DNA from: Paracoccaceae bacterium | GTDB taxonomy: Bacteria; Pseudomonadota; Alphaproteobacteria; Rhodobacterales; Rhodobacteraceae | Length of the DNA stretch: 64,000 nucleotides | Assembly (NCBI GenBank): GCA_030148745.1 | Contig: JASBSV010000044.1 | Location: 1-64,000 of the forward strand | Direction of reading: 5' to 3' | Part shown: positions 1 through 64,000 of the stretch, piece after piece | Numbering within the stretch: the stretch's first letter is position 1 | Layout of the letters: each line of letters opens with the position of its first letter | Notes under the pieces: generated by a model | Told to the model about the DNA's origin: nothing | The model's input: the letters and a program-made list of their open reading frames with translations, nothing else | The model's database searches: none | Made by a program: the position numbers and the translations under genes

Positions 1-220
1 GGGTGCTGAGTTGCACCTGCACGAACGCCTGGACATGCAGGCCCACGCCTTCGGGCGAAACCACCGCGCGCGCACCCGGCACGATGCCCGCGGTTTTCAG
101 CCGTTGCCGCCTGCGCCCGGCCTGGCTGGGCGACAGGTTCAGCATCTCGCCCAGGTCCTGCACAGTCAGATGTGCATTGTCCTGGATGGCCTTGAGCAGG
201 CGGCGGTCCGTGTCATCCAT
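1..220 (-). CDS. Lrp/AsnC family transcriptional regulator (partial, runs off window start)
   Basis: Reverse-strand translation begins MDDTDRRLLKAIQDNAHLTVQDLGEMLNLSPSQAGRRRQRL..., a typical AsnC/Lrp HTH; divergent from hppD. Confidence 0.85.
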   Translation of the reverse strand, partial: MDDTDRRLLKAIQDNAHLTVQDLGEMLNLSPSQAGRRRQRLKTAGIVPGARAVVSPEGVGLHVQAFVQVQLST

Positions 221-364
221 CCTGTGCGCAATCCTCGCGCAAAATTCAATAATGGCGCAATTAATTCGCGCGCATCAAAAGGTATCATCATTCCTTCGCG
301 CAAACAACGCGCAAGGCATGCGGTATCCTCCCTGTCGCGAGCAGAATCATTCAGGAGACAAGAC

Positions 365-1462
365 ATGGGCCCCTTTCCGCATAGCGCCCCCCGCGCGACG
401 ATTTCCCCCGACAACCCCGCCGGTACCGACGGGTTCGAATTCGTCGAATTTGCCCATCCCGATCCTGAGGTGCTGCGCGATCTTTTTGCCAGGATGGGCT
501 ATGTCCATACCGCCAGCCACAAGAGCAAAGCGATCGAGCTTTGGCAGCAGGGCGATATCACCTATGTCATCAATAACGAGCCGGGCGGCCACGCGCGCGA
601 ATTTGTCACCCGCCACGGCCCCTGCGCCGCTTCGATGGGCTGGCGTGTTGTCGATGCCGCCCATGCCCTGCGCCATGCCCTGTCGCGGGGCGCGCGCGAA
701 TATACCGGGCCGGGCAAGTTGATGGATGTTCCGGCGATCATCGGCATCGGCGGCTCGCTCATCTATCTGGTCGACAAATATTACGAGACCAGCGCCTATA
801 ACGAGGAATTCAACTGGATCAGCCGGGCCCATCCCGAAGGCGTGGGCTTTTATTATCTCGATCACCTGACCCATAATGTTCACAAGGGGAATATGGACAG
901 CTGGTTCAGGTTCTATGGCGATATCTTTAATTTCCGCGAGATCCGCTTTTTCGACATCGAAGGGAAATATACCGGCCTTCTCAGCCGCGCGCTGACCTCA
1001 CCCTGCGGCCGGATCCGCATTCCGATCAATGAGGACCGGGGCGAGAAGGGGCAGATCGTGGAATACCTCAAACGCTACAATGGCGAGGGGATTCAGCATA
1101 TTGCGGTGGGCGCGCGCGATATCTATGCGGCAACCGATGCGATTGCCGGGCGCGGGATCAAGTTCATGCCCAAGCCGCCCAAGGCCTATTACGAGAAGAG
1201 CCATGATCGCGTTACCGGCCATCAGGAGCCGCTGGAGCGGATGATGAAACATGGCATCCTGATCGACGGCGAAGGCGTCGTCGATGGCGGGCAAACCCGG
1301 ATCCTTTTGCAGATATTTTCCAAAACCCTGATCGGCCCGATCTTTTTCGAGTTCATTCAGCGCAAGGGCGATGATGGATTTGGCGAGGGTAATTTCAAAG
1401 CGCTCTTTGAATCGATCGAGCAGGATCAGATCGAACGCGGCGTTCTGGGCGCGGCCTCGTGA
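365..1462 (+). CDS. hppD: 4-hydroxyphenylpyruvate dioxygenase
   Basis: Translation from ATG 365 (MGPFPHSAPRATISPDNPAGTDGFEFVEFAHPD...GVGFYYLDHLTHNV...GEGIQHIA...FFEFIQRKGDDGFGEGNFKALFESIE) has HPPD-type motifs. Confidence 0.95.
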   Translation: MGPFPHSAPRATISPDNPAGTDGFEFVEFAHPDPEVLRDLFARMGYVHTASHKSKAIELWQQGDITYVINNEPGGHAREFVTRHGPCAASMGWRVVDAAHALRHALSRGAREYTGPGKLMDVPAIIGIGGSLIYLVDKYYETSAYNEEFNWISRAHPEGVGFYYLDHLTHNVHKGNMDSWFRFYGDIFNFREIRFFDIEGKYTGLLSRALTSPCGRIRIPINEDRGEKGQIVEYLKRYNGEGIQHIAVGARDIYAATDAIAGRGIKFMPKPPKAYYEKSHDRVTGHQEPLERMMKHGILIDGEGVVDGGQTRILLQIFSKTLIGPIFFEFIQRKGDDGFGEGNFKALFESIEQDQIERGVLGAAS

Positions 1463-1484
1463 TCCGGGTGCGCGTCGGGGCGGT

Positions 1485-3917
1485 TCAGCCCGAGGGCATT
1501 TTCAGAACGATATTGCGGCCCCGTTTGACATAGCGAAGCTCGGTCTCGCCGATGGTGGTGACCTTGCCGCCATCCACCTTGTCACCCACCGACACTTTGA
1601 TATAGCGCCCGCTGGACAGCCGCACCAGCGCCCGGCGCTGGTTGGGGGTGCCGTAGACACCGATCAGATTGACCTTTCTGAGGTGAATGGCATCGGCCTG
1701 GGTTGCGCGGCGCGCGACCGAGGCGCGGGTAGGAACCGACGGGGCCACCGTCGCGGCCGGCGGGGTGGTCATTGCAACGCGCGGCGCGGCCTCTTTGGCC
1801 TGCTGTTCGACCGATTTTTTTGCGCCGGCATCATTGGCGCGCGCCAGCGCCACCAGAACCACCATATTCGACGGCCGTTTTGCCGGGGTGCGCGAACGGC
1901 TGACCGCCTGTTTGGTCGGGGCCTGATCGACCGCCGCGTCGTTTTGCGGCGAGTTTGGGCGCGGCGAGGGGCGTAGCGCCGCCATTTCCTTGCGGCTGCG
2001 TCCGGCGAACTGGCTGCGCTCGGCCTTTTCGATCAGGTTGCCGGGGCGGGCACGCGGCGGGGTCGCGGCGATTTTCGGCGCCTCGGGCAGGGCCTGAGGC
2101 GGCGGCGCGGTGCCGGGCCGGTTGCGCGGCGGGGTCGGGGGGCGGCCGGCATAGATCATCACGCCATCGGGCGACATCGTCCCCTCGGGCGTGGGAACGA
2201 CCCGGCCCTTGGCGTCCAGAACAAAGCGCGTTCCAAAGGGCGCGGGCGAGGGCATCGCCAGCGGGGGCGCATCATGCGGCCCTTCGACCTCGGGCAGGGC
2301 CACCGCATCCTGCGAGGACAAAAGCGGCTCGATCGAGGCGATATAGAGGTTGTCCAGCCCGTCTTCCTCGGGGCGCGGGCTGGCGGCGGGGGGCAATTGC
2401 CAGATCCCGGTTTTTGCGTAAAAGGCCCGCGCGGTTTCGCCGTCGACCAGAACCCCGGGCGCGGGGCTGGCCCGGTCCAGGCTTGCGGGATCCTGCGGCG
2501 GTACATTGATGGGCTGATCAGGCGCGGGCGACACTACCTCTACAGCAGGCGCGCCTTGCGGATCGGGGGGCGGCGGGCCAAGCAGGGCAAGATCGTTATT
2601 GGCCTGATCGGCGGCCTCTTCAGGGTCCATCGCGACGGCCGGGGGCGGCCCTTCAAACAATGTCGCCAGCCCGCGCGGCGACATCAGCGTGGCCCAGATC
2701 GCAATCGCGACAAGAATGGCCAGAAGGGCCGCCACCACAAGCACCCCCCATGTACGCAGCCGTGCGCGCGGGGCGGAGGGGCGGTTGCGGGCGCCAAAGA
2801 TGGTCAGTGCCTCGGCCTCATCCGCTGGCCGGCTGAGGGTCGAGGCCGCGGCGTTGCCTGCCGGGGTCGCCGGCGCGATTGCCGCGCCCAGAGGCGGGGT
2901 TTCCTGCGGCGCCTTCTGCGGGGCTTTTCGTGCCACGGGCGCAGGTTTGGGCGCTTTTTCCGGTGCCTTTGCCTTATCCGGCGCCTTATCGGCACTCTTT
3001 TCAGCGCCCGTTTCAGCGCTCTTGGCCGGCGCTTTCGCCGCTGCGCTGCCATTTTCGGACGCCAGAACCAGAACATCCTGCGGCCCGACCGGCGGGGCGG
3101 CTTTGGTCTCTTTGCCCGCGTTTGGGGCATGGGCCGAAGGCGCGGGCGGCGGGGTTTGTTTTGCGCCGGCCAGCGGCGGGCCTACGGGCACGAAGGAAAT
3201 ACGCGCCGGGGTTGCCATGACCTCTTTGATGGCGGCGTCCTCGGCCGCAAGGCCGGCCTCGTCGCGGCGGCTTTGAAAGGTCGGCTCGCGGCGCGGCGCG
3301 GCCTTCCGGCGGGTGCCTTGGTCGGGCGAGGCGCCTGGCGTCTTGTCGGGGCCGGCTGCCTGCGCTTTGGCGTCGCCCAGAATGACGATGCTCTGGCTGT
3401 CGCGGTCGACCACCTCGGCGCCGTCCAGCACGGCGTCAGCCGCCGCTGCCAGTCCGAAAAACGGCTCTCCCCTGAAATTGCCAGCCTCGGGAATGGCGAC
3501 GAAAGAGACCGGGTTGAACTTGTGGCGGGTGGCAAATTCCTCGGCCTCCGACAGGGTCTCCGAGGCCACAGCGGCCACCGCGCAGCGATCGCCCGAGGCC
3601 TCCCAGTCGAAGGTCAGCTCATCGGCGGCATAGGGCGTCAGCCCGTCCAGTGCGCTGCGGATCTGCTCGAAACGTTCAGCCTTGCCCGGGCCGGGGGCGG
3701 TGACGGTCGTATAAAGGATCTGCGAGTTCGGAATGACCAGTTTGCAGGCCAGTCGCCCCGCCTCAAGCAGATTGGCGGTCTTGCGCGCCACCTTCAGCTT
3801 TTCGTCAAGCTCGGGGTCGTCGAATGAGATATCGGCCACGCGCTGCCATCCGCCGGAAACCCGGTGGAGCAATTCGATCCCCGTATGGGAAAATTTGAGA
3901 GCGAAACTGGGCTTCAT
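1485..3917 (-). CDS. Large Pro/Ala-rich single-TM protein with PilP/GspC-like C-terminus
   Basis: 810 aa; N-term MKPSFALKFSHTGIELLHR, central Ala/Pro/Lys-rich region, TM segment, C-term VNLIGVYGTPNQRRALVRLSSGRYIKVSVGDKVDGGKV. Confidence 0.7.
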   Translation of the reverse strand: MKPSFALKFSHTGIELLHRVSGGWQRVADISFDDPELDEKLKVARKTANLLEAGRLACKLVIPNSQILYTTVTAPGPGKAERFEQIRSALDGLTPYAADELTFDWEASGDRCAVAAVASETLSEAEEFATRHKFNPVSFVAIPEAGNFRGEPFFGLAAAADAVLDGAEVVDRDSQSIVILGDAKAQAAGPDKTPGASPDQGTRRKAAPRREPTFQSRRDEAGLAAEDAAIKEVMATPARISFVPVGPPLAGAKQTPPPAPSAHAPNAGKETKAAPPVGPQDVLVLASENGSAAAKAPAKSAETGAEKSADKAPDKAKAPEKAPKPAPVARKAPQKAPQETPPLGAAIAPATPAGNAAASTLSRPADEAEALTIFGARNRPSAPRARLRTWGVLVVAALLAILVAIAIWATLMSPRGLATLFEGPPPAVAMDPEEAADQANNDLALLGPPPPDPQGAPAVEVVSPAPDQPINVPPQDPASLDRASPAPGVLVDGETARAFYAKTGIWQLPPAASPRPEEDGLDNLYIASIEPLLSSQDAVALPEVEGPHDAPPLAMPSPAPFGTRFVLDAKGRVVPTPEGTMSPDGVMIYAGRPPTPPRNRPGTAPPPQALPEAPKIAATPPRARPGNLIEKAERSQFAGRSRKEMAALRPSPRPNSPQNDAAVDQAPTKQAVSRSRTPAKRPSNMVVLVALARANDAGAKKSVEQQAKEAAPRVAMTTPPAATVAPSVPTRASVARRATQADAIHLRKVNLIGVYGTPNQRRALVRLSSGRYIKVSVGDKVDGGKVTTIGETELRYVKRGRNIVLKMPSG

Positions 3918-4088
3918 GCCTTGGCAATTTCTGTTTGGATGCGGCGGTTGTCCGGGCGCGTTGGCATGACTCTATATCACCAGCGGGTGCGTGAAAAGAA
4001 GCCACCGGCCTTTGCCCCCCATTCCGGCAGCGATTTGCAAAGCGGCGGTTTTCGATGTCTTATCGGCCCGGCAAATCCGGAGGTTTCG

Positions 4089-4775
4089 ATGCGTATTTTT
4101 CTTTTCATCCTTTGCCTTTTTCCCAGCACTCTTTGGGCTGAAAATGCGCCGGGCCAGATCACCGTCACCGGGCAGGGCAGGGCCGATGCCCAGCCGGATA
4201 TGGCAATGATTTCTGTCGGGGTCAGCTCTCAGGCGGCCTCGGCCAAACAGGCGCTGGCCCAAACCAATAGTGCCACCGCGCGGGTGTTGGAGCGCCTTAA
4301 GGCGGCGGGCATCGCGGCGCGTGATCTGCAAACCGGCGCGCTTTCGCTGTCGCCCAGATGGGATCAGCGGGGCGAGCCGGGGCAGGAGCGGGCGATCACC
4401 GGCTATCTGGCCACCAACTCGGTCCGGGTGCGGGTGCGGCAGCTGGCCGATCTTGGCAAGATGCTCGATACCGCAGTGGAGCTTGGCGCAAATCAGTTCA
4501 ACGGGCTCAGTTTCGGGCTTCAGGACCCTGGCCCGCAGACCGACAAGGCACGCCGCGCCGCCGTTGCCGACGCGCTGGCGCGGGCCCGGCTTTATGCCGC
4601 GGCAGCCGGGGTCAAACTGGGCCCGATCCTGTCGATCAGCGAGGCCGGGGTCACGCCGCCGCCGATGCCGCAGATGCGCAGCATGGCCGCCGCCGAGGCG
4701 GTGCCGCTGGCCCCGGGTGAGGTGACGCTGGAAGCCTCGGTCACGGTGGTCTTTGCCATCGGTCAGGCCGAATAG
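4089..4775 (+). CDS. SIMPL (DUF541) domain periplasmic protein
   Basis: Signal peptide MRIFLFILCLFPSTLWA then ITVTGQGRADAQPDMAMISVGVSSQA...GYLATNSVRVRVRQLADLGKMLDTAVELGANQFNGLSF. Confidence 0.85.
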   Translation: MRIFLFILCLFPSTLWAENAPGQITVTGQGRADAQPDMAMISVGVSSQAASAKQALAQTNSATARVLERLKAAGIAARDLQTGALSLSPRWDQRGEPGQERAITGYLATNSVRVRVRQLADLGKMLDTAVELGANQFNGLSFGLQDPGPQTDKARRAAVADALARARLYAAAAGVKLGPILSISEAGVTPPPMPQMRSMAAAEAVPLAPGEVTLEASVTVVFAIGQAE

Positions 4776-4827
4776 ACGGCCAGCGGCCTGGCGCGCGGCG
4801 GCAGGTGCCGCCCGCGCCGGGCTTTGA

Positions 4828-6132
4828 TCAGGAGGTCGCCTTGCTAAGCGCCTGATCGAGATCGGCGATCAGGTCATCGGCATCCTCGATCCCGATTGAC
4901 AGGCGCACGGTATTGGGCGCGGCGCCTGCGGCCTCTTGTTGTTCGGCGGTAAGTTGCCGATGCGTGGTCGAGGCCGGGTGAATGATCAGCGACCTTGTAT
5001 CGCCAAGGTTCGCCACATGGCTGAAAATCTCAAGGCTATCGACCAGTTTGACACAAGCGTCATAGCCGCCGCGCACCGCAAAGGTGAACAGCGCCCCGGC
5101 CCCGCGCGGGCAGATCTTTTTCACCCGCTTGAAACAGGGCGAGGATTCCAGCCCCGCGTAGGTCACGAAATCGACCCGCTCGTCGGCCTCAAGCCATTTG
5201 GCGATCTTTTCGGCGTTCTGGACGTGCCGCTCCATCCGCAGCGACAGGGTTTCGATCCCCATCAGCGTGTAATGCGCGGCCTGCGGGTTCATCGTCATCC
5301 CCAGATCGCGCAGCCCGATGGCTATGCCGTGGAACGTATAGGCCAGCGGGCCGAAAGTTTCATGAAACTTCAGGCCGTGATAGGCCGGCTCGGGCGCTGA
5401 AAGAGACGGGAACTTGTCGGAGGCGGACCAGTCGAACTTGCCGCTGTCGACCACAACGCCGCCGGTGACGGTTCCGTTGCCGGTCATGTATTTGGTGGTC
5501 GAATGCACCACCAGCGTCGCGCCATGTTCGATGGGGCGGCAGAGGTAGGGCGTGGCCGAGGTGTTATCGACGATCAGCGGAATACCTGCCGCATCGGCAA
5601 TGGCCGAGATGACGTCCAGATCGGTGATATAGCCGCCGGGATTGGCAATGGATTCGCAAAACACCGCGCGGGTGTCATCGTCGATTGCGGCCTTGACCGC
5701 ATCGGTGTCGTCAAAATCGACAAAGCGCGCCGACCAGCCAAAGCGTTTGATCGTCTGGCTGAACTGCGTGACCGTGCCGCCGTAAAGCCGGGTTGAGACG
5801 ACGACGTTTTTGCCCGGCGACATCAGCGGGAAAAGCGCCATGATCTGGGCCGCGTGACCGGACGAGCAGGCCACCGCGCCAACCCCGCCTTCCAATGTCG
5901 CCACACGCTCCTGCAACACCGCGTTGGTGGGGTTGGTCAGGCGCGAATAGATATAGCCGACCTCCTGCAGGTTAAACAGCGCCGCTGCATGTTCGGCGTC
6001 GCGGAAAACATAGGCCGTGGTCTGATAGATCGGCGTCTGGCGGGCACCGGTCGCAGGGTCGGGCCGGGCGCCTGCATGTACCTGCAGCGTATCAAATCCA
6101 TAGGTCGGGGCTTGCGACATCATAGTCTCCAT
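4828..6132 (-). CDS. metY: O-acetylhomoserine aminocarboxypropyltransferase / sulfhydrylase (PLP-dependent)
   Basis: MSQAPTYGFDTLQVHAGARPDPATGARQTPIYQTTAYVF...SSGHAAQ...HSTTKYMTGNGTVTGG; start may be 3-6 nt downstream. Confidence 0.9.
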   Translation of the reverse strand: METMMSQAPTYGFDTLQVHAGARPDPATGARQTPIYQTTAYVFRDAEHAAALFNLQEVGYIYSRLTNPTNAVLQERVATLEGGVGAVACSSGHAAQIMALFPLMSPGKNVVVSTRLYGGTVTQFSQTIKRFGWSARFVDFDDTDAVKAAIDDDTRAVFCESIANPGGYITDLDVISAIADAAGIPLIVDNTSATPYLCRPIEHGATLVVHSTTKYMTGNGTVTGGVVVDSGKFDWSASDKFPSLSAPEPAYHGLKFHETFGPLAYTFHGIAIGLRDLGMTMNPQAAHYTLMGIETLSLRMERHVQNAEKIAKWLEADERVDFVTYAGLESSPCFKRVKKICPRGAGALFTFAVRGGYDACVKLVDSLEIFSHVANLGDTRSLIIHPASTTHRQLTAEQQEAAGAAPNTVRLSIGIEDADDLIADLDQALSKATS

Positions 6133-6257
6133 AGTCTCCTTCAGGGCGGCAATATTTGCGCGTAGTGATCAGATCGAAACGCAGCCTAGGGTATTTGCCG
6201 GATAATGAGAACTGTGTTGGTTCGGTTTTTCGCAATCAGGTGGCGGGCAATCGAACG

Positions 6258-7262
6258 CTACCGCAGCCACAGCTTTTCGCGCTTGATCCGGTTGCGGATC
6301 GCCTGTTCGCGCCGGGGCAGATTGCTTCGGTCGAACAGGGCCCGCACCCGCCCGCCCTTGTTTTGATAGACCATCTTCTTGATCGGCTCGTATTCCTTCA
6401 GAACCTTCTTGATCTTATTGGGCGAGGCGACATCCGACAGCGCCATGATCACCGCATCGCTTTCGCGTGCATAAAGCAGCGGAAAGAGGCGATAGTGACA
6501 GCTGATGCGCCCATCAAGAAGGCCCTCGGGAATGGTGTGCCGCCCGCCGCCCAAGGCGTGGATCACCAAAGGCAGCGCCACCTGATCCAGCCATGGGTTA
6601 AGCTGCTGGCAGATCAGTTCGTCAGGCGGGTTTTGGGATATCTCAAGGGCGTATTTAAGAAATAGCTCACCGAATTTTTCGGGGCAGCCGCCGAAAAACC
6701 AGCCGGCATTGAAATAAAGGTATCTCTGCCAGTATTCGTCGGGCTGCGACAGATCGAGAGAGCTTTCAAACTCCAGCCCGAATTTGTCATAAAGCGATTT
6801 CCAGATTGCACCATATCCGGGGCCGTAAAGCTCGATCTGCGGCCATGTGCCTTCGCGCCGCATCGAGGCGCTGGGGCGCGCAAAATCGAAAGGCACCTCG
6901 GTCAGATCGCCGGTGATCAGCGTGTCACTGTCGAAAAAGACAAAGGGCTCACCCGCGGGCAGGGTGGTCAGGCCTTCGATCTTGTTGCCATAGGGGTAGC
7001 TTTCGCCGAAATGGCGGCTTTCAAAGCCCACAACCTCGGCGCCCAGTTCGGCCAGCAGGTCATAGACCGGTTGCGAGCCGATCCGCGGATCGGCAGACCA
7101 GCGCGGGCCGGGCTGCGGCTCGGCAATGATCAGCCGGCCTTTGAAGCCGGGCGAATAGCGCCGCAGCGAGGCGGCGAAAAGCGCTGCCTCATATCCGATG
7201 CGCCCGGACTGGCCGACGACCATGATGTTGAAACTTCCGCCGCTTCCGGACGTCTTTGCCAT
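6258..7262 (-). CDS. Glycosyltransferase-like protein with DxD motif
   Basis: FFDSDTLITGDL and FNAGWFFGG motifs; starts MAKTSGSGGSFNIMVVGQ. Confidence 0.6.
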   Translation of the reverse strand: MAKTSGSGGSFNIMVVGQSGRIGYEAALFAASLRRYSPGFKGRLIIAEPQPGPRWSADPRIGSQPVYDLLAELGAEVVGFESRHFGESYPYGNKIEGLTTLPAGEPFVFFDSDTLITGDLTEVPFDFARPSASMRREGTWPQIELYGPGYGAIWKSLYDKFGLEFESSLDLSQPDEYWQRYLYFNAGWFFGGCPEKFGELFLKYALEISQNPPDELICQQLNPWLDQVALPLVIHALGGGRHTIPEGLLDGRISCHYRLFPLLYARESDAVIMALSDVASPNKIKKVLKEYEPIKKMVYQNKGGRVRALFDRSNLPRREQAIRNRIKREKLWLR

Positions 7263-7389
7263 TCTACCCCTGCCACTCGCCGCTGTGCTGTGCCGCACCT
7301 TTACGGCCCAGTATTAACGGCAACGGGCGCTGCGGCAAACCGAAGAATGCGCCGGGCGCCAAGCCGGGCGTTTCCGGCTTAGCCCGGCA

Positions 7390-8796
7390 TCAGCCCAGCA
7401 AGAGCCCCGGCAGGAAAAGAACGATCTGAGGGAAGGCCACCAGACCGGCGATGGTGGCCGCATCGGCCAGAAAGAAGGGCGCGGTGCCGCGAAACACATC
7501 CTGAACCGAAATATCGGGGCGCACGCCGGCCACGACAAAGCAGTTCAGCCCGATGGGCGGGGTGATCAGACAAAGCTCGGCCATTTTTACCACGATGATC
7601 CCGAACCAGATCGCGGCCTGTGTCGAGGTCATGCCAAAGGCGCTGTCGGCGACCGAGACGCCCTCGCCGCCGTTCAGCGCGATGATCGCGGGAAAGACGA
7701 TCGGCAGGGTCAGCAAAAGCATCCCGATGGCATCCATGAACATGCCCAGCACCGCATAGGCCAGAAGGATCAGCAAAAGGGTGATCATCGGCGATTGATG
7801 CAGCCCGCTGATCCAGTCGGCGAAGGCGCCGGGAAGATCGGCAAAGCCCAGAAAGCGCACATAGATCAAAACCCCCCAGATGATGGTAAAGATCATCACG
7901 CTCAGCTTGGCGGTCTCCAGCAGCGCCGATTTAAGCTCGGGCCAGCGCATGCCGCGATAAAGCGCGATCAGAAAGACCACAAAGGCCCCCAGCGCGCCGC
8001 CCTCGGTGGGCGTGCCCCATGCATCGCCGCCAAAGGGGTTGTAGATGAACAGGATGATGATCATCACCACAAAGACGATGGGCAGGGCGCCGGGCAGGGC
8101 CTCAAACCGCTCGCGCCAGCTAAAGCCTGTGACAGGGGGGCCAAGCTTTTTCCAGCCCACCGCCATGCCGATCACCAGCGCGGCATAGATCACCGCCGAA
8201 AAGGCGCCGGGAATGAACCCTGCCAGCAGGAGCGAGCCGACGTCCTGTTCGACGATGATCGCATAGATCACCAGAATGGCCGAGGGCGGGATCAGCGAGG
8301 CCAGAGTGCCAGCCGCCGCCACGACACCGGCGGCAAAGCGGCGGTCATAGCCGATGGCCAGCATTTCGGGGATCGCGATGCGGGCAAAGACCGCCGAAGT
8401 AGCAACCGAAGCGCCCGAGACCGCGGCAAAGCCCGCGGTGGCAAAGATGGTCGATACCCCAAGCCCGCCCGGAAGCCGGCCGACCCAGCGCTTGGCAGCG
8501 GTAAAGAGCGCTTTGGTCAGCCCTGCGTAATAAGCGAGGTACCCGATCAGGATGAAGGTGGGAATGAGCGACAGCGCCTGCGAGGAGACTTTGGAATGCG
8601 GCACCTGACCTGCGGTTTTGACACCGATCGTCAGCGCCCAGAAGAAGGCCTGCGGATCATAGCCTTTCTTGGCCCAGAAGATCCAGACGAGGCCGGTGAC
8701 ACCGGCGATTGCGGCGGCAAAGGCGACGCGGGTGCCGATCAGCACCATGATCAGCATTAAGCCGGTGACGATAAGGCCGATATCAATGGGTGCCAT
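7390..8796 (-). CDS. dctM: TRAP transporter large permease (DctM family)
   Basis: Multi-TM; GASVATSAVFARIAIPEMLAIGYDRRFAAGVVAAAGTLASLIPPS is a TRAP-large-permease signature. Confidence 0.93.
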   Translation of the reverse strand: MAPIDIGLIVTGLMLIMVLIGTRVAFAAAIAGVTGLVWIFWAKKGYDPQAFFWALTIGVKTAGQVPHSKVSSQALSLIPTFILIGYLAYYAGLTKALFTAAKRWVGRLPGGLGVSTIFATAGFAAVSGASVATSAVFARIAIPEMLAIGYDRRFAAGVVAAAGTLASLIPPSAILVIYAIIVEQDVGSLLLAGFIPGAFSAVIYAALVIGMAVGWKKLGPPVTGFSWRERFEALPGALPIVFVVMIIILFIYNPFGGDAWGTPTEGGALGAFVVFLIALYRGMRWPELKSALLETAKLSVMIFTIIWGVLIYVRFLGFADLPGAFADWISGLHQSPMITLLLILLAYAVLGMFMDAIGMLLLTLPIVFPAIIALNGGEGVSVADSAFGMTSTQAAIWFGIIVVKMAELCLITPPIGLNCFVVAGVRPDISVQDVFRGTAPFFLADAATIAGLVAFPQIVLFLPGLLLG

Positions 8797-8891
8797 GGTG
8801 CAAGTCTTTCAAGCGCTGTTGCGAAGGCCGGGTTGGGGCCGCCTCCGGCGGGGATATTTTTACCAAGAGGAAGAGGGGGCGGGGGCGCCGG

Positions 8892-9530
8892 TCATGGGCT
8901 GTCATCAAAGCCGGACACGGTGTCGGCTTCATGCGCGGCCTGGGCTGCGGCGTCTTCCACCAGCGGGACCGCCACCGGGTGCGGATCATTGGTGATGAAG
9001 GCGCGGCCATAGCCCCAGAGCTGGAGCGCAAGGCGCAGGCAGAGCAGCGCAAAGGCCAGCGGGATCATCAGTTTTCCCGGCCAGAGCGGCAGGGAGATAT
9101 CCATTGAGCTGTCGCGCGACCACAGCGGGGCGGAGAAATCGAAGCTGCGCTGGAAATGCGCCCAGCTGCCCCAGACCAGCAGGATCATCAGGATGAGCAT
9201 GAAGAGGACTGACAGGAACTCGGCCGCCCAGAGGGCGCGGCCGCGCAGTTTGCCCACCAATATGTCCATGCGGATATGGCCGCCGTCGCGCTGGGTATAG
9301 GCAACGCCCATCACGGCGATCAGTGGCATGGCCTGTTCGATCCAGTCGACATAGCCGGGCAGCGGCGCGTTGAAGAAATTGCGCCCCCCGACCGAAACCA
9401 CCGCCAGAAGCATCAGGGCGAAGACGGCGATGCCCGATACCAGTGCAAAAAGCCGTTCGAGCCGATAGATGGCCTGATCAAGATGGCTGTAGCCTGAGCC
9501 ATCCGTCAGGACGGACGAATGTCCGGCCAT
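8892..9530 (-). CDS. dctQ: TRAP transporter small permease (DctQ family)
   Basis: Four-TM protein between dctP and dctM; RNFFNAPLPGYVDWIEQAMPLIAVMGVAYTQRDGGHIRMDI. Confidence 0.9.
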   Translation of the reverse strand: MAGHSSVLTDGSGYSHLDQAIYRLERLFALVSGIAVFALMLLAVVSVGGRNFFNAPLPGYVDWIEQAMPLIAVMGVAYTQRDGGHIRMDILVGKLRGRALWAAEFLSVLFMLILMILLVWGSWAHFQRSFDFSAPLWSRDSSMDISLPLWPGKLMIPLAFALLCLRLALQLWGYGRAFITNDPHPVAVPLVEDAAAQAAHEADTVSGFDDSP

Positions 9531-9597
9531 GAAACCTCTCCTTGTTATTCGGGGTGGGGCCGCCGCCTTTTTGTCGCGGCGGCCCCGGATTTGGCGG

Positions 9598-10614
9598 TTA
9601 CTTCGATTGCGCCAGAGTGGTTTTCACCAGATCGTAAAGCTCCTGCGCGGGCAGGCCCTTGGCGGTGTTGTCGGCGATCCACTGCTCTGCGACCGGGCCG
9701 GCGGCTGCCTTGCGGAAATCGGCAAGCTCTTTGTCCGAATAGGTGATCAGCTCGGTTCCCTTTTCGGCAAGCTTCTTTTCCCATGCGGTCATCGTCTTGG
9801 AGTTGTAGTTGTCGACGTAATAGGCGAGTGCCTCGTCGACCGAGCCCAGAAGCGCCTCGCGCTCTTTATCGGTCAGGGCGTTCAGCGCGTCGGTATTGAC
9901 CACCACGGGGCAGTTGACAGTGCCGGGGTTGAGGTTGGTGGTCCACCATTTGGCCGGTTCGATCGTGCCGAAGGACAGATGGGCGTGCGGCGCGAAAGCC
10001 ACCGATTTGACCACGCCGCTGTCGAGCGCCTGACGCGCTTCGGATGAGGTGACGGAGGTGGGCACCGCGCCCAGCAGCGCCAGTGCATTGCCCACGCCGC
10101 CGACGGCGCGCACGGTCAGACCGTCGAAATCGGCCAATGTCCGGGGCGGTTTGCCGACGCCTGCGATATTGTACTGAGGCAGGGGCGAGGGCATCAGAAG
10201 CGTGGCGTTCCAGCGCGCCAGATCGGCCACGGTCGCGGGGTGCTTATAGACCGCCTGCGAGACCTTGATTTCCTCATTGAGGTTCGACACGCCCAGGAAG
10301 GGCAGTTCAAGAACGGTGATCGAGGGGTTCTTGTCGCGGTGGTATCCGGCGCAGAACTGGGCCATCTCGAAGGCCCCGATCGAGATCCCGTCGAGGTTCT
10401 CGCGGTTTTTCGAAAGGCCGCCGTAGCTGATGTTGAGAGTGAACTCACCGTTGGTTTTCTTGGAAACCAGTTCGGCCAGTTTTTCGACATGCTCGGTAAA
10501 GGCGCGCCGCTTGCCCCAGAGCGAGACATTCCATTCGGTGGCGAGCGCCTGACCGGCAAAGCCCAGAGTTACCGCTGCGACTGCGGCGGCATTCAAAATT
10601 CTACGTGTCATCAT
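9598..10614 (-). CDS. dctP: TRAP transporter substrate-binding protein (DctP family)
   Basis: Signal peptide; GKPPRTLADFDGLTVRAVGGVGNALALLGAVPTSVTSSEARQALDSGVV. Confidence 0.9.
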   Translation of the reverse strand: MMTRRILNAAAVAAVTLGFAGQALATEWNVSLWGKRRAFTEHVEKLAELVSKKTNGEFTLNISYGGLSKNRENLDGISIGAFEMAQFCAGYHRDKNPSITVLELPFLGVSNLNEEIKVSQAVYKHPATVADLARWNATLLMPSPLPQYNIAGVGKPPRTLADFDGLTVRAVGGVGNALALLGAVPTSVTSSEARQALDSGVVKSVAFAPHAHLSFGTIEPAKWWTTNLNPGTVNCPVVVNTDALNALTDKEREALLGSVDEALAYYVDNYNSKTMTAWEKKLAEKGTELITYSDKELADFRKAAAGPVAEQWIADNTAKGLPAQELYDLVKTTLAQSK

Positions 10615-10760
10615 GTCCTCCCTGACGGTGCAGGCGCATTGAACCGGCCTGCTGACGGGCGCAGGATAGAGCGGCGGGCGCGATTACCCAATGAATAAAT
10701 CCGCAAGGGCGCGGGGGCATTGCCTGCGGATTTCCGCAGGGCAGGCCGCCGGTCGGGGCC

Positions 10761-12089
10761 TCAGAGCAGCTGATCTTTGGACAGGCCCAGCTTGACGATC
10801 TTTTCGTTCAGCGTGCGCCGGCCGATGCCCAGGGCCTGGGCGACATCGTCCATCTGGCCGCCATGTGCCTTCAGCGCCCGGGCGATCATCAGACGCTCGA
10901 AACTGGCTACGGCCTCGCGCAGGGTGGCGGGCATATCGGCGGCGGCATCGGTGCCGCGAATAGCATCGCTGACCGAGCCGCGCCCCGAGCGGGCCTGCAA
11001 CAGCCGGCGTTCGGCGACATGGCGCAGCTCGCGCACATTGCCGGGCCAGTCATGGGCCAGAAGCGCGGCGATATCCTCGGTCGTGGTCTGGGGGGCGGGT
11101 GTTTCATAAAGCTCGGCGTAATGGGCGATGAAATGGGCAAAAAGGACCGGAATGTCGTCGCGGCGGTCGGCCAGTTTCGGCATGGTCAGAACCAATGTGT
11201 TGAGCCGGAACAGAAGATCCTGGCGGAACCGGTCCTGCGCGACGGCACTGTCGAGATCGTCGTTGGAGGCCGAGAGAAAGCGCAGATCGCGCGCCGGGCC
11301 GCCGTCATCGCCGGTCTGCCCGGTTTCGCGCATTTCCAGAATGCGCAGCAGTTTGGCCTGAACCGGCGCCGGGCAGGTGCCCACCTCATCAAGAAAAACC
11401 GTGCCGCCATCGGCCCGCGCCAGAAACCCCTGCGGGCCCAGTGCCATTGCTTCGAACCCATCGGGCGAAAGTGTGGCGCAGTTGATGGCCACGAAAGGGC
11501 CCTGCGCGCGGGGGCTAAGGTCGTGAATGGCATGGGCGACCAGCTCTTTGCCGGTGCCTGTGGGGCCCAGCAGAAGAACCGGCGCGGTGCTGTCGGCAAG
11601 GGCCAGAACCTCATCGCGCAGCTGGGTCAGGGCGGGGCTGTCGCCCAGAAGCACCCGGTCGAGCCCGGCCAGCTGTGACAGACGCTGGCGCAGCCGGCTT
11701 GCGTCGCGCGCAAGGCGCGATTGTTCGGCGCCGTGGCGCAGGGCCGTCAGCAGGCGCCGCGGGTCAAAGGGTTTTTCAAGATAGCTGTAGGCGCCGTTCT
11801 GCATCGCCGCCACTGCCGAGGGAATATCGCCATGCGCCGAGATCAGAACGACCGGAGGGCCGCCGCGGCGCTGGACGCTTTCCAAAAGATCCATTCCCCC
11901 CATGCGCGGCATGCGCACATCGCTCAGGATGACATCGGGGATCTGTTCGCTCAGCCGGGCCTCGGCGGCCTGACCGTTGGCGCAGGTCTCGACCTCCCAG
12001 CCGGCGCGCGTCAGGAGATGCTCAAGCGACTGGCGCATCTCGCGGTCGTCATCGACGACCATGACCCGAAAGGCGGTGGGTGAGCTCAT
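10761..12089 (-). CDS. dctD: Sigma-54-interacting response regulator, DctD type
   Basis: Receiver domain, AAA+ Walker A GPTGTGKE, Fis-type C-terminal HTH; overlaps the kinase gene. Confidence 0.9.
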   Translation of the reverse strand: MSSPTAFRVMVVDDDREMRQSLEHLLTRAGWEVETCANGQAAEARLSEQIPDVILSDVRMPRMGGMDLLESVQRRGGPPVVLISAHGDIPSAVAAMQNGAYSYLEKPFDPRRLLTALRHGAEQSRLARDASRLRQRLSQLAGLDRVLLGDSPALTQLRDEVLALADSTAPVLLLGPTGTGKELVAHAIHDLSPRAQGPFVAINCATLSPDGFEAMALGPQGFLARADGGTVFLDEVGTCPAPVQAKLLRILEMRETGQTGDDGGPARDLRFLSASNDDLDSAVAQDRFRQDLLFRLNTLVLTMPKLADRRDDIPVLFAHFIAHYAELYETPAPQTTTEDIAALLAHDWPGNVRELRHVAERRLLQARSGRGSVSDAIRGTDAAADMPATLREAVASFERLMIARALKAHGGQMDDVAQALGIGRRTLNEKIVKLGLSKDQLL

Positions 12090-13849
12090 TTCGGGGCCTC
12101 TTCGGTCAGGGGCAGGATCATGTCGAAACGGGCGCCGCCGCCGGCGCGGCTGCTGGCGCGCAGGGTGCCGCCGTGATCTTCCATGATGGCGGCCGAGATC
12201 GCAAGGCCAAGGCCCATGCCTTCGCCCGAGGGGCGCGAGGTGTGAAACGGCTCGCTCAGCTCTTCGATGCTCCGGGCGCCAAACCCGGCGCCGCGGTCCC
12301 TGACCGACAGGATCGCCTGATCGCCCTCTGTCTCCAGTGTGATCTTCAGCTCCGTCGCGCCGGTTTCGGCCAGCGCCTGCTGGGCGTTGCGCAGAAGGTT
12401 GACCAGAACCTGTTCAAGCCGCAGCCGGTCGCCGGTGACGATCACCGGCGCCTCAGGCGTGGTGATCTGCGGCGTGATGCCGGCGGCATCCAGATCGTGG
12501 CGCACAAGGCCCAACGCGCCTTCGATGACCTTTTTCATCTCGACCGGTTTGGCGGGGGTGCCGCCGTCGGTGGCGAAAAACCGCAGCTGGCGGGTGATGT
12601 TTTCCATACGCGCGATCAGCCCGCCCAGACGCGCAAGCAGCATCCGGTCGCCGCTCTCGGCGCCGATCTCTTCGGCGGTCAGATAGGTGCGCATCGCTGA
12701 AATCGGCTGACCCAGTTCATGGGTGACCGAAGCGGCCAGACGGCCCAGCGCGGCCAGACGGCTGGCGCGGTCAAGCTCGGACTGGGTGCGTGCCAGCCGC
12801 CGTTCGGCGCGGCGCCGCTCTTCGATCTCGCGCTCCAGCCGCCGGTTGATCGAGCGCAGTGCCACGCGGTCGGCCTGAGACACCCTGAGCGCCTGGCGCA
12901 CCCGGCGCGCCCTGATCAGAAGATAGCCGGCATAGGCCCCGCCCAAAAGCGCCGCCATCGCCAGCGCGGTCAGCAGGGCGCGTTGCCGGATCGGGGCGAT
13001 ATCGGTCAGGAAATAAAGGCTCCACCCCAGACGAGGCAGGGGAGTTGTCACCTCAAGAAAGCGGATGCCATTCAGGCGCACCTCGGAATTTCTGCCGGGC
13101 CGCCAGTCAAGCGGCGCCAGCGGTTCGCCGGCGAACTGGCGCGCCACATCGACCGCCGCGCGCCGTGCCGGGCTGAGCGGGGCAAGCGTGCGGTAGCGCA
13201 GCGCCGGGTCCGAGGCCAGAACGATCACCCCATCTGCGTTGGCGACAAAAACCTTTTCACCCGGCGTATCCCAGACCCCGGTCAGTGCGCCCAGATCGAT
13301 CTTGAGCGCGACAACCCCCTGAATGCCGCGCCCGCCGGGCCCCGGCACCCCGGCGGCGATGAAATAGCCCGGGCGCGCCGTGGTGGCGCCGATGGCAAAG
13401 AACTCGCCCTGACGGCCCTCCATCGCGGCCTTGAAATAGGGACGAAACCCATAGGATTGGCCCAGAAAGGTCAGGGGCTGGTCATAGTTCGAGGCTGCAA
13501 CCGTCAGGCCGGTGCGGTCCATGACATAAAGCGCATCAACCCCGGCGCGGCGCGCGTATTCGGCCAGCCGCGCGTTCAGATCGCCGGCTGGCTGGCCCGC
13601 CACTGCCGCGCGCAGGGCGGGATCTTCGGCCAGAACGAAGGGCAGATGCTGGAACCGGTCCAGCGCCTCGGACAAAACCGCCTGATAAAGCCGGGTGCGG
13701 GCCATGGCCCGGGTCAACTCGGCCGATTTGAAGGCCGTAAACGACAGGCTGAAGACCACCCAGCAGAGCGCAAGGCCCGCCAGTATCAAAAGCCATGGGC
13801 GCCAGAGCGGGCGCCCGCGCGGCCTGATTTTCGCCATCACGGTTTCCAT
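12086..13849 (-). CDS. dctB: Sensor histidine kinase, DctB type
   Basis: N-term TM, periplasmic sensor, H-box RLAASVTHELGQPISAMRTYL, N/G boxes; likely start METVMAKIRPRG. Confidence 0.88.
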   Translation of the reverse strand: METVMAKIRPRGRPLWRPWLLILAGLALCWVVFSLSFTAFKSAELTRAMARTRLYQAVLSEALDRFQHLPFVLAEDPALRAAVAGQPAGDLNARLAEYARRAGVDALYVMDRTGLTVAASNYDQPLTFLGQSYGFRPYFKAAMEGRQGEFFAIGATTARPGYFIAAGVPGPGGRGIQGVVALKIDLGALTGVWDTPGEKVFVANADGVIVLASDPALRYRTLAPLSPARRAAVDVARQFAGEPLAPLDWRPGRNSEVRLNGIRFLEVTTPLPRLGWSLYFLTDIAPIRQRALLTALAMAALLGGAYAGYLLIRARRVRQALRVSQADRVALRSINRRLEREIEERRRAERRLARTQSELDRASRLAALGRLAASVTHELGQPISAMRTYLTAEEIGAESGDRMLLARLGGLIARMENITRQLRFFATDGGTPAKPVEMKKVIEGALGLVRHDLDAAGITPQITTPEAPVIVTGDRLRLEQVLVNLLRNAQQALAETGATELKITLETEGDQAILSVRDRGAGFGARSIEELSEPFHTSRPSGEGMGLGLAISAAIMEDHGGTLRASSRAGGGARFDMILPLTEEAPK

Positions 13850-14050
13850 CCCGCCTAGAGAAACGCTGCGGCGGGCAATGTCAAATGCGCCGGCGCTGGC
13901 TGAGCAAGCCCCAAAGGGGCGTTCGGTGCAGCGACAGGTCATCACGGACCTGTGATCCGGGTGGACAGAGAATTTTCGGAACCGCTGCCCAGCGCGGGCG
14001 TTGGGCCAGCAGGTTAAAAATTTATTAAATACCAATTCAAGGCCCGGCCA

Positions 14051-14749
14051 ATGAATTTCGACTTTCTCTATTTCCTCGCTCAGCCGTGGTTTGTCATTCC
14101 ATGGTATGGGTTTGGCATCCTCGCCGCGGCCTGGTCGGTCTATGATATGCTGATGGTCAACACGCAGGTGAATGCGCCGCTAAAGGCGGCCTGGCCGATC
14201 ATCATCGTGTTCTTCTCGGTTCTGGGGCTGGCCTTCTATTTCTGGACCTGCCGTCCGCCCGGGGTGGCCACGATGAATGAGGCGCGCAAAGAGGAGGTTC
14301 ACCACGACTATGTCGACAACCTGTTTTTCAAGACCACCGGCGCGCTGATCCATTGCGTTGGTGGCGACGGCCTGGGCATCATGACGGCGATGGTGGCGCT
14401 GCGGCTGATCGGGGTCAGCTTCTGGGTCGAGTTCTGGATTGAATATGTCGTCGGCTTTGCCTTTGGCTGGCTGATCTTTCAGCTCTGGGCGTTTTTGCTG
14501 CATGGCAATTCGCTGGGCGAGGCGCTGTTCAAAGCCTTCCGGGCCGAGTTTTTCTCGATGATGACAGTGATGATCGGCATGGGGCTGGTGATGGCGAATG
14601 TCACCCCCAAACTGGTGGGCGAGCCGCCGACGCCCGACATGGCGGCCTTCTGGGGTTTTTCGGCCTTTGGCCTGCTGGTCGGCACGGTGCTGACAGTGCC
14701 GGTGAACCTGGCCCTGATCAAACTGGGGTGGAAAAATGGCATGGCTTGA
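14051..14749 (+). CDS. DUF4396-like multi-TM membrane protein
   Basis: MNFDFLYFLAQPWFVIPWYG...KTTGALIHCVGGDGLGIMTAM...GFAFGWLIFQLWAF; several TM helices. Confidence 0.7.
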   Translation: MNFDFLYFLAQPWFVIPWYGFGILAAAWSVYDMLMVNTQVNAPLKAAWPIIIVFFSVLGLAFYFWTCRPPGVATMNEARKEEVHHDYVDNLFFKTTGALIHCVGGDGLGIMTAMVALRLIGVSFWVEFWIEYVVGFAFGWLIFQLWAFLLHGNSLGEALFKAFRAEFFSMMTVMIGMGLVMANVTPKLVGEPPTPDMAAFWGFSAFGLLVGTVLTVPVNLALIKLGWKNGMA

Positions 14750-14900
14750 ACTGGCATTCTCGATGACCTCGATCCTGCTGATGCAGGCGATGACCGGCCA
14801 CGTCAATGAGCGTAGGCTGGGCGAAAAAATCTATAATAAAATATCATTTATTAAACACAAACAGGGATTTGAAGATGACGGGGACAAGCCGGGGATCTAG
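14736..14900 (+). CDS. Putative 54-aa small ORF overlapping both neighbours
   Basis: ATG at 14736 inside the end of the upstream gene: MAWLELAFSMTSILLMQAMTGHVNERRLGEKIYNKISFIKHKQGFEDDGDKPGI*; hydrophobic N-term; below the ORF-track cutoff. Confidence 0.35.
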   Translation: MAWLELAFSMTSILLMQAMTGHVNERRLGEKIYNKISFIKHKQGFEDDGDKPGI

Positions 14901-16380
14901 CGATTATCAACAGGAATTTAATGCCTCGCAGCTGATCGAGCCTATTGCCGATTACGATGACCGGGCTGCGCGCGTGTGGCTTTACAGCTCGCTCTTCTGG
15001 CTGATGTTTGTAACCCTTGTCGGTCTGACCATTGCAACCGAACTGATCACGCCCAATCTTTTCGGCGGGATCCCCTATCTGCTGTTCAGCCGGATCCGCC
15101 CTATTCACGTCAACGGCGTGATTTTTGCCTGGCTTACGATGATGTATTTCGGCGGAGCCTTCTATGTTCTGCCCCGGCTGCTGGGATTGCGCGCAATGTG
15201 GGGTGAAGGGGTCGCGGTCTGGATGGGCTGGGCCTGGAACCTTGCTTTGATCACCGGTTTTGCCGGGCTTTCGATGGGCTATACCCAGGGGCGGGAGTAT
15301 ACCGAGTTGATCTGGCCCGTCGATGTGGCCGTGATCGCGGTGCTTTTGACGAATATCTTCATTATTCTGATGACGGTGCTGAACCGGCGGGTCAAACCGC
15401 TTTATGTGACGGTCTGGTGGGCTGTGGCCAGCCCGATCTGGCTGGCCGCGGATTATTTCATCGTTAATGTCATGTGGCGACCCGGAACGCTGTTGGGCAA
15501 CGGTGTGCCGGGGGCGAAACTTTCCGGTGCGCTTGAGGACCCGTTGGCCGACGGGATGCTGAACTGGTGGGGCAATCACAATCTGTTTGGTCTGTGGCTG
15601 ACGCCGATGATGGTGGCGCTTTTGTATTATTTCGTGCCCAAGATCACCCGCACGCCGCTCTACAGTCACACGCTGTCGCTGGTGTCGTTCTGGGGGATCG
15701 CCTTCTTTTATACCGGCGTCGGGCATCATCACCTGTTGCAGGCACCGATCCCGGGTTGGCTCAAGACCTTTGCCACGGTTAACAGCATCATGCTTCTGGT
15801 GCCGGTCTTTGCCTTTGTCGGAAACATCTGGCTGACGATGCGCGGAAACTGGGACAAGTTTTTCATCAACATGCCGCTGCGTTTCATGCTGACAGGCTTC
15901 ATCTTTTATTTTCTGGTCAATGTTCAGGGATCCTTCATGGCCGTGCCGGCCTTTAACAAGATGATCCATTTCACCAATTTCATTGTCGCCCATGCGCATC
16001 TTGCGCTCTTGGGTGCCTTTACCTTCGTGGGGATCGGGCTGATCGACTATATGGTTCCGCAACTGGTCCGCCGTCCGATCTATAGCCGCAAATTATCGGA
16101 ATGGACCTATTGGTTGTTGCTGGTGGGATTTTTCGGGTTCTTCTGGGTCCTGACTATTGCCAGTTTCCTTCAGGGGCAAAGCTGGGCCCAGAGCGCGCCT
16201 GAGGTAAATGTGTTGTCGATGCTCAGGCCGCATTTCATCGGTCGCGCCACATTTGGCGCATTGATGGTCTTTTCAACCTTTGTACTGGCCTGGAACGTTC
16301 TGGCGACGATCTTCACCGATACCAGCGCCGGCACCAAAATGGCGTTTCGCCGTGCCGTTGCACCGCAGCCGGGAGAGTGA
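14875..16380 (+). CDS. CcoN-like (C-family) heme-copper oxidase catalytic subunit I
   Basis: RPIHVNGVIFAWL, NWWGNHNLFGLWLTP (CuB His), FFYTGVGHHHLLQ (Tyr and His-His), HFTNFIVAHAHLALLG (heme His pair). Confidence 0.88.
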   Translation: MTGTSRGSSDYQQEFNASQLIEPIADYDDRAARVWLYSSLFWLMFVTLVGLTIATELITPNLFGGIPYLLFSRIRPIHVNGVIFAWLTMMYFGGAFYVLPRLLGLRAMWGEGVAVWMGWAWNLALITGFAGLSMGYTQGREYTELIWPVDVAVIAVLLTNIFIILMTVLNRRVKPLYVTVWWAVASPIWLAADYFIVNVMWRPGTLLGNGVPGAKLSGALEDPLADGMLNWWGNHNLFGLWLTPMMVALLYYFVPKITRTPLYSHTLSLVSFWGIAFFYTGVGHHHLLQAPIPGWLKTFATVNSIMLLVPVFAFVGNIWLTMRGNWDKFFINMPLRFMLTGFIFYFLVNVQGSFMAVPAFNKMIHFTNFIVAHAHLALLGAFTFVGIGLIDYMVPQLVRRPIYSRKLSEWTYWLLLVGFFGFFWVLTIASFLQGQSWAQSAPEVNVLSMLRPHFIGRATFGALMVFSTFVLAWNVLATIFTDTSAGTKMAFRRAVAPQPGE

Positions 16381-17825
16381 TGATGAGCGATCAGGAAAAC
16401 CGTATTCCCGAACACCCGCCGCTGCCCGACGATATTCCGCAATCCAGCCGCAGGCGGCGCATGCTGATGACGCCGCAGATGGTGGTGATCGGCGGGCTGC
16501 TGGCATTTTTTACGGTCGTGTTTTCGGTCGTCATCATGCCAACGGCTACCTATAAACCGGCGATTTCCGACAACTGGCTGCCGCTATCGGATGCGGCGGT
16601 GAACGGACGGGCGATCTATCTTTCGAACGGATGCGTCTACTGTCATAGCGGCTTTAGCCGGCCGCAGGATGTCTTTGCCGGTTCTTCGGCGCTTTATGCG
16701 CGTGCATCGCAGCCCGGCGACTATCGCGGGGTCAGCCAAAGCCCCAATACTTTAGGATCGGTGCGCACCGGGCCGGATATGTCCAACCAGGGCGGGATGC
16801 ATCCCGATGGCTGGCACCGGTCGCACTATTGGAACCCGCGCAGCACCACGCCGATGTCGATTATGCAGCGCTTCAACTTTCTGTCTCAGGATGATCTGGA
16901 CCTGCTGATCAGCTTTACCCAAAGCCAGGGTGGCAAGCTTGCGGCGCTGCGCTATGCCGCGACGCGGACCGGCAATTATCTGATGCGGCTGAATACCGGC
17001 AAAGCGACCCTTGACGAGCCGGATGCGCCGGTTGCCGATCTGGTGGCGCAGGAGCGCGCAAGCGGCGTTTTGCGGCCCCAGGGCAAGCCGATGGATAAGG
17101 CGCCCAGCGGGATGAGCTGGATGGGCGTCTGGCATATGAACAGCTTCTCGCGCTCCTACTGGCTGACCGACAACCCTCTGGAGCTTAACGAGGGAAACCT
17201 AATGCGCGGCAAGGCGACCTATCTTCAGCGTTGTTCGGGGTGCCATGGCGCCAAGGGGGACGGCAAGGGCCCGGGAGCCGAGCGCCTCAGGGTCAAGCCT
17301 TTTGATTTCACCAAACCCACGCTGGCCGACGATTCAGGAACATCCAGCGGGATGATGTACCACCGGCTTTTGACGGCAGGACCAGGCACGGCGATGGAAA
17401 ATTTCGGAACCCGCCTGTCGGTCAACGAGATCTGGAGCGTGGTGATGTTTCTGCGCACCATTCCAAACGGCGGTCTGGAAGAGACGCTGCCCACCGTCGA
17501 CATGTACGAACGCTGGAACCCGCCGGAAAGCCAGCTGCGTTACATGCAGGAAAATCCGATAGAAGAGATGTATTCCGATCTGCCGCAAACGGATGACCCG
17601 TTTGAACAGGCTGCGCGCTGGATCGCGCCGGGAATGGCGCAAAGCGATATGGTCTATGTGGGTGGCAAGCTTGCGATCACACTGGAACGGCTGGCCGGCG
17701 TTATACGCTCTGAATACGGCCGGATCGTCAAAACCGCTTATGATGACGCAAAAAAGCGGGGTGAGGACCTGCCGCCCCTGGCACAGATCATGGATACAAA
17801 GGGGATGATTTTTTATGGACCGTAA
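16377..17825 (+). CDS. CcoO-like cytochrome c fused to a C-terminal cytochrome c domain (di-heme)
   Basis: N-terminal TM, CVYCH in CcoO-like context (NGRAIYLSNGCVYCHSGFSRPQD...RTGPDMSNQGG...WHRSHYWNPRSTTPMSIM), then second heme motif CSGCH. Confidence 0.85.
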   Translation: MMMSDQENRIPEHPPLPDDIPQSSRRRRMLMTPQMVVIGGLLAFFTVVFSVVIMPTATYKPAISDNWLPLSDAAVNGRAIYLSNGCVYCHSGFSRPQDVFAGSSALYARASQPGDYRGVSQSPNTLGSVRTGPDMSNQGGMHPDGWHRSHYWNPRSTTPMSIMQRFNFLSQDDLDLLISFTQSQGGKLAALRYAATRTGNYLMRLNTGKATLDEPDAPVADLVAQERASGVLRPQGKPMDKAPSGMSWMGVWHMNSFSRSYWLTDNPLELNEGNLMRGKATYLQRCSGCHGAKGDGKGPGAERLRVKPFDFTKPTLADDSGTSSGMMYHRLLTAGPGTAMENFGTRLSVNEIWSVVMFLRTIPNGGLEETLPTVDMYERWNPPESQLRYMQENPIEEMYSDLPQTDDPFEQAARWIAPGMAQSDMVYVGGKLAITLERLAGVIRSEYGRIVKTAYDDAKKRGEDLPPLAQIMDTKGMIFYGP

Positions 17826-18129
17826 TCAAAAATCCACGCGATACACCGTCGCCTTTTATGCTTTTACCGCCCTTCTCGGTCAAACCGGCGCGGCACTGGC
17901 CAGCGCTTCGCCCGAGGGCGGAGAGTTCGTCATGGCCGATTGGATGCTACTGTCGTTTCTTGCCTTTTCGGGGGCCGCTCTTGTCGTCTTTCTGGTGGCG
18001 CTCAGGCGCGGGATGTTCAGCCGGATGGAAGAGGCCAAATACTATCTTTTGCGCGTCGAAGAGCCGGATTTTTATACACCAGATTGGATAAGGGAGTTTG
18101 ACGATGATACCCAGCATCCCAACCGGTAG
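17815..18129 (+). CDS. Small membrane protein of oxidase cluster
   Basis: 104 aa; signal/TM then WMLLSFLAFSGAALVVFLVALRRGMFSRMEEAKYYLLRVEEPDFYTPDW; start overlaps upstream stop. Confidence 0.7.
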   Translation: MDRNQKSTRYTVAFYAFTALLGQTGAALASASPEGGEFVMADWMLLSFLAFSGAALVVFLVALRRGMFSRMEEAKYYLLRVEEPDFYTPDWIREFDDDTQHPNR

Positions 18130-18460
18130 CGACCCGGCTACGGCCGCGGCTGTCAACCGCTATATCATGGCCCAATATATGGAACGGATTGCCCGGAACC
18201 GAACCGAAATCCGTTGGGAAGGGCCGATTTATACCCTGCTTTTTGCCGGCACGCTGATCCTGTTCTTTTTTGCCGTGGTCTTCTGGCTTCGGCCGGCGCG
18301 CGGTCTGCGCCCGGCGCTGATGGAGCTGACCTCTTTCGCCGGCCAGTTGACCGAACGTGTGGGCGAGCTTCGTCGTTTTGACGTGATCGCCTGGACGGTC
18401 GTGACAACCTATGCCGCCTATTTTGCGGTGAAGGCGATCCTTGTCGGCATAGTTTATTAG
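18104..18460 (+). CDS. Small membrane protein of oxidase cluster
   Basis: MIPSIPTGSDPATAAAVNRYIMAQYMERIARNRTEIRWEGPIYTLLFAGTLILFFFAVVFW...; two TM; overlaps upstream ORF; ORF track start 18098. Confidence 0.7.
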   Translation: MIPSIPTGSDPATAAAVNRYIMAQYMERIARNRTEIRWEGPIYTLLFAGTLILFFFAVVFWLRPARGLRPALMELTSFAGQLTERVGELRRFDVIAWTVVTTYAAYFAVKAILVGIVY

Positions 18461-18477
18461 CAAAGCGGAGGACCCCA

Positions 18478-18786
18478 ATGGCCTATGGACATTCCTTCAG
18501 TCACGTCACGACCTTTTCGGTGCCGCGCGATCAATGGCCCCGCCTGCAACCTCTGCTCGAGAGCTGGAAGGCGCTGTTACAGGATCTGCCGGGACTTGCG
18601 GGCAGCGATGTGACGGCACATCAGGCCGGCAACGGCGATCTGCGCTGTCACATACGCGTCTCATGGCTCTATCGTGAACAGCTTGACGAATTTCTTGAAA
18701 GTGAGTGGGAGACCGGTCGCCTGATCAGCCGCGCCCAGGCCGGGCTTTACGATGTCCATGCGGAAAAATTCGAACATTTTATCTGA
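18478..18786 (+). CDS. Small soluble conserved-looking protein of oxidase cluster
   Basis: 102 aa MAYGHSFSHVTTFSVPRDQWPRLQPLLESWKALLQDLPGLAGSDV...; RBS-like aaagcggagga upstream. Confidence 0.65.
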   Translation: MAYGHSFSHVTTFSVPRDQWPRLQPLLESWKALLQDLPGLAGSDVTAHQAGNGDLRCHIRVSWLYREQLDEFLESEWETGRLISRAQAGLYDVHAEKFEHFI

Positions 18787-18808
18787 TTTCAAAAGGTGAG
18801 GAACGACA

Positions 18809-19009
18809 ATGACCCAAGCCTCCGATGTATCGCCCCGCGATCCGGCAACCCATTCGAGCGCAGTGGAACGCAAGCGCTCGTTCGAGGCTGAAGATGGCCG
18901 CTGGGAGCGGCGCCAGCAATGGCGCGACTGGATGATCCTGTTGGTCATGATTGCGTTATCTCTTGGATATCACATGACAATTTATGCTTTAGAGCCAGGT
19001 TTGAGATAG
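18809..19009 (+). CDS. Small single-TM protein of oxidase cluster
   Basis: 66 aa, charged N-term then DWMILLVMIALSLGYHMTIYALEPGLR; RBS aaaggtgagga upstream. Confidence 0.65.
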   Translation: MTQASDVSPRDPATHSSAVERKRSFEAEDGRWERRQQWRDWMILLVMIALSLGYHMTIYALEPGLR

Positions 19010-19011
19010 CC

Positions 19012-20985
19012 ATGCAGGTCGAGAATATATCCAACATAGACGCGCTGTTATTTGTGCTGGGGCTTGTCGCGGTCTCGATCCTGATCTTTGTGATGATCCC
19101 GCGCGCCGATGCGCCGGCCCGGCCCGATGTTTTTGACGACGCCGCGATCACCGCGCATGACGCCGCGCTGCCGAAGTACCTTCTGACGGCGGCGCTGGCT
19201 TTGGTGGCCGGGGCGCTGCATCTGGCGATCAAGTCGATACCTCCGGTCGCCGCCTGGCTTGCCGAGGCGGGCCGCGGCGGGCATCTGGCGGCGAATATCG
19301 CCTATAGCCACATGATTATCGTGATGGGCGGCACCATCGCGGTCACCGGGCTGACCTGGTATGTTCTGCCGCGCGTTCTGCGCCGCCCGCTATACAGCGG
19401 GACGCTCGCGCATCTGGCATTCTGGGCCACGGTGGCCGGGGCCGGCGGCTTTTATCTCGTCAATCTGTCTGGCGGGGTGATCATGGGCGCGATGGTGCAT
19501 GGCGGCATGACCGAGGCTCAGGCCTCGGATACTTTGGGTTTGTGGCGCGCGCTGCCGACCGCCGCGGCAGCGGCTTTGATGGGGCTGGGTTACTGGATCT
19601 TTGTGGTCAATGTTCTGGTGACATGCTGGCAGGGACGCCGAAGCGCGGTTCCGCAGCCATTTGGCCATCTGGCCAAGTTTTTCGTGCTGGGAACGCTGGG
19701 GCTGTTGATCGGCACGGTGCAGGGCGTATTGCAGGTGGTGCCTGACAACGAGGACTGGCTTGCCGCAGCCGGTCAGGCAGGGCGCTATATCGATCCGATC
19801 TCGCATGCCCATATCAATCTTCTGACCGGTGTGATGATGCTGGCTGCGGGCATCCTGTTCTATCTTCTGGGCTCGCAGGGCGATACGGCCCCCGACCGGC
19901 GCCGCGCAAATCTGGTGTTCTGGACGCTTGGGCCGGGCTCGCTGGCGCTTTATCTGTCATTCCTGACGCTTGGCCTGCGCGAGGGCGACCTGATCGTCAC
20001 CCGTGGTCTGAGCTTTGCCGAAGCGGTCGCACGTCTGGGTGTTTGGCACGGCATACCGCTGGCTGTCAGCGGTATGGTGGTGCTTGCAGGCCTGTGGACG
20101 CTGTTTGCGACGATTTTGCGCCGTCTTGTGCAACAGATCGCCGGGCTGCCCGGGGCGGCGCTTGTATGTCTTGGGGTTGTGGTTTTGTTCATCGGCACGC
20201 TTCAGGGCGGCGTCCAGATCCTGCCTGCGGTCAAGATGTGGATGGCCGGCGCACAAATCGGCGGGCAGGAAATTGCCCGCACGCATGCGCAGTTCAACAT
20301 GCTTGGCGGCGTTTTGCCGGTCCTGCTGGGCGCCTCGATGATGATCGGGCGGCCGTTTCTGGGCGCGCCGCCGCCGCATGCACTGGGCCATCGCATGGCG
20401 CTGCTGATCGGCGCGGGCGCGGGGCTTTATTATGTCGCCTCGATGGGCGCGGCGTTTGCGATGGCGCGCGCTGAACACGGCACGATCGAGCCGCAGACGG
20501 CTATGGCGCTTCGGTCCATGGCGGCGCCGGTGATCATTGGCGGCGCTTTGCTCTATGCGCTGGCGCTGGCCATTCTGGTGCGGTTCATATGGCGATCGAC
20601 GCGCGGCTACCGCGCGTTGGCATGGCATCGTTTCAAGGCCGAACTGCTGCGCCATGACGCCCCGCAACAGCCATGGCGCGCACGGGTATCATTAGCCGGG
20701 CTTTTGGTGCCAGAGGGGCTGGCCGCGCTGTTTGGCTTTCCCGGACTGGGCTGGATCCTGGGCGGACGGGCCCTGATCGGTGTTCCGCTGATGTTTGGCG
20801 GGCCGGCGCTTGCCTGGGCGATCCTGCCGCTGATCTTTTCACCATATAGTCAGTTTGGCCGGCCCGATCTGGCATTGCCGGTGATCGAAGCTTACCTGTT
20901 GAGCAGTGCCGCGCTCTCGGTTTTGGCTCTCTGGTTTGTCCATTCTGTCGGGTCGGGCGCGGTTAAATCGAACAGCGCGCCGTAG
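19012..20985 (+). CDS. Large polytopic CcoN-related protein apparently lacking the CuB motif
   Basis: 657 aa; YSHMIIVMGG, SHAHINLLTG and THAQFNMLGG helices; no WWxxHN or HHH motif; starts 2 nt after the preceding stop. Confidence 0.75.
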   Translation: MQVENISNIDALLFVLGLVAVSILIFVMIPRADAPARPDVFDDAAITAHDAALPKYLLTAALALVAGALHLAIKSIPPVAAWLAEAGRGGHLAANIAYSHMIIVMGGTIAVTGLTWYVLPRVLRRPLYSGTLAHLAFWATVAGAGGFYLVNLSGGVIMGAMVHGGMTEAQASDTLGLWRALPTAAAAALMGLGYWIFVVNVLVTCWQGRRSAVPQPFGHLAKFFVLGTLGLLIGTVQGVLQVVPDNEDWLAAAGQAGRYIDPISHAHINLLTGVMMLAAGILFYLLGSQGDTAPDRRRANLVFWTLGPGSLALYLSFLTLGLREGDLIVTRGLSFAEAVARLGVWHGIPLAVSGMVVLAGLWTLFATILRRLVQQIAGLPGAALVCLGVVVLFIGTLQGGVQILPAVKMWMAGAQIGGQEIARTHAQFNMLGGVLPVLLGASMMIGRPFLGAPPPHALGHRMALLIGAGAGLYYVASMGAAFAMARAEHGTIEPQTAMALRSMAAPVIIGGALLYALALAILVRFIWRSTRGYRALAWHRFKAELLRHDAPQQPWRARVSLAGLLVPEGLAALFGFPGLGWILGGRALIGVPLMFGGPALAWAILPLIFSPYSQFGRPDLALPVIEAYLLSSAALSVLALWFVHSVGSGAVKSNSAP

Positions 20986-21054
20986 CAATACCTGCACCGC
21001 GGTGCAAAGGGGACGTCAGCGGCTGCATTCTGGCCGAGAGGGCGTCCGGTTGGA

Positions 21055-21083
21055 CCGCCCCGCCAAACCCCTTCCCGGGGCGG
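21055..21083 (+). other. Inverted repeat CCGCCCCG/CGGGGCGG in leader of oxidoreductase gene
   Basis: 8-bp perfect arms, 13-nt loop, just upstream of the RBS aaggag. Confidence 0.5.
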
Positions 21084-21104
21084 CTTGCATAAGGAGTATC
21101 TTTC

Positions 21105-22454
21105 ATGACCAAATCTTTCGATCTGATCGTTATCGGTGGCGGAACCGGTGGCAATGGCGTGGCACGCATGGCCGCTGCCGCAGGCTGGAGCGTGGCCAGC
21201 ATCGACAGCCTGCCGTTTGGCGGCACCTGTGCCCTGCGTGGCTGTGACCCCAAGAAAATGCTCGTCGCCGTGACCGAGGGCGTGGATTGGGCCCGCAATA
21301 TGGCCGGCAGGGGGCTTGAGGCGCAGGTTGACGTCAACTGGCCCGATATGATGGCCTTCAAGCGCAGTTTCACCGACGCAATGCCCGGCCGTATCGAAGG
21401 CGGGCTGGAAAAGGCCGGGGTCAGCGTGATGCACGGTCAGGCCCGCTTTACCGGGCCCGATACGATTGAGGTGGATGGCGAAAGCTATAGCGCGAAACAT
21501 TTCCATATCGCCACCGGCGCGCGGCCCATGACGCTGAACATTCCGGGCGAGGAGATGCTGATCACCAGCACCGATTTTCTTGAGCTTGAGAACAAGCCCG
21601 AGCGTATCGTTTTTGTCGGTGGCGGCTTTATCGCGATGGAATTTGCCCATATTACCAAACGTGCCGGTGCGCGCGATGTGACCGTTCTTGAGATGATGGA
21701 GCGTCCGCTTGGCAATTTCGATCCCGATCTTGTCGACATGGTGGTCGAAGCCACTGCAGAGCTGGGCATCGATCTGCAGACGCAGGCGAAGGTTCTGAAG
21801 ATCGAAAAGAACGGCGGCGGCTTCGATGTGACCTATCAGGCGCCCTCGGGCGACAAGGTGGTGACCTGCGATCTTGTGGTTCATGCCACGGGCCGGGTGC
21901 CCAATATTGATCAGCTGAACCTTGAGGCCGCCGGCATCGAATACGGCCCGCGCGGCATCAAGGTCAGCCCCTATATGCGCACCACGAACCCCAATGTCTT
22001 TGCCGCCGGAGATTGCGCCGACAGCGGCCCCAACCTGACGCCGGTTTCGGCCAATGAGGGGCGCATCGCGGGCAAGAACCTTTTGGCCGGCAAGGATGAG
22101 CGGGCGGTGGATTACCCGCCCATACCCAGCGTGGTTTTCACCCTGCCACAGCTTGCCTCGGTCGGCCTTTCACAGGCGCAGGCGCGTGAAAAGGGGCTGA
22201 AGTTCGAAACGCATTTTCAAAAGACCCAGGATTGGTATTCTTCTCTGCGGGTGGGCGCGTCGCACAGCGGTTTCAAACTGCTGGTCGAAGAGGGCAGCGG
22301 CCGGATACTGGGCGCGCATCTGATCGGACCGGGCGCCGAAGAGCAGATCAACCTTTTTGCCATGGCCATGGGGGCGGGGTTGAGCGCAAATCAGATCAAG
22401 GCGATGATATTTGCCTATCCCAGTTTTGCCTCCGACATCGGCTCTATGGTCTAG
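21105..22454 (+). CDS. FAD/NAD(P)-dependent disulfide oxidoreductase (glutathione reductase / MerA-like fold)
   Basis: GGGTGGNGVARMAAAAG FAD motif, redox motif GGTCALRGCDPKK, AAGDCAD; C-term FAYPSFASDIGSMV. Confidence 0.85.
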   Translation: MTKSFDLIVIGGGTGGNGVARMAAAAGWSVASIDSLPFGGTCALRGCDPKKMLVAVTEGVDWARNMAGRGLEAQVDVNWPDMMAFKRSFTDAMPGRIEGGLEKAGVSVMHGQARFTGPDTIEVDGESYSAKHFHIATGARPMTLNIPGEEMLITSTDFLELENKPERIVFVGGGFIAMEFAHITKRAGARDVTVLEMMERPLGNFDPDLVDMVVEATAELGIDLQTQAKVLKIEKNGGGFDVTYQAPSGDKVVTCDLVVHATGRVPNIDQLNLEAAGIEYGPRGIKVSPYMRTTNPNVFAAGDCADSGPNLTPVSANEGRIAGKNLLAGKDERAVDYPPIPSVVFTLPQLASVGLSQAQAREKGLKFETHFQKTQDWYSSLRVGASHSGFKLLVEEGSGRILGAHLIGPGAEEQINLFAMAMGAGLSANQIKAMIFAYPSFASDIGSMV

Positions 22455-22545
22455 GCAAGGGCCACAGGGCCAGCTGCAAAGACCCGCAAGGCGCTGCCGA
22501 AATTTTTTCGTCAGGTGATGGAACCAGTCCGGGGCGCTGCGTGTT

Positions 22546-22590
22546 TGTCCGGCAGGCAGACAGGCCTTGTATTTTCGGGCCTGCCGGACA
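22546..22590 (+). other. 12-bp perfect inverted repeat upstream of clpG-like gene
   Basis: TGTCCGGCAGGC (22546-22557) and GCCTGCCGGACA (22579-22590), 21-nt loop. Confidence 0.6.
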
Positions 22591-22776
22591 TTTACGAAAC
22601 AGACCCAAAGACGGATCGTTTGGCGAGGTGAGTGATGGCAATTTACGGCATCCACGACCATCCCAGAGGCCCTGTAAGCCCGCAGGTTTACCGGCCGGAT
22701 CTGCATGATCTGGATCAAGGCGGGCGCAGCGCAGCCGCGATACGATCATTACCCGTTACATGGAAAGGAGATAACG

Positions 22777-25695
22777 ATGGCAAACGGTATTTGTGATGTC
22801 TGCAAGACCCGCCCGGCGTCTTTCCGGGCGCAGGTTTCGGTCAATGGCGAACGCAAGATCATGGAGCTTTGCGACGAGGATTATCGCAAGCTTGCCCGGC
22901 GGCAGGCGCGCTCAAGCTCTCCTTTGGAATCGCTGTTCGGCGGCCGGTCGCTCTTTGACGAATTTTTCGGCGATGCCGCGCCCGGCGCGGGCCTGACGGG
23001 CGGCGCCTCGGGCGATGCTGCAAGCGATACCCCCGGTCAGCAGATCCCGATCAACCGGCGCAGCCGCCGTAGCGGCGGGGCCAATATCGCCGACCGGCTG
23101 AGCGAACAGGCCAACAAACTTTTGCAGGAGGCGGCTCAGAAAGCCGGAGAATACGGCCGCAGCGAGGTCGATACCGAGCATCTGCTGTTTGCCCTGACCC
23201 ATAGCGATGTCGTCAAAACCCTTTTGACGCAGTTCAAGATCGACGCCGATGACCTGCGCCGTCATATCGAGGGCGAGGCCCGGCGCGGTGAGCGCCGCGA
23301 AGGCGGCGAGATCGGCGTCAGCCCGCGGCTGAAAGATGCCCTGAACCGCGCCTTTGTCGCCTCTAATGAGCTGGGCCATTCCTATGTCGGGCCCGAGCAT
23401 CTGCTGGTAGGTCTGGCCGAAGAGGGTGAGGGCCTTGCCGCAGATATCTTGCGCAAATACGGGCTGACGCCGCAGGCCTTGCGCCAGCAGGTGACCAAAG
23501 TGGTGGGCCGCGGCGCCGAAGAGGGGCGTGTCGATACCCCCTCAAACACGCCCGATCTGGATGAGTTTAGCCGCGATCTGACCAAGCTTGCGCGCGAGGG
23601 CAAGCTGGACCCGGTCATCGGGCGCGCGCGCGAGATCGAGACCACGATCGAGGTTCTGGCCCGGCGTAAGAAGAACAACCCGGTTCTGATCGGTGAGCCG
23701 GGGGTGGGTAAAACCGCGATCATCGAAGGTCTGGCCCAGCGTATCGTGGCCGGTGAAGTGCCCGAGGCGCTGCGCGACAAACGTCTGGTCGAGCTGAACA
23801 TCAACTCGATGGTGGCCGGCTCCAAATACCGGGGCGAGTTTGAAGAGAGGGTGCAGAAGATCCTCAAGGAGATCACCGAACAAAAGGACGAGCTGGTCCT
23901 GTTCATCGACGAGATCCACACCATCGTCGGGGCCGGGCAGGGCGGCGGCGAAGGCGGGCTGGACATCGCCAATACCTTCAAGCCGGCGCTGGCGCGCGGC
24001 GAGCTGAACCTGATCGGCGCGACCACGCTGAACGAGTATCAGAAATACATCGAAAAGGATGCTGCACTGGAACGCCGGTTCCAGCCGGTCTATGTTGATG
24101 AGCCGACGGTGGCGCAGGTTATCATGATCCTGCGGGGCCTTCGCGATACGCTGGAAAGCCACCACAAGGTGACAATCACCGACGAGGCGATCATCGCCGC
24201 GGCCGAGCTTTCGGACCGCTATATCACCGGCCGTTTCATGCCCGACAAGGCGATCGATCTGATCGATCAGGCGGCGGCGCGGGTGAAAATCAGCGCCACC
24301 GCGCGCCCGATCGACGTGCAGGAGCTTGAGGCCGAGGTTGAACAGATCAAGCGCGAGCAGGATTACGCCGCCGCCCGCAAACAGTTCGACCGCGCCTCTG
24401 CGCTCAAGCACGAGCTGGAGGAAAAGCAGCAGGAGCTTGAGCAGCTTCTGGAAATCTGGAAGCGCGACCGCGCCTCGGCCACTGCCGAAGTCCGGGCCGA
24501 TCATGTTGCCCAGATCGTCAGCAAGCTGACCGGCGTTCCGGTGACCGAACTGACCAGCGAAGAGCGTGACAAGCTGCTGGCGATGGAAGAGCGGCTGCAT
24601 CAGCGCGTTATCGGTCAGGACGAGGCCGTGGCGGCGGTATCGGATGCCGTGCGGCTGGCCCGCGCGGGCCTGCGCGAAGGCTCGGCGCCGACGGCGACCT
24701 TCCTCTTTCTGGGCCCGACCGGCGTGGGTAAGACCGAACTTGCCAAGGCGGTGGCCGAAACGGTCTTTGGCGACGAGGATGCGATCATCCGCATCGATAT
24801 GTCCGAATATGGCGAGCGCCACTCGGTCGCGCGTCTGGTCGGGGCGCCGCCGGGCTATGTCGGTTATGACGAAGGGGGCCAGCTGACCGAACGGGTACGG
24901 CGCCGGCCCTATGCGGTGGTGCTGCTGGACGAGATCGAAAAGGCGCATCCGGATGTCTATAACATCCTGCTTCAGGTTTTTGACGATGGCCGGCTGACCG
25001 ATGGCAAGGGCCGCGTGGTGGATTTCACCAACACGATCATCATCGCCACCTCGAACCTTGGCGCCGATGTCATCCAGAAGAACCTGCACAAACGCGGCAG
25101 CGGTGAATTTGACCCTGCCCGCCAGAAGGCCGAACTGATGGAGGTTCTGCGCGGGCATTTCCGACCCGAGTTCATCAACCGGATCGACGAGATCATCGTC
25201 TTCCACTCGCTGAACCAGAGTGAGATCCGCAAGATCGTCGAGTTGCAGCTTGACCGTGTCGCCCGCATGGCCATGGGGCAGGGGATCGAGCTTGAGTTCG
25301 ACAAGGCGGTGACCGATCACTTTGCTGCCGTTGGCTTTCGCCCCGAGTTCGGCGCGCGCGAGCTGCGCCGGCTGATCCGCTCGGAGCTGGAAACCGAACT
25401 GGCGCGGGCGATGCTGGGCGGCAAGATCGAAGACGGCGACCGCGTGCGCGCCTCGTGGAGCGGCGAGGACCAGAAGATCACCTTTGAAAAGCTGCAGAAA
25501 AAGGATGCGGCCAAGGCCGCCGGCAACGGCAAGGCGCCGGGCAAGGCAGCGTCCGAGGGCAAATCCGGCAAGGCAAAGAAAGCCAAAAAGGCCAAGCCCA
25601 AAGGTGAGCCCGGCAAAGAAAGCGGCAAGGATCCAAGCCAGGGCCGCGACAGCGGCGGCGATCCCGCCGCAGACGGCCAAAGCCCCGGCCAATAG
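22777..25695 (+). CDS. clpG: ClpG/ClpK-like AAA+ disaggregase (Clp/Hsp100) with N-terminal CxxC zinc-binding-like N1 domain
   Basis: MANGICDVCKTRPASFRAQVSVNGERKIMELCDEDY N1-like domain, Clp N repeats, GEPGVGKT and GPTGVGKT Walker A, short coiled-coil M domain, no IGF/IGL ClpP loop seen, Lys/Ala/Gly-rich tail. Confidence 0.82.
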   Translation: MANGICDVCKTRPASFRAQVSVNGERKIMELCDEDYRKLARRQARSSSPLESLFGGRSLFDEFFGDAAPGAGLTGGASGDAASDTPGQQIPINRRSRRSGGANIADRLSEQANKLLQEAAQKAGEYGRSEVDTEHLLFALTHSDVVKTLLTQFKIDADDLRRHIEGEARRGERREGGEIGVSPRLKDALNRAFVASNELGHSYVGPEHLLVGLAEEGEGLAADILRKYGLTPQALRQQVTKVVGRGAEEGRVDTPSNTPDLDEFSRDLTKLAREGKLDPVIGRAREIETTIEVLARRKKNNPVLIGEPGVGKTAIIEGLAQRIVAGEVPEALRDKRLVELNINSMVAGSKYRGEFEERVQKILKEITEQKDELVLFIDEIHTIVGAGQGGGEGGLDIANTFKPALARGELNLIGATTLNEYQKYIEKDAALERRFQPVYVDEPTVAQVIMILRGLRDTLESHHKVTITDEAIIAAAELSDRYITGRFMPDKAIDLIDQAAARVKISATARPIDVQELEAEVEQIKREQDYAAARKQFDRASALKHELEEKQQELEQLLEIWKRDRASATAEVRADHVAQIVSKLTGVPVTELTSEERDKLLAMEERLHQRVIGQDEAVAAVSDAVRLARAGLREGSAPTATFLFLGPTGVGKTELAKAVAETVFGDEDAIIRIDMSEYGERHSVARLVGAPPGYVGYDEGGQLTERVRRRPYAVVLLDEIEKAHPDVYNILLQVFDDGRLTDGKGRVVDFTNTIIIATSNLGADVIQKNLHKRGSGEFDPARQKAELMEVLRGHFRPEFINRIDEIIVFHSLNQSEIRKIVELQLDRVARMAMGQGIELEFDKAVTDHFAAVGFRPEFGARELRRLIRSELETELARAMLGGKIEDGDRVRASWSGEDQKITFEKLQKKDAAKAAGNGKAPGKAASEGKSGKAKKAKKAKPKGEPGKESGKDPSQGRDSGGDPAADGQSPGQ

Positions 25696-25790
25696 GCCGA
25701 TAACGGGCGGGCGCGGCGCAACACTTGTGCCAAACCCACCCCCCATCTTACGTTGATGTTGTTTTGTAAGCTCTTGAACAAAGGAGTGGT

Positions 25791-26423
25791 ATGATGACCG
25801 ATACGCATGAGACCTCTGTCGATATCGACCGGCTATTCTGTACGCTTGCGCCCAACTGGCGGGCCTTCATCTTCCGCGGGGTTGTCGCGCTGATCATCGC
25901 GGTTCTGGCATGGATGATGCCGGCCGAGGCGGTTCTGACCCTGACAATCGTCTTTGGCGCCTTTGCCTTTGTCGACGGCGTCTTCGGGCTTTGGGCGGGA
26001 TATCGCAACATTCGCGCCGGCGAGCGCTGGGGCTGGCTTGTGTTCAGTGGCCTTCTTGGCATTGCCACCGGGCTTGTCGTGCTGATCGCGCCGCTTGTCG
26101 CCAGTTTCGTTTTGACGGTATTTCTGTGGACGATGATTGCCTTCTGGTCGGTCGCCTCGGGGGTGATGGAGATCCTTGCCGCGATCCGTCTGCGCAAGGA
26201 GATCGAGGGCGAATGGCTTTTGATGCTCAGTGGTGCGATCTCAGTGTTTCTGGGGGTCGCGGTCAGCTATTTTCTGATGGCCTATCCGGTCGACAGCCTT
26301 TTGGCGCTTGGCTGGGTTCTGGCCATTTATGCCACGGTCTTCGGTGTCACGATGATTTTGCTGGGTATCAAGCTGCGCGATGTCTGCAATAACAGCGGCA
26401 AGGATAAATCCGCCAAATCCTGA
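25791..26423 (+). CDS. hdeD: HdeD family acid-resistance membrane protein (DUF308)
   Basis: Six-TM DUF308 pattern: NWRAFIFRGVVALIIAVLAWMMPAEAVLTLTIVFGAFAFVDGVFGLWAGY. Confidence 0.85.
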   Translation: MMTDTHETSVDIDRLFCTLAPNWRAFIFRGVVALIIAVLAWMMPAEAVLTLTIVFGAFAFVDGVFGLWAGYRNIRAGERWGWLVFSGLLGIATGLVVLIAPLVASFVLTVFLWTMIAFWSVASGVMEILAAIRLRKEIEGEWLLMLSGAISVFLGVAVSYFLMAYPVDSLLALGWVLAIYATVFGVTMILLGIKLRDVCNNSGKDKSAKS

Positions 26424-26609
26424 CCGCCGCACCCCGCGTGGCGGCGTAAGGGGCCGAAAACCGGGCGGGCGGCGGCGAAAAAGCGCTGCCGCCTGCCGTG
26501 AAATGGCCGCGCAGGCCAAGTCTTACAAACTCGTATAATCTCCGACAATTATTCCCGGTTCGGGGCGTCTAGCTCTTCCTTCAGTTCACACAGCTCGAAG
26601 GATCGGCAG

Positions 26610-27359
26610 ATGACAGAGAATGCAATTGAATTTCGCGCACTGAGTCAGGCGTTCGGTAACTTCCAGGCGGTCAAGGCTTTGACCTTTGATGTCGCCGAGC
26701 GGGAAATATTCGGATTTCTGGGCCATAACGGCGCGGGGAAAACCACCACGATCCACATGCTGACCACTTTGGCGCGCCCCTCATCGGGAACCGCGCTGAT
26801 CAGCGGTCATGACATCGTCACCGATCCGTTGGGCGTGCGCCGCGAGATCGGTTATGTACCCGAAAACGTCCGGCTTTACGACACGCTTACCACTTGGGAA
26901 AATCTGGTCTTTTTCGCGCGGCTTTCGGGGCTGAGCGATGCAGAGGACCGGGTCAGCCAGGCGCTGGAGTTTCTGACCATAACCGATCTGCGCGACCGCC
27001 GTGTTGGCGAGTTTTCCAAAGGGATGCGCCAGCGCGTCGGCCTGGCCCAGGCGATCCTGCATCATCCCAAGGTCCTGTTTCTGGACGAGCCTTCCTCGGG
27101 GCTTGACCCGATGGGCATGAAGATGCTGCGCGATCTGATCGTGCGGCTGAATGACGAGTGGAACATGACGATCTTCATGAATACCCACCTGATCAGCGAG
27201 ATCGCCAAGACCTGCACCTCGATCGGCGTGCTGAGCCACGGTCAGCTTGTTTATCACGACACCATCGAGGCGGTGACACAACGCTTTGGCGATGATCGCT
27301 CGCTCGAAGAGCTTTACCTGTCGGTCGCCCCGGCGCTCGAGACCGAGGAGGCCGCCTGA
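26610..27359 (+). CDS. ABC transporter ATP-binding protein (NosF-like)
   Basis: Walker A GHNGAGKTT, signature FSKGMRQR, Walker B LFLDEPSSGLDP. Confidence 0.92.
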   Translation: MTENAIEFRALSQAFGNFQAVKALTFDVAEREIFGFLGHNGAGKTTTIHMLTTLARPSSGTALISGHDIVTDPLGVRREIGYVPENVRLYDTLTTWENLVFFARLSGLSDAEDRVSQALEFLTITDLRDRRVGEFSKGMRQRVGLAQAILHHPKVLFLDEPSSGLDPMGMKMLRDLIVRLNDEWNMTIFMNTHLISEIAKTCTSIGVLSHGQLVYHDTIEAVTQRFGDDRSLEELYLSVAPALETEEAA

Positions 27360-28309
27360 TGCCTGCATCCATTTCGGGTGACGGCGCACGGGTCATCGCG
27401 CGCCAGTCGCTGCTTTTCATATTTCGCGAACGGACGGTGGCGCTTCTGGCCGGTCTTTTCGTGATCCTTGTTCTGATCTCGGCCTATCTGGGATGGTCTG
27501 CCACCAGCACGGTGAACGCGATCTATGCCGATGCGGTCGTTTACCTCAAAGGGGTGGGCCAGCCGGTGCCGCCAAATCCGGTCAACGACATCTCGCCCCT
27601 GTCGCTGATGCGCAATATGTCGATCTACGTCAGTCTTATCGGCGCGCTATCGGCCATCGTGATCGGTTATCAGCTGATCGCGGCGGACCGCAAATCGGGG
27701 GTTGTGCCGCTGCTTGGCTCGCGGCCATTCGAACGCGCGACCTATGCGCATGGCAAGATCCGCGCGCTGGTGATGGCCGTTGCCGGCCTGATGCTGGTGG
27801 CTGCGGTCATCGCGGTGGCGACCTTTATCATTCTGCCAACCAACCCGCTGGGCGCGGTCGGCTGGATCAGCCTGTTCACTTTCTTTGGTCTGGCCTTCGT
27901 CTATATGCTGATGTTCGGCCTTCTGGCGATGGCCACCGCCGCCTGGGCGCGTTCGGAATCGGTGGGGCTTTTGCTGCCGGTGACCGTCTGGCTGACGGTA
28001 ACCTTCATCCTGCCTTCACTGACCTCGAACATTCACCCGACCGCCGCGATCAACCCGATTTCGGCGCTGGCGCCGCCACCTGACACTGGTTTCTTTCACT
28101 GGACCGGCTGGCTTTTCGGGCCGATCTCGATCGCCGAAAGCTTCAAATACCTGTCGGCCGGCCTTCTGGACTATCTGCCGGCCACGGCAATCAATCACTC
28201 GATGGTTCCCCCGCTGCCCGATCTTCTCTTGGCCCTTACAGGCTCGGCTGTGCTGGCGGTGCGGGCGCTGATGACCATGGATATGACCCGGGGAGATTAC
28301 AATGCTTAG
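27359..28309 (+). CDS. ABC transporter permease (NosY/ABC-2 like)
   Basis: ABC-2 type multi-TM protein; overlaps upstream ATPase gene. Confidence 0.82.
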   Translation: MPASISGDGARVIARQSLLFIFRERTVALLAGLFVILVLISAYLGWSATSTVNAIYADAVVYLKGVGQPVPPNPVNDISPLSLMRNMSIYVSLIGALSAIVIGYQLIAADRKSGVVPLLGSRPFERATYAHGKIRALVMAVAGLMLVAAVIAVATFIILPTNPLGAVGWISLFTFFGLAFVYMLMFGLLAMATAAWARSESVGLLLPVTVWLTVTFILPSLTSNIHPTAAINPISALAPPPDTGFFHWTGWLFGPISIAESFKYLSAGLLDYLPATAINHSMVPPLPDLLLALTGSAVLAVRALMTMDMTRGDYNA

Positions 28310-29285
28310 TACCACAACTCCGGTCGGCGCGATTGCGCGCAAGGATGTGACCGATGTTCTGCGTGATCGCTTCATCATCATAGTCATGGCCTTTCTTGCC
28401 GTGGCTGCCATGACCTCGCTGGTGACGGGGGCAATCGCCCTGGCCACCGACGTGGCAACCTATAACGACGCAAAGGCAACGCTGCTGGCGCTTGGAAAAT
28501 CGCTCGACAGTATTGCCGCGCCCGAATTTTACCCGCTGAAGCTTTTGCGGGGTGCGATCGAGCAGATCGAGATCATCGGCGCCGTCTTGGGCATTCTGGC
28601 TGGTTTCCGCGCTGCAGTAAGCGAGCGGGGGCGCCAGACGCTGGCCCTGATCATGACGCGCCCGATACGGCAATGGCAGTTTCTGGCAGGCAAATTCGTG
28701 GCCGGTGCGGTTGTTCTTTCGGTCGGGCTTCTTGCAGTGTTCGGGCTGGCGGCCATCCTGCTTGATTTCGTCTCGGGCGTGGGCCTTGGGGCCTCGGATC
28801 TTCTGCGCATGGCGATTGTCTGGGTTGCGGCCTCGCTCTATGTGATTGCCTTTTTTGCCTTTACCTTTGTTGCCACGCTGTGGATGCGCCGCCCGGCCAA
28901 CGCCCTTCTGGTCAGTTTCGCCGTCTGGCTTCTGCTGGTGCTTATCGCGCCCCAGATCGGCGATACGCTGGACCCTGACAATCAGGTTGCGGGCGGTGTG
29001 TTCAAGCAGCTTCACGTCCCCAAGGCAGAGCAGCAGCGCATAGCGTCCGGCTATGCCACCTTCGAGACGATCCGAAACGGTATCGAGGTTTCTTCGATCA
29101 CCAAACACTTCGAACGTTTCAGCTTTGCGGTGCTGGGCATCAAGGACACCTACACCGGCAAGCCGCTCGGCCCGATCCTGGTCGAGAAACGCGGCGATTT
29201 TCTCTGGATCTTTTTCACCACGCTGGGGCTGACCGGGGTCATGTTTACCCGCCGCCTCAAATCCAACCGTCTGACCAAGGAGTAA
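28302..29285 (+). CDS. ABC transporter permease (NosY/ABC-2 like), second subunit
   Basis: GFRAAVSERGRQTLALIMTRPIRQWQFLAGKFVAGAVVL, ABC-2 permease pattern; overlaps upstream gene. Confidence 0.82.
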   Translation: MLSTTTPVGAIARKDVTDVLRDRFIIIVMAFLAVAAMTSLVTGAIALATDVATYNDAKATLLALGKSLDSIAAPEFYPLKLLRGAIEQIEIIGAVLGILAGFRAAVSERGRQTLALIMTRPIRQWQFLAGKFVAGAVVLSVGLLAVFGLAAILLDFVSGVGLGASDLLRMAIVWVAASLYVIAFFAFTFVATLWMRRPANALLVSFAVWLLLVLIAPQIGDTLDPDNQVAGGVFKQLHVPKAEQQRIASGYATFETIRNGIEVSSITKHFERFSFAVLGIKDTYTGKPLGPILVEKRGDFLWIFFTTLGLTGVMFTRRLKSNRLTKE

Positions 29286-29291
29286 GACCAA

Positions 29292-29921
29292 ATGAAACTG
29301 ATGACGAAAACCTCTCTTGTGGCAATGATCGCTGCGCTGGGCATCACCATGGCGGCCCCCGTCATGGCCGCAGGCAAGGATACCGATGGCGATGGCGTGC
29401 CTGACGCGGCCGAGCCGTTGATCCACACCGATCCGCAGAACGCCGATACCGATGGCGACGGGATGAACGACCTGAAGGACGACAACCCGGTCTTTGCCGC
29501 CGACCCGATCAAGGCAGATGGCGCCGCGACCCCTTTCACCATCAAAGAGGCGCTGGTTGAAAACAACTATGACTATGTGGCGCGCAAGGATGCCACCGAC
29601 CACCTGGAAGTGCAGGTCGCAAACCCCACGGGCAAGGATCTGACCAATTTCTCGATCTATTACACGATCAAGGATAAGGACACCGGCACGACCGAGGCCT
29701 ATTTCGCCAAACTTCCGGGCTTTACCGTGCCTGCGGGGGGCGATGCGCGCATCCATTTCGACGACAGTGGCGCGCCGGGCCATTTCCGGGCCAACCCCAA
29801 TTCGATCTATGCAACGACCAAATCGGCCAAGCTGTTCACGATCGAGCTGAAGGCGGATGGTTTCAAACCGCTCACGGTTGAGATCAACAAGGATGCCGGC
29901 GGCGCCGAGGCGGCTGACTGA
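29292..29921 (+). CDS. Secreted calcium-binding-like (DxDxDG / thrombospondin type 3-like) protein
   Basis: Signal peptide; KDTDGDGVPDAAEPLIHTDPQNADTDGDGMNDLKDDNP. Confidence 0.75.
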   Translation: MKLMTKTSLVAMIAALGITMAAPVMAAGKDTDGDGVPDAAEPLIHTDPQNADTDGDGMNDLKDDNPVFAADPIKADGAATPFTIKEALVENNYDYVARKDATDHLEVQVANPTGKDLTNFSIYYTIKDKDTGTTEAYFAKLPGFTVPAGGDARIHFDDSGAPGHFRANPNSIYATTKSAKLFTIELKADGFKPLTVEINKDAGGAEAAD

Positions 29922-30025
29922 TTGGAACCTTCGTGACAGGCAGGCACCGCTGCCCGAAAGGGTGGCAGGTGCCTGCAGCGACCTCGCGACAGCGAAAAAA
30001 CGAAGTTAGAACAGGAGGCTTCGGT

Positions 30026-30853
30026 ATGAGTGACACTCGAAATTTCGTATACGGGAGCAATGCGTCCTATATGGTCCATCCGGTCACGGGCGATAAAATT
30101 TACAACCGGGTTCCCCAGGTCATGTGAGATTTCTGGCTGGTCAAGCTTTTGGCGGTGACGGTCGGTGAAACGGCGGCCGATTTTCTGAACGCCAATCTGG
30201 GGCCGGGCCTTATCAACACGACCTACATCATGGGCACTCTGCTGATCGGCATGCTCATGCTGCAGTTTGCGCAAAAGAAATATGTGCCCTGGATCTACTG
30301 GGTCACCGTGGTTCTGGTCAGTGTCGTGGGCACGTTGATCACAGACTATCTGATTGATCAGGCCGGCTGGGCCTTCACCTCGACGACGCTGTTGTTCTCA
30401 ACCGCGCTGGCGGCGACCTTCGCGCTTTGGTACGCGGTGGAAAAAACCCTGTCGATCCACTCGATCTATACCTTCCGGCGTGAGGCGTTCTACTGGCTGG
30501 CGATCCTCTTTACCTTCGCTCTGGGTACGTCGGCCGGGGATCAGGCGGCAGAGGCTCTGGGGCTGGGTTATTTCTATTCGGGCGTGATGTATGCGGCGAT
30601 CATCGGTGTTATCACCGCGCTGTTTTATGCCGGTAAGATGAACGGCATTCTGGCCTTCTGGCTGGCCTATATCATCACCCGTTTGATGGGCGCCTCGTTC
30701 GGCGATCTGCTGTTGCAGCCCAAGGATGTGGGCGGTCTGGCCTTTGGTGCGGCAATGACCAGCGTGCTTTTTCTGGCCGCGATTTGCGCCACGATCATCT
30801 ATATGACGCTCACCAAGGACGGGCTTGAAAAAGTCCCGCAGGACGAACGTTAA
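30026..30853 (+). pseudogene. COG4705-like membrane protein gene split by an in-frame UGA (30125-30127)
   Basis: Strong RBS aggagg, ATG 30026: MSDTRNFVYGSNASYMVHPVTGDKIYNRVPQVM then TGA, continuing in the same frame DFWLVKLLAVTVGETAADFLNANLGPGL... to 30853. Confidence 0.7.
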
Positions 30854-30883
30854 ACCCCGCATTTCCAAGTAAGCCACTCACGG

Positions 30884-30912
30884 CCGCCGTCGGGAAACCG
30901 GCGGCGGTTTTT
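30884..30912 (+). terminator. Rho-independent terminator
   Basis: CCGCCGTCGG-GAAA-CCGGCGGCGG followed by TTTTT. Confidence 0.9.
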
Positions 30913-31064
30913 CGTTGCACGCCGATCACCCTTGCCGGTGGGCGCGGGCCGGGCAATTCACGAATTTTTTTGAGAAAAATCCGCAGTTTTTGATCTGGCT
31001 CAAGGCAGCGAGGGGCAAGAAATATTAAGTTGATATCAATCGTTAATAGTTGATGGAGGTTGAC

Positions 31065-31547
31065 ATGAACGGCACCAGAAGAATGATCGTAGCAGCGCTT
31101 GCCCTTTCCCCGGTGCTGGCGGCTTTGCCGGCGTCGGCGGATGCGGTAATCTCGGCTTCGCTTTGGGACAAACCGGGTATGGATATGGCCACCGGATTGG
31201 GCCATGGCATGGGCGGTGATATGTCCAAGGCGAATATGGGCATCACGCTGAGCAAATCGGAAGTTGCCGCAGGCTCGGTGACGCTGAACGCGACCAATGA
31301 CAGCAAGGACATGATCCACGAAATGGTCGTCGCGCCGCTGACCTCACCGGATGAGGTGCTGGCCTATAAGGCCGATCTGGACAAGGTCGATGAGGACGCC
31401 GCGGTGCACCTTGGCGAAGTCGCCGAGCTGGAGCCGGGACAGAAAGGCGCGCTGACGATCAACCTCAAGCCCGGACAGTATATCCTCTATTGCAATATTC
31501 CGGGTCACTACATGGCCGGCATGTGGACGGTGCTGACCGTCAAATAG
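31065..31547 (+). CDS. Secreted cupredoxin (plastocyanin-like)
   Basis: Signal peptide; type 1 Cu ligands in MIHEMVV and YCNIPGHYMAGMWTVLTV. Confidence 0.88.
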   Translation: MNGTRRMIVAALALSPVLAALPASADAVISASLWDKPGMDMATGLGHGMGGDMSKANMGITLSKSEVAAGSVTLNATNDSKDMIHEMVVAPLTSPDEVLAYKADLDKVDEDAAVHLGEVAELEPGQKGALTINLKPGQYILYCNIPGHYMAGMWTVLTVK

Positions 31548-31584
31548 CGGGGCAGGCGCCTTAAAGATGCCTTAACCAGAAGGT

Positions 31585-31618
31585 CAGGCGGCCGGGCAAT
31601 TCAACGCCCGGCCGCCTG
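31585..31618. terminator. Bidirectional terminator between convergent genes
   Basis: CAGGCGGCCGGGC-aattcaac-GCCCGGCCGCCTG, 13-bp perfect stem between two stop codons. Confidence 0.8.
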
Positions 31619-31621
31619 CTG

Positions 31622-33724
31622 TCATTTCAGTTGCAGGATTGCGGCCTTGCCGTCGGTGTACCAGGACCCGCCGGATCCCGTTTCGCCCTGACGCGGCGCG
31701 GTGATCTGGATCCGGCTGACCTTGGTGATCTGGCCGGCGGCCTGCAGGTCGCTGATCAGCCGGTCACGCTCGGCATCGATTTTGGGCGCGATACGCTGCG
31801 GCGCGGCCCAGTCCAGCCCGTTATCGAAACTGGCCGCGCCGACGAAAATGCGCAGGCCCGCTGCGGTAACAAAACGGGTCTTCCAAAGCCGCAGATGATG
31901 GCGGCGGTTCGAGGTCTTGTCGGCGGCGGGGCGCTGAAACCCAAGATCGTTCGGCCGGCTGGCCCAGAAATAAGGGGTGATGGGCGCATCCGCGTCGCTT
32001 TGACTGGTCAGGTTCGACCAGGCCGCGCGCGCCAGCGCGACAAAACCCGGCTGCTTGGCCTCGGCCCAGCCCGCCTTGGCCAGTGCCGTCGTTACAGCAG
32101 CCCGGTCGGGGGCCAGAAGGATGGTATTGATCGGTTCCAGCGGGGTGCCGATGATGGATTCGGTATTCACCGGCAATTGCCCCGAGGCAAAGAGCGCCGG
32201 AATATCCGCTGACATCTGGGTCACGGGCGCCGGCGGGGGGCTGTTGCGGCTTTTGTCATAGCTGGCTACCAGCCAGCCGGCGATCAGCACAAGCAGGATG
32301 GAACCCGCCGCGCCGATCCGCCTGAGCCTTTTGTCTGGCGCAGCGCCGGCGCCGCTGGCGGCTTGCACATGGGTTTCGCGCCACCATTCGGCCAGCGCGA
32401 TGCCGATCAGCAGCCAAAGCGCCCCGACCAGCCAGCCGTTCATCACATCGCTCAGGTAATGTTCGATCAGATAAAGCCGGCTGAGCCCGATCAGAAAGGC
32501 CATCGTGGCGGCCAGTATCGCCGCCGAAAGCGGCCCCAGAACCCGCAGCCGCCATGCCAGATAGAACAGCATCCCGTAAAAGGCGACCGAAACGCCGGCG
32601 TGCCCCGAGGGGAAACTGCCCGAGGTTTCGACGAAAAACCCCAGCTCCGGGCGCGGGCGGTGAAAGATGATCTTAAGGATCGTTACGGTGATGACATCGC
32701 CAATCAGCGCCGCGCCCAGTCCGATCGCAAGATCCCGTCGCCTGAGCACCCAGAGCCAGCCAAGCGCGGCAAGGAAAAGCGCCGTGACCACGCGCCAGTC
32801 GCCCAGCGCGGTGATATGCGAGAACACCTGTAAAAGAACCGGATTCCAGAAGGCGTGAATAAGATTGGCAAGCCGCACATCGGCCTGAACGATCGGCTCG
32901 GCCATCAGGAAATCGAAGACCGTGCCCAGCCAGATCATGAAGATGTAAATCAGGGCCAGCGTCAGAAGCGTGGCGCTGAGCCCGCCGAAACGGGTGGTGT
33001 CGAACCGCCCGCCGATAAATCGCGCCAGTCGTGGGTTGCGCCCGGCCCATGCCATAACATCGGGGTTGTCGCCGATCGCGCGGATGATCGAGCGGCCGAC
33101 CGACAGCACGAAAGGCAGCCGCCGTTCGATGCGGATCACCAGCCACCAAAGCACCGCCACCACCAGCGTCACCGCCCCGGCAAACAGGAAAATACGGGTC
33201 GCCAGCGGCCCCAGTTTGGTGATCAGATCACCCAGAAAGTAGCCAAAGGCCACATGGCCCAGCGCATAGGGAAAGCCGCTGATGATGTTCCAGATGACGA
33301 ATTTGCGCCGCTCGATCCCCGAAACCGATGCGGCAAAGGGCACGAAACCCGCTACCGGCCCCAGAAACCGCCCGATCACCAGCGCCATACCGCCATGGCG
33401 GCGAAACAGACGTTCGGCCTTTTGGTACCCGGCCGAGTCTTCGGGCCGCCAGCGGCTTTGCAGGCCCTTGCGCGCAAGAACGCCGGTCCAATAGCTGATT
33501 TCGCCGCCAAGGATCGAGCCGATGGCGGCGAACCATACCAGATCGAAAAAATCCAGCGCGCCCTGCTGCACCAGAACCCCGCCGGCATCCACCACCAGCG
33601 TGCCGGGAACGAAAATGCCGGTTACGAAAAACGCCTCGAGCGTAGAGGCCAGCCCGATGATCCAATAGGACCAGAGGCCGAGCGCCTGTAGCGATGGCAG
33701 TATCTGGTCGAGGCTGTAGGACAT
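31622..33724 (-). CDS. DedA-like / PAP2 phosphatase / LssY C-terminal-like fusion protein
   Basis: N-term DedA (FFVTGIFVPGTLVVDAGGVLV...RFLGPVAGFVPFAAS), middle PAP2 (KIIFHRPRPE...SGSFPSGHA...SRLYLIEHYLSDV), LssY-like C-term. Confidence 0.88.
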   Translation of the reverse strand: MSYSLDQILPSLQALGLWSYWIIGLASTLEAFFVTGIFVPGTLVVDAGGVLVQQGALDFFDLVWFAAIGSILGGEISYWTGVLARKGLQSRWRPEDSAGYQKAERLFRRHGGMALVIGRFLGPVAGFVPFAASVSGIERRKFVIWNIISGFPYALGHVAFGYFLGDLITKLGPLATRIFLFAGAVTLVVAVLWWLVIRIERRLPFVLSVGRSIIRAIGDNPDVMAWAGRNPRLARFIGGRFDTTRFGGLSATLLTLALIYIFMIWLGTVFDFLMAEPIVQADVRLANLIHAFWNPVLLQVFSHITALGDWRVVTALFLAALGWLWVLRRRDLAIGLGAALIGDVITVTILKIIFHRPRPELGFFVETSGSFPSGHAGVSVAFYGMLFYLAWRLRVLGPLSAAILAATMAFLIGLSRLYLIEHYLSDVMNGWLVGALWLLIGIALAEWWRETHVQAASGAGAAPDKRLRRIGAAGSILLVLIAGWLVASYDKSRNSPPPAPVTQMSADIPALFASGQLPVNTESIIGTPLEPINTILLAPDRAAVTTALAKAGWAEAKQPGFVALARAAWSNLTSQSDADAPITPYFWASRPNDLGFQRPAADKTSNRRHHLRLWKTRFVTAAGLRIFVGAASFDNGLDWAAPQRIAPKIDAERDRLISDLQAAGQITKVSRIQITAPRQGETGSGGSWYTDGKAAILQLK

Positions 33725-33734
33725 TTCCTGTCTC

Positions 33735-36350
33735 CTATTTCGGCGTGGCGCTGGCCGGCCCGCCGGCGATCAGAAGGGCGACATCCTTCATCGCGACAAG
33801 CGGGGAAACCCCATCGGGAACCGCGATATAGCGCGCCTGCCACCGGGGGCGGAACTGATCCTTGAAGGCGCGCAGCCCCTTAAAGTCGTGAAACGCCCCG
33901 CCATGGCGGAAAATAAGCGCGCCGAACCGGTTCCACAGCCGCGCGCCGCGCCGCGTTTCGGTTCCCACCAGCGGCGCAAGGCCAAGGCTGAAGCGGCGGG
34001 CGCCGGCGGTTTTGTAATGGGCGATCAGCTCGACCATGATAAACTCGATCATCCCCTCGGCCTGATCGGGCAGATAGCGAAGCAGATCGACCGCAACATT
34101 ATCACCCTGCGCCGGTCGCAGGATATTGGCAAAGGCCACGATACGCCCTTCTTTCTCGACCACCGCAAGCGGGAAATGCGACAGGTATTCGGCGTCCATC
34201 TGGCCGACGGCAAAGCCTTTTTCGCGCCCCGATGCGCCGGCAAGCCAGCTATCTGAAACCTCGCGCAATTGCCCGATCAGCGCATCATCATGCGGCGGGG
34301 TCATCATGCGCAGGCTCAACCCGCTACCGGCGGCGCGCGCATGGGTCTGCCGGATGTCGCTCAGATCATCGTTACCCAGATCGAAACCGGCCAGATCGAC
34401 CACTGCTTCCTCGCCGATTTTCTGAAGCGAAAATCCCATTTCGACCCAAAGCGGCAGATAGTTTTCGCCGACATCGTAAAAGATCGGGTGATAGGCATGC
34501 TCATAGGCATCTTCGAAAAACGCCCATGCCATGGCCGGCACCGAGGCTTGGTTGCCGACCGGATCGCCATAAGCGATCCAGCTTTTTCCGCGCGCGCCAT
34601 ACATGATAAAGGCGTCTTCTTCGTCGCCAAAAAAGAGGGCCTTGTCACCGCTCAGCGCAAGGCAGGCCTGGGGGTTGTCCTGATCGCCGATGATGCGGGC
34701 GGCTTTTTCAAGCGCGTCGGCATCGGGCGCGCGGGTGCGGGCGCGGCTAGGCTGGGTGGCCAGAAAGACCGTGGTGAAAAGCAAAAGGGCCGAGGCGACA
34801 AGCCCCGCCCTGAGCGACCGGGGGGTATTTGCCGCGCCGGAAAATTCGGTCCAGAGGCTGTTGGTATAGGGGGTTGCCTGATGCATGAAAAAGAAAAATG
34901 CCCCGGCGCCAAGGATGATCCCCGAGACAAGGATGATCCAGGCCGGGCTGAACACCCCGCGCGTCAGCTTGCCCGAACGATAGAACTCGCGCCGGAAGGG
35001 CCACAGGATGACAGCGGCGGCGATCAGCAGGGCCGCGCTTTCGAAATCCAGCCCGTTCAGAAGCGAGGCCAGTGCCCCGGTCACAAGCGCCGCCAGCGTC
35101 AGCCAGAAACCGCCGGAAATACGCCGCGCCAACCCGCGCGACAGGATCACCAAAAGCACCCCAAGCGCCGCCGAAAGGATCGCCCCGCCTTCCAGAAGGA
35201 CAGTCGCCAGAAGGTCGTTTGGGTCGATCTCTTCAGGCCGAACCGATGGCATGAGCGCCATCAGGATCAGATAGATCCCAAGGCCAAAGGCGGTCAGCCC
35301 CGTCAGGGCCGGCGCGCTTGAGGCGACCGAGCGCAGCATCGGCTGCATCGGTTCGGGCACCTCGCCAAAAAGGCGCGTGATCGCGCCGCCGGCCAGCCGC
35401 GCCTCGTTCAGGGCGACAAAGGCGAAGGCCAGTGCAAAAGGCACCAGATAATAGATCACTCGATAGAGAAGCAGCGCCGCCGCCACCTGATCCAGCGGCA
35501 CATCCGCCGGCATGGCGGCGATCACCACCGCCTCGAACACCCCGACGCCGCCGGGCACATGGCTTAGCACACCGGCCATGGCGGCGGTGGCAAAGAGCGC
35601 CAGAAAGGTGATGAAATCGGGCGCGCCGGGCGGCAAGAGCACATAAAGCGTCAGCGCGGCCATGGCCGTATCGACAAGGGTAAAGCCCAGCTGGCCGTAA
35701 AGTGTGCCCGGGCTGGGGGCGGAAACTTCGAACCGGCGCCAGCGCAGGGTTTTGCCCGAAACCGACAGCCAGGTCAAAAGCCCGGTCAGGCCCAATGCCC
35801 CGCCAAGCGCCCATGGGCGCAGCGTCTGGGGTGAAAAGGGGATCACCCCTTCGAGCGCATAGGGGTGCAGCGCCAGCGCGAAAAGCCCGATGACGGTGAT
35901 GCCAAAGCCAAAGGCAAGCGCAACGAAGGTCGACACGCTTGCCACCTCAAAGGCGCTTAGCCCGAAAGCGGAATAGATCCGATAGCGCACCGCGCCGCCC
36001 GACACCACGCTGACCCCGATGGTGTTGCCAAAGCTGTAGCCCAGAAAGCCGCCCACCGCGACGATGCGGAACGGAACCTTTTTGCCCAGATAGCGCAGCG
36101 CCGACCAGTCATATCCGATCAGCGCGACATAGCCCAGAAAGGTGGCGCCGAAAGCGGTGATGAGCGCGCTGAACGGCGTGGCGCGGATCTGGGCGATGAC
36201 ATCGGCGGCGTGAACCGGCTTGAGCAGACGATAGAGCGCAAAAACCCCAAGGCCGAAAAGCGCCAGACCCAGAAGCACGGGCAGGGCGTGGCGCAGGCCC
36301 GAGGCGGCGGCGCTCTTTTTCTTGGGCGGGCTGGTGGATACTGCTGTCAT
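33735..36350 (-). CDS. mprF: Bifunctional lysylphosphatidylglycerol flippase/synthetase MprF-like
   Basis: N-terminal flippase-type TM domain plus C-terminal DUF2156/GNAT-like domain (GARGKSWIAYGDPVG...DLLRYLPDQAEGMIEFIMVELIAHYK). Confidence 0.9.
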   Translation of the reverse strand: MTAVSTSPPKKKSAAASGLRHALPVLLGLALFGLGVFALYRLLKPVHAADVIAQIRATPFSALITAFGATFLGYVALIGYDWSALRYLGKKVPFRIVAVGGFLGYSFGNTIGVSVVSGGAVRYRIYSAFGLSAFEVASVSTFVALAFGFGITVIGLFALALHPYALEGVIPFSPQTLRPWALGGALGLTGLLTWLSVSGKTLRWRRFEVSAPSPGTLYGQLGFTLVDTAMAALTLYVLLPPGAPDFITFLALFATAAMAGVLSHVPGGVGVFEAVVIAAMPADVPLDQVAAALLLYRVIYYLVPFALAFAFVALNEARLAGGAITRLFGEVPEPMQPMLRSVASSAPALTGLTAFGLGIYLILMALMPSVRPEEIDPNDLLATVLLEGGAILSAALGVLLVILSRGLARRISGGFWLTLAALVTGALASLLNGLDFESAALLIAAAVILWPFRREFYRSGKLTRGVFSPAWIILVSGIILGAGAFFFFMHQATPYTNSLWTEFSGAANTPRSLRAGLVASALLLFTTVFLATQPSRARTRAPDADALEKAARIIGDQDNPQACLALSGDKALFFGDEEDAFIMYGARGKSWIAYGDPVGNQASVPAMAWAFFEDAYEHAYHPIFYDVGENYLPLWVEMGFSLQKIGEEAVVDLAGFDLGNDDLSDIRQTHARAAGSGLSLRMMTPPHDDALIGQLREVSDSWLAGASGREKGFAVGQMDAEYLSHFPLAVVEKEGRIVAFANILRPAQGDNVAVDLLRYLPDQAEGMIEFIMVELIAHYKTAGARRFSLGLAPLVGTETRRGARLWNRFGALIFRHGGAFHDFKGLRAFKDQFRPRWQARYIAVPDGVSPLVAMKDVALLIAGGPASATPK

Positions 36351-36381
36351 CGTAACTCAACTTACTCTTGGCGCGGCGGCG

Positions 36382-36397
36382 TTTTCCGGCCGGAAAA
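36382..36397. promoter_or_regulatory. 16-bp perfect palindrome TTTTCCGGCCGGAAAA upstream of mprF
   Basis: Exact palindrome 32 bp upstream of the mprF start. Confidence 0.5.
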
Positions 36398-36405
36398 ACA
36401 ATCAG

Positions 36406-36439
36406 ATGGCCGGGCGGTTTGATCGGGCCGCCCGGCCAT
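36406..36439. terminator. Stem-loop, probable terminator
   Basis: ATGGCCGGGCGG-tttgatcggg-CCGCCCGGCCAT, 12-bp perfect arms. Confidence 0.6.
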
Positions 36440-36510
36440 TTCGTTCCTACAATGAAGCAGAGCCGCCCGCCAACCCTTTCGGGCGATTGCGCAGCGTCAG
36501 GATAGCGCGG

Positions 36511-36729
36511 CTAGCGGCCGCGCCGGGCTCGTGTCTCGCGCATGACCGCCTCGGCAAGAACCGCGATGCAAAGCACGATCAGAAGCAGACCGGCAAGGCC
36601 CGGGCCGACCACAGCCGCCGCCAGAAGCGCGGCCACCAGCGCCACGCCGATCAGGATCGTCAGCGTCAGGCGCATATCGGCCACGAACATCTTGAAAAGT
36701 TCCTTGAAAACATCGCCGAGGATATTCAT
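36511..36729 (-). CDS. Small two-TM protein
   Basis: 72 aa MNILGDVFKELFKMFVADMRLTLTILIGVALVAALLAAAVVGPGLAGLLLIV; overlaps upstream gene by 4 nt. Confidence 0.65.
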   Translation of the reverse strand: MNILGDVFKELFKMFVADMRLTLTILIGVALVAALLAAAVVGPGLAGLLLIVLCIAVLAEAVMRETRARRGR

Positions 36730-37478
36730 GCCGCGCTCCTGTGAAAGCTGTTATTTGCCATGCGGGCGGTGACAAGACCGGCCACCAGAAAGATCGCCGC
36801 CAGTGGCAGCAGCATCAGGTCAGCGCCGGGCCATTCAACGCCCAGCCCTTCGCCGGTCCAGAAGACGCCAAAGGCCGAAAGCATCACGCCAACGCCGAAT
36901 TTGAGGGTGTTTTCGGGCACCTGAGCAAGCGGTTTGTGAATGAAGGCGCCCACCAGAAGAACCAGTGCGCAGGCCGCCAGCGCGCCCAGCGATGCCTCCC
37001 ACAACAGCCCCTTGCCCGAGCCGACGGCGATCACGATAAAGGCGACCTCCAGCCCTTCGAGCAGCACCGCCTTGAAGGCCGCAATCCCCGCGATCCAGCG
37101 CAATGTCTGCGGCGCGCCGGTCTGCGCGCGAAGCTCGGAGGTTTCCTTGCCAAAGGCCTCGATCTCGTCATGAAGCGGCAAGACCCCGGCCGAGCGCAAG
37201 ACCGCCTTGCGCAGCCAGCCCATGCCAAAGAGCAACAAAAGAACGCCGACAAAAAGCTGCAGCGCGGTGATCGGGATCTGGTTCAAAACCGGGCCCAGAA
37301 GCAGAACGATCAGCGCCAGAACCCCAAGCGCGGCCACCGTGCCGGTGATCGCCGGGCGCCAGCCGCGCGTGGTGCCGACAGCAAGCACGATGGTAAAGGC
37401 CTCGACCACCTCGACGATAGAGGCCAGAAAGGCCGCGGTCACGGCGGGAAACATGACGGTCCAGAAATCGGCGGGCAT
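36726..37478 (-). CDS. COG4280-like membrane protein with EVVEA/LEGLEV repeats
   Basis: MPADFWTVMFPAVTAAFLASIVEVVEAFTIVLAVG...AFKAVLLEGLEVAFIVIAVG. Confidence 0.75.
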   Translation of the reverse strand: MPADFWTVMFPAVTAAFLASIVEVVEAFTIVLAVGTTRGWRPAITGTVAALGVLALIVLLLGPVLNQIPITALQLFVGVLLLLFGMGWLRKAVLRSAGVLPLHDEIEAFGKETSELRAQTGAPQTLRWIAGIAAFKAVLLEGLEVAFIVIAVGSGKGLLWEASLGALAACALVLLVGAFIHKPLAQVPENTLKFGVGVMLSAFGVFWTGEGLGVEWPGADLMLLPLAAIFLVAGLVTARMANNSFHRSAA

Positions 37479-37540
37479 GATTGCTCCCCTGATGTTATTG
37501 CATATGCGACTCAGATGTTGTGATTGATACACTATTGCGT

Positions 37541-37554
37541 GTTGTAAACACAAC
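37541..37554. promoter_or_regulatory. Operator-like inverted repeat GTTGT-AAAC-ACAAC
   Basis: Inverted repeat between divergent COG4280-like and rpiR-like genes; further TGTTGT copy nearby. Confidence 0.4.
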
Positions 37555-37569
37555 GTCTATGTTGCGCCA

Positions 37570-38433
37570 ATGGACAGCCTTTCGTTTTCCGAGCAGCTTT
37601 CAGGCGCCGGCGATGCCCTGACCCCGGCCGAGCGGCGGGTGATCGATTACCTTCTCAAGAACCGCGAGACGGCACTGGTGATCTCGGCCGCCGATATGGC
37701 GCGGGCGATCGGGACCAGCGATGCAACGGTGATCCGCACCGCCCGCAAACTGGGCTTTCCGGGGCTTGAGGCCCTGCGCCGCGCCCTTGCGGGCGATCTG
37801 CGGCGCGATCTGTCGTTGTCCGAGCGGGTGAGCAATGCCCTGCGCCAGTCCGGCGGAGGCGCTGCCGGCGCGCTGACCCAATCGATCGAGATCCTGCGCG
37901 CCACGCTCGACGCGCTGGAGCAGAGCGATCCGGCCGATCTTGAGGCCGCCGTCGCGATTCTTTGCGCGGCGCGGCGGGTTCATATCTTTGGCATTGGCCC
38001 TTCGGGTCATATTGCCGGCTATTTTGCCACGCAGCTTGCACGCCTTGGCTGCGATGCGCGCGCCTTGCGCCATACCGGGCTGCAATTTGCCGATGATCTG
38101 ATCGGGCTGGGGCCGGGGGATGCGGTTCTGGCCTTGGCCTATGACCGCCCCTATCCCGAGGTGACGGCGCTTTTCGATCATGCGCTGGCGCAAAAGCTGC
38201 CGGTTGTCCTGATGACATCGCCGGGGCCGGTCCTGCCCGATTACCGCGCCGATCTGGTGCTGCGGGTGGCGCGCGGGCGCTCGGACGGCTTTGGCCTTCA
38301 TGCCGGCACGCTGGCTCTGGTCGAGGCGATCGCGATGGCCTATGCCGCCCGGCAGCCCGATCAGGCGCGTGAAAACCTCAACCGGCTGAACGAATTGCGC
38401 CGGCGCCTCTCGGGCGAGGGGATGGGCCTTTAG
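37570..38433 (+). CDS. MurR/RpiR family transcriptional regulator (HTH + SIS)
   Basis: RRVIDYLLKNRETALVISAADMARAIGTSDATVIRTARKLGFPGLEALR; SIS domain VHIFGIGPSGHIAGYFATQL. Confidence 0.9.
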   Translation: MDSLSFSEQLSGAGDALTPAERRVIDYLLKNRETALVISAADMARAIGTSDATVIRTARKLGFPGLEALRRALAGDLRRDLSLSERVSNALRQSGGGAAGALTQSIEILRATLDALEQSDPADLEAAVAILCAARRVHIFGIGPSGHIAGYFATQLARLGCDARALRHTGLQFADDLIGLGPGDAVLALAYDRPYPEVTALFDHALAQKLPVVLMTSPGPVLPDYRADLVLRVARGRSDGFGLHAGTLALVEAIAMAYAARQPDQARENLNRLNELRRRLSGEGMGL

Positions 38434-38610
38434 CCGGCCTGTCAGATTACGAAAATGTAAGAATTTCGCAAAGCCGCGCACAGACCGGCGCGCCATATGC
38501 GATCTTGCCCTTATGACCCTTTGGAGGGGTTGAATTTGAAACGCAGGCGGAATGCTTTAAGAACGTCGGGGGCGGGCGTTTGGTAAGATGTGAAACGAGG
38601 GTAGGTTTGA

Positions 38611-39282
38611 ATGCGGATACTGGTTGCCGAAGACGATCCTGAAACGGGCGAATATATCCGCAAGGGGCTGACCGGTGAGGGGCATATCGTCGATCACGTC
38701 ACTGACGGGCGCGAGGCGCTGGCGCAGGCCACCTTGCAAAGCTACGATCTGTTCATCGTCGACCGGATGATGCCGGGCCTTGACGGGCTGTCGCTTCTCA
38801 GGGCGCTGCGGGCGGCCAAGATCGAGGCGCCGCTGATCTTTCTGACCGCATTGGGCAGCGTCAACGACAAGGTTTCGGGCCTAAGCTCGGGGGCGGATGA
38901 CTATATCGTCAAACCCTTCGCGCTGGCCGAGTTGTCGGCGCGGATCATGACCGTGGCCCGGCGTCCGACCCTCAAGCAAGAGGTGACCGAACTTTCGGTG
39001 GGGCCGATCCTGCTTAAGCTGCTGACCCGCGAGGTGACGCGCGAGGGGCAGCGGATCGACCTTCAGCCGCGCGAATTTCTGATGCTGAAGCATTTCATGG
39101 AACGCCCGGGCCGGGTTCAGACGAAAACCATGCTGCTCGAGGCGGTATGGGGCATTCACTTTGACCCCAAGACCAGTGTGGTGGAAACCCATATCAGCCG
39201 GCTGCGCGCCAAGATCGACAAGCCCTTTGACAGGCAATGCCTGCAGACGCTGCATGGCGTCGGTTACGTGTTTCAGGCATGA
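38611..39282 (+). CDS. OmpR/PhoB-family response regulator
   Basis: MRILVAEDDPETGEYIRKGL...VDRMMPGLDG...ADDYIVKPFA; winged-helix C-term VETHISRLRAKID. Confidence 0.92.
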   Translation: MRILVAEDDPETGEYIRKGLTGEGHIVDHVTDGREALAQATLQSYDLFIVDRMMPGLDGLSLLRALRAAKIEAPLIFLTALGSVNDKVSGLSSGADDYIVKPFALAELSARIMTVARRPTLKQEVTELSVGPILLKLLTREVTREGQRIDLQPREFLMLKHFMERPGRVQTKTMLLEAVWGIHFDPKTSVVETHISRLRAKIDKPFDRQCLQTLHGVGYVFQA

Positions 39283-40703
39283 AGGCGGCTCCAGCGGCCT
39301 TGCTGGCAAGGTTTTTCAGCCGCCTGCGGGGCCTGTCCTATTCGATGCGCTTTGCGCTGATCCTGTCTGCGGTGTTTTCGGTGGCATCGATAACGGCCGC
39401 CGGTGTTTCTTATACGATCCTGTCGGACGAGCTGCGCACAAGGTTGTTTGAAGATGCCAAGCTGACGGCGGTCAGTCTGGCAAACATCCTTCAAACCAGC
39501 GGGCCGGTCGATCTGGAAGACCAGCTGCGCGTCCAGGCGGCGCGTGACCATGACACCTCGACCCTGACCTATTTCGTGGCACCGGGCCGCCCCGGCGTGG
39601 GAACGATGAAAATTGCGGCCCCTTTCGAAGGGCCCCGGCGCCTGATTGCCGGGCGCGATTTCACCGTGGCAAAAGGGCTGACCGGCAAGATCGAGGAGGT
39701 TTACTATGCCTATGGGATCAGACAGCCGGCTGGCTGGGTCATTGCCGCGCGCGACAGCCAGTGGGTCACCGACAGTCAGGAGGTTCTGGTGCAATCGGTG
39801 GCATGGGGTCTTGTGGTTGCGCTGTTGGCCTCGATCATCGTGGCGGTCACGCTGGCGCGGCGCAATGCAACGCGGATCGACCGGCTGAACGATGTGCTTC
39901 AGGCCGCCTCCGAAGGTGATCTGGCCAAGCGTTATGAGGCGCCGACACAGGCGCAGGACGACATCTCGCAGGTGGCGCGCGGGGTCAATCAGATGCTCGA
40001 GCGGCTGGAGGCGAGCGTCGAGAGGCTTACGCAGGTTTCGGCCGATATTGCTCATGATCTGCGCGCGCCGCTGACAAGGCTGCGCATCCGGCTGGAGCCA
40101 CATGCAGGCCGGACCGATCTGCCCGAGGATGCCCGGCGCGATATCGGTCAGGCGATCGAGGCCATCGAAGGTATCGCCTCGACCTTTGATGCGATCCTCA
40201 AACTTGCCCAGCTTGAGGGCGGCGCGGCCCCGATCAGCCTGCAGCGGGTTGACCTGGTCGATATCGCCACCTCTATCCACGAGATGCTGGCGCCGGTGGC
40301 AGACGATCTGGGCCACCAGCTTGACCTGTCGGTGCCGGGTGGCGCGCTGGTCGTCTTGGGCGATCAGGAGCTTTTGACCCAGGCTTTGGTCAATCTGGTC
40401 GATAATGCCTTTCGGCACTGCCCAGCCCCGACAAAAGTGACAATCGCGGTCGCCCGCTCGGGCGACGATGCGGTGATTTCGGTCTGCGACAGCGGCCCCG
40501 GCATCCCGGTGGGCGAGCGTGAAAAGGTCACCCGGCGGTTTTACCGGATGGATGCCAGCCGCAACCGGCAGGGAACCGGGCTGGGCCTTAGTCTGGTGGC
40601 GGCGATTGCGCGGCTGCATGGCGCGCAGCTTGAGCTTTCGGATAATGCGCCGGGGCTTTGCGCCGAAATACATCTGCCGCTGGCCCCGGCCGATCCGGCC
40701 TGA
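39279..40703 (+). CDS. HAMP-domain sensor histidine kinase
   Basis: Overlaps response regulator (ATGA); HAMP, H-box SADIAHDLRAPLTRLRIRLE, ATPase boxes GTGLGLSLVAAI. Confidence 0.92.
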   Translation: MKAAPAALLARFFSRLRGLSYSMRFALILSAVFSVASITAAGVSYTILSDELRTRLFEDAKLTAVSLANILQTSGPVDLEDQLRVQAARDHDTSTLTYFVAPGRPGVGTMKIAAPFEGPRRLIAGRDFTVAKGLTGKIEEVYYAYGIRQPAGWVIAARDSQWVTDSQEVLVQSVAWGLVVALLASIIVAVTLARRNATRIDRLNDVLQAASEGDLAKRYEAPTQAQDDISQVARGVNQMLERLEASVERLTQVSADIAHDLRAPLTRLRIRLEPHAGRTDLPEDARRDIGQAIEAIEGIASTFDAILKLAQLEGGAAPISLQRVDLVDIATSIHEMLAPVADDLGHQLDLSVPGGALVVLGDQELLTQALVNLVDNAFRHCPAPTKVTIAVARSGDDAVISVCDSGPGIPVGEREKVTRRFYRMDASRNRQGTGLGLSLVAAIARLHGAQLELSDNAPGLCAEIHLPLAPADPA

Positions 40704-40727
40704 GATCGCGCGCCTCGCCGCCGCCCG

Positions 40728-41141
40728 CTAAAGTTCCAGCGCGTCCAGAACCGGGCAGTCAGGCACATCGCGGCCCGAACACTTCGAGGCGGTCTCGGCC
40801 AGCACCGCCTCGATCCGTTGCAGATCGGCGATCTTGGCACGCACATCCCTCAGGTGGTTTTCGGTGCGCGCCTGAACCTCGGCGCAGGTCTGGGTGCCGC
40901 CGTCGATCAGGGTCAGAAAACCGCGCACCTCTTCAAGGTTGAAGCCCAGCTCGCGCATCCGCATCACAAAGCGCAGCCGCGCGACATGGCTGGCGTCATA
41001 GACCCGGAAGCCGGCACTGGTGCGCGGCGGATCGGGCATCACGCCGATGGTTTCGTAATAGCGTATTGTTTCGAGGTTACAGCCCGTGGCCCGCGCCAGA
41101 GCGGCGCGCATCATCGGTTTTTGCGGCTTGATTTCGCCCAT
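40728..41141 (-). CDS. merR: Mercury-responsive MerR regulator
   Basis: MerR HTH, Cys residues TCAEV...KCSGRDVPDCPVLDAL, divergent from merT. Confidence 0.92.
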   Translation of the reverse strand: MGEIKPQKPMMRAALARATGCNLETIRYYETIGVMPDPPRTSAGFRVYDASHVARLRFVMRMRELGFNLEEVRGFLTLIDGGTQTCAEVQARTENHLRDVRAKIADLQRIEAVLAETASKCSGRDVPDCPVLDALEL

Positions 41142-41155
41142 TCCGGATATACCCC

Positions 41156-41186
41156 TTGCGCCTGTAGTTAGTACAGACCCTATACA
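41156..41186 (+). promoter_or_regulatory. MerR-type promoter/operator with 19-bp spacer
   Basis: TTGCGC - CTGTAGTTAGTACAGACCC (19 bp, with dyad CTGTA-GTTAG-TACAG) - TATACA. Confidence 0.85.
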
Positions 41187-41223
41187 GACCGGGAATCAGT
41201 TGCAAGCAGGAGGCCAGACAACG

Positions 41224-41622
41224 ATGAGCATAGTTGACGATACCCAAGCCCAGACCGGGCGCCAGTCCGGCGATACTGGCGGGCGGGTTGCCACGGTGGG
41301 CAGCCTTTTTGGCGCTTTGGCGATGACCTCCTGCTGTATTCTGCCGCTGGTTCTGGTCAGTTTCGGGGTTGGCGGTGTGTGGATCGCGCAGCTGACCGCG
41401 CTTTATGCCTATAAGTGGTACACGTTCAGCATTGCCGCGGCCTTCATCGGCTATGGGTTCTGGAAAGTGCATAAATCTCAGGCGGGCGAATGCAGCGACG
41501 GCGCTGCCTGCGCGCGCCCGGTCAACCGGCGGGTGATGAAAGCGGCGCTTTGGCTGGCCACCGCCGTCACCCTGATCGCGATCATCTTTCCCTATATCAC
41601 GCCCTACATCCTGAGCTTCTGA
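41224..41622 (+). CDS. merT: Mercuric ion transporter MerT
   Basis: MTSCCILPLVLVSFGVGGVWIAQLTALYAYKWY. Confidence 0.93.
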   Translation: MSIVDDTQAQTGRQSGDTGGRVATVGSLFGALAMTSCCILPLVLVSFGVGGVWIAQLTALYAYKWYTFSIAAAFIGYGFWKVHKSQAGECSDGAACARPVNRRVMKAALWLATAVTLIAIIFPYITPYILSF

Positions 41623-41638
41623 AGAAAGGAAGAACCAT

Positions 41639-41953
41639 ATGAAAGTCTTTACCGCAGCCGTTGTTGCCGCGCTTATGACCGCCGGGGCGGCCTCTGCCGC
41701 AGAGCGTCAGGCCAAGATCGAGGTCAGCGGCCTGACCTGCCCGTCGTGCCCCTATATCGCCGCCGAGGCGGTGAAATCGGTCGAAAGCGTCAAGATCGTG
41801 ACCGGCGATTATGACGAGGCAGCGCAGACAATTGTTTTCGACGTCACCTATGACGATGCCGTCACAACGCCCGAGACGATTGCCGAGGCATCGATGGATT
41901 ATGGCTATCCGGGCCGGGTTCTGCCCTCTGCGGCTTCGGCGTCGGGCTCGTGA
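41639..41953 (+). CDS. merP: Periplasmic mercury-binding protein MerP (HMA domain)
   Basis: Signal peptide; GLTCPSCPYIAAEAVKSVESV. Confidence 0.9.
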   Translation: MKVFTAAVVAALMTAGAASAAERQAKIEVSGLTCPSCPYIAAEAVKSVESVKIVTGDYDEAAQTIVFDVTYDDAVTTPETIAEASMDYGYPGRVLPSAASASGS

Positions 41954-42000
41954 TGCCGATCCCGCAAGGAAACTGAAAGATCCGGTAAGGACGTTTAAAA

Positions 42001-42384
42001 ATGAATGAGAAAACTCAACTGCGGCGCGGCCTGATAGGCAGCGTTCTGGCGGCGATTTGCTGTTTTACCCCGCTTTTGGTGGTCGTGGTCACGGGCGCGG
42101 GGTTGTCGGCGATTGTCGGCTGGCTGGATTACGCGCTGTTTCCGCTGCTTTTTGCCTCGCTCGGGCTGGTGGCCCATGCGCTCTGGCTGATGTCGCAAAA
42201 GCGCGGCCCGTCGCCCAAGGGGATCATTACGCTTTTGGTGCTGGCGCTGTCGGTCCTGCTGATCTGGCTCGAGTTTCGCTTTGCTCTGCGCATATCGGTC
42301 GCGGCGGCGCTGGCGGTGGCGCTTTATGGCTATTGGCTGCGGCGCGGGGCTGCGGCGCAGCCGGGGCCATCCGATACCTTTTGA
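42001..42384 (+). CDS. merF: Mercury transporter MerF
   Basis: AAICCFTPLLVVVVTGAGLSAIVGWLDYALFPLL. Confidence 0.9.
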   Translation: MNEKTQLRRGLIGSVLAAICCFTPLLVVVVTGAGLSAIVGWLDYALFPLLFASLGLVAHALWLMSQKRGPSPKGIITLLVLALSVLLIWLEFRFALRISVAAALAVALYGYWLRRGAAAQPGPSDTF

Positions 42385-42409
42385 ACATCCCAAACAGAAA
42401 GATCCGACG

Positions 42410-43834
42410 ATGAATGACCAATCGAAAATGCCGCAACATACCGCCTTTGACCTGATCGTTCTGGGGGCCGGCTCGGCCGGGTTTTCGGCGGCGATCACGG
42501 CGGCCGAAGCGGGGCATCGGGTGGCGCTGGTGGGCCATGGCACCATCGGCGGCACTTGTGTCAATGTCGGCTGTGTGCCGTCGAAATTCATGATCCGCGC
42601 CGGTGAGACCCAGCACAGCGCGGCGGCGGCCAGCCGCTTTGCTGGTATCACCGCCGAGGCGCATGTGACCGACTGGGCGGCGCTGGTTCAGGCCAAGCGC
42701 GATCTGGTCAGCGGCATGCGGCAAAAGAAATACGCCGATTTGCTGCCTGAATATCAGAACGTCACCTATATCGAAGGCTTTGCAAGGTTTGACGGCGATG
42801 CCATCGTGGTGGATAAGACGCGGCTGACGGCGCCTAAGGTCCTGATCGCCACCGGCGGGCGTCCGTCGGTCCCGCCGATTGCCGGGATCGAAACGGTCGA
42901 GACGCTGGACAGCACGTCCCTGCTGGAGCTTGAAGAGCTTCCGGCAAGCCTGACGGTTCTGGGCGGGGGCTATATCGGCGCTGAGCTGGCGCAGATGATG
43001 GCGCGCATGGGGGTGAAGGTGACGGTGATCTGCCGCTCGCACCTTTTGCCCGGGGCCGAGCCGGAGGTGTCGCAGGCACTGACCGAGGCTTTTGTCGCCG
43101 AAGGCATCACGCTTGAATGCGGCATCACCTATGACGCCTGCCGCCAGGACGCCGCGGGCGTGACGGTCTGTGTTAAGCGCGATGGCAAGCCGTTTGAAAT
43201 CACGTCCGAAAAGCTGGTGGTTGCGACGGGGCGGGTGGCCAATACCGAAGGCATGGGGCTGGCCGAGGCGGGCATCAATCTGGACCGGCGCGGCGCGATC
43301 ATCGTGGGCGACGATATGCAAAGCACCAGACCGGGGGTTTACGGCGCGGGCGATGTGACCAACCGCGATCAGTTCGTCTATATGGCGGCCTATGGCGCCA
43401 AGGTGGCGGTCAATAACGCCCTGGGGCTGGAGCCGATGCGCTATGACAACAGCGCCATGCCCTGGGTGGTGTTTTCCGACCCGCAGGTTGCCGGCGTCGG
43501 GCTGAGCGAGGCGCAGGCGCGCGCAGCCGGCCATGAGGTCAAAACCTCGGTTCTGGGGCTGGACAATGTGCCGCGTGCGCTGGCGGCGCTGGATACGCGC
43601 GGCCTGATCAAACTGGTGGCGGACGCCAAGACCGATCGCCTTTTGGGCGGGCAGATCATTGCGCCCGAAGGTTCGGACACGGTCCAGACACTGGCAATGG
43701 CGCTGAAGTTCGGCATGACCACCAAGGCGCTGGGCGAGATGATCTTTCCCTATCTGACAACGGTTGAGGGGCTGAAACTGGCCGCGCAGACCTTTGACAA
43801 GGATGTCGCCAAGCTGAGCTGCTGCGCAGGATAG
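42410..43834 (+). CDS. merA: Mercury(II) reductase
   Basis: GGTCVNVGCVPSK, C-terminal vicinal cysteines LSCCAG; no N-terminal HMA domain. Confidence 0.95.
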   Translation: MNDQSKMPQHTAFDLIVLGAGSAGFSAAITAAEAGHRVALVGHGTIGGTCVNVGCVPSKFMIRAGETQHSAAAASRFAGITAEAHVTDWAALVQAKRDLVSGMRQKKYADLLPEYQNVTYIEGFARFDGDAIVVDKTRLTAPKVLIATGGRPSVPPIAGIETVETLDSTSLLELEELPASLTVLGGGYIGAELAQMMARMGVKVTVICRSHLLPGAEPEVSQALTEAFVAEGITLECGITYDACRQDAAGVTVCVKRDGKPFEITSEKLVVATGRVANTEGMGLAEAGINLDRRGAIIVGDDMQSTRPGVYGAGDVTNRDQFVYMAAYGAKVAVNNALGLEPMRYDNSAMPWVVFSDPQVAGVGLSEAQARAAGHEVKTSVLGLDNVPRALAALDTRGLIKLVADAKTDRLLGGQIIAPEGSDTVQTLAMALKFGMTTKALGEMIFPYLTTVEGLKLAAQTFDKDVAKLSCCAG

Positions 43835-43915
43835 GGGAAGGACGCCGGGCAGGAGAATCATCTGGTTCAGGGCCTGTGCGATTCCCGCGAATATCGGCGA
43901 TGCCCCGCGTATGAG

Positions 43916-43980
43916 GCCCGGCTTGCAGCAGCGTTCGCAATGCAAGCCGGGCTGGCCGGGCCGTTTTCCCATTTTTTCCC
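43916..43980 (+). terminator. Terminator of mer operon
   Basis: GCCCGGCTTGCA / TGCAAGCCGGGC 12-bp stem, 13-nt loop, followed by T-tracts. Confidence 0.75.
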
Positions 43981-44171
43981 GCCTGAAATATGTGCAATGG
44001 GCCGCCGTATAAAATCTGATGGTGCCGGCGCGCCACAGGCATGCGGAATTTCGCACAGTTTTTGAATGGCCTGAACTCCGGGCTTTCATTGAAACAGCAA
44101 ATGTGTAACAAAGAGTTTTGAAGGGTGTCTGAGGGCACTCCCTCACAGATTAAGTATTTGGAGTGGATCCT

Positions 44172-44393
44172 ATGAAAAAAACTTTGACCGTTCTTGCAGC
44201 TGGCGCCATCGTCGCTACTGCTGTTGCCCCTGCTTTCGCAGGTGGCCGTGCCGCACCGATCGTTGAAGAAGCACCCGTTGTGGTTGTTGAAGACAACCCC
44301 GGAAGCTCGCTGAACCCGGGCACTGCCGGTCTCCTGCTTCTGCTCCTTCTGGGCGCAGGCATCGCAGCATCGGGAAGCTCGAGCAGCACCTGA
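44172..44393 (+). CDS. Small secreted/anchored protein (signal peptide plus Leu-rich hydrophobic C-term)
   Basis: MKKTLTVLAAGAIVATAVAPAFAGGRAAPIVEEAPVVVVEDNPGSSLNPGTAGLLLLLLLGAGIAASGSSSST; good RBS and terminator. Confidence 0.7.
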   Translation: MKKTLTVLAAGAIVATAVAPAFAGGRAAPIVEEAPVVVVEDNPGSSLNPGTAGLLLLLLLGAGIAASGSSSST

Positions 44394-44433
44394 TCAGAAT
44401 TTTCGCAGCGGCCTTGTGCCGCGCGACAGGAAG

Positions 44434-44462
44434 ACGGCAGGCAATTTCGCCTGCCGTTTTTC
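44434..44462 (+). terminator. Rho-independent terminator
   Basis: ACGGCAGGC-aatttc-GCCTGCCGT-TTTT. Confidence 0.9.
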
Positions 44463-44481
44463 GTTTGGGGGCGGCTCGCTG

Positions 44482-45225
44482 TTACTGGGTGCCCGCAATC
44501 CATGAATTGGTGAAATTCTTTGCCGCGCCGACGGCCGGTCTTAGCGGCATTCCTTTGGCCAGATAACAGGCGATCGCGGTGGCGAGGGTGCATCCTGTCC
44601 CGCGCTTGCCGGCGTTTTGGCGCGGGGCGCTGAAATTTGCCATGCCGCGGGGTTCATAAAGCGTGTCGGTTGCCTGCGCGCCGCTGTCATGGCCGCCTTT
44701 GACAAGAACCGCGCCCGCGCCCATCGCCAAAAGCGCGGCGGCGCGGGCGGCTCTATCGGCGCGGCTGGCGTCCCGGCTCTCCGGCGCCTGCGTCAGCGCG
44801 GCAAGTTCGGGCAGGTTTGGCGTTACCACGGCGGTCATTGGCAAAAGCTGCGCCAGAAGGGCGCGCTGACCTTCGGCATCCAGCAGCGCCCGTCCTGACG
44901 AGCTATGCGTGACCGGATCAAGAACCACGGGGCAGGGCGGATGGCGGGCCAGAGAGGCACAGACGGCGCCCACGATACCCGCATTCGCCAGCATCCCGAT
45001 CTTGACCGCTGCAACCGGACCGGAGCGCAAGCCTGCGGTGATCTGGGCACTGACCGAGGCTGGCGGCAGGATGGTGATATCCAGAACCTCGCTGTCGGTC
45101 TGAGCAGTAACGGCGGTGATTGCCACACAGCTGTCGATGCCCAGTTCCTGCGCCACGCTTTGATCGCGAAAGAGACCCGCGCCGCCGCTGCTGTCGGTTC
45201 CGGCGATCAGCAAAATGCGTGTCAC
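44482..45225 (-). CDS. thiD: Hydroxymethylpyrimidine kinase / phosphomethylpyrimidine kinase
   Basis: ILLIAGTDSSGGAGLFRDQ...DPVTHSSSGRALLD; GTG start. Confidence 0.92.
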   Translation of the reverse strand: MTRILLIAGTDSSGGAGLFRDQSVAQELGIDSCVAITAVTAQTDSEVLDITILPPASVSAQITAGLRSGPVAAVKIGMLANAGIVGAVCASLARHPPCPVVLDPVTHSSSGRALLDAEGQRALLAQLLPMTAVVTPNLPELAALTQAPESRDASRADRAARAAALLAMGAGAVLVKGGHDSGAQATDTLYEPRGMANFSAPRQNAGKRGTGCTLATAIACYLAKGMPLRPAVGAAKNFTNSWIAGTQ

Positions 45226-46211
45226 ACCGCCACCTCGGCCATCAGGGCGATATCGCGGATACCCCGGCGCAACAGATCCTCGCCCGCCCGCCATGCGCGC
45301 AGCCCGGTCTTGCAGCACAGAACGATGCGTCCCCGCTGCGGCGGGCCAAGGCGGGCAAGCCCCTGTGGCGTAATGCGCCGCGCTTCGGGCGCCAGAAGCC
45401 GGGGCGCTTCACCGGCGCCGCGCAGATCCAGAAGCTGATCCTCCGGGTCAAGCTGCGATGGCGCGATAAAAGGCATCGGCGCCGCGGGTTCGGGCGCGTT
45501 TTGAAAGGAAAAGCCGCCGAACTGAAACTGGCCCATATCGACCCGGACCAGACGGCCAAGGGGGCTGGGCTTAAGGCCTAGAATATGGGCCATCGCAAGC
45601 TGCGCCTGAAGCGCGCCCAGAACGCCAGTGATCGGCCCCATGATGCCCGCCGTCTCGCAGGTGGCGGCCATGGCGGGCGGGGTGGGAAAAACCGCGCGCA
45701 GGCTTGGCGCGGGGCCGCAAAACCCGCCCGCATAGCCGGTCAGGCCAAGCGCCGAGGCGCTGATCAGCGCCCTGCCTTGCGCCTTGCAGAAATCCGACAG
45801 GATGTAGGAGACCGCGAAACTGTCGGCGGCATCGATGATCACCTGCGCCCCGGCGGCCAGCCGCGACACATTGGCCGGCGTCAGCCTCTCGCAAAACGCA
45901 TCGATCGTAACGCCCGGGTTTACCCGCTGCAGCCGGGCCCGGGCCGCATCCGCCTTGCGCGCGCCGATGTCATCGCCTGAAAACAGGCTCTGGCGGTGCA
46001 GATTGCTGAGCGAGACAGCATCGGGATCGACGATGCCGAGACGGCCAACTCCACCCGCCGCCAGATATTGCAGCGCCGGGCAGCCCAGCCCGCCGGCGCC
46101 AACCACCAGAACCTGCGCCGCCGCCAGCCTGTTCTGACCCGCTTCACCCACCGGCGGCAAACAGATTTGCCGCGCAAAACGCTCTGATATCAGCGGGTCG
46201 CCCTGATCCAT
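45222..46211 (-). CDS. thiF: ThiF/MoeB-type adenylyltransferase with C-terminal rhodanese-like region
   Basis: RFARQICLPPVGEAGQNRLAAAQVLVVGAGGLGCPALQYLAAGGVG; C-term IVLCCKTGLRAWRAGEDLLRRGI. Confidence 0.88.
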   Translation of the reverse strand: MDQGDPLISERFARQICLPPVGEAGQNRLAAAQVLVVGAGGLGCPALQYLAAGGVGRLGIVDPDAVSLSNLHRQSLFSGDDIGARKADAARARLQRVNPGVTIDAFCERLTPANVSRLAAGAQVIIDAADSFAVSYILSDFCKAQGRALISASALGLTGYAGGFCGPAPSLRAVFPTPPAMAATCETAGIMGPITGVLGALQAQLAMAHILGLKPSPLGRLVRVDMGQFQFGGFSFQNAPEPAAPMPFIAPSQLDPEDQLLDLRGAGEAPRLLAPEARRITPQGLARLGPPQRGRIVLCCKTGLRAWRAGEDLLRRGIRDIALMAEVAV

Positions 46212-46786
46212 TCCTCGGTCCTTTGTTCGGGCTCTGCGGCCTGTTGGATGTCGGTGACCACCGCCGCGCTGTCGGCGCCTGCGGCAAATACCCCGGGCAG
46301 GCGCTGTGGCGTCAGACCGCCGATGGCCACCAGCGGAAGCGCCCCCACCGCCGCCTTCCATTCGCGCAGCTTTTCAAGCCCCTGCGGAGCCCATGGCATT
46401 TTCTTCAGAAGCGTCGGATAGACCGGCCCAAGCGCGACGTAATCGGGCGACAGGGACAGGGCGCGCTCAAGCTCGGCCCGGTCATGGGTCGAGATGCCGA
46501 TCCTGACACCGGCCTTGCGCAGGGCGGCAAAATCCGCCTCATCGGCGTCTTCCTGACCCAGATGAACAAAGTTGCACCTGGTATCCAGTGCCACCTGCCA
46601 ATGATCGTTGATCACCAGCGTGCAGCGCTGCGCAGCGCAGACCGCGCTGGCCCAGAGGATCTCGGTGCGGATGTCGTCGGGCGATTTGTCCTTGAGCCGT
46701 AACTGCACCAGCCGCACACCGCGCGGCACCAGCCGCGCCAGCATCCCCGCATCGCTTACGATCAGATAGAACCGGTCAAGCCTCAT
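46190..46786 (-). CDS. thiE: Thiamine phosphate synthase
   Basis: [12 protein letters not shown]...[21 protein letters not shown]...[14 protein letters not shown]. Confidence 0.9.
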
Positions 46787-47547
46787 AAGCTGGCCATCCC
46801 CATCACCGGGGTCGAAGGCGCGGCCATATCGCGCGGCTCGATCGGCTGGGCACGAAAGGCATCGCGCCCGGCGGCAACCGCGCGGGCCATGGCGGCGGCC
46901 ATCAGAGCCGGATTGCCCGCCTTGGCGACGGCGGTGTTCAAAAGCACCGCGTCAAAACCCAGCTCCATCGCCTGAGCGGCGTGCGAGGGCTTGCCAATCC
47001 CGGCATCCACGATCAGCGTCGTGCCCGGAAAATGCGCCCGCATCGAACGCAAGGCATCGGGCGTGCGCAGCCCTTGCCCCGATCCGATCGGCGCGCCCCA
47101 TGGCATAAGAACCCGGCATCCCGCCTTGATCAGCTGCTCGGCGACCGACAGATCGTCGGTGGTATAGGGAAAAACCTCAAAGCCTTCGCCGGTCAGGATC
47201 CCGGCGGCCTCAACCAGACCGAAAACATCGGGATGCAAGGTGTCTGGGTTGCCGATGACCTCAAGCTTGATCCAGTTCGTTTTGAACAGATCGCGCGCCA
47301 TCCGCGCCGTGGTCACCGCCTCCTGCACCGAATGGCAGCCGGCGGTATTGGGCAGGATATGACAGCCCAGATCCTTGAGGATCTGCCAGAAGGCGCCGCC
47401 GTCGCCGGCTGCCGTTTCGCGGCGCAGCGAGACGGTGATCACCTCGGTCCCGCTGGCACGGATCGCATCGCCAAGGATCGCCGGGGAAGGGTATTGCGCC
47501 GTCCCCAGCAAAAGGGGTGAGGTTATTTCAGTGCCGTAAAGCTGCAT
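46783..47547 (-). CDS. thiG: Thiazole synthase
   Basis: [33 protein letters not shown]...[12 protein letters not shown]...[11 protein letters not shown]. Confidence 0.93.
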
Positions 47548-47714
47548 CTCATCCCCCCTGCATGGGCGCCAGAACTTCCAGCCGGTCATTTTCATTCAGG
47601 CGCGTTTCGTCCCGCGCCGCTGCGGCCACAAATTCGCCGTTCAGGGCGGTGGCTATCGCCGGGCTGGTAAAGCCCAGCTCGGCCAGAGCCTCGCTCAGAC
47701 GGGTTGCGTTGACC

Positions 47715-50696
<2,982 letters not shown>

Positions 50697-50815
50697 TGCC
50701 ATTTTGGTAAACCCATCGCGGGGGCGGCGTCAACAGCAACTCTGCCCTGCCGGTATTGGCCCGATCTCATTATGTTTTTAGGCTTTGCGGCCCGCCAGAT
50801 CCGTGATCAACTGGC

Positions 50816-50970
50816 GCGGTCTGGTGCCCGCTGGTCGGGAGAATCGGGAAGCCGGTGAAATTCCGGAACGTGCCCAACGCTGTGAAAGGTGATGGTCAGG
50901 GCAGATGCCACTGGAGCCCTCCGGGAAGGCGCCCTGATCAGGTGATCCTCAGTCAGAAGACCGGCCAGAC
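50816..50970 (+). ncRNA. Cobalamin riboswitch
   Basis: gggaatcgggaagccggtgaaattccgga-like segment and B12 box gcagatgccactgg upstream of bluB; edges approximate. Confidence 0.85.
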
Positions 50971-51029
50971 AGCATAGCCCGCTCCACGCGGTCAGTGGGG
51001 CAGGGCGCAGAAGTGTTGTTGGGGATTAA

Positions 51030-51713
<684 letters not shown>

Positions 51714-51756
51714 GCCGGCCCAAGCCGGCCCAATCCAACCCGGTCAGGGCAAAGAC

Positions 51757-52224
51757 CTATCCGCGTCCGCGATAGCTCGCCACGCCCTGATCGGGGATCC
51801 AGACGCCTGCGGGCGCCTCGCCGGTCTGATAGAATACGTCGATCGGAATGCCGCCGCGCGGATACCAGTAGCCGCCGATGCGCAGCCATTTGGGCGCCAG
51901 CGTCTCGACCAGCCGCTTGCCGATCGAGACGGTGCAATCTTCGTGAAAGGCGCCGTGATTGCGGAACGATCCCAGAAACAGCTTCAGCGATTTGCTTTCC
52001 ACCAGCCAGTCACCGGGGATGTAATCCAGAACCAGATGGGCGAAATCGGGCTGGCCGGTCATCGGGCAGAGCGAGGTAAACTCGGGCGCGGTAAAGCGCA
52101 CCGTGTAATCGGTGCCGGCCTGCGGATTGGGCACGCGCTCCAAAACAGCCTCCTGCGGCGAATTGGGAAGCTCGGTCTTGCCGCCCAGCATCGTCAGGTC
52201 CTTATAGATATCGTCGTTTTCCAT
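51757..52224 (-). CDS. queF: NADPH-dependent 7-cyano-7-deazaguanine reductase
   Basis: [50 protein letters not shown]. Confidence 0.95.
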
Positions 52225-52239
52225 GGTCTTTTCCTTGTC

Positions 52240-52962
52240 TCAAACGCCGCGTTTATTGCCCCATAAAAGCACATGCAGCTGCGGCAGGATGTGCGGCGTG
52301 AACCACCGATCACCCAGCGTTTTGTCGATCAGCCATTCCATCCGGTTCATGATGCCGTCCACATCAATGGCGTCATCGGCGCTTTCGTCGGGCGGGGGCG
52401 GTGTGTGATTTCCCGGCTGAAGGTAGAGTTCCAGATCGCCGTAACGGCTGGCCACATCGCGGGCCCAATTGTAATCGGCATCGTCAAAGATCACGATCTT
52501 CAGAATTGTCCGCGCGGCTCCGGCCTGCGCGATACAGTCGTCAAACCTGTCCCAATCCACGGTCTCGCCGGATGAGGGGGGTTTGGGGCTGAGGATCAGA
52601 AGGTCGAGATCGCGAAACCAGCGGCGCGCGACCGAGCCTTGGGTTTCAAGCGCAAAGCGATACCCCTCGGCGCGGCCGCGGGCGATCAGCGGCGCGAAAT
52701 CCTGAATGGCCGGATTGCCGCCCGACAGCGACACCACCAGCGGAACGCCCCCCGACAGATCGCTGACGCGGGCCCAGACCTGATCGGCGGTCATCGCGGC
52801 CCAGTCGTGGCGATAGGCGCTGTCGACGGCGTGCATGCTGTCGCACCAGCTACAGCGGTAATCGCAGCCGCCGGCGCGCACAAAGACCGTGGGCGCTCCG
52901 ATCAGCGCACCTTCGCCCTGAATCGTCGGGCCAAAGATCTCGGCGATCCTCAGCGTGGTCAT
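52240..52962 (-). CDS. queE: 7-carboxy-7-deazaguanine synthase (radical SAM)
   Basis: [42 protein letters not shown]. Confidence 0.94.
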
Positions 52963-53315
52963 GGCCGGTATTCCGCCCAGGTTTTGGGTGTTTCGCTGAT
53001 CCGCACCGCGCTGGTCTGATCCCAGCGGGTCTTGCACCAGTCAAAGATCCATCGCGCCAGCCATTCCGAGGTTACCATATCATGGCCGAACACCTCGTTC
53101 AGGTGGCGGTGATCCAGCCTGTCGTCGATCAGGGCTCTCAGCGGCGCCAGATCCAGATAATCCACCACAAAGCCGTTTTCATTCAGCGTTTCGGCGGCAA
53201 GCTCCACCTCGACGATATAATTGTGGCCATGCATCCGCGCGCAGGGGTGATCGCCCTGAAGGCGGCAAAGTTGATGCGAGGCCGAGAAATGAAATTCCTT
53301 GGTGATCCGGTACAT
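52959..53315 (-). CDS. queD: 6-carboxytetrahydropterin synthase
   Basis: [32 protein letters not shown]. Confidence 0.94.
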
Positions 53316-54013
53316 CAGCGCGCGCCCCGGGCCACGGCGGCCTGCCAGAAGTTGGGATCGGCGTATTGGGTGGGGTCTGTGACGCCCGCGATGTCAAACG
53401 CCTCGCGCCGCTCAACGCAGGTCCCGCAGCGGCCACAGTGTTTATCGCCGCCCTTGTAGCACGACCATGTATCGGCAAAGGGGGTGTCATGGGCCACCCC
53501 TTCGGTGACGATCGCCGATTTGGGGATATGAACGAAGGGCGTGTAAAGGCGGATATCGGCATAGCCATCCAGCGCCTTTTTCTGCATCGCCTCGAAGGCG
53601 TCGATGAAATCGGGGCGGCAATCGGGATAGATAAAGTGATCGCCCCCATGTACCGCCGCCGCCACCGCATCGGCACCCTTGGCCGCGCCGATGCCAAAGG
53701 CGATGGCCAGCATGATCGCATTGCGATTGGGCACCACGGTGATTTTCATCGTGTCCTCGGCATAATGGCCGTCGGGCACATCCAGATCATCGGTCAGGGC
53801 AGAGCCGCTCAGATGCCGGCCGATATGGCTCATGTCGATCAGATCATGAGGCACACCCAGCCGCTCGGCACAGCGCGCGGCAAAGCCAAGCTCCTTTTTA
53901 TGGCGCTGGCCATAGTCGAAGGACACCAGACCGATAAGTTCATTCTCGGCGGCGATTTTATGGGCAAGCGTCACTGAATCCAGCCCGCCCGAGCAGATTA
54001 CGATCGTCTTCAT
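53315..54013 (-). CDS. queC: 7-cyano-7-deazaguanine synthase
   Basis: KTIVICSGGLDSVTLAHKIA...C-terminal CxxC SCYKGGDKHCGRCGTC. Confidence 0.95.
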   Translation of the reverse strand: MKTIVICSGGLDSVTLAHKIAAENELIGLVSFDYGQRHKKELGFAARCAERLGVPHDLIDMSHIGRHLSGSALTDDLDVPDGHYAEDTMKITVVPNRNAIMLAIAFGIGAAKGADAVAAAVHGGDHFIYPDCRPDFIDAFEAMQKKALDGYADIRLYTPFVHIPKSAIVTEGVAHDTPFADTWSCYKGGDKHCGRCGTCVERREAFDIAGVTDPTQYADPNFWQAAVARGAR

Positions 54014-54062
54014 GGTCAATCCTTGTTTTTGCGAACCGGGTAGGCTGCGACCGGTGCCCGGG
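54014..54062 (-). ncRNA. Possible preQ1-I-like riboswitch leader (tentative)
   Basis: Reverse strand ACCGG-TCGCAGCCTA-CCCGGT hairpin then tcgcAAAAACAAGGA directly before queC ATG. Confidence 0.3.
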
Positions 54063-54131
54063 TTGCGCCGGACGAAGCGTCTTTATCAACGCCGATCGGG
54101 AATGTGAAGAACCGTCGTGGTTATTTCGGGG

Positions 54132-55613
54132 TCAGAGCCGGGCCTCGGCGTCTATCGTGGCCCGAACCCCTTGGGTCAGCAAAGCATCCACCAAGGTTTG
54201 GATCTGCCCGATAAAGGTGGCGTTCTCGCGCATCGCCTTAGGAAACAGCCCCTCAAGTGCGATCAGGTTTCGGGTCAGGGCGCCACTGTCCCGCCCGGCG
54301 CGGGCGACCGCCCTGGCGATCTCGTCACTGCGCGGATCGCGCAGATCGTAAACCGCCCCGGCCTCGGAGCGGCCAAGGCAATAGCGGATCCAGAGCGCCA
54401 GAGCGAAAGCAAAGGGGCGCCCGTCGCCCCCGGCGGCCAGACAGTCCAGCGCGGGCGCCACGATCCTCTGCGGCAGTTTCTGGGTGCCGTCCATGGCGAT
54501 CTGATAGGTTTCATGCGCAATCGCGGGGTTGCTGAAACGTTCGGTCAGCGCGCGGGCATAGGCGCCAAGATCGATTCCGCCAAGCGGCGCCAGAGTGCCC
54601 GCCGCAGCCGCCAGATGCCGGCGCACAAGTGCGCCAAGGGCGGTATCGCGCATCACGTCGCGGACATAGGCGTGGCCCGTCAGAAAGCCACCATAGGCCA
54701 GCATCGAATGCGCGCCGTTCAGCATCCGCAGTTTCATATTCTCGTAAGGCGCCACATCGGCCACGAAAAGCGCGCCGCCCGCCTGCCAGTCGGGGCGCCC
54801 GGCGGGAAAGTTGTCTTCGATCACCCATTGGCTGAAGGGTTCGGTTTCAATCGCGGCTGCGTCGCCAAACCCGGTCAGCGCCTCGGCGTCGGCGCGGGTC
54901 TGATCCGTTGGGGCAGGGGTTATGCGGTCAACCATCGTCGAGGGGAAGGCGACGTTTTCGGCGATATAATCGGCCAATGCGGGATCAACTCGCCGCGCAA
55001 AACCCAGAACGCCCGCGCGCAGAAGCCTGCCGTTTTCAGGCAGGTTATCACAGCAAAGGATTGTTGGCGGCGGATGGCCGGCGGCCCGCCGCAGGCGCAG
55101 GCCTTCGGTCAGATAGCCCAGAATGCCGCCCGGCGCCTGCGGCGCGGCCAGATCGGCGGCAACCGATGGGTGGGCCGCGTCGATATCCTGCGCCGCGCGG
55201 TCGATGCCATAGGCTTTTTCGGTGACCGTCACGGTGAACACGCGAATGGCCGGATCGGCCACGGCCTTTAGCGGCGCGCTTGGGGTGCGGGCGGCGGCAA
55301 TGGCGCGCGCGATACTGCCGATAACACGAACCTTTGGCGCGCCTGCGCCGCGTTCGATCAGGGTATAAAGCCCCTCTTGCGCGGTCAGGACGTCGATATC
55401 GGCGGCAGAGCGCAGGTTCACCGCCGCAATCCGCCAGCCGCCGCCGCTTTCGGCCAGAGCGGCATCGGTATAGGCGGCCTGATGGGCGCGGAAAAACGCG
55501 CCACATCCGAAATGCAGGATACCCGCGCCGTGACCGGCCGGATCATAGCGGGGCTTTTGCACGCCCGTGGCAAGCTGCGGCAGGGCGGCCATGGTCAGGC
55601 GCGGGGCGCTCAT
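54132..55613 (-). CDS. uxuB: Mannitol dehydrogenase family / fructuronate reductase
   Basis: GILHFGCGAFFRAHQAAYTDAAL...LRMLNGAHSMLAYGGFLTGH. Confidence 0.85.
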   Translation of the reverse strand: MSAPRLTMAALPQLATGVQKPRYDPAGHGAGILHFGCGAFFRAHQAAYTDAALAESGGGWRIAAVNLRSAADIDVLTAQEGLYTLIERGAGAPKVRVIGSIARAIAAARTPSAPLKAVADPAIRVFTVTVTEKAYGIDRAAQDIDAAHPSVAADLAAPQAPGGILGYLTEGLRLRRAAGHPPPTILCCDNLPENGRLLRAGVLGFARRVDPALADYIAENVAFPSTMVDRITPAPTDQTRADAEALTGFGDAAAIETEPFSQWVIEDNFPAGRPDWQAGGALFVADVAPYENMKLRMLNGAHSMLAYGGFLTGHAYVRDVMRDTALGALVRRHLAAAAGTLAPLGGIDLGAYARALTERFSNPAIAHETYQIAMDGTQKLPQRIVAPALDCLAAGGDGRPFAFALALWIRYCLGRSEAGAVYDLRDPRSDEIARAVARAGRDSGALTRNLIALEGLFPKAMRENATFIGQIQTLVDALLTQGVRATIDAEARL

Positions 55614-56827
55614 GCTGCCGGCCTTTGCGTGTCATGCGACAGCGCCGTGATGATGCCGCGCAATTCGGCCAGCCCTTTCAGACGGCCCACCGCCGGATAG
55701 CCTGGCTGACTGTCCCGGCCCAGATCGTCCAGAATGTTCTGGCCATGGTCGGGCCGGAAGGGGATGGAATGATCGGCGCGGCCCGCTTTGCGGCGGCGTC
55801 TCTCTTCGTCAAGCACGGCGGCAACGAAGGCCACCATATCGGTATCGCCGCCCAAATGCTCGGCCTCATGGAACGCGCCGGGGGTTGCCGGCGTCTCGCG
55901 CGTGACATTGCGCATGTGCAGGAAATGCACGCGCTCGCCAAATCGCCGCATCATGCCGGGGATGTCATTGTCGGCCCGTGCCCCCAAGGACCCCGAACAT
56001 AGGGTGATCCCATTGGCCGGGTGATCCACCGCATCCAGCATCCGGGCATAATCAGCCTCGGTCGAGATGATCCGCGGCAGGCCCATCAGGGGAAAGGGCG
56101 GATCGTCGGGATGACAGCAAAGCCGCAGGCCAAGCGAGCCGGCGAGCGGAACGACCTCCTGCAGGAAATCGGCCATGTTGCGGCGCAGGCGGTCGGCGTC
56201 GATATCGCGGTAAAGCGCCAGTTGATCGCGCACGTCACCGAGCGAAAAATGCGCCGCCGCCCCCGGAAGGCCCGAGACGATGTTGAAGCTTAGCGCGCGG
56301 CGCCGGGCGCTGTCCATATCGGCAAAGCGCGCGCGGGCGGCCTCTACCACATCGGGCGCGAAATCTTCTGCCGCGCCGGGGCGCTTGAGAATGAAAAGAT
56401 CAAAGGCTGCGAAATCGATCAGATCAAAGCGCATTGCCGTGCCGCCATTGGGCAGGGGCCATGCCAGATCGGTGCGGGTCCAGTCCAGAACCGGCATGAA
56501 ATTGTAACAGATCACCTCAAGCCCGGCGCGGGCCAGATTGGCCATGCTGGTTTTATAGGCATCCAGATGTGCCCGCCAGTCGCCCGACTGGCGCTTGATG
56601 TCTTCGGAGACCGGCAGGCTTTCGACCACCTCCCATTTCAGGGTTGAGGGGCTCCCATCGCTCATCACCGCGATCTGCGATTGCCTGCGGGCGATTTCGG
56701 CATCGCTCCAGAGCTCGCCGGCGGGGATGTGGTGCAGCGCGGTGACCACCGCCTGGGCGCCCGCCTGACGCATTGCATCGGTGCTGACATTGTCCTGCGG
56801 CCCGAACCAACGCCATGTCTGTCGCAT
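55610..56827 (-). CDS. uxuA: Mannonate dehydratase
   Basis: MRQTWRWFGPQDNVSTDAMRQAGAQAVVTALHHIPAGELW...CCHPDDPP...CSGSLGAR. Confidence 0.94.
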   Translation of the reverse strand: MRQTWRWFGPQDNVSTDAMRQAGAQAVVTALHHIPAGELWSDAEIARRQSQIAVMSDGSPSTLKWEVVESLPVSEDIKRQSGDWRAHLDAYKTSMANLARAGLEVICYNFMPVLDWTRTDLAWPLPNGGTAMRFDLIDFAAFDLFILKRPGAAEDFAPDVVEAARARFADMDSARRRALSFNIVSGLPGAAAHFSLGDVRDQLALYRDIDADRLRRNMADFLQEVVPLAGSLGLRLCCHPDDPPFPLMGLPRIISTEADYARMLDAVDHPANGITLCSGSLGARADNDIPGMMRRFGERVHFLHMRNVTRETPATPGAFHEAEHLGGDTDMVAFVAAVLDEERRRRKAGRADHSIPFRPDHGQNILDDLGRDSQPGYPAVGRLKGLAELRGIITALSHDTQRPAA

Positions 56828-57301
56828 TTTTTCTCCTCCCGCCTTTGACCGGCCGGGGCCCGCGCGATGGCCCGGCACCGCGATCAGACGCCATAACGCG
56901 CCGGGCCGCAACCGGCCTGTCGGCCCCGCAGGCGCCCGGGCGGCGACCAACAGGGCCGGTTTTCGCGGGCGGGCCTGCTTCCGTCTTTGCCTAAATTTCA
57001 GGCGGCTCCCGCAGCGATGGTTAAAAAACTGTCATCTCTGTCCCGCCCGCGTTTTTCGCGCGCGCCCCTCATTGATCGCGCTGCCCTGCACTTCAAAGCT
57101 GTGGCTGGCTGGTGCGGGCTGATCCTTGTGGTCTGCGGCGGCGCGAAAATGATGTGCGGCAGCGAACCGAGTGATGCCAATCCGCCGCCGCACGGGGTGC
57201 AACATATGTTGCCGGGTCAGGTTACTCCGTCCCCGTCCGCGATGGCAATCAACTTGCCGCGGGCGCGCCAGAGCGCGGGCAATTCATTCAGGAGCGACGG
57301 A

Positions 57302-58594
57302 ATGACGAACAGAAGAAGTTTTCTCAAGATGACGGCGGCCTGCGGGGTCGCGCTGGCCACGCCCGGTCTGGCCATGGCGGCCAGTGACGCCGCCCCGATC
57401 AAGGTTGGCATCCTGCATTCGCTGTCAGGAACGATGGCGATTTCCGAGACGACCCTGAAAGACGTCATGCTGATGCTGATCGACGCGCAGAACAAAAAGG
57501 GCGGGCTACTGGGCCGCCCGCTTGAGCCGGTGGTCGTCGATCCGGCCTCTGACTGGCCGCTATTTGCCGAAAAGGCGCGCCAGCTTATCGAGCAGGACAA
57601 GGTCGCGGCGGTGTTCGGATGCTGGACCAGTGTCAGCCGTAAATCGGTCCTGCCGGTGTTCAAAGAGCTGAACAACATCCTTTTCTATCCCGTCCAATAC
57701 GAGGGCGAAGAAAGTGAGCGTAACGTCTTTTACACCGGCGCGGCCCCCAATCAGCAGGCGATCCCGGCGGTCGATTACCTGATGAACGAAGAGGGGGTTG
57801 AGCGCTGGGTTCTGGCGGGCACCGATTATGTCTATCCGCGCACGACCAACAAGATCCTCGAGGCTTATCTGAAGGCCAAGGGCGTCGCGGCCGAGGATAT
57901 TATGATCAACTATACGCCCTTTGGGCACTCGGACTGGCAGACCATCGTCTCGGACGTCAAGACCTTTGGCTCGGCAGGCAAGAAAACCGCTGTCGTCTCG
58001 ACCATCAACGGCGACGCCAATGTGCCCTTCTACAAGGAGCTGGCAAATCAGGGGATCGAGGCGCAGGACATCCCGGTCGTGGCCTTTTCGGTCGGCGAGG
58101 AAGAGCTGGCCGGTCTCGACACCGGCCCGCTGGTCGGCCATCTGGCGGCGTGGAATTATTTCATGTCGGTCGATACGCCGGAAAATGCCGAGTTCATCGA
58201 GAACTGGCACAGCTTCATCGGCGATGACAAACGCGTCACGAATGATCCGATGGAGGCCCATTACATCGGCTTTAACATGTGGGTGAAAGCTGTTGAAAAA
58301 GCAGGAACAACCGATCCTGACGCGGTGATTGACGCGATCGTCGGCGTGTCGGTTCCGAACCTTTCGGGCGACTTTTCGTCGATGATGCCGAACCACCATA
58401 TCACCAAGCCGGTCCTGGTGGGCGAGATTCAGGATGATGGGCAGTTCGAGACCGTCTGGGAAACGCCCGGACTGGTGGCAGGGGATGCATGGTCCGACTA
58501 TCTGCCCGATTCCGCCAAGCTGATCTCGGACTGGCGCCCGCCGATGGCCTGCGGCAACTTCAACACCGCCACCGGCAGCTGCAGCGCGGGCTAG
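57302..58594 (+). CDS. urtA: Urea ABC transporter substrate-binding protein
   Basis: Signal peptide; IKVGILHSLSGTMAISETTLKDVMLMLIDAQNKKGGLLGRPLEPVVVDPASDW. Confidence 0.94.
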   Translation: MTNRRSFLKMTAACGVALATPGLAMAASDAAPIKVGILHSLSGTMAISETTLKDVMLMLIDAQNKKGGLLGRPLEPVVVDPASDWPLFAEKARQLIEQDKVAAVFGCWTSVSRKSVLPVFKELNNILFYPVQYEGEESERNVFYTGAAPNQQAIPAVDYLMNEEGVERWVLAGTDYVYPRTTNKILEAYLKAKGVAAEDIMINYTPFGHSDWQTIVSDVKTFGSAGKKTAVVSTINGDANVPFYKELANQGIEAQDIPVVAFSVGEEELAGLDTGPLVGHLAAWNYFMSVDTPENAEFIENWHSFIGDDKRVTNDPMEAHYIGFNMWVKAVEKAGTTDPDAVIDAIVGVSVPNLSGDFSSMMPNHHITKPVLVGEIQDDGQFETVWETPGLVAGDAWSDYLPDSAKLISDWRPPMACGNFNTATGSCSAG

Positions 58595-58695
58595 GGCCAC
58601 GCCGGAGAGATGAAAACCGGGGGGCGGGATGCCGCCCCCTGACGGCGGGCCGCCGGATCAGGCCGCAACCGGTGACCGGAAGGTGACATTCCACA

Positions 58696-60366
58696 ATGAT
58701 TTTCACGCGACAATCAGCGCCCCGTGGCGGAGAAGCCGCCGGACCGGGCCGCTGCCCCGTGGCCTGGGCGCTGACCCTGGCGCTGGTGGTTATTCTGGGC
58801 CTGCTGGCGCCGCCGCAGGCGCGGGCCGCTTCCGATAGCTTTGAAAGCCTCGTTGCGGCGCTTGCCGGTGGTTCTTATTCGGACCGGGCTAAACTGGTGG
58901 CAAAAATCGCCCAGACCGGCGATCCGCGCGCCCTGGGCCTTCTGGAGGCGCTGACCGATGGCCGGCTTTATCAGCGCAAATCGGACAAGCGTATCGTCAC
59001 CGTCGCGGCCAGTGGCAAACCGCCGGGCATGAGCGATGCGATAACCGGTGAAGATCTGGGCGTCTTTAACAAGCGCGCAGCAAAGAAAGTCAAAGTTAAT
59101 AATAGCCTGCGGCGCAAAATTCGCACGGCGATTGGCCTGTTGTCGCTGACCAGCAGCGATGCGCAGGACAGGTTGAAGGCCGCTCAGGCGGCTTTTGCAA
59201 GCGGCGATCCGGCACAGTTAGAGGCTTTGGACGCGGCTTTGTCGGCCGAGTCCGACAGGGGGGTCGCCACGGCGCTGGCCGAGGCCCGTGCCGTGGCGAT
59301 TTTGAATTCAAAGACGGGGCTGGCCGAAAAGCAGGCCGCGATCACGGTTCTGAAACAGCGCGGTGACCGCGACGCACAGGCCGCCTTGTCGCCGTTTCGT
59401 GACGATCCGGCGCTGGCCGGCGCGGTCGCCGTGGCGCTGCGCAGTATCGAAGAGCGGCAGGCGCTTTGGGGCATGGCGCAGAACGTCTGGTACGGGCTGT
59501 CTTTGGGATCGGTTCTGCTGCTTGCGGCCATCGGCCTGGCCATCACATTCGGCGTGATGGGGGTGATCAACATGGCGCATGGCGAGCTGGTGATGCTGGG
59601 CGCCTATACGACCTTTGCGGTGCAGGAGGCGATCCGCACAAGCGCGCCGGGCCTGTTCGACTGGTCGCTGCTGATCGCCGCGCCGCTGGCCTTTGTGGTG
59701 GCCGGCACGGTTGGCGTTGTGATCGAACGCGGCGTGGTGCGCCATCTTTATGGCCGCCCGCTTGAGACGCTTCTGGCGACATGGGGGATAAGCCTGATGC
59801 TGCAACAGGCGGTACGCTCGATCTTTGGGCCCAACAACCGCGAGGTGGGCAACCCCGGCTGGATGTCCGGCGCTTTCGAACTGGGCGGTATGACGATCAC
59901 CTGGAACCGGCTGTGGATTTTGATCTTTGCGCTGATGGTCTTTGTCGGGCTTTTGTTTTTGCTCAGGCGCACGGCCATGGGGCTTCAGATGCGCGCGGTG
60001 ACCCAGAACCGGCCGATGGCGGCCGAGATGGGGATCAATACCGGCCGCGTCGATGCCCTGACCTTCGGGCTGGGCGCGGGGATTGGCGGGCTTGCGGGCG
60101 TGGCGCTGAGCCAGATCGACAATGTCTCGCCCAATCTTGGCCAAAGCTATATCGTCGACAGTTTCATGGTGGTGGTATTCGGCGGGGCCGGCAATCTTTG
60201 GGGTGCTTTGGCGGGGGCCTTTACGCTGGGCGTGGCCAATAAGTTTCTTGAGCCCTTTGCCGGCGCGGTTCTGGCCAAGATTCTGGTGCTGGTCTTTATC
60301 ATCCTCTTTATCCAAAAGCGGCCAAGGGGCCTTTTTGCGCTGCGTGGCCGCGCGGTGGAGGCTTAG
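58696..60366 (+). CDS. urtB: Urea ABC transporter permease UrtB
   Basis: Long periplasmic N-term, then branched-chain-type permease GVMGVINMAHGELVMLGAYTTFAVQ. Confidence 0.93.
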   Translation: MIFTRQSAPRGGEAAGPGRCPVAWALTLALVVILGLLAPPQARAASDSFESLVAALAGGSYSDRAKLVAKIAQTGDPRALGLLEALTDGRLYQRKSDKRIVTVAASGKPPGMSDAITGEDLGVFNKRAAKKVKVNNSLRRKIRTAIGLLSLTSSDAQDRLKAAQAAFASGDPAQLEALDAALSAESDRGVATALAEARAVAILNSKTGLAEKQAAITVLKQRGDRDAQAALSPFRDDPALAGAVAVALRSIEERQALWGMAQNVWYGLSLGSVLLLAAIGLAITFGVMGVINMAHGELVMLGAYTTFAVQEAIRTSAPGLFDWSLLIAAPLAFVVAGTVGVVIERGVVRHLYGRPLETLLATWGISLMLQQAVRSIFGPNNREVGNPGWMSGAFELGGMTITWNRLWILIFALMVFVGLLFLLRRTAMGLQMRAVTQNRPMAAEMGINTGRVDALTFGLGAGIGGLAGVALSQIDNVSPNLGQSYIVDSFMVVVFGGAGNLWGALAGAFTLGVANKFLEPFAGAVLAKILVLVFIILFIQKRPRGLFALRGRAVEA

Positions 60367-60367
60367 G

Positions 60368-61465
60368 ATGCTGGCCCGTCTGATCGATACCAGAATGGCG
60401 GTTTTTCTGGCCGTGCTCTTTGTTCTGACCGTGGCGGTGCCTTTGGGCAATCTGGTCATCGCGGGGCAGCCTGTGCCGTCTTATGTGGTGGCGCTTTTGG
60501 GCAAATACCTGACCTATGCCCTGCTGGCGGTGGCGCTGGATCTGGTCTGGGGATATTGCGGCATCCTCAGCCTTGGGCATGGGGCATTCTTTGCGCTGGG
60601 CGGTTATGCAATGGGTATGCACCTGATGCGCGAGATCGGCCCAAGGGGCGTTTACGGCGATCCGGTCCTGCCCGATTTCATGGTGTTTCTGAACTGGAAA
60701 GAGCTTCCATGGTTCTGGCTGGGCTTTGACAGCTTCTGGTTTGCCGCGCTGATGGTCATGGTTGTTCCCGGCGCGCTGGCCTTTGTCTTTGGCTGGTTTG
60801 CCTTTCGCAGCCGGGTCACGGGCGTCTACCTGTCGATCATCACTCAGGCGATGACCTATGCCCTGATGCTGGCGTTTTTCCGTAACGAGATGGGCTTTGG
60901 CGGCAATAACGGGCTGACCGATTTCAAGGATATCCTTGGCTTTGACCTTCAGGCCGATACCACGCGCGCGGGGCTTTTCGTGGCGGCGGCGGTTGCTCTG
61001 GCGGCGGGGCTGTTGCTGGCGCGCTATATCACCACCTCAAAGCTGGGCAAGGTTCTGGTGGCGATCCGCGACGCCGAAAGCCGCACGCGGTTTCTGGGCT
61101 ATCGGGTCGAGGCGTTCAAACTCTTTGTTTTCGTGGTTTCGGCGATGATGGCCGGGGTGGCCGGGGCGATCTACACGCCGCTGGTCGGCATCATCAATCC
61201 GGGCGAATTCAGCCCCGCCAATTCGATTGAGATTGTGATCTGGGTGGCTCTGGGCGGGCGCGGCACATTGGTTGGCGCGGCGATGGGGGCGATCATCGTG
61301 GCGCTGTCGCGCACCCTGTTGACCAGCTGGTTTCCCGAGCTTTGGCTTTTCGCGCTGGGGGGCATGTTCATTCTGGTCACCCTTGTGCTGCCGCAGGGCA
61401 TTCTGGGCGCGGTCGAGGCCGGGCTGAGGCGCGTGCGCCGCCGCCCGAGGGAGGCGGCGGCATGA
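60368..61465 (+). CDS. urtC: Urea ABC transporter permease UrtC
   Basis: DLVWGYCGILSLGHGAFFALGGYAMGMHLMREIG. Confidence 0.93.
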   Translation: MLARLIDTRMAVFLAVLFVLTVAVPLGNLVIAGQPVPSYVVALLGKYLTYALLAVALDLVWGYCGILSLGHGAFFALGGYAMGMHLMREIGPRGVYGDPVLPDFMVFLNWKELPWFWLGFDSFWFAALMVMVVPGALAFVFGWFAFRSRVTGVYLSIITQAMTYALMLAFFRNEMGFGGNNGLTDFKDILGFDLQADTTRAGLFVAAAVALAAGLLLARYITTSKLGKVLVAIRDAESRTRFLGYRVEAFKLFVFVVSAMMAGVAGAIYTPLVGIINPGEFSPANSIEIVIWVALGGRGTLVGAAMGAIIVALSRTLLTSWFPELWLFALGGMFILVTLVLPQGILGAVEAGLRRVRRRPREAAA

Positions 61466-62199
61466 GCTCGCAACTTTTTCTGAGCGGCGTTTCCAAAAGC
61501 TTTGACGGCTTCAAGGCGATCAACAACCTGTCGATGGTGATCGAAAAGGGTGAGCTGCGGGCGGTGATCGGCCCCAATGGCGCGGGCAAGACCACGATGA
61601 TGGATATCATCACCGGCAAAACCCGCCCCGACGAGGGCGAGGTATACTGGAACGACGCGATTGACCTGACCCGTCTGGACGAGGCGGCCACCGCAAGGCT
61701 GGGCGTGGGGCGAAAATTTCAGAAACCCACGGTGATCGAAACGCTGAGCGTTGCCGATAATCTCAATCTGGCGCTCAAGGCGGACAGGGGGGTGTTCAGC
61801 ACGCTGACCGCCCGGACCGGCAGAACCCAGAAGACCGAGATCAACCGGCTTCTGGCGCTGATATGCCTGTCCGATCAGCGCAGCCGCCCGGCCGCCGATC
61901 TGTCGCATGGGCAAAAGCAATGGCTTGAGATCGGCATGCTGCTGGCGCAGGATCCGGCGCTTTTGCTGGTCGATGAGCCTGCCGCCGGCATGACCGACGC
62001 CGAAACCATGCGCACGGCTGAACTTTTGCGCAATATAGCCGGCGAACGGTCGGTCGTGGTGGTCGAACATGACATGCAGTTCGTCGCCGCGCTTGGCTGC
62101 AAGGTGACGGTTTTGCATCAGGGGCATGTTCTGGCCGAGGGATCGCTGGACCACGTCTCGGCCAACCCCGAGGTTGTCGAAGTTTATCTGGGACGCTAG
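61462..62199 (+). CDS. urtD: Urea ABC transporter ATP-binding protein UrtD
   Basis: GPNGAGKTTMMDIITGKTRPDEGEVYW; DLSHGQKQWLEIGMLLAQDPALLLVDEPAAGMT. Confidence 0.94.
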   Translation: MSSQLFLSGVSKSFDGFKAINNLSMVIEKGELRAVIGPNGAGKTTMMDIITGKTRPDEGEVYWNDAIDLTRLDEAATARLGVGRKFQKPTVIETLSVADNLNLALKADRGVFSTLTARTGRTQKTEINRLLALICLSDQRSRPAADLSHGQKQWLEIGMLLAQDPALLLVDEPAAGMTDAETMRTAELLRNIAGERSVVVVEHDMQFVAALGCKVTVLHQGHVLAEGSLDHVSANPEVVEVYLGR

Positions 62200-62202
62200 G
62201 CG

Positions 62203-62898
62203 ATGCTGCAGGCCGAAAATATCGATCTTTACTATGGTGCCAGCCAGATCCTGCGCGATGTGTCGCTGACCGCGCGGCCGGGCCGGGTGACGGCGGTGAT
62301 GGGGCGCAACGGGGTTGGAAAAACCTCGCTCATGCGGGCGCTAAGCGGGCGTCAGCCGATCCGAGGTGGCCGGATCCTGTGGGACGGTCGGGATATCGCC
62401 CGAACCCCGCCAGCGGCGCGGGCGCGGGCGGGATTTGGCGCGGTGCCGCAGGGGCGCGAGATTTTTCCGCTGTTGACGGTTGAGGAAAACCTCAGGACCG
62501 GGTTTGCCTGCCTTGCCCGCGACCAGCGGCGGGTCCCGGATGTGGTTTTTGAGCTGTTCCCCGTCCTGCGCGATATGCTGGGGCGCAGGGGTGGCGATCT
62601 GTCGGGCGGACAGCAACAGCAGCTTGCCATAGGCCGGGCGCTGGTGACGCGGCCAAGGCTGCTTTTGCTCGATGAGCCGACCGAGGGGATCCAGCCCTCG
62701 ATCATCCGCGACATTGGCCGCGCCATTGCCTATCTGCGCGATCAGGGCGATGTGGCGATTGTTCTGGTCGAGCAATATTTCGAATTTGCCCGCGATCTGG
62801 CCGATGATTTCGCGGTGATGGACCGGGGCGAGATCGTTCTGTCGGGCACCGCAGATGAGATGGTCAGCGATCAGATCCGCCGTTATCTGACGGTCTGA
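62203..62898 (+). CDS. urtE: Urea ABC transporter ATP-binding protein UrtE
   Basis: GRNGVGKTSLMRALSGRQPI; LSGGQQQQLAIGRALVTRPRLLLLDEPTEGIQPSII. Confidence 0.94.
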   Translation: MLQAENIDLYYGASQILRDVSLTARPGRVTAVMGRNGVGKTSLMRALSGRQPIRGGRILWDGRDIARTPPAARARAGFGAVPQGREIFPLLTVEENLRTGFACLARDQRRVPDVVFELFPVLRDMLGRRGGDLSGGQQQQLAIGRALVTRPRLLLLDEPTEGIQPSIIRDIGRAIAYLRDQGDVAIVLVEQYFEFARDLADDFAVMDRGEIVLSGTADEMVSDQIRRYLTV

Positions 62899-62913
62899 TC
62901 CCGCACCAAGGCG

Positions 62914-63230
62914 CTATTGCTGCAAAATGGCATTGGTCCAGCTGCGCAGAAAGCTTTCCCGCTTGAGCCGGTCGAGAAACACCAGAAGGCCCGCCACTTC
63001 GCCGGCGCGGCTGCCGAGGGTCACCAGAAAGTCGATCATCGCCTGCGCGGGCGCCAGATTGCGGGCGGTTACCGGGATCAGCGCGCTGCGCAGCATCACG
63101 CTCAGAAAATCGTTCAGCTCGACAATCCTGATCCCTGCAGTTTCGGCGCATATGCTTTGTGAGAATGCCGATCCATTTATCCTGCTCGCGCCGGACGAGG
63201 ATCTGGTTCTCAGGGGGCACAAAGCGAAGT
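62914..63230 (-). pseudogene. Remnant of a periplasmic substrate-binding-like protein (C-terminal fragment, frame disrupted)
   Basis: Reverse frame reads ...RIVELNDFLSVMLRSALIPVTARNLAPAQAMIDFLVTLGSRAGEVAGLLVFLDRLKRESFLRSWTNAILQQ*; more N-terminal protein-like stretch RFVPPENQILVRREQDKWIGIL is in a different frame. Confidence 0.4.
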
Positions 63231-63435
63231 GCTGAGCGATGAGATCGGGAAGATGCTGAACCCCTATCTTCTGCACCACCCGCTGGATCCCGCCGAGGAG
63301 CAGCCAAGCTTTGCCTTTCCCTTCTCCCCGGCCGAGCTGAGCCGGGGCGCGGTTTATGAATTCTGCCTGCATCATGTGCTTGAGCTTGCCGATCCGATGG
63401 AGGCTTTCCGTCTTGAGGTGATCGAAATTGGCTGA
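63229..63435 (+). pseudogene. C-terminal remnant of AtuA-like (DUF1446) protein
   Basis: 68 aa PSFAFPFSPAELSRGAVYEFCLHHVLELADPMEAFRLEVIEIG resembles the C-terminus of AtuA family proteins; N-terminal ~380 aa absent. Confidence 0.6.
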
Positions 63436-63733
63436 ACTGGGACAGATCGTCGAAAAGATACGCAGCAAAAACGCCGGGCCCTTCTGGCTGACGGTGGATG
63501 TGTTCTGTGGCACGCCCGAGGTGTTTGAAAAACTTTGCAACGGGTTGCCGACCGGCGCTGTGGCGGCGGTTTTCGGGGCGCCGGAGGCTGAGGTGCTGCG
63601 CTTTGAGATCGGCGCTTTGAATGTGCTGAAATTCAGCCTTCCACGCCCGCATGTACAGGGCTCGCGCCGCGACCGCGATATGCATGGCGCGTCATGGGGC
63701 GCGCTTTTATCAGAGCTTGAGGTTGAGCTATGA
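63428..63733 (+). CDS. DUF4387-like protein
   Basis: MAELGQIVEKIRSKNAGPFWLTVDVFCGTPEVFEKLCNG, typical AtuA-partner protein. Confidence 0.8.
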   Translation: MAELGQIVEKIRSKNAGPFWLTVDVFCGTPEVFEKLCNGLPTGAVAAVFGAPEAEVLRFEIGALNVLKFSLPRPHVQGSRRDRDMHGASWGALLSELEVEL

Positions 63734-63744
63734 CGGCGCCCTGA

Positions 63745-64000
63745 TCAGGCGGCCATCGCCGGCCGCCCTACGCCGCGCGATTTTATCAGGATGAAAAATA
63801 GGATCGAAAGGTTCATCAGGTTCCAGCCGATCCCGTTCACAAAGGCCATCCGGTAAGATCCGGTCAGGTCATAGATCCAGCCCGACATCCAGCCGCCCAA
63901 TGCCATACCCATGATCGTTGCCATCATCACCAGCCCGACGCGCGCGCCTGCCTCGCGCGCGGGCAGGTATTCGCGCACGATCACCGCATAGCTTGGCACG
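63745..64000 (-). CDS. MFS transporter (C-terminal part; runs off window)
   Basis: MPSYAVIVREYLPAREAGARVGLVMMATIMGMALGGWMSGWIYDLTGSYRMAFVNGIGWNLMN. Confidence 0.8.
   Translation of the reverse strand, partial: VPSYAVIVREYLPAREAGARVGLVMMATIMGMALGGWMSGWIYDLTGSYRMAFVNGIGWNLMNLSILFFILIKSRGVGRPAMAA

Follow-up and report, generated by a model that had tools for sequence, protein, structure and literature searches.

The canonical cbb3 oxidase (ccoNOQP; PDB 3mk7 and 6xkw) has the C-family ligands, a cross-link tyrosine and a FixO/CcoO domain, all of which are also found in the gene cluster described here. The cluster differs from it in having no CcoP or CcoQ, in carrying a cytochrome c domain on its CcoO protein, in encoding one large and four small additional proteins (p9 and p5 to p8, respectively), and in having VQG where canonical cbb3 has FEG. 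On S. meliloti pSymA (L022:7953-11050), a non-canonical CcoN (~35% identity) is followed by a FixO-cytochrome c fusion, as in the cluster studied here, and hence the CcoO fusion is not unique to this cluster. The S. meliloti fusion, in which FixO is joined to two cytochrome c stretches in a protein of 554 aa, is longer than p4, and p5 to p9 were not detected in the pSymA locus. Azoarcus also has a non-canonical CcoN gene with CcoO/cytochrome c variants.

The cluster lies in a 64,000-nucleotide stretch of DNA from a Paracoccaceae bacterium, referred to here as the window, and the ORFs listed in an earlier sequence-only reading were all found in it at the positions given. That reading had described a cluster of nine ORFs. 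Seven of these form a block of syntenic genes, in the order subI-p4-p5-p6-p7-p8-p9 (Table 1), but the other two do not belong to it. A 54-aa ORF at positions 14736 to 14900 overlaps the start of subunit I and has a counterpart in none of the related loci; it was rejected as a gene and is probably spurious. The gene at the 5' end does encode a DUF4396-like protein, as had been proposed, but we place it outside the conserved block, since L019 and L017 carry it near the block but pointing the opposite way, and no copy was found in the related loci L018 and L020; it is possibly its own transcription unit and a loose neighbour of the cluster. The remaining assignments, namely, a CcoN-like subunit I, a CcoO protein fused to one extra cytochrome c, four small ORFs and a large CcoN-related last protein, were borne out, although the COX1 match of p9 falls just below the Pfam cut-off. 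The ORF of subunit I opens at position 14806, and its likely start is the ATG at 14875, which is preceded by AGGGA and an AT-rich intergenic stretch. The most likely start of p9 is at 19012, giving 657 aa; p9 residue numbers used here refer to a 659-residue translation from 19006, in which the Met at 19012 is residue 3.

Table 1. Features of the oxidase cluster and of the related stand-alone arc proteins (window positions unless a locus is named)
Feature	Position	Strand	Evidence
DUF4396 membrane protein, 232 aa	14051..14749	+	PF14342, E 5.7e-26
Subunit I, C-family (cbb3-like) heme-copper oxygen reductase, ~501 aa	14875..16380	+	COX1, E 2e-75
p4, CcoO (FixO) plus one further cytochrome c domain	16377..17825	+	FixO, E 2.6e-23; Cytochrom_C, E 1.2e-12
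p5, small membrane protein, weakly FixS/CcoS-like	17815..18129	+	Synteny in L018-L020
p6, 120 aa, apparently two TM segments	18098..18460	+	Synteny in L018-L020, 40-62% identity
p7, 102-aa soluble protein	18478..18786	+	Synteny, 41-60% identity
p8, 66-aa single-TM protein	18809..19009	+	Synteny, 44-50% identity
p9, 657-aa protein with heme-copper oxidase (HCO) fold	19012..20985	+	COX1, E 2.1e-8; Foldseek 3mk7_A
Stand-alone four-TM arc proteins	L024-L037, L068:1067-1579, L069:1053-1604, L069:18592-19101		

When subunit I was scanned against one genome per species for 85,462 species, only four relatives were returned, from Roseibium aggregatum, Rhodobacterales HKCCE3408 and MAGs labelled Aurantimonas coralicida and Paracoccus. 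The gene order is identical in all three of the loci with enough flanking sequence (L018, L019 and L020); the Roseibium contig stops just after subunit I. Counting the window genome, the block is thus the same gene for gene in four genomes, all of them alphaproteobacterial, with its parts 41 to 89% identical to their syntenic relatives. Since the fusion and the extra subunits are present and syntenic in these relatives, the block is neither a chance arrangement nor an assembly artefact, a concern for which the sequence-only reading had proposed just such a survey. A class-wide search did not find p9 in any of the 385 other genomes covered. The block is conserved, rare and of patchy distribution, and was presumably acquired by horizontal transfer.

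Subunit I was claimed to hold a complete ligand set, and the HCO histidines are indeed all present, with H77 in helix II, H234 in helix VI, H284 and H285 in helix VII, and H372 and H374 in helix X. These six residues are invariant across the clade and the reference rows of our alignment, as is Y278 of helix VII, which is aligned with the catalytic tyrosine of CcoN. With every ligand and Y278 kept, the protein looks like a catalytically competent C-family oxidase, in agreement with the earlier assessment. It is 70 to 87% identical to its homologues in L017 to L019, has HVNG as its helix II motif and a glutamine (VQG) in place of the FEG glutamate, and does not pass the ccoN equivalog model TIGR00780 (259.5 bits versus a cut-off of 583). 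In a maximum-likelihood tree, the subunit I clade lies within the C family, opposite canonical CcoN across a split (95/97 versus 99/97), and groups weakly with CcoN-like genes of family f187, which are probably zetaproteobacterial (87/81 support), although long branches limit the reading of the clade's exact place and are the reason why the placement of the S. meliloti and Azoarcus rows is not trusted. Nesting within the canonical CcoN clade was not seen and, as judged from the alignment and the tree, subunit I belongs to the C-family (cbb3-type) oxygen reductases but lies outside that clade.

The N-terminal domain of p4 is a CcoO (FixO) subunit by its PF02433 match (83 bits versus a cut-off of 29.6), and the protein is 58 to 79% identical in L018 to L020. 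It holds two CxxCH motifs, CVYCH and CSGCH, and its conserved residues Met163 and Met340 could be heme axial ligands. No separate di-heme CcoP is encoded in the cluster, where TIGR00782 reached 15.5 bits versus a cut-off of 180. The earlier statement that CcoP and CcoQ are missing is true of the cluster, but another locus of the genome (L002), with a canonical CcoN and a CcoP-like start, looks like a canonical cbb3 locus. Among the small proteins, p5 is probably an assembly subunit akin to CcoS, the FixS match of its L018 homologue having an E value of 0.0048. While p7 matches no Pfam family, its AlphaFold model (pLDDT 85.6) has the ferredoxin-like beta-alpha-beta-beta-alpha-beta order. Family searches gave no useful match for p6 and p8, and p6 to p8 are presumably accessory proteins.

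The window genome encodes six COX1 proteins, including subunit I of the cluster, as well as a bc1 cytochrome b. A locus on contig C28 (L006:1252-2931) specifies a 560-aa COX1-family protein that scores 137.7 bits and passes no NCBIfam oxidase cut-off, an unclassified heme-copper oxidase or NO reductase, and two further loci (L003:1369-3003 and L004:1369-2943) specify divergent CtaD-like subunits I far under the equivalog cut-off. Within the window, the minus strand of positions 7393 to 14035 carries TRAP-type transporter-like genes followed by genes for a DctB/DctD-like sensor kinase and a sigma-54-type regulator. This two-component pair was set aside as a regulator of the cluster, as it adjoins and is in line with the TRAP-type genes, and both are probably unrelated to the oxidase cluster. 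No FNR box was found upstream of the cluster, and the window-wide count of such boxes was only mildly above chance. In the Aurantimonas MAG, genes for a di-heme cytochrome c, with PdsA as its best named match, and a SoxA/TsdA-type cytochrome c lie directly 3' of p9 (L019:13249-15158), a hint of electrons from sulfur compounds in that genome only.

The catalytic subunit of the oxidase shows a three-fold pseudo-symmetry that has long been taken to suggest triplication of a four-helix unit, and it is in this respect that p9 stands out. The AlphaFold model of p9, built from four sequences, is of moderate confidence, with a pLDDT of 65.7, the core of residues ~45 to 535 being better than the ends. 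The top Foldseek match of this model is the CcoN chain 3mk7_A (probability 1.00, TM-score of 0.71 on the CcoN chain, 521 columns), and p9 is predicted to adopt the whole 12-helix core of the heme-copper oxidases. An N-terminal TM segment is followed by three arcs of four TM segments each, at residues ~45 to 215, 216 to 379 and 380 to 533, and by a C-terminal TM module. When the arcs were compared by hhalign, the scores were 79 for arcs 1 and 2, 84 to 88 for arcs 2 and 3, and 38 for arcs 1 and 3, with control maxima of 34 among 40 reversed and 24.6 among 480 column-shuffled comparisons; the likeness is thus clear for the two neighbouring pairs and marginal for arcs 1 and 3. The arcs of CcoN score 14 to 37 against each other and are barely alike, the best value of 37 standing against a control maximum of 34, and p9 arcs reach at most 48 against CcoN arcs. 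By these profile scores, the three four-helix arcs of p9 are detectable repeats of one unit.

Four histidines are invariant in p9, H102, H267, H269 and H427, with one or two at the equivalent position in each arc. In the alignment of p9 homologues, no histidine is invariant in the helix that corresponds to helix VII, and hence the usual CuB site is impossible in this protein. In CcoN, the histidines precede a conserved proline by either 22 residues (H77 and H372) or 20 residues (H234 and H374), which defines two registers. In HCO structures, H374, the second position of arc 3, pairs with H77, the first position of arc 1, around the low-spin heme, and H234, the CuB ligand at the second position of arc 2, faces H372, the ligand of the high-spin heme at the first position of arc 3. 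These pairings lead to the rule that the second position of each arc faces the first position of the next one. The aligned positions in p9 are Y100/H102 in arc 1, H267/H269 in arc 2 and H427/Q429 in arc 3, for which the rule gives two His-His interfaces (H102/H267 and H269/H427) and one empty interface (Q429/Y100). The ligand set of p9 thus reads as the CcoN pattern rotated by one arc, and the protein is predicted to bind two bis-histidine b hemes. An independent BLASTP alignment of subunit I with p9 pairs H234 with H102 and H372/H374 with H267/H269. The triplication and the rotated ligand set together, which the sequence-only reading had missed, are the real oddity of the cluster.

Arcs of this type also occur alone. 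A search with a p9 profile in 399 genomes of the phylum returned proteins of ~170 to 205 aa, mostly in family f187, that are complete single arcs with four TM segments and an AHAH or AHTH motif. Type A has AHAH and lies near a Bact_hydrolase-type gene, and type B has AHTH and lies near a gene for a thioredoxin-like lipoprotein. The f187 genomes with single arcs also carry the nearest non-canonical CcoN genes: both kinds of gene are present in 22 genomes and on one contig in 15, and one single-arc type is located 1.7 to 5.6 kb upstream of the CcoN-like gene, on the same strand, in 15/15 informative genomes. An extra HCO-fold protein beside a non-canonical CcoN therefore recurs in a second lineage. 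At L069:9831-17074, a CcoN-like gene is accompanied by a CcoO-like gene that contains a large additional region and by genes for several cytochromes c and a copper protein of the cupredoxin type, a probable zetaproteobacterial oxidase cluster.

The arc-to-arc scores favour an origin of p9 by tandem triplication of a single-arc unit. It could instead be a circularly permuted CcoN paralogue, given that its arcs 1 and 2 are co-linear with helices VI to XII of subunit I, with matching ligand positions in the BLASTP alignment, and that a one-arc rotation of the CcoN ligands yields its own set. The co-linear match and the rotated ligands would, however, fit either origin. The scores of 79 to 88 between neighbouring p9 arcs and 58 to 143 with stand-alone arcs (116, 143 and 58 for the first single-arc type against the p9 arcs), versus 48 for the best CcoN arc, place the p9 arcs closer to each other and to the stand-alone arcs than to CcoN; repeat amplification of one unit is favoured for this reason, and we regard permutation as unlikely. 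The single arcs may themselves derive from CcoN rather than precede it, since their likeness to CcoN is highest for arc 3 (77 to 80 for the first type).

With regard to function, our preferred reading, to which we assign a probability of roughly 0.45, is that the cluster specifies a cbb3-like oxygen reductase of a non-canonical kind in which p9 serves as a di-heme b relay into p4. Electrons would enter at p4, the periplasmic fusion of CcoO and cytochrome c with its two hemes, and from there reach subunit I at its low-spin heme, with O2 being reduced at the b3-CuB centre. As a non-catalytic relative of subunit I, p9 would be a triplicated four-helix heme-b protein with hemes at the H102/H267 and H269/H427 sites, and it would act as an electron relay in the membrane, most plausibly passing electrons from quinol or another membrane donor to p4. 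In this scheme, we infer heme occupancy, complex formation, the donor and the direction of electron flow. A quinol-linked relay would be dispensable for growth, since the genome has bc1 and an apparently canonical cbb3. Alternatively, p9 might be an assembly or maturation factor rather than an electron-transfer subunit, delivering heme or copper or providing a folding scaffold, and the cbb3-like oxidase that it serves would be divergent but ordinary in other respects. Cbb3 oxidases require dedicated maturation factors, which fits such a role, as do the weakly FixS/CcoS-like p5 near p9 and the position of a stand-alone single-arc gene next to thioredoxin-like lipoprotein and cytochrome c genes, where maturation genes are often found; a purely assembly-related p9 would also be expected to leave the same gene-level signature as a relay. 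However, a scaffold would need less than the full 12-TM HCO core and paired histidines that p9 retains, and no second p9 was detected in the same genome, so that its canonical cbb3 does without such a partner. On balance, an assembly role is conceivable but doubtful. Far less probable is that the enzyme reduces NO or has some other main substrate: HVNG in helix II and the change from FEG to VQG set subunit I apart from a textbook CcoN, but the tyrosine and both histidines of helix VII are invariant, whereas a NorB-type subunit lacks the active-site tyrosine, and the solved chains closest to subunit I are those of cbb3 CcoN, at 163 to 211 bits versus 21 to 28 bits for NorB.

Under the preferred reading of p9 as a relay, the cluster suggests a class of oxidases that electrons enter by an unusual route. 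The sequence-only reading had considered it an undescribed system. Our literature search, which covered papers outside subscription access, yielded nothing on point for the arrangement of the cluster, for DUF4396 with cytochromes or for triplication of HCO arcs, but the C-family kind of oxidase is known, and the S. meliloti and Azoarcus variants exist. A bolder proposal is that the HCO four-helix unit is modular, still existing alone and open to triplication, with HxH single arcs forming three-fold symmetric homotrimers around three bis-His b hemes and p9 being a fused two-heme electron-entry subunit of a new cbb3-like class; taken as a whole, this is speculative and rather improbable. The orphan CcoN subunits found in Pseudomonas are CcoN paralogues of the ordinary, catalytic kind, from which p9 differs in lacking the helix-VII CuB ligands and in being internally triplicated. 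Like the Pseudomonas genomes with such orphan subunits (PMC5697931), the window genome has more than one CcoN-type protein. The CcoN-like genes of f187 are the closest relatives of subunit I outside its clade (~300 bits) and are likewise paired with an extra HCO-fold protein. Their neighbours differ from those in the cluster, comprising genes for a cupredoxin-like protein and several cytochromes as well as CcoO-like and possible CcoP-like genes, and, in place of the three arcs of p9, their extra protein has just one arc of four TM segments (~170 aa). Thus, p9 is an oxidase-fold protein whose arcs can still be recognised as copies and have single-arc relatives that exist alone; with both found beside non-canonical C-family oxidases, the origin and modularity of the fold become testable with real proteins.

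Follow-up and report, generated by a model that had tools for sequence, protein, structure and literature searches.

What kind of protein is encoded by the reading frame at 19012-20985 of the window (the whole 64,000-nucleotide stretch analysed here), and what might it do behind genes for an oxidase-like enzyme? The forward-strand frame is a genuine ORF with a 657-aa product, and its start at 19012 is supported because the homologue in an Aurantimonas MAG (L007:8001-9971, 66% identical over 641 aa) opens at the same Met. An ATG further upstream, at 18919, is not taken as the start, given this homologue and the conserved 66-aa ORF that ends at 19009. Hydropathy places about 16 helices in the protein: a 12-helix core of three units, one helix before it and about three after (Table 1).

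The first-pass annotation had described a tandemly duplicated protein, and the two segments it aligned (about nt 19678-19833 and 20158-20313, that is, residues 223-273 and 383-433) were correctly placed. We compared the units by BLOSUM62 local scores against 1000 shuffles that preserve composition in ten-residue windows. Units 1 and 2 scored 154 (null 41+-9) and units 2 and 3 scored 101 (null 39+-8), with none of the 1000 shuffles as high in either case; units 1 and 3, the weakest pair, scored 82 (null 46+-10), a value reached by 4 of 1000. Profile comparison with hhalign also recovered the repeats, at 4.7e-9 for units 1 and 2, 2.5e-7 for units 2 and 3 and 1.8e-4 for units 1 and 3 (uncalibrated pairwise values). 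Since the scores exceed the shuffles and hhalign agrees, the repeat is real. Its copy number has to be revised, because the upstream AYSHM helix, which had been seen as a separate third His helix, is the second helix of a full further copy; the protein is thus a triplication. The DUF4396 protein at 14051-14749 and the small cassette genes at 17815-18129, 18098-18460 and 18478-18786 were considered as extra units and rejected, as their comparisons with the units were negative.

Table 1. Features of the target protein and of its gene cassette (window coordinates; L007, Aurantimonas MAG).
Feature	Position	Strand	Basis
CcoN-like catalytic subunit, six His, no active-site Tyr (HHHLLQAPIPGW)	14806..16380	+	89% identical to L007:3858-5363
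CcoO-like domain fused to CcoP-like c-type cytochrome, two CxxCH	16377..17825	+	79% identical to L007:5367-6806
Small membrane protein of cassette	17815..18129	+	55% identical to L007 counterpart; no family
Small membrane protein of cassette	18098..18460	+	65% identical to L007 counterpart; no family above cut-off
102-aa cassette protein, no family	18478..18786	+	60% identical to L007 counterpart
66-aa protein with one TM helix, ending 2 nt upstream of target start	18809..19009	+	conserved counterpart, same place in L007
Target: three-unit heme-copper-oxidase homology protein, 657 aa	19012..20985	+	homology, repeats, start common to L007:8001
Extra N-terminal transmembrane helix (res 10-30)	19039..19101	+	hydropathy, loop charges
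Unit 1 (res 50-212), 4 TM, His helix AYSH100M	19159..19647	+	hhalign to unit 2 and stand-alone unit; shuffles
Codon of His100, matched to CuB ligand in helix VI of CcoN	19309..19311	+	MAFFT; invariant in homologue
Unit 2 (res 213-375), 4 TM, His helix SH265AH267	19648..20136	+	hhalign, shuffles; MAFFT match to HAH/HVH of CcoN helix X
Codons of His265-Ala-His267, matched to heme ligands in helix X of CcoN	19804..19812	+	MAFFT, homologue
Unit 3 (res 376-535), 4 TM, His helix TH425AQ	20137..20616	+	hhalign to unit 2 and stand-alone unit
Codon of His425	20284..20286	+	invariant in homologue; unit 2/unit 3 alignment
C-terminal extension, about 3 more TM helices (res 536-657)	20617..20982	+	hydropathy

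The relation to CcoN claimed by the same annotation survives as homology and not as membership. The Pfam COX1 profile reaches the target at 34.1 bits against a cut-off of 34.8 (E=1.9e-8), as fits unit-repeat homologues of the whole superfamily; TIGR00780 (ccoN) gives no match to it, and phmmer of the target against the PDB returned chance matches to ribosomal proteins alone. The full six-His set of CcoN (helices II, VI, VII and X, for two hemes and CuB) is not found in the target. WWxxHN is absent, as had been noted, and there is no HH anywhere in the protein; the reported lack of a CuB motif likewise holds, with one exception: H100 is aligned to the His of CcoN helix VI, which is one of the three CuB ligands. 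With three homologous 4-TM units and homology to heme-copper oxidase subunit I, the features tested for that class, the protein is by its sequence a three-unit heme-copper-oxidase homology (HCOH) protein and not a CcoN. We take its kind to be the three-unit HCOH proteins that Pei, Li, Kinch and Grishin reportedly described in 2014, in which three 4-TM units, homologous to the thirds of the oxidase, form a 12-TM core. Their paper (Protein Sci 23:1220) is among those that PMC4602095 cites. Like the target, these combine such a core with a reduced His set and lack the CuB site. The target differs from them in that its repeats can still be detected by pairwise sequence comparison, in having four conserved helix-start His instead of two, in its extra N- and C-terminal helices, and in its operon with a Tyr-less CcoN. 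Against the CcoN of the cbb3 oxidase (3mk7), the target aligns at the HxH of helix X and at the His of helix VI, but the helix VII HH and WWxxHN are missing and sequence similarity is at superfamily level only.

Further evidence for this homology comes from single units encoded on their own. When another class of the phylum was searched with a profile built from the target and its L007 homologue, 43 of 78 genomes yielded stand-alone ORFs of 170-220 aa with four helices that match one unit. Going by its size and gene content, this class may be the Zetaproteobacteria. The stand-alone-unit profile matched target units 1, 2 and 3 (hhalign, 2.4e-21, 9.4e-23 and 2e-7) as well as helices IX-XII of canonical CcoN (3e-11), and one such protein (L043:5237-5818) matched the solved CcoN (3mk7) at helices IX-XII with 1.5e-6, along with extra, weak matches to the other two thirds. 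The COX1 match together with these links to CcoN establishes the homology of the target to oxidase subunit I, and because the stand-alone unit matches both, the repeats of the target are tied to the three-fold make-up of that subunit. The stand-alone proteins have the same unit, including an HAHxNLxGG helix, one to a gene, whereas the target holds three that are fused and diverged. Similar single-unit oxidase-homology proteins were seen in L039, L040, L041 and L045; in several genomes they adjoin a gene whose L043 member matches PF20603 (Bact_hydrolase), with c-type cytochromes nearby. Full-length relatives are far scarcer: the Aurantimonas homologue was the one found in genome contigs, in a scan with the reach of close relatives. 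The class (385 genomes), the family (101 genomes), the single other genome of the genus and the plasmid collection held no further copy, and the viral collection yielded nothing for the target, the stand-alone unit or CcoN.

In each unit the second helix has a His close to its beginning (YSH100M, SH265AH267, TH425AQ), and H425 pairs with H265 in the alignment of units 2 and 3. Judged from the loop charges, every His helix begins at the periplasmic face, just as in oxidases, which fits the oxidase topology. MAFFT set unit 1 against helices V-VIII and unit 2 against helices IX-XII of the operon CcoN, whose helix-VII HH pair is unmatched in the target; with this pair lost, a normal heme-copper centre is impossible. 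A reading with unit 1 as helices IX-XII is equally open for the unit order, because hhalign of unit 1 alone against the operon CcoN slightly prefers that region (5.2e-6 against 1.9e-5). In oxidases a pore lies between consecutive units, with the helix VI His on one side and the first helix X His on the other. By analogy the target may have two heme pores, H100/H265 and H267/H425, a proposal we put forward tentatively. That it binds heme at all appears probable: H100, H265, H267 and H425 are all invariant between homologues only 66% identical, a conservation that for the full-length protein is read from two sequences. The same invariance argues against a degenerate, heme-free oxidase-like protein serving as an assembly or structural factor, an idea that the missing CuB site and the reduced, uneven His set (1, 2 and 1 per unit) would suit and that we consider improbable.

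AlphaFold models of the target with two homologues (mean pLDDT 41) and with CcoN V-XII fragments from the window and L007 (mean pLDDT 45) were both too low in confidence for His distances. Foldseek nevertheless ranked oxidase subunits I at the top for both (best 8smr_E, E=0.016, and 9g83_t, E=0.11), which lends mild support to an oxidase-like fold, the match of the second model being partly circular since that model was biased by its CcoN rows.

The target is the last gene of a closely spaced cassette of seven, behind a CcoN, a CcoO/P fusion and four small genes. Six of the cassette genes are 55-89% identical to those of the Aurantimonas MAG, in the same order, and the 66-aa ORF, of a size easily missed by length filters, is kept in place. 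By look, the 102-aa protein at 18478-18786 resembles a small alpha-beta domain. The operon CcoN keeps all six His and has HHHLLQAPIPGW where 29 canonical relatives have HHLHYT, with Gln at the place of the helix-VII Tyr; the helix-VI Tyr is also absent. Helix VII of C-type oxidases holds a cross-linked Tyr that is absent from NO reductases (PMC3084760). It is possible that the enzyme encoded at 14806-16380 is a C-family NO reductase. A plasmid-borne CcoN of Azoarcus sp. KH32C (L009:8830-10455), 36% identical to the operon CcoN, is also without the Tyr.

The genome carries nirK (470 bits) and nnrS (367 bits), and the cNOR motif HLWVEG is absent from all six COX1-family proteins of this genome (87% completeness). 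A role of the operon in NO reduction is plausible, because its CcoN lacks the Tyr, nirK and nnrS are present and no cNOR motif was found. The sixth COX1-family protein, a distant one (L006, contig C28 of the same genome, 137 bits), has HNVHY and SLYHMFLE in place of the usual helix VI/VII motifs. Elsewhere in the window, ABC transporter genes (26610-29285), a TSP3-repeat protein, a DUF347 membrane protein and a cupredoxin (31050-31547) occupy 26610-31547, downstream of the cassette, and, on visual inspection, 40728-43834 resembles a mercury resistance cluster (MerR, MerP-/MerT-like and reductase-like ORFs).

An association with NO could also mean that the target is an NnrS-like NO-tolerance heme protein, encoded with the reductase and acting outside its complex. 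HCOH proteins, NnrS included, are said to have been linked to NO by Pei et al. in 2014, and NnrS (PF05940) is presumably a 12-TM superfamily homologue that, like the target, lacks a normal heme-copper centre; the presence of nirK and nnrS would agree with such a role. However, PF05940 is not among the Pfam matches of the target at E<=1, which sets the target apart from NnrS, and the tight coupling to the oxidase genes in a conserved seven-gene order favours direct partnership, so that we regard an NnrS-like role as unlikely.

Direct partnership is the explanation we prefer, at a probability of roughly 55%: a three-unit homologue of subunit I that would serve as the heme-b partner of a Tyr-less cbb3-like reductase. 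Its repeats, homology and conserved operon are observed. The three 4-helix units would form a 12-helix core with oxidase topology, in which one or two b hemes would be held by the periplasmic-side H100, H265, H267 and H425; oxidase geometry would plausibly be copied, in that a shared pore would be faced by a His of one unit and, from the unit that follows, by the His in first position. The target, performing no oxygen chemistry itself, would pass electrons to the reductase or handle NO for it. Given its operon with an unusual oxidase-like enzyme, it is probably such a partner, or an electron-transfer or NO-handling heme protein, and not an oxidase; we hold the partner role to be somewhat better than an even bet, and within it electron transfer and NO handling are not separable from each other. 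The target diverges faster from its Aurantimonas counterpart than does the adjoining CcoN (66% against 89% identity), as would be expected of an accessory protein, and we count this against the best explanation.

The suggestion made with the first-pass annotation, a quinol-oxidising module, here with two b hemes feeding the reductase, draws on the same operon, on the up to two pores that can hold a His pair and on the otherwise unexplained extra C-terminal helices. Yet we identified no quinone-site motif in the target, and the fused CcoO/CcoP-like protein already provides c-heme electron entry, which makes a quinol module improbable. More speculative still, and to our minds a long shot, the target and the Tyr-less CcoN may constitute one complex in which a copper-free di-heme b barrel passes electrons to an NO-reducing C-family barrel. 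If so, the copper-free barrel would take electrons, for example from quinol, and the unit order would be a circular permutation, with unit 1 similar to helices V-VIII, unit 2 to IX-XII and unit 3 standing for I-IV.

Three ancestral copies of a 4-helix unit are presumed to have given rise to oxidase subunit I, and in oxidases these repeats have been almost erased. The three-unit HCOH kind is already known; what is new is the visible triplication and the operon with a Tyr-less CcoN. The single chain of the target still shows all three copies, and there is a relative in which one unit makes up a protein of its own; the target is thus a useful object for comparing heme binding by lone units, by triplets fused in one chain and by complete oxidases. 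In addition, its operon draws attention to a cbb3-like enzyme that lacks the catalytic tyrosine and is as yet uncharacterised.
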